Shown here piece by piece: positions 1 to 14,885 of a stretch of DNA of 14,885 nt. The notes under the pieces were generated by a model. That model had not been told where the DNA came from, did no database searches, and saw nothing but the letters and a program-made list of their open reading frames with translations. A program made the position numbers and the translations under genes. The stretch is from a bacterium (lineage in GTDB: Bacteria; Thermosulfidibacterota; Thermosulfidibacteria; Thermosulfidibacterales; JALWSI01), in the NCBI GenBank assembly GCA_027080315.1, contig JALWSI010000179.1, positions 1 to 14,885 on the forward strand, written 5' to 3'. Position 1 is the stretch's first letter; every line of letters begins with the position of its first letter.

Positions 1-1059
1 CCAAGATACGACGGTAGATGCCGCCATCTAAGCTCTCCCCCTCCCAACGCCCCTCCTCCAGTGATTCGCTTCAAGACCCCCCGCGAGGGAGAGACGGTGG
101 TGAATGACCTTGTGAAAGGCACAGTCAGCTTTCCAAACTCTCAGCTGGATGATTTCATAATAGTCCGTTCAGATGGAACCCCTACCTACAACTTCGTGGT
201 TGTGGTTGACGATGCAGAGATGGGCATCACACACGTGATAAGGGGGGATGACCACCTAAACAACACACCCAAACAGATCCTGCTTTACCAGGCGCTGGGT
301 TATGAGCTGCCACATTTTGCCCATGTATCAATGATCCTTGGTCCTGATCATTCAAGGTTGAGCAAGAGACACGGCGCCACCTCGGTTCTGGCTTACAAAG
401 AGGAGGGTTATCTCCCCGAAGCCTTGTTCAACTTCTTGGTGCGTCTGGGCTGGTCCCATGGAGATCAAGAAGTATTCACCAAAGAGGAACTAATTGAGTA
501 CTTTGATCTTGATTCCGTTAGCTCTGCAGCTGCGGTTTACAATCCTGACAAGCTTCTCTGGCTTAATGCACAGCACATGAAGATGGCGGATGATGGGCGA
601 CTGGCGGATGAGCTTGTGCCCTTTTTAAGAGAAGAGGGCATTACAGAGATCCCAGAAGATAAAGGCTGGCTTGAAAGGGTGGTGGCCTCTTTGAAGGAGA
701 GGGCCAGAACCCTGAAAGAGATGGCCCAGATGGCGAGATTCTACTTTGAGGATCCTGAAGAGTACGACGAGAAGGGGAAAAGAAAGTTTCTTAAGCCGGC
801 AGTGGTGCCGCTATTCCAAGAGTTGATAGAGGAGTTTGAAAGGCTTGAAAGTTTTGGAGAAGAAGAGGTGGAGAAGGCCTTCAATAATGTGCTTGAGAAA
901 AACGGTTTAAAACTTGGAAAACTCGCTCAACCTGTAAGAGTTGCCCTCACAGGGGGTACCGTGAGCCCCGGGATATTTGAGGTGGTTTCCATAGTGGGAA
1001 AAGAGGCTGCCATTAGGCGTTTGAATAGGGCTGTGGAGATCATAGAGAAAGGCCAGTAA
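1..1059 (+). CDS. gltX: Glutamyl-tRNA synthetase, C-terminal ~352 residues (5' end outside window)
   Basis: Class I aminoacyl-tRNA synthetase that charges tRNA(Glu) with glutamate in the cytoplasm; in bacteria lacking GlnRS it may also charge tRNA(Gln). The frame is open from base 1, and the first residues (PRYDGRCR) belong to the conserved catalytic core, so the GTG at 61 is internal and the true start lies to the left. The class I signature lysine loop is present as SRLSKRHG (bases 352-375), the KMSKS equivalent. It is followed by the stem-contact and helical anticodon-binding regions (WLNAQHMK near base 560 onwards). About 130-150 N-terminal residues, including the HIGH motif, are off-window. 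The end TAA at 1057-1059 is followed by an 87-base gap with no obvious terminator before the ArsR gene. Nothing looks broken; the truncation is only the window edge. Confidence 0.95.
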
Positions 1060-1069
1060 CTTTTTGCAG

Positions 1070-1097
1070 TTGACAGCGGATAGATATGCTGTTAGGG
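1070..1097 (+). promoter_or_regulatory. Possible promoter for the ArsR-type gene
   Basis: A perfect TTGACA box lies at 1070-1075. The best -10 at usual spacing is poor (TTAGGG, 1092-1097, 16-base spacer). An imperfect dyad, CAGC (1074-1077) with GCTG (1088-1091), spans the spacer and would suit autoregulation. The TTGACA and the dyad are directly visible; promoter function is inferred and weak. Confidence 0.25.
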
Positions 1098-1146
1098 AGC
1101 ATTTTCTTAGCAGAGGCGGATTCTGGAGAGAGAAAGGGGGAGTTGT

Positions 1147-1446
1147 ATGGAGATAGGCATTGAGCAGGCGGTGGAGGTGCTAAATGCCTTGGCCAGTGAG
1201 GTGAGGTTGGCCATTGTACACATGCTGGTGGAGTGTAATGGCCTTTACTGTTCGGATATTGTCAGCAGACTCAACCTGAGTCAACCTGCTATATCCCATC
1301 ACCTGAAAGAGCTCAGGCGTTCAAAGGTGATTGTGTATCGCAAAGAAGGATCCTTGGTCTTTTATGAGGTGAATAGAGAGTATCTCTTAAAAGTGCTTCA
1401 GTATCTATCAGATCTCATCTCTTGCGAGAAGGAAGCTGTAGCGTAA
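1147..1446 (+). CDS. ArsR/SmtB-family winged-helix transcriptional regulator
   Basis: Small (99 aa) DNA-binding repressor-type protein with one winged helix-turn-helix. Residues 10-30 form the first helices (LNALASEVRLAIVHML). The recognition helix is SQPAISHHLKELR (45-57), followed by the beta-wing (VIVYRKEGSLVFYEV, 61-75). The ATG is preceded by a purine-rich AAAGGGGG with suitable spacing. ArsR proteins normally repress as dimers and are released by metal, redox change or a small ligand. The classic ELCVCDL metal motif is represented here only by GLYCSDI, with C30, C35 and C93 the only cysteines, so a standard arsenic site is not supported. It sits directly upstream of the acyl-CoA dehydrogenase operon on the same strand, making it the likely local regulator (inference). 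The inducer is unknown. Confidence 0.85.
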   Translation: MEIGIEQAVEVLNALASEVRLAIVHMLVECNGLYCSDIVSRLNLSQPAISHHLKELRRSKVIVYRKEGSLVFYEVNREYLLKVLQYLSDLISCEKEAVA

Positions 1447-1478
1447 AGAGCTGATGAGTCTATTTTTTACGCCATGGG

Positions 1479-1526
1479 TATTCGGATATTTAACTTTTTC
1501 TATCTTTAGATATTGACATATTCGGA
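1479..1526 (+). repeat. 8-bp direct repeat TATTCGGA flanking a 12-bp dyad
   Basis: TATTCGGA occurs at 1479-1486 and again at 1519-1526, exactly 40 bases apart. Between them lies a perfect palindrome, TATCT-TT-AGATA (1501-1512), which abuts a TTGACA box at 1513-1518. The heptamer TAGATAT at 1507-1513 also occurs upstream of the ArsR-type gene (1081-1087). The repeats are directly seen; a role as operator for the adjacent ArsR-type protein is inferred from position. Confidence 0.4.
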
Positions 1527-1541
1527 AGCCAAGAGTATTCA
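1513..1541 (+). promoter_or_regulatory. Candidate promoter of the acyl-CoA dehydrogenase operon
   Basis: A perfect -35 TTGACA (1513-1518) is followed after exactly 17 bases by a weak -10, TATTCA (1536-1541). A second possible -10, TTTAAT (1574-1579), lacks a good -35. The dyad touching the -35 and the repeat inside the spacer suggest a repressor-controlled promoter. The remaining leader up to 1600 carries the ribosome binding site GGGAGGAGA. Confidence 0.4.
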
Positions 1542-1600
1542 CCCCAACGAACTTGGGAAAACCTAAAACTAAGTTTAATTGGTGAAGGGAGGAGAGAGTT

Positions 1601-2749
1601 ATGGATTTTCAGCTTAGTGAGCAGCATGAGATGCTGAGGAAGGCCATCAGGGAGTTTGCTGAGAAAGAGATAGCTCCTTTGGTGGAGAAGATGGAGGAGA
1701 CAGGCGAGTTTCCTTTGGAGATTCGTCAGAAGATGGGAGCAGTTGGCCTTTGTGGTCTGGTTACGTCCCCAGAGTACGGCGGGAATGGAATGGGTTTTCT
1801 CGCAAGGGCCATAGGAATTGAGGAAGTTTCCAGGGTTTGTGCAGGTTTGGGTATTGCTCTTCAGGTGCACCATATGTGTTGCTGGCCCTTGGAGACCTGG
1901 GGAACCGAAGAGCAGAAGAAGAAGTATCTGCCCAGGTTAGCCTCTGGTGAGACCTTTGGAGTCTGCTCCATAACCGAGCCCAGCGGCGGTTCTGATCCTA
2001 TGGGTATGCAGACCGAGGCAAGGCTTGAGGGAGACTACTGGATAGTTAATGGCCGTAAGTGCTTTGCCACAAACTCTCATGTGTCTGACATAATGATCAT
2101 TGTGGCCAAGACTGGAACCGACCCCAAAGGCAGACCAGCTTTCTCTGCTTTTATCGTTGAGCCCGACTTTGAAGGATTTTCCCTTGGTCGTGAAGAGAAG
2201 AAGATGGGCTTCAAAGGCGCTTCCAGTGGAGAGCTGGTCTTCAACGACTGCAAGGTTCCAAAAGAGAATCTTCTGGGTAAAGAGGGAGAGGGCCTCAAGA
2301 TAGCCCTTGCCACCGTTAATCGGGTTGGAAGGCCGGGAATGGCCAGCATAGGTGTTGGTATATGTTATGCCTCTTTGGAGGAAGCCTCCAAGTTTGCCAA
2401 GGAGAGGGTGCTTGGTGGAAAACCCATTGCCAACCTCCAGGCCATCCAGTTCATGTTGGCAGATATGTTCGCTCTTGCTGAGGCGGCAAGGATTCTCAAC
2501 TACAGGGCCAACTGGATGATGGATCAGGGTATGAACTGCGATACAGAGATGACCCTTGCCAAGTACGTGGCTACTGAGAACGCCTTCCAGTGTGCAAGGT
2601 TGGCCTGTGAGATCCATGGGGGATACTCCTGCATCAGCGAGTACGCTGTGCAGAGGTTCCTGAGAGACGCTTGGGTGGCCATACCCTCTGGAGGCACCTC
2701 TCAGATTGCGAAGATCGTCCTTGGCAGACACGTTACCAAAAACTTCTAA
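1601..2749 (+). CDS. Acyl-CoA dehydrogenase-family flavoprotein lacking the usual catalytic glutamate
   Basis: Full-length (382 aa) member of the FAD-dependent acyl-CoA dehydrogenase family, which oxidises acyl-CoA thioesters at C2-C3 and passes electrons to ETF. Family landmarks: N-terminal helical domain (MDFQLSEQHEMLRKAIREFA); FAD/substrate-binding CSITEPSGGSD (122-132); NGRKCFATNS (150-159); KERVLGGKPIANLQ (267-280); EIHGGYSCISEYAVQR (337-352) and RDAWVAIPSGGTSQIAK (355-371). In typical members the last block reads Y-E-G-T-S-E; here the Glu position is Gly364. The alternative base used by isovaleryl-CoA and long-chain enzymes (an E-R-L-type motif in the mid-helix) aligns with G243-R244, also without Glu. 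The reaction may therefore not be an ordinary dehydrogenation. It is followed after 24 bases by etfB. The ATG has a strong GGGAGGAGA binding site. Family call is firm; substrate is unknown. Confidence 0.92.
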   Translation: MDFQLSEQHEMLRKAIREFAEKEIAPLVEKMEETGEFPLEIRQKMGAVGLCGLVTSPEYGGNGMGFLARAIGIEEVSRVCAGLGIALQVHHMCCWPLETWGTEEQKKKYLPRLASGETFGVCSITEPSGGSDPMGMQTEARLEGDYWIVNGRKCFATNSHVSDIMIIVAKTGTDPKGRPAFSAFIVEPDFEGFSLGREEKKMGFKGASSGELVFNDCKVPKENLLGKEGEGLKIALATVNRVGRPGMASIGVGICYASLEEASKFAKERVLGGKPIANLQAIQFMLADMFALAEAARILNYRANWMMDQGMNCDTEMTLAKYVATENAFQCARLACEIHGGYSCISEYAVQRFLRDAWVAIPSGGTSQIAKIVLGRHVTKNF

Positions 2750-2773
2750 TTGCAGATTAGGGGTTAGCCAACC

Positions 2774-3571
2774 ATGCCTCAAGCTGTTGTTTGTGTGAAG
2801 CCGATCCCAGATCCCAAGGAGTGGGATCGGCTCTCCTTGGATCCTGAGACGGGGGTGTTGAAGAGAGCTGGTATCTCTACTGTAATCAACCCCCTTGATA
2901 AGAACGCTTTAGAAGCGGCGCTGCAGCTGAAAGACAGGTTTGGATGGACAGTGACCGTTGTTAGCATGGCACCTCCTGATACTCAGAAGACCCTCAGAGA
3001 GGCCCTGGCCATGGGAGCCGATAAGGTTCTCATGGCCAGCGACAGGGCCCTGGGAGGAGCCGCCACCCTTGCCACTGCCTACACCTTGGCTGCTCTGGTG
3101 AGGAAGGCCGGCGATGCGGATATGGTCTTTTGCGGAAACATGAGCTTGGATGGAAGCACCAACCAGGTGGTTCCCCAGCTGGCCGAGTTCTTGGGGCTGC
3201 CCCACGCCTCTCATGTGGTTGGGGTGGAGACAGAGGACGGAAGCACCTTTCGGGTTACCGTTGACCTGAAGGACGCCTTACTCACCTTGCAGCACAGTGG
3301 CCCTATGGTTTTGGGTTTGACCAAAGAGGCCAATGATCCTCGTTTGGTGTCGGTTATGGGGATCATCTCTGCTCAGTCAAAGCCTCTTGAGGTCTTTTCT
3401 GCCCAGGACCTGGATCTTGATCCTGAAAAGATTGGCCAGAAGGGCTCTCCAACTATAGTGAGTGGTCTTTTCATGCCTGAGATAAAACGCAGAAGAGAGA
3501 TTCTCTCAGGGGAACCGGAAGAGGTTGTTGACCGATTGATTGACGGATTGAGAGAGATGGGGGTGCTGTGA
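2774..3571 (+). CDS. etfB: Electron transfer flavoprotein, beta subunit
   Basis: Beta subunit (265 aa) of the ETF heterodimer, which carries electrons between acyl-CoA dehydrogenases and a respiratory or ferredoxin/NAD-linked partner. Visible features: N-terminal VCVKPIPDP; the INPLDKNALEAALQLKD block (38-54), equivalent to the MNPFDE-ALEEA motif; AMGADKVLMASD (79-90); and the nucleotide-binding loop GNMSLDGSTNQVVPQLAE (121-138), where many family members have Q-V-G-P but this one has Q-V-V-P. The C-terminal arm contains SVMGIISAQSKPLEV. The gene follows the acyl-CoA dehydrogenase by 24 bases and overlaps the start of etfA (TGATG), typical of co-translated ETF pairs. Whether the extra cofactor is AMP (canonical) or a second FAD (bifurcating) cannot be decided from reading alone. 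Confidence 0.93.
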   Translation: MPQAVVCVKPIPDPKEWDRLSLDPETGVLKRAGISTVINPLDKNALEAALQLKDRFGWTVTVVSMAPPDTQKTLREALAMGADKVLMASDRALGGAATLATAYTLAALVRKAGDADMVFCGNMSLDGSTNQVVPQLAEFLGLPHASHVVGVETEDGSTFRVTVDLKDALLTLQHSGPMVLGLTKEANDPRLVSVMGIISAQSKPLEVFSAQDLDLDPEKIGQKGSPTIVSGLFMPEIKRRREILSGEPEEVVDRLIDGLREMGVL

Positions 3572-4572
3572 TGGCCAACGTGAGTGACTACTCTGGATTT
3601 TGGGTGTTTGCCGAGCAGATAAACGGCAAGATTGCCGATGTTGGGAGAGAACTTCTGGGCAAGGCAAGGGAGCTTGCTGACTCCAAAGGGGTTGAGGCTG
3701 CTGCAGTTGTGGTGGGAGACTTAACCGAAGACGAGGTTAAAGAGCTCATCTCTTACGGAGCTGATAAGGTTTATCTTCTCTCACATCCCAACCTGAAGCT
3801 CTACTCTTCGTTGACATACACCAGGCTGCTTGAGGATCTGGTTAATAAAGAGAAACCAGAGGCCTTTCTCTTTGGAGCAGGCCCTTTGGGGGCTGATCTT
3901 GCTCCAAGGGTGGCTGCCCGGTTAAACACGGGCCTATCTGCCCACTGTGTTGATCTTAAGCTCAACGAAGAAGGTGGTCTTGATCAGGTTGTGCCGGGGT
4001 TCGGTGGTTCCCTAATGGCAACAATAGTCTGTCCGAACCACAGGCCTCAGATGGCCACAGTAATGCCTGGCGCCATGAAGATGCCTGAACCCAAAGAGAG
4101 GGAGGGAGAGGTTGTCAGGGTTGACGTGGGTGAGGTTCCTTCTCCATCTCCTGAGATCGTTGAGTTTAAGCCCAAAGAGCGTTCAGCAGTGGCCTTGGAT
4201 GGTGCAGATGTGGTTATCGCCGGCGGCTGGGGCATAGGCAGCGAGGAAAACTGGAAGCTGCTTGAGGAACTTGCTGAGGTTTTAGGTGGTGCCGTTGGTG
4301 CAACCAGACCTGCCATAGACGAAGGCTGGGCTCCAGAGGATGTGATGATTGGTCAGAGCGGTAAGACCGTGCATCCCAAGCTCTACATCGGCGCTGGTAT
4401 CTCAGGAGTGATGCATCACGTGGTAGGAATTCAGGATTCTGAGGTTATTGTGGCCATAAACAAGGATCCCAAGGCCCAGATATTTGAGGTGTGTGACTTT
4501 GGAATAGTGGGTGATGCAACCAAGGTTTTGCCGGTTCTCATATCAAAATTGAAAGAGAAGCTTGGGGAGTGA
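3571..4572 (+). CDS. etfA: Electron transfer flavoprotein, alpha subunit
   Basis: Alpha subunit (333 aa) that holds the FAD of ETF. The N-terminal domain begins FWVFAEQINGKIADVGREL; the linker carries PQMATVMPGAMKMPE (159-173). The FAD domain shows GADVVIAGGWGIGS (211-224), ATRPAIDEGW (244-253) with the conserved Arg246, GQSGKTVHPKLYIGAGISG (261-279) and the terminal VAINKDP...GIVGD block (294-315). After GISG, the usual Q-H pair reads H282-H283. I chose the ATG at 3571, which overlaps the etfB stop as TGATG; a GTG at 3568 in the same frame is possible. No separate membrane ETF:quinone oxidoreductase or ferredoxin gene is in the window, so the electron acceptor is not visible. Confidence 0.94.
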   Translation: MANVSDYSGFWVFAEQINGKIADVGRELLGKARELADSKGVEAAAVVVGDLTEDEVKELISYGADKVYLLSHPNLKLYSSLTYTRLLEDLVNKEKPEAFLFGAGPLGADLAPRVAARLNTGLSAHCVDLKLNEEGGLDQVVPGFGGSLMATIVCPNHRPQMATVMPGAMKMPEPKEREGEVVRVDVGEVPSPSPEIVEFKPKERSAVALDGADVVIAGGWGIGSEENWKLLEELAEVLGGAVGATRPAIDEGWAPEDVMIGQSGKTVHPKLYIGAGISGVMHHVVGIQDSEVIVAINKDPKAQIFEVCDFGIVGDATKVLPVLISKLKEKLGE

Positions 4573-4610
4573 GGGAAAAATAATCTATAAAGAAAGGGGG
4601 TGATATTTTT

Positions 4611-5036
4611 ATGGCTGATTTCCCTAAGAAAGTTCTCGTTTGTACTGATCTGACTCCTGAATCTGAGGGTACCGTTGCATACGCATCGGACTTTGTGGAG
4701 AAGATAGGGGGAGAGATGCTTTTGCTCTACGTGGTTCCCGAGTTCTTCACAGAGGCGGATCTTATGGAGCTCTCTATTCCTGGGGGGAAGAAGGAAGTGT
4801 TTGTTCGTCTGAAGGCGAAGGCCGAGAAGGATATGGCCAGTTTCTCATCTAAGTATTGCAAAGGTTCAGCTTGTGACGCATTGGTGGTCTCAGGGGTTCC
4901 TCCAGTGGAGATTTCCAGAGTGGCTGAGGAAAAAGCGGTGGATCTTATTGTTATGGGATGCCACACAAGAACTGGGTTGGGATTGGTTGAGAGAACCATT
5001 GCTCGTGCGAGCTGTCCTGTATTGGTGGTTAAATAG
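4611..5036 (+). CDS. UspA-like universal stress protein with shortened nucleotide loop
   Basis: Cytoplasmic 141-aa protein of the universal stress protein family (Rossmann-like alpha/beta). Landmarks: KVLVCTDLTPESEGTVAYA (7-25) with the conserved Asp13; a central helix rich in Lys/Glu; VDLIVMGCHTRTGLG (110-124); and the terminal ASCPVLVV strand (133-140). In ATP-binding members RTGL is followed by a Gly-Ser loop (G-x2-G-x9-G-S/T) before the final helix; here about six residues are missing and RTGLGLVERTIARAS runs straight on, so nucleotide binding is doubtful. A very strong AAAGGGGGTGA binding site precedes the ATG. The 38-base gap after etfA contains TATAAA (4586-4591) but no good -35. Its position between etfA and the permease suggests a regulatory or chaperone role for this module (inference). 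Confidence 0.88.
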   Translation: MADFPKKVLVCTDLTPESEGTVAYASDFVEKIGGEMLLLYVVPEFFTEADLMELSIPGGKKEVFVRLKAKAEKDMASFSSKYCKGSACDALVVSGVPPVEISRVAEEKAVDLIVMGCHTRTGLGLVERTIARASCPVLVVK

Positions 5037-5075
5037 TGAAAATACTGCGAATCAGCCAAAGAGAGGAGGATTAGG

Positions 5076-6470
5076 ATGAAATTCTATCTCATGAAGGATC
5101 GCCCCTACGGTGAGGAGCAACCCTATTGGGGAGGTCCTCTCAAACTCAGATTGCCATTTATCCACTATCCGATAGAATGGGCAGATTTTATTCAGGGTGC
5201 GATTCTTGCAGTGGTGCCCATGGGCATCATCGCGGCTATGACGAAGTATTTGGGGATTCCCTTTGAGATAGCTATCACCATGGTGATCATAAACAACTTC
5301 TTCTACCTCATTCACACAACCTTTGGAGATCCCACAGTAGCAGGGTGGATCACTGCGGGCATTCCGCTTTATATAGGTTGGCTTTCAAACTATCCTCTTG
5401 GGCCAGAGAGGCTGAAAGCCCTTATTGGATTTCAGTTGGTGGTTGGTGCTATATTCTTGATTCTTGGTGTCACCGGCCTTGCAAGAAGAGTGGTGAGCAT
5501 CGTACCTGCGTCCATCAAATCTGGAATCCTTTTGGGCGCTGGTTTGGCCTCCATAATAAGGGTGTTCAAACCGGGAAGTTTTTTCCAGCAGATGCCTTAC
5601 ACCTTAACCATCGCTACTGTTTTCTCTTTCTTTATGCTTTTCTCCAAAAGGGCGTTAGCTCTTAGACAGAAGTATGGGATCTTCAGATGGATAGCTCAAT
5701 ATGGGATCGCTCCAGCCTTTTTGGTTGGTTACGGAGTGGGGGTTATTCTGAAAGAGGTCAAGCCCCCTACCATGAAGTATGGCCTCGTGCATTGGGATAT
5801 TGCGGGTATGATGACCAAAGTGTCTGCCTTAGGGGTTGGGTGGCCTACAGCAAAAATGATGGTTGATGCTATACCCTTAGCGATAATGGCGTATATTCTG
5901 GCATTTGGGGATATCCTTATCCTTGAGTCTCTAATTGAAGTTTGCAACAGGGAAAGACCGGATGAGAAGATCGTGTTTCAGGCCAATCGTACTCATATTA
6001 TCACCGCCATTAGGAACATAATAGAGGCTATATTTTTGCCGTTCATCTCTTTAGCTGGTCCCCAGTGGACAGGAGGTCAGGCTTTAGTTGTTAATAGGTA
6101 CATTAACAGTACTCCAGAAGAAGAGCCCACCTATTGGGGAGGAGCTACCAGCCTCTTTTGGGGTATGAGTATAGCTCTTTGCTTGGCTGTGATAGTCTCT
6201 TTTTGCAAACCTGCTTTAAAGGTTGGGTTTGCTCTTACGCTAATGATTCAGGGATGGCTTTGCTGCTATTTGGCGATGGAGATGCTTCATGACAACGTGC
6301 AGCGCGGTATCTCAGGAGTAATGGGCTCGATTATCGCTGCTAAACCCGGTTCAGCATTGGGCTTAGGTGCGGGGATCGTGATGTACGTTCTAATTGAGTA
6401 TATTAAGAACGGTGGGTTAAACAACGGGTCAAAGGAGGTTACGGGGTCGTCTGAAGAGAGTAAGCAATGA
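5076..6470 (+). CDS. Polytopic inner-membrane permease, substrate unknown (NCS2/SulP-like features)
   Basis: A 464-aa hydrophobic protein with about 12 predicted membrane segments, roughly at residues 38-57, 61-82, 87-105, 113-135, 147-163, 172-190, 205-225, 262-290, 307-327, 357-377, 380-402 and 425-443, and a hydrophilic C-terminal tail. VPASIKSGILLGAGLASI (143-160) resembles the pore-region segment of nucleobase/ascorbate (NCS2) permeases, and AFGDILILESL (276-286) fits a functional half-helix region; the match is by eye and weak. A short motif appears twice: EEQPYWGG (13-20) and EEEPTYWGG (348-356), ahead of the first and tenth membrane segments. The AGAGGAGG binding site is good, and the gene follows the Usp gene by 39 bases. 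Being co-directional with a CoA ligase, it probably imports the ligase's acid substrate (inference). I do not recognise a characterised orthologue. Confidence 0.75.
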   Translation: MKFYLMKDRPYGEEQPYWGGPLKLRLPFIHYPIEWADFIQGAILAVVPMGIIAAMTKYLGIPFEIAITMVIINNFFYLIHTTFGDPTVAGWITAGIPLYIGWLSNYPLGPERLKALIGFQLVVGAIFLILGVTGLARRVVSIVPASIKSGILLGAGLASIIRVFKPGSFFQQMPYTLTIATVFSFFMLFSKRALALRQKYGIFRWIAQYGIAPAFLVGYGVGVILKEVKPPTMKYGLVHWDIAGMMTKVSALGVGWPTAKMMVDAIPLAIMAYILAFGDILILESLIEVCNRERPDEKIVFQANRTHIITAIRNIIEAIFLPFISLAGPQWTGGQALVVNRYINSTPEEEPTYWGGATSLFWGMSIALCLAVIVSFCKPALKVGFALTLMIQGWLCCYLAMEMLHDNVQRGISGVMGSIIAAKPGSALGLGAGIVMYVLIEYIKNGGLNNGSKEVTGSSEESKQ

Positions 6471-6479
6471 GGTGAACTC

Positions 6480-6557
6480 GGCGGGAGATAGAGAGGGAAA
6501 AATAAAAAGGTTAATACCCCCCTCACCTTTTAAATTCCCCTCTCTCTTTCTCCCGCC
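6480..6557 (+). other. Long imperfect RNA hairpin between permease and dehydratase-like gene
   Basis: The purine-rich left arm (6480-6497) pairs with the pyrimidine-rich right arm (6540-6557). There are nine perfect outer pairs (GGCGGGAGA with TCTCCCGCC), one T-T mismatch, then eight more pairs including one G-U. An inner AAAAGG/CCTTTT stem (6505-6510 with 6526-6531) could extend it, leaving a loop of about 15 bases. No proper U-run follows, so it is unlikely to be a classical intrinsic terminator. A processing, stability or attenuation element is more plausible (inference). Confidence 0.55.
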
Positions 6558-6589
6558 CCTAATTTAACGAGTTAAGGAGGAGGTTTGCA

Positions 6590-8056
6590 ATGGCACTGAG
6601 AACGCCAGAGGAGTACAGAGAGAGCCTCAGGAAGATGCGCCCAAACATCTACAAGTTTGGGGAGCTGATTGAGGATGTGACCACCCATCCTGCAACCAAA
6701 CGCACCATTAACGGCCACGCACAGCTCTTTGAAGCTTACGAGAATCCAGAGTATGCAGATATATTCACCACCACCTCTCATCTTACAGGCGAGAAGATCT
6801 CACGCTATCTCTCCATTGTGAGGTCCGCAGAAGATGCTGTTTACAACTGTAAGATGAAGAGAGCCGCTTACCATCTTACCGGAACCTGTACTGGAGGTAG
6901 GTGTGTGGGCTTCACCGCCCTCAACGCGATGTGGGCAACTACCTACGAGATAGACCAGGAGTTTGGCACCAACTACCATGAGCGCCTCAAGAACTGGTTG
7001 CTTGATGCCCAGGCTCGGGACATCACCTGTGCCGGTGCTCTTACCGATGCCAAGGGAGATAGAAGCCTGCCACCTCACATGCAGGCTGATCCGGATCTCA
7101 ACCTTAGGATAGTGGAGAGGAAAAGCGACGGCATAGTGGTCAGGGGTGCCAAGTGCATGATCTGTGGAGTGGCTGCCGCCAACGAGATCTTCGTTCTTCC
7201 TGGTGGAGCTTACAAGGAGCCTGATGAAGACTATGCAGTATCTTTTGTGGTTCCAAGGGACATTGAGGGACTCACTATTGTTGAGGTTCGCAGAGCCAGT
7301 GACAAGAGAGAGTACGAAGAGGGTTTTGATATTCCCAACGACATAGGTGGTATCACCCAGGCTTACCTCTTGTTTAATGACGTGTTTGTGCCTAACGAAC
7401 GTGTCTTCATGGCTGGAGAGTACAAGTATTGCCTTAAAGCCATTCAGTACTTCACCTCAACCTACAGGGCAGCCATAGGCGGTTGTGTGGCTGGCCAGGG
7501 AGATATCAAGGTAGGAGCTGCAATAGCCCTTGCCCGGTGTAACGGTCTCTCACAGAAGGTCTTCATGGACAAATTGATTCAGATGCAGATCAACAACGAG
7601 ACCACCTTTGGAATGGGAGTGGCAGCCTCAACCCTTGGACAGCCCCATCCCTCTGGGTGCTGGAACTGCGATCCCTTGCTGGCAAATGTGAACAAGGTGC
7701 ATGTGGCTGTCCGCCCAGAAGAGACCAACAGGCTTGCCAGGGACATTGGCGGCGGTATCGCCGAGACCGGTTGTCTTCCTTCGTATCAGGACATCATGGA
7801 TCCCAGGTACGGGGATCTCATTAAGAAGTACCTGGGTGCGGCCTTACCTTGGGAGCCAAGAGCCCGTGCGGCAAGGCTTATTGAGTGGCTAACCTTAGGC
7901 CCAGGTGTGCCAGGATGTATGCATGGAGGAGGCTCACCCGACGCAGCCAAGCTCATGGTGAGAGTGAGCACTCCTTGGGAGAAGTTCGTGGATCTCGCCA
8001 GAAGAATAGGCGGCATAAAGGACGAGATCCCCGAGCCAGCCAAGAAGAAGAAATAA
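6590..8056 (+). CDS. 4-hydroxybutyryl-CoA dehydratase / HpaB-family flavoprotein with altered active site
   Basis: A 488-aa member of the family joining 4-hydroxyphenylacetate 3-hydroxylase (HpaB) and 4-hydroxybutyryl-CoA dehydratase/vinylacetyl-CoA isomerase (AbfD). Length and blocks such as YEIDQEFGTNYHE (119-131), LTDAKGDRSLPP (151-162), LRIVERKSDGIVVRGAK (172-188), FNDVFVPNERVF (262-273) and MHGGGSP (444-450) are AbfD-like. In AbfD, C99, C103, H292 and C299 bind a [4Fe-4S] cluster. Here C100 and C105 are one residue further apart, the His position is Tyr292, and Cys299 remains. Other catalytic positions, aligned from memory, also differ: T190 to Cys192, E257 to Gln257, Y296 to Ile296, K300 to Val300, E455 to Gly442. 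Normal 4-hydroxybutyryl-CoA dehydratase activity is therefore unlikely. The AAGGAGGAGG binding site is excellent. The CoA ligase follows after 24 bases. Confidence 0.88.
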   Translation: MALRTPEEYRESLRKMRPNIYKFGELIEDVTTHPATKRTINGHAQLFEAYENPEYADIFTTTSHLTGEKISRYLSIVRSAEDAVYNCKMKRAAYHLTGTCTGGRCVGFTALNAMWATTYEIDQEFGTNYHERLKNWLLDAQARDITCAGALTDAKGDRSLPPHMQADPDLNLRIVERKSDGIVVRGAKCMICGVAAANEIFVLPGGAYKEPDEDYAVSFVVPRDIEGLTIVEVRRASDKREYEEGFDIPNDIGGITQAYLLFNDVFVPNERVFMAGEYKYCLKAIQYFTSTYRAAIGGCVAGQGDIKVGAAIALARCNGLSQKVFMDKLIQMQINNETTFGMGVAASTLGQPHPSGCWNCDPLLANVNKVHVAVRPEETNRLARDIGGGIAETGCLPSYQDIMDPRYGDLIKKYLGAALPWEPRARAARLIEWLTLGPGVPGCMHGGGSPDAAKLMVRVSTPWEKFVDLARRIGGIKDEIPEPAKKKK

Positions 8057-8080
8057 AACCACATTTTGGGAGGTAGCGGT

Positions 8081-9448
8081 ATGAAGGGTGGAATCTATGT
8101 TTATACCCGCCCGGATCCCAACGAGAAGTATTGGGATCCGGAGATTGAAACCATGGCTCGTGACAAGATGCGGGAGCTGCAGCTGTCAGAACTGAAAGAG
8201 ATGCTCCAGTTTTGCTACGACAACTCTCCTTACTACAAAAGCGCCTTTGACGAAGCTGGGGTTAAGCCTGACAAGCTGAAGAGCCTTGAGGACATCAAGC
8301 ACTTTCCATTCACAAACAAGAAGATTGAGAGAGATCGGCAAGAGGCGGTACCTGACCTGGGGGACATGATCTGCGTTCCCGAGAGCGAGATCGTTTACAT
8401 CTCTGCCTCCAGCGGATCCACAGGAGTCCCAACGGTCTCTCCTTTCACTGCCCAGGATTTTGATGAGTTCCAGGACTATCAGGCCCGTCTATTCTGGAGC
8501 ATCGGTATGCGTCCCAACGACAGATACGTGCATGCCTTGAACTTCACCCTCTTTGTTGGAGGTCCCGATGTGATTGGAGCCATGCGCACCGGTGCCATGG
8601 GCATCTGGGCAGGGACTGTTCCAACTGAAAGACTGCTCTTTATCTTACAGAACTTCAAGGCCACCATAACCTGGACCACACCCTCTTATGCCTGGTATCT
8701 TGCAGAGTCGGCCAAAAAGGAGGGAATTGATCCCGCAAAGGACCTGAATGTGCGCAAACTCATAGTGGCTGGTGAGCCTGGAGGGTCAATCCCCGCTACC
8801 AAGATGGCCCTTGAGGAACTCTGGAACGCCAAGGTGTACGACTTTTACGGGCTGTCTGACCTCTTTGGAGCCAATGCAGGTATGTGTGAGGAGCAGAACG
8901 GCTTGCATATGTACGAGGATCACCACCTGATTGAGGTGCTGGATCCTGACACCCTTGAGCCTGTTGGTGAGGGCGAGCGTGGAGAGCTTGTGTTGACCAC
9001 CTTACGCAAGAAGGCCAGGCCCATGATCCGCTTCCGCACAGGGGACATCGTGACGGTCACCTGGGAACCCTGTGCCTGCGGCAGGACCGCTCCGAGGATA
9101 ATGGGTATCCACGGGCGTCTTGACGACATGCTCATCATCACCGGTGTCAACGTCTTCCCCAGCGACATTGAGTATGTGGTGAGGAAGGACGAGCGCCTAA
9201 CCGGTGAGTACAGAATGATCGTCTATCGCGACGAGAACCACCTTGATCGTTTTGAGGTTGAGGTTGAGGCAGTGGATCCAGAGCTTGTGGGAAGCCAGGA
9301 GTTGGCAGAGGATATCCGTGCAAAGATCAAAGTGAGAGTGGGCGTCTCACCGAGAAAGGTACATGTGAAGGCCGATGGTGATCTGCCCAGAGCTACTCAC
9401 AAGGCTAAGAGAGTGATAGACAAGAGAGAGGGAGTCTGGCAAGAATAG
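8081..9448 (+). CDS. Phenylacetate-CoA ligase-like (PaaK-type) adenylate-forming enzyme
   Basis: A 455-aa AMP-forming acid-CoA ligase of the PaaK / coenzyme F390 synthetase-like branch, which adenylates a carboxylic acid and transfers it to CoA. Visible motifs: the N-terminal block LKEMLQFCYDNSPYYKSAFDEAG (38-60), typical of PaaK; the ATP loop SSGSTGVPT (110-118); YGLSD (256-260); RFRTGD (317-322); CACGRTAPRI (331-340), the PaaK Cys-Gly-Arg segment; and the C-terminal LPRATHKAKRV with Lys441/Lys443 in the catalytic-lysine region. All catalytic features look intact. The start is the ATG at 8081, six bases after GGGAGGT; an upstream TTG at 8066 lies in front of that site and is less likely. It is the last gene before a strong terminator. 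The acid substrate is unknown; aromatic acids are the commonest for the family. Confidence 0.92.
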   Translation: MKGGIYVYTRPDPNEKYWDPEIETMARDKMRELQLSELKEMLQFCYDNSPYYKSAFDEAGVKPDKLKSLEDIKHFPFTNKKIERDRQEAVPDLGDMICVPESEIVYISASSGSTGVPTVSPFTAQDFDEFQDYQARLFWSIGMRPNDRYVHALNFTLFVGGPDVIGAMRTGAMGIWAGTVPTERLLFILQNFKATITWTTPSYAWYLAESAKKEGIDPAKDLNVRKLIVAGEPGGSIPATKMALEELWNAKVYDFYGLSDLFGANAGMCEEQNGLHMYEDHHLIEVLDPDTLEPVGEGERGELVLTTLRKKARPMIRFRTGDIVTVTWEPCACGRTAPRIMGIHGRLDDMLIITGVNVFPSDIEYVVRKDERLTGEYRMIVYRDENHLDRFEVEVEAVDPELVGSQELAEDIRAKIKVRVGVSPRKVHVKADGDLPRATHKAKRVIDKREGVWQE

Positions 9449-9475
9449 ACAGCTCCTCTTAATTGGACCCTTCCT

Positions 9476-9504
9476 GCGGGGACGGTGGAGCCGTCCCCGC
9501 TTTT
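9476..9504 (+). terminator. Rho-independent terminator closing the catabolic operon
   Basis: A perfect 10-bp GC-rich stem (GCGGGGACGG at 9476-9485 with CCGTCCCCGC at 9491-9500) has a five-base loop (TGGAG) and is followed directly by TTTTATTGT. It lies 27 bases after the ligase stop, so it marks the operon's 3' end and separates it from the DedA-type gene. Confidence 0.92.
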
Positions 9505-9546
9505 ATTGTAATCCCCGGGTGGACACTGCATAGCGGAGGGTAAGGA

Positions 9547-10155
9547 TTGTTACAGCGGATTGTAGAGTTCTTGGTTAAGACGATTGGGACCATGGGATAT
9601 CCGGGGATACTCTTTCTAATGGCTTTGGAGTCTTCCTTCTTTCCTTTTCCCAGTGAGGTGGTTGTGCCCCCTGCCGGTTATCTGGCCTCAAGGGGAGAGA
9701 TGAATCTCTGGTTGGTTATCGCAGCGGGAATAGGGGGTAGCCTGTTGGGAGCGATCTTCAACTACTGGCTTGCAATGCGTTTTGGCAGGCCTTTCTTTGA
9801 GAAATACGGCAGGTACCTGCTGGTTAGTCACTCTTCTCTGCAAAAGGCCGATCTCTTCTTTGAGCGCCACGGACACATCAGTACCTTCATCGGAAGGCTA
9901 CTGCCGGGAATACGGCAGTACATCTCTCTGCCTGCTGGTCTTACCAGAATGAACTTTCCCCTTTTCTGCGTCTTCACCGCCTTGGGAGCGGGAATATGGG
10001 TTACGGTTCTTGCCCTTTTGGGGTTCTGGTTTGGAAGGAACCAGAAGCTGCTCTTATCTTATCTTCACAAGGCCTCTTTGGGTTTGGTGGTGGGTTCTCT
10101 GGTGCTGGTGGTGCTCTACGTGGTCTTTAGAAGCAAGAGGATTCGCGTCCCCTAA
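9547..10155 (+). CDS. DedA-family inner-membrane protein
   Basis: A 202-aa membrane protein of the DedA/VTT-domain (SNARE-associated) family; characterised members act in lipid-carrier recycling and membrane homeostasis. Landmarks: a re-entrant segment with the acidic pair in [21 protein letters not shown] (Glu28, Glu37), and the arginine motif [18 protein letters not shown] (114-131, Arg117 and Arg123), followed by two C-terminal hydrophobic helices (about 138-160 and 172-195) and a basic tail. The start is a TTG at 9547, seven bases after GGAGG (9535-9539); no better ATG with these motifs exists downstream. It lies after the terminator at 9476-9504, so it is probably transcribed separately from the catabolic block, though I see no clear promoter in the short gap. 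Confidence 0.9.
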
Positions 10156-10312
10156 AGCAGAAGAGCATGATCTACGACATCCCCTTGTCTTTGTGAGCTA
10201 ACCTTACCTCCTCAAAGGTGTATCTTTATCCCCCGCAAAGAGAAAAATGTGAAAATTTACGGAGTGGATTCGTATTAAGTGGTGAAAGGGACACTTGAAG
10301 AGAGGAGGTATC

Positions 10313-10801
10313 ATGGGAGCAAGAGAGGTAAAGTTGGATACAGAGGGCAGGCTCTTTTTGAGGGGTATGCCAGGCTACAGGGAGAGCTTTGAGAATGCCT
10401 TTGAGGAGATAACCTCCCTCGGCATTGATACGGTGGTACGCCTCACCTCTTTGGGGGAGGTGATGGAAAACTCGCCTATTTATGCCGCTAAAATTGAAAG
10501 GGGCGAGATCCCGTGGGATGAGAGGGAGTTCCCTGTTGAGGATTTCGGAGTTCCAGAGGACGAAGAGGGGTTCCTCCGTCTGGCGAGAGCGACTGCCCAG
10601 ATGCTGAGGGAGGGGAAAAGGATGATGATTCACTGTTTGGGAGGAATAGGACGCACAGGAACCTTTGCCATCTGCGTTCTTATGGCCCTGGGGTATCCCC
10701 AAGAGGACGCCATAACGAGGGTGAAAGAAGCTGGTTCATGTCCCGAGTCCCTTGAGCAATGGAGGTTGATAGACAGGGCCTGCACAATCCTAAAGAATTG
10801 A
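10313..10801 (+). CDS. Small protein tyrosine / dual-specificity phosphatase
   Basis: A 162-aa cysteine-based phosphatase. The signature P-loop is IHCLGGIGRTG (106-116) with nucleophile Cys108 and Arg114, matching HC-x5-R-T. The general-acid loop is EDFGVP (76-81) with Asp77. The N-terminal part (LFLRGMPGYRESFENAFEEITSLGIDTVVRL) matches small cyclin-dependent-kinase-inhibitor-3-like or archaeal-type DUSPs. The ATG at 10313 has an ideal GAGGAGGT three bases upstream; the TTG at 10295 lies ahead of that site and is less likely. There is no signal peptide, so it is cytosolic. Substrate (phosphotyrosine protein, phosphoinositide or nucleotide) is unknown, and no partner kinase is in the window. 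Its 3' end converges on glnD with a 16-base gap. The 157-base upstream gap holds no convincing promoter. Confidence 0.87.
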   Translation: MGAREVKLDTEGRLFLRGMPGYRESFENAFEEITSLGIDTVVRLTSLGEVMENSPIYAAKIERGEIPWDEREFPVEDFGVPEDEEGFLRLARATAQMLREGKRMMIHCLGGIGRTGTFAICVLMALGYPQEDAITRVKEAGSCPESLEQWRLIDRACTILKN

Positions 10802-10817
10802 TGCTTTTTCAGGGTCT

Positions 10818-13403
10818 CTAATCTCCGTGCTCTATTGCCTGTTTCAGCTTTTTGGATAGTTTCAGGAATCGGGCGTGGCTAAGCTTTGAGCCTGTGGAGT
10901 CCACCACGTAGAAGGCGTCCACAGCCTTGTTGCCCTCGGTGGTGATCCTGGTTGCTTCAATGGAGAGCCCCTCATTGGTGAGGGTTGAGGCTATGTCGTA
11001 GAGCAGACCTATGCGGTCTAAGGCCTTGATGTCAATGATGGAATGGGTGTGGGAGGTGTCGTTGTCCAAGGTGATCTTGGTAGGTACCTTAAGGTTGCTG
11101 TACTTCTGAGAGAGAAGTGAGGGCTTCTTTTTTTTGAGCAGCTCCTCAATGGTGGTCTCGCCAGAGAATACAGCCCCAAGGTCCTCTTGTATCTTCTTAA
11201 TTGTGCGTTCTCCTATCTCGTATCGGAACCTTGAATCGGTGATGTGGAACACGTCTAAGGCGTAGTCATCACCGCATAGAAACAGCCATGCGCTGAGCAC
11301 GTTCACCCTGTTCAGAGAGAGCACTCCCACGATGTTGGCGAAGTCGCCAACCAGGTCCCGTTTGCAAAGGGCCATCTCCGTGTATCCCTCCTCTGGATGC
11401 GGGGCGAAGTTTATGCTGTATCCCTTTGAGACCCTTGCCTTTATCATTGGTGGTATGTGTACCGCCATGTGCCTTATGGAGACCTGGGCTAAGTACTTCT
11501 CTGGCATTTGGGAAAGGACCTTTGCAATCTCCTCTCTTGTGAATGACCCTTTGAGTTTCTTCTCTAACCTCAATGAGAGCTCTTCAACCCCTCTCTTCTC
11601 CTCGGGGCGTGAGAGGGCCTCTTCTCCTCTTTCAAGGTAGTCCCGTGTGCGTTGGTAGGTTTCAAGAATGATGTTGGCTTTCCAGTCTGTCCAAACGTCT
11701 GGGCCAACGGCTTTCAGGTCTCCGTAGGTGACCAACAATAGAAGATCAAGCATAAGAGGAGTCTCGCAGATGTTGGCGAGTTCTTTGAGAGAGTTCGGAT
11801 CTGTTGGATCCCTTCTCAGGGCGGTCTGGTACAGGGTGGTGTGATGTCTCACCAGAAACTGGACGATCTCTATCTCGTCCTCGGGGTAACCAAGTGCTTG
11901 TAGCATCTCGGTGGCAATTCTTGCCCCTCTCACCGAGTGCCCCCCGCCTCTTCCCTTGCCAATGTCGTGCAAAAGCAACGCCAAAATGGTCAGGTGGCGC
12001 TTCTCTTTTGGTATGGAGTTACACACCTCAAATAGCTCTGGATTCTCAGGGTGGTCATCTTCAAGCTCTTCGTAGAACCTGATGGAGAGCAGGGAGTGCT
12101 CGTCCACGGTGTAACGATGGTAGATGTCAAACTGCATAAGGCCCCTCAGACGCTCCCAAAGGGGAAAGATTCTTCCCAGAAAGCCCACCTCGTGCAGAAA
12201 CCTTAGAGTGCTGTAGGCGTTCTTTGAAGCGAGTATCCTGTTCAAGGTATCTCTGACCTTAGGCGACTTGTAGTCCTCCTCTCTCCACGAGAGGGGAGGG
12301 ATCCAGAAGCTTTTGGGGATAACTTCAAAGTTCATGCCCTGAAGCTGGAGCCTGTGGACATCCTCAAGGAACTCTTCAGGGGCGTTGTATCTTCGTTCAA
12401 GTACCTCAAGAAGGGTCTTCACCTCTCCCTTCCTGAAGGGGGTTAGCCTCATCTCCTCCATGGTGCGGAGCAGGAACGCCCTGGCAATCCTGCGGATGGA
12501 GGCTACGCTGGCGTAGTAGTCACGCATGAAGAGCTCTACCGCTATCAGCCTTCGGGTGCTGCGGTATCCTAAGTGTTCGGCTGCAAACTCCTGAATATCC
12601 AAAGATAGAGTGTCGGATTTTCGCTCTCGCCTTGCGTGGATCTCGTTTCTCACCCTCCATAGAAAGTCAACGGAGTTGGAGAGAATCTCAAACTCCAGAG
12701 GGGTCAGAAGCCCCTTTCTCTTGAGATCCCTTATTGTTGATGAGCCATAAACCGCCTTTGCGGCCCACAGCATTGTGTGCACGTCTCTTAGACCACCAGG
12801 GCTCTCTTTAACATTGGGCTCCAGCAGGTACATTGAGGCCCCAAACTTATCGTGGCGTTCTTCAAGCCAGCCCATAAGTTCTTTGAGAAACTCCTGTTTC
12901 TTCTTTCCCTTCAGCCCCCCGGGAAGCATGTTCTTGAACCTAAGGTAAGGGTTGAGGCTTCCTCCAATGAGCCTGGCGTCAAGAAAGGACATGCGGATGG
13001 TGCTGTCCTCTTTCATCAGTTTTATGGCCTCGTTCACCGAGCGGTAGCTGTGCCCCACGTGGAGGCCCATGTCCCAGAGGGTCTGCACAATAGTGCCCAC
13101 CTGCTCCTCCCTGTTGAAGCCCCTGCCTGTGTAGAGAAACATGATGTCAACATCGGAATAGAGCCCCATCTCTTTGCGACCGTATCCTCCCAGAGCCACT
13201 ATGGAGTAGTCGGCGTATCCCTGTTTGAATAGGGCGTGGAAGAGCCTGCGGAGGATGGTGTCCACCATCTGGGTGAAGAGGGATATCTGAAGGCTTCCCT
13301 TCACACCTTGGTGGTTCCACTCAACCACCAAGGCCCGTTTTCTCTCAATCTCCTCTTTGAGCTCCAAGGCGATCTGGGAGATATCTAAGCCGCTTTCTCT
13401 CAC
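10818..13403 (-). CDS. glnD: Bifunctional [protein-PII] uridylyltransferase / uridylyl-removing enzyme
   Basis: An 861-aa nitrogen sensor that uridylylates PII under nitrogen limitation and removes UMP when glutamine is high. Domains in order: nucleotidyltransferase with LGGYGRKEMGLYSDVDIMFL (71-90; Asp84 and Asp86 are the metal ligands); the conserved SPGGLRDVHTM (201-211); an HD hydrolase domain with YTVDEHS (431-437) and LLLHDIGKGRGGGHS (476-490); and two C-terminal ACT domains, about 674-745 and 786-855, that bind glutamine. Length is close to the E. coli enzyme. It starts at GTG (13403-13401), four bases after AAGGAGG; an ATG-TGA overlaps this start one base upstream. The yraN stop lies only three codons upstream in the same frame. 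All catalytic motifs look intact. No PII (glnB/glnK), amtB or glnA gene is in the window. Confidence 0.95.
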   Translation of the reverse strand: MRESGLDISQIALELKEEIERKRALVVEWNHQGVKGSLQISLFTQMVDTILRRLFHALFKQGYADYSIVALGGYGRKEMGLYSDVDIMFLYTGRGFNREEQVGTIVQTLWDMGLHVGHSYRSVNEAIKLMKEDSTIRMSFLDARLIGGSLNPYLRFKNMLPGGLKGKKKQEFLKELMGWLEERHDKFGASMYLLEPNVKESPGGLRDVHTMLWAAKAVYGSSTIRDLKRKGLLTPLEFEILSNSVDFLWRVRNEIHARRERKSDTLSLDIQEFAAEHLGYRSTRRLIAVELFMRDYYASVASIRRIARAFLLRTMEEMRLTPFRKGEVKTLLEVLERRYNAPEEFLEDVHRLQLQGMNFEVIPKSFWIPPLSWREEDYKSPKVRDTLNRILASKNAYSTLRFLHEVGFLGRIFPLWERLRGLMQFDIYHRYTVDEHSLLSIRFYEELEDDHPENPELFEVCNSIPKEKRHLTILALLLHDIGKGRGGGHSVRGARIATEMLQALGYPEDEIEIVQFLVRHHTTLYQTALRRDPTDPNSLKELANICETPLMLDLLLLVTYGDLKAVGPDVWTDWKANIILETYQRTRDYLERGEEALSRPEEKRGVEELSLRLEKKLKGSFTREEIAKVLSQMPEKYLAQVSIRHMAVHIPPMIKARVSKGYSINFAPHPEEGYTEMALCKRDLVGDFANIVGVLSLNRVNVLSAWLFLCGDDYALDVFHITDSRFRYEIGERTIKKIQEDLGAVFSGETTIEELLKKKKPSLLSQKYSNLKVPTKITLDNDTSHTHSIIDIKALDRIGLLYDIASTLTNEGLSIEATRITTEGNKAVDAFYVVDSTGSKLSHARFLKLSKKLKQAIEHGD

Positions 13404-13412
13404 ATTGCCTCC

Positions 13413-13772
13413 TTATCCTTCAAGAATATGGGGAATCACCTCTACCGATACCACCTCTTCTCCCTTCACCTCAACTGCCACTAAGTTAACGGTGTACTCC
13501 TTCTTTATCCCCTCCTTTTTCAGGTAAGCCTCTACCGCTCTCTTCAGCTTTTTCAGTTTTGAATGGCTCAGAGACTCCAAGGGCGATACGGGGCTATTCT
13601 GTTTGGCGGTGCGCACCTCAAAGAAGTGGATAATGCCTTCTCTCTCTGCCACAATATCCAGCTCTCCTATGGGAAGGAGATTAACGTTTCGGGCCAGCAC
13701 CTTGTAGCCTGTCTCCCTCAAGAACCTGGCTGCTGCCTCTTCACCGAGTCTGCCAAGCTCACCTTTCTCCAT
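13413..13772 (-). CDS. YraN / UPF0102 family nuclease-fold protein
   Basis: A 119-aa member of the YraN (UPF0102) family, predicted from its PD-(D/E)xK-like fold to be a nuclease, possibly acting on branched DNA; function in most bacteria is not established. The core is visible: GRLGEEAAARFLRETGYKVL (7-26); the metal-site strand IGELDIVAE (35-43; Glu37, Asp39); and IIHFFEVRTAK (47-57), where the usual E-V-K is E-V-R. The ATG at 13772 has AAGGAG at good spacing and begins exactly where family members do. Its first 55 bases overlap the end of rnhB. It ends in TAA nine bases before the glnD start. RnhB and YraN are neighbours in many bacteria, supporting both calls. Confidence 0.9.
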   Translation of the reverse strand: MEKGELGRLGEEAAARFLRETGYKVLARNVNLLPIGELDIVAEREGIIHFFEVRTAKQNSPVSPLESLSHSKLKKLKRAVEAYLKKEGIKKEYTVNLVAVEVKGEEVVSVEVIPHILEG

Positions 13773-14377
13773 CTAAAGCTCCTTCTGTGAATGGGGGAGT
13801 ATCCCCTGGCCTCAAGGGCGAGACGGTGTTCTTTTGTGGGATAACCCTTGTTTTTGTCCCAGTGGTAGTGAGGGAATAGCCTGTGGTACCTCAACATGAG
13901 CCTGTCCCTTGTCACCTTTGCCAGTATTGAGGCTGCTGCAACTGCGTAGCTTTTGGAGTCCCCTTTCACCATGGGCATCACCCGTAAAGGGAGATCAAGC
14001 ATGTCTCTGCCATCAACCACCACCAGCTGAGGGGTGGGCTCAAGGGCCTTCACAGCCCTCTTCATGGCTCTTAGGGCCCCCTGTCTGATGTTGTGCTGGT
14101 CAATGAACCTCCAGCTTGCCACCCCTATGGTCCATGCAAGAAGGGAGTCTTTCAGCAGGGCCGCCAGCTCTTCCCGGTCTTTGAAGGATAGCTGTTTTGA
14201 GTCGGTTACCCCCTCAACAGGATTATGGGTTTCTACGTTCACCACCACAGCGGCTGCCACCACAGGGCCTGCAAGGCATCCTCTACCCGCCTCGTCCACT
14301 CCGCACAAAAGCTCTATTCCAGCCTCTTTTGCCAGCCTTCTGTCAAACTCAAAGGGCTCAATAACCGATCTCCTCAA
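13718..14377 (-). CDS. rnhB: Ribonuclease HII
   Basis: A 219-aa endonuclease that cuts RNA in RNA-DNA hybrids and excises misincorporated ribonucleotides. Catalytic landmarks: CGVDEAGRGCLAGP (25-38; Asp28, Glu29), VVVDGRD (119-125; Asp122), VKGDSKSYAVAAASILAKV (137-155; Asp140) and NKGYPTKEH (176-184). Most family members stop soon after the HRRSF motif (197-201); here about 18 further residues (RWRKVSLADSV and on) overlap yraN. The longest frame starts at TTG 14377 with only a weak binding site. A GAGGAGA lies just inside it, with only an ATT codon (14362-14360) at the right distance, so the true start is uncertain by a few residues. It overlaps the TPR gene by up to 20 bases, suggesting translational coupling. 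Confidence 0.93.
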   Translation of the reverse strand: MRRSVIEPFEFDRRLAKEAGIELLCGVDEAGRGCLAGPVVAAAVVVNVETHNPVEGVTDSKQLSFKDREELAALLKDSLLAWTIGVASWRFIDQHNIRQGALRAMKRAVKALEPTPQLVVVDGRDMLDLPLRVMPMVKGDSKSYAVAAASILAKVTRDRLMLRYHRLFPHYHWDKNKGYPTKEHRLALEARGYSPIHRRSFRWRKVSLADSVKRQQPGS

Positions 14378-14885
14378 GGCGCTTCTTCATGTGTTCAAGC
14401 TCTTTCTTAACCACCTCGGGCTTGAAATCCTCCTTTTGTAGCTCTTCAAGTATGGCTATGCCCTTCTTTCTGTTGCCCATCTCCTCCATGAGAAGGGCCA
14501 TTGAGAGCATGGCCTCTTTGCAGAGGTTGTCTCTCTTGGCTCCCTGACACACCCTTGAGTAACAGGTCTCTGCATCGTTGAAGAGGCCCTTTGCCCTGAA
14601 GAGGTCTCCAAGGAGAAGGGAGAGCTTTCTTCCCTCTTCGCCAGGGGTTGAGAGGACCTTTTGTGCCAGCTCTTCTGCCTCTTCAATGTTGCCCAGCTTG
14701 ATGAGGGTTCTTACGCTCCCCGCAAGCAAGGGCAGCTCTTCTCCATTGTTCTCCATGCCTTTGCGGTAGATGGCCAAAGCCTCTCGGGGATCATTCAGGT
14801 CTTTTTCGTAGATCTCTCCCAGAACCACCCACACCTTTTTCGCCTCGGGGCTCTGGGGGTACTTTGAGAGAATCTTTTTGAGCAT
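14358..14885 (-). CDS. Tetratricopeptide-repeat protein, C-terminal part (5' end at or beyond window edge)
   Basis: The visible 175 residues form about four helical TPR-type repeats: residues about 14-47 (VWVVLGEIYEKDLNDPREAL), 53-80 (LIKLGNIEEAEELAQKVL), 86-114 (LLLGDLFRAKGLFNDAETCY) and 122-150 (ALLMEEMGNRKKGIAILEEL), followed by a charged C-terminal helix. TPRs mediate protein-protein contacts, and no enzymatic motif is seen. The apparent ATG is exactly at the right edge (14885-14883), so it may be an internal Met; the frame probably continues beyond the window, and whether a signal peptide exists cannot be told. The stop (TGA, 14360-14358) lies inside the start region of rnhB, so the two are likely co-transcribed. 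Confidence 0.8.
   Translation of the reverse strand: MLKKILSKYPQSPEAKKVWVVLGEIYEKDLNDPREALAIYRKGMENNGEELPLLAGSVRTLIKLGNIEEAEELAQKVLSTPGEEGRKLSLLLGDLFRAKGLFNDAETCYSRVCQGAKRDNLCKEAMLSMALLMEEMGNRKKGIAILEELQKEDFKPEVVKKELEHMKKRLEEIGY

Follow-up and report, generated by a model that had tools for sequence, protein, structure and literature searches.

The 4-hydroxybutyryl-CoA dehydratase AbfD (4HBD) is the textbook example of radical dehydration by a flavin together with a His-ligated [4Fe-4S] cluster, and the crotonyl-CoA that it yields is then reduced by an acyl-CoA dehydrogenase (ACAD)/Etf pair. According to general knowledge, and to an earlier reading of this locus made from the DNA letters alone (hereafter the sequence-only reading), its cluster ligands are C99, C103, H292 and C299, and its active site includes T190, E257, Y296, K300 and E455. 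The fold is shared with HpaB and the two-component flavin monooxygenases (2yyg, HadA, TftD). There is also a flavoenzyme of the ACAD superfamily, the gamma-butyrobetainyl-CoA:TMA lyase BbuA, that expels a C4 leaving group from an acyl-CoA; its reported identity to 4HBD is about 10% or less, and no iron-sulfur cluster is described for it (PMC8364193). Some ACADs are known to lack the catalytic Glu, namely the benzylmalonyl-CoA dehydrogenase IaaF (GGG), 3-sulfinopropionyl-CoA desulfinase (AGG) and carnitine-type enzymes (SGG), and for benzylmalonyl-CoA dehydrogenase the loss of CO2 has been proposed in place of proton removal (PMC8360864).

The window analysed here, a stretch of 14,885 nucleotides, includes an AbfD-like gene (Table 1) that has an ATG start codon and a GGAGG-type ribosome-binding site upstream. 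Its product matches AbfD of Clostridium aminobutyricum (1u8v; phmmer E 2.6e-103) and the archaeal enzyme of Nitrosopumilus (6vjr; 1.2e-92), and HpaB-type monooxygenases are the next PDB matches, at 6e-27 and weaker. The AlphaFold2 model, which contains no bound cofactor, has a mean pLDDT of 93.4 and a pTM of 0.91. It superimposes on 1u8v with a TM-score of 0.94 at 41% identity (Z 51.2, rmsd 1.4, 473 residues aligned) and also matches the 6vjr fold. Thus, the resemblance to AbfD perceived in the sequence-only reading is genuine, and it extends over the whole length of the protein at 37-41% identity to the two enzymes, with the TD-x-KG-x-R motif and the Etf/ACAD context in common.

As in the monooxygenases, the Pfam domains HpaB_N and HpaB are found, both above their gathering scores. 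However, identity to HpaB-type monooxygenases is only about 20-25%, 2yyg lacks the cluster cysteines, and these enzymes use O2 whereas the carriers of the AbfD-like gene look like anaerobes. No NCBIfam model reaches its cut-off for this protein, with HpaB-1 at 119 of 480 bits and HpaB-2 at 74 of 885 bits. The expectation that annotation pipelines would name it 4-hydroxybutyryl-CoA dehydratase or 4-hydroxyphenylacetate 3-hydroxylase therefore holds for Pfam but not for NCBIfam. The gene is intact and under purifying selection, with a dN/dS of about 0.05-0.06 against two orthologues from the same order, at a dS of 2-3 that is near saturation. A pseudogene or sequencing artefact is ruled out by the open frames, this low ratio and the presence of the same residues in other genomes.

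A MAFFT alignment with 1u8v reproduces the AbfD numbering of all nine residues listed above. C99, C103, T190 and E257 correspond to C100, C105, C192 and Q257, and H292, Y296, C299 and K300 correspond to Y292, I296, C299 and V300. A one-residue insertion gives the first two cluster cysteines a C-x4-C spacing instead of the C-x3-C of AbfD. Both this spacing and the Tyr in place of the His ligand had been proposed before, and the computed alignment places no His at the ligand position; misalignment of His292 is ruled out by the invariant flanking residues F288, R293 and C299. The earlier assignments of Cys, Gln, Ile and Val to the positions of T190, E257, Y296 and K300 likewise stand, but that of Gly442 to Glu455 does not. 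AbfD residues 452-455 fall within a four-residue deletion followed directly by Cys443, so Glu455 has no counterpart and Gly442 is a choice of alignment. Nor is C299 the only residue unchanged, as had been claimed, since positions 100 and 105 have likewise remained cysteines. Three of the four 4HBD ligands are therefore present, and none of the five active-site residues. The pocket is probably less polar, given that I296, V300 and Q257 carry less charge than the AbfD residues that they replace.

Table 1. Features of the window (positions on the 14,885-nt stretch).
Feature	Position	Strand	Evidence or remark
ArsR/SmtB-type regulator upstream of cluster	1147..1446	+	Kept in related genomes
Acyl-CoA dehydrogenase without catalytic Glu	1601..2749	+	SGG for YEG; Gly364 at codon 2690-2692
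EtfB	2774..3571	+	Family profile match
EtfA	3568..4572	+	Family profile match
Universal stress protein domain gene inside operon (peripheral)	4611..5036	+	Profile match
Membrane transporter	5076..6470	+	Beside clade in 7 loci
AbfD/4HBD-like flavoprotein gene, Tyr292/C-x4-C clade	6590..8056	+	488 aa
C100-x4-C105 cluster cysteines (AbfD C99-x3-C103)	6887..6904	+	MAFFT; invariant in 49 clade members
Cys192 at AbfD Thr190 position	7163..7165	+	43/44 in core clade; Ala in Synergistota sub-clade
Gln257 at AbfD Glu257 position	7358..7360	+	MAFFT and clade alignment
Tyr292 at AbfD His292 cluster-ligand position	7463..7465	+	MAFFT and clade alignment
Ile296, Cys299, Val300 (AbfD Tyr296, Cys299, Lys300)	7475..7489	+	MAFFT and clade alignment
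Cys395, clade-specific 2-residue insertion; candidate replacement cluster ligand	7772..7774	+	Clade alignment
Cys443, after deletion removing AbfD Glu455	7916..7918	+	Invariant in core clade; Phe in Synergistota sub-clade
PaaK-type (phenylacetate-CoA ligase-like) acyl-CoA ligase	8066..9448	+	TTG start or ATG at 8081

There are 50 proteins, including that of the window, that form a single clade in a 78-row maximum-likelihood tree, with support of 100/100 and a stem of 1.09 changes per column. An alignment and tree of the family had been suggested as the means of seeing whether the Tyr292/C-x4-C form is a separate clade, and this is what they reveal. AbfD, 6vjr and a Metallosphaera 4HBD-like protein all fall outside it, although the fork at which the archaeal one joins has weak support, and the Tyr292 clade branches next to the known 4HBDs rather than among them. 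Members occur in 7 of 9 genomes of the small phylum to which the window belongs, as well as in Zixibacteria, a bin labelled Thermoplasmata, Synergistota, relatives of Bacillota and a Desulfobacterota-type phylum, which is that of G101. No paper on this clade turned up in the literature collection that was searched.

The conservation of residues across the clade is far beyond chance. C100, C105, C299, C395 and I296 are invariant in the 49 aligned members, position 292 is Tyr in 48 of them and His in one (L072), and position 300 is always Val or Met. C192 (with one exception), Q257 and C443 hold throughout the core clade and are lost in the Synergistota sub-clade, which makes it unlikely that Cys192 or Cys443 is a new clade-wide ligand. 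Cys395, which was overlooked in the sequence-only reading, lies within a two-residue insertion (ETGC-x-P) after the Gly388-Gly389 motif; every aligned clade member has this cysteine, and no AbfD-type row does. Apart from the three ligand cysteines, it is the only cysteine that is invariant across the whole clade. This makes it the obvious candidate for a replacement cluster ligand, a role that it may possibly fill. Judged by its residues, the Tyr292 clade is predicted to be functionally distinct from AbfD.

The genes of the window are arranged in the order ArsR-type regulator, ACAD, EtfB, EtfA, universal stress protein, transporter, AbfD-like gene and PaaK-type ligase. No Pfam or NCBIfam family matches the transporter above threshold; it shows weak similarity to MFS_MOT1, and a relative shows weak similarity to Xan_ur_permease. 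About 15 loci have ACAD-EtfB-EtfA alongside the AbfD-like gene, and in several the ligase or transporter is found again. Neighbours in other genomes include a butyryl-CoA:acetate-type CoA transferase (adjoining in three genomes) with aldehyde:ferredoxin oxidoreductase, a class III CoA transferase with a methylmalonyl-CoA decarboxylase-type subunit, and subunits of pyruvate/2-oxoacid:ferredoxin oxidoreductase. Most of these either form CoA thioesters of acids or act on them. Because the activating enzymes vary among genomes, the substrates may vary too.

Other associations are more local. A block of aldehyde:ferredoxin oxidoreductase, SelD/HypE-like and molybdopterin oxidoreductase genes recurs near the AbfD-like gene in L104, L105, L107, L111 and L112. 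L110, L117 and L118 carry TusA- and YedE-like, class V aminotransferase, O-acetylhomoserine sulfhydrylase, NlpA/MetQ-type transporter and LarE-like genes, several of these sulfur-related genes being named from sequence starts only. Some Glu-less ACAD-EtfBA-type clusters (L200, L203) are accompanied by creatinase/ectoine-hydrolase-like, M20 peptidase, TRAP transporter and succinate dehydrogenase-like genes, again as named from sequence starts only. Neither the sulfur-related neighbours nor the diverse genes around the partner ACAD (L184, L187, L200, L203) are consistent among genomes, and naming a substrate from them was rejected on this ground. The window has no Rfam match, either elsewhere or at positions 6480-6557 between the transporter and the AbfD-like gene, where there is an imperfect inverted repeat with 29-nt arms that are 76% complementary and an RNA fold z-score of -2.7.

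The ACAD of the window is not an ordinary one, since the catalytic Glu of the YEG motif is absent. SGG is found in its place, and relatives have SGG, AGG or SAG-type sequences, as in the known Glu-less enzymes. On inspection, the aligned helix-G segment also has no Glu at what we take to be the position used by isovaleryl-CoA dehydrogenase. All ACADs that adjoin the AbfD-like gene (about 15 loci) lack the YEG Glu, and in a quick tree 30 Glu-less ACADs, both linked and unlinked, form one group. Unlike the known Glu-less ACADs, this group has its own EtfBA, which it keeps even where it is not next to the AbfD-like gene; the likeness to those enzymes concerns the partner and not the AbfD-like gene itself.

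Across three sampled groups, the Glu-less ACAD co-occurs with the Tyr292 gene in 26 of 32 carriers, counted by E-value thresholds with the Glu-less motif itself read in only part of the ACAD sequences. It is present in 8/9 carriers versus 4/176 non-carriers in Synergistota (Fisher p 1.5e-10), in 5/5 versus 2/41 in the class of G099 (p 1.5e-5) and in 13/18 versus 8/377 in the phylum of G101 (p 2e-15), all three p values ignoring shared ancestry. The partnership is not universal, because six carriers (G098, G100, G103, G104, G360 and G431) have no strong Glu-less ACAD match at the thresholds used.

There are two further AbfD-like sub-clades of interest. One occurs in the same genomes (G000:C198:750-2183, which is L002, and L014, L015, L023-L026, L029, L111 and L112) and keeps all four ligands and Lys300, with Glu455 deleted and Thr at the Glu257 position. 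Its gene adjoins the Tyr292 gene only in L111 and L112 and has no operon link to it in the window's phylum, which rules out an obligate pairing of the two. The other sub-clade (L016, L019, L028, L030 and the second gene of L046, at 14759-16162), to which a Metallosphaera yellowstonensis gene belongs, retains His292, has lost all cluster cysteines and has Tyr at the C299 position.

We tentatively favour, at somewhat less than even chance, the view that the window protein represents a distinct AbfD subfamily with FAD and a Cys-held Fe/S cluster, which would carry out an elimination or double-bond shift on an acyl-CoA ahead of the Glu-less ACAD-EtfBA. We infer the order of steps, the cofactors and the type of reaction as follows. 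An imported acid might be converted to its CoA thioester by the PaaK-type ligase in the window, and elsewhere by CoA transferases or 2-oxoacid:ferredoxin oxidoreductases. The AbfD-like enzyme would most likely bind FAD and an iron-sulfur cluster via Cys100, Cys105 and Cys299, with the fourth cluster site either occupied by Tyr292 or free for substrate. Lacking the acid/base residues Glu455, Tyr296 and Lys300, it would then perform, with help from the flavin, an elimination or the shift of a double bond. Perhaps the Glu-less ACAD, together with EtfBA, reduces or oxidises the product, much as butyryl-CoA dehydrogenase/Etf acts after AbfD in 4-hydroxybutyrate fermentation. An AbfD-like layout with changes in both catalytic centres suggests a comparable two-step process acting on a different acyl-CoA, and the shared fold suggests that the two lost residues, Glu455 of AbfD and the Glu of the ACAD, probably sit at equivalent sites. 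With most catalytic residues gone from the first protein and the catalytic Glu from the second, the pair probably performs an undescribed reaction.

The sequence-only reading had anticipated a different reaction or a different cluster. The first is supported by the deep-stemmed conserved clade, its residue set and its Glu-less partner; as to the second, an ordinary all-cysteine [4Fe-4S] cluster is also possible, because three Cys ligands are kept and the invariant Cys395 could replace His292. One reading, which we consider somewhat unlikely, takes this further, with a mainly structural or electron-transfer cluster whose iron no longer binds substrate. It fits the presence of Cys395 in all 49 members and its absence from AbfD types, and also the retention of Cys395 in L072, where position 292 is His; against it, Cys395 lies in the loop after the Gly388-Gly389 motif, which none of the texts consulted puts at the cluster. 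Alternatively, the loss of most catalytic residues and the existence of a family sub-clade without any cluster cysteines might mean that the working cluster has been lost, leaving an acyl-CoA enzyme that works with flavin alone, or a protein that serves the Glu-less dehydrogenase as a structural or electron-transfer partner. This is improbable, since the three ligand cysteines, unlike those of the Cys-free sub-clade, have remained invariant over a long branch.

It is very improbable that the protein, for all its unusual residues, has remained a 4-hydroxybutyryl-CoA dehydratase or vinylacetyl-CoA isomerase. The 41% identity over a whole-length AbfD fold, the Etf/ACAD partner expected in 4-hydroxybutyrate fermentation and the CoA transferase adjoining in three genomes would all suit such an enzyme. 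However, replacement or deletion has removed His292, Glu257, Tyr296, Lys300 and Glu455 alike, and the Glu on which ordinary crotonyl-CoA reduction relies is missing from the partner. A bolder form of the distinct-subfamily reading, in which a [4Fe-4S]/FAD radical enzyme with a Tyr-ligated or open site and the Glu-less ACAD-EtfBA make up a widespread anaerobic pathway for an undescribed acyl-CoA elimination or isomerisation, is possible yet rather doubtful. A conserved clade that lacks the His ligand and the acid/base residues but keeps the cysteines makes the role of each part testable, and the co-occurring Glu-less dehydrogenase points toward an unassigned acyl-CoA pathway in anaerobes. Automatic annotation masks both enzymes behind familiar names.

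The same operon as in the window's phylum is also found on a contig labelled as a DPANN archaeon (L031), with identities of 77% for the AbfD-like protein, 75% for the ACAD and 73% for the ligase, and this contig is probably misbinned.
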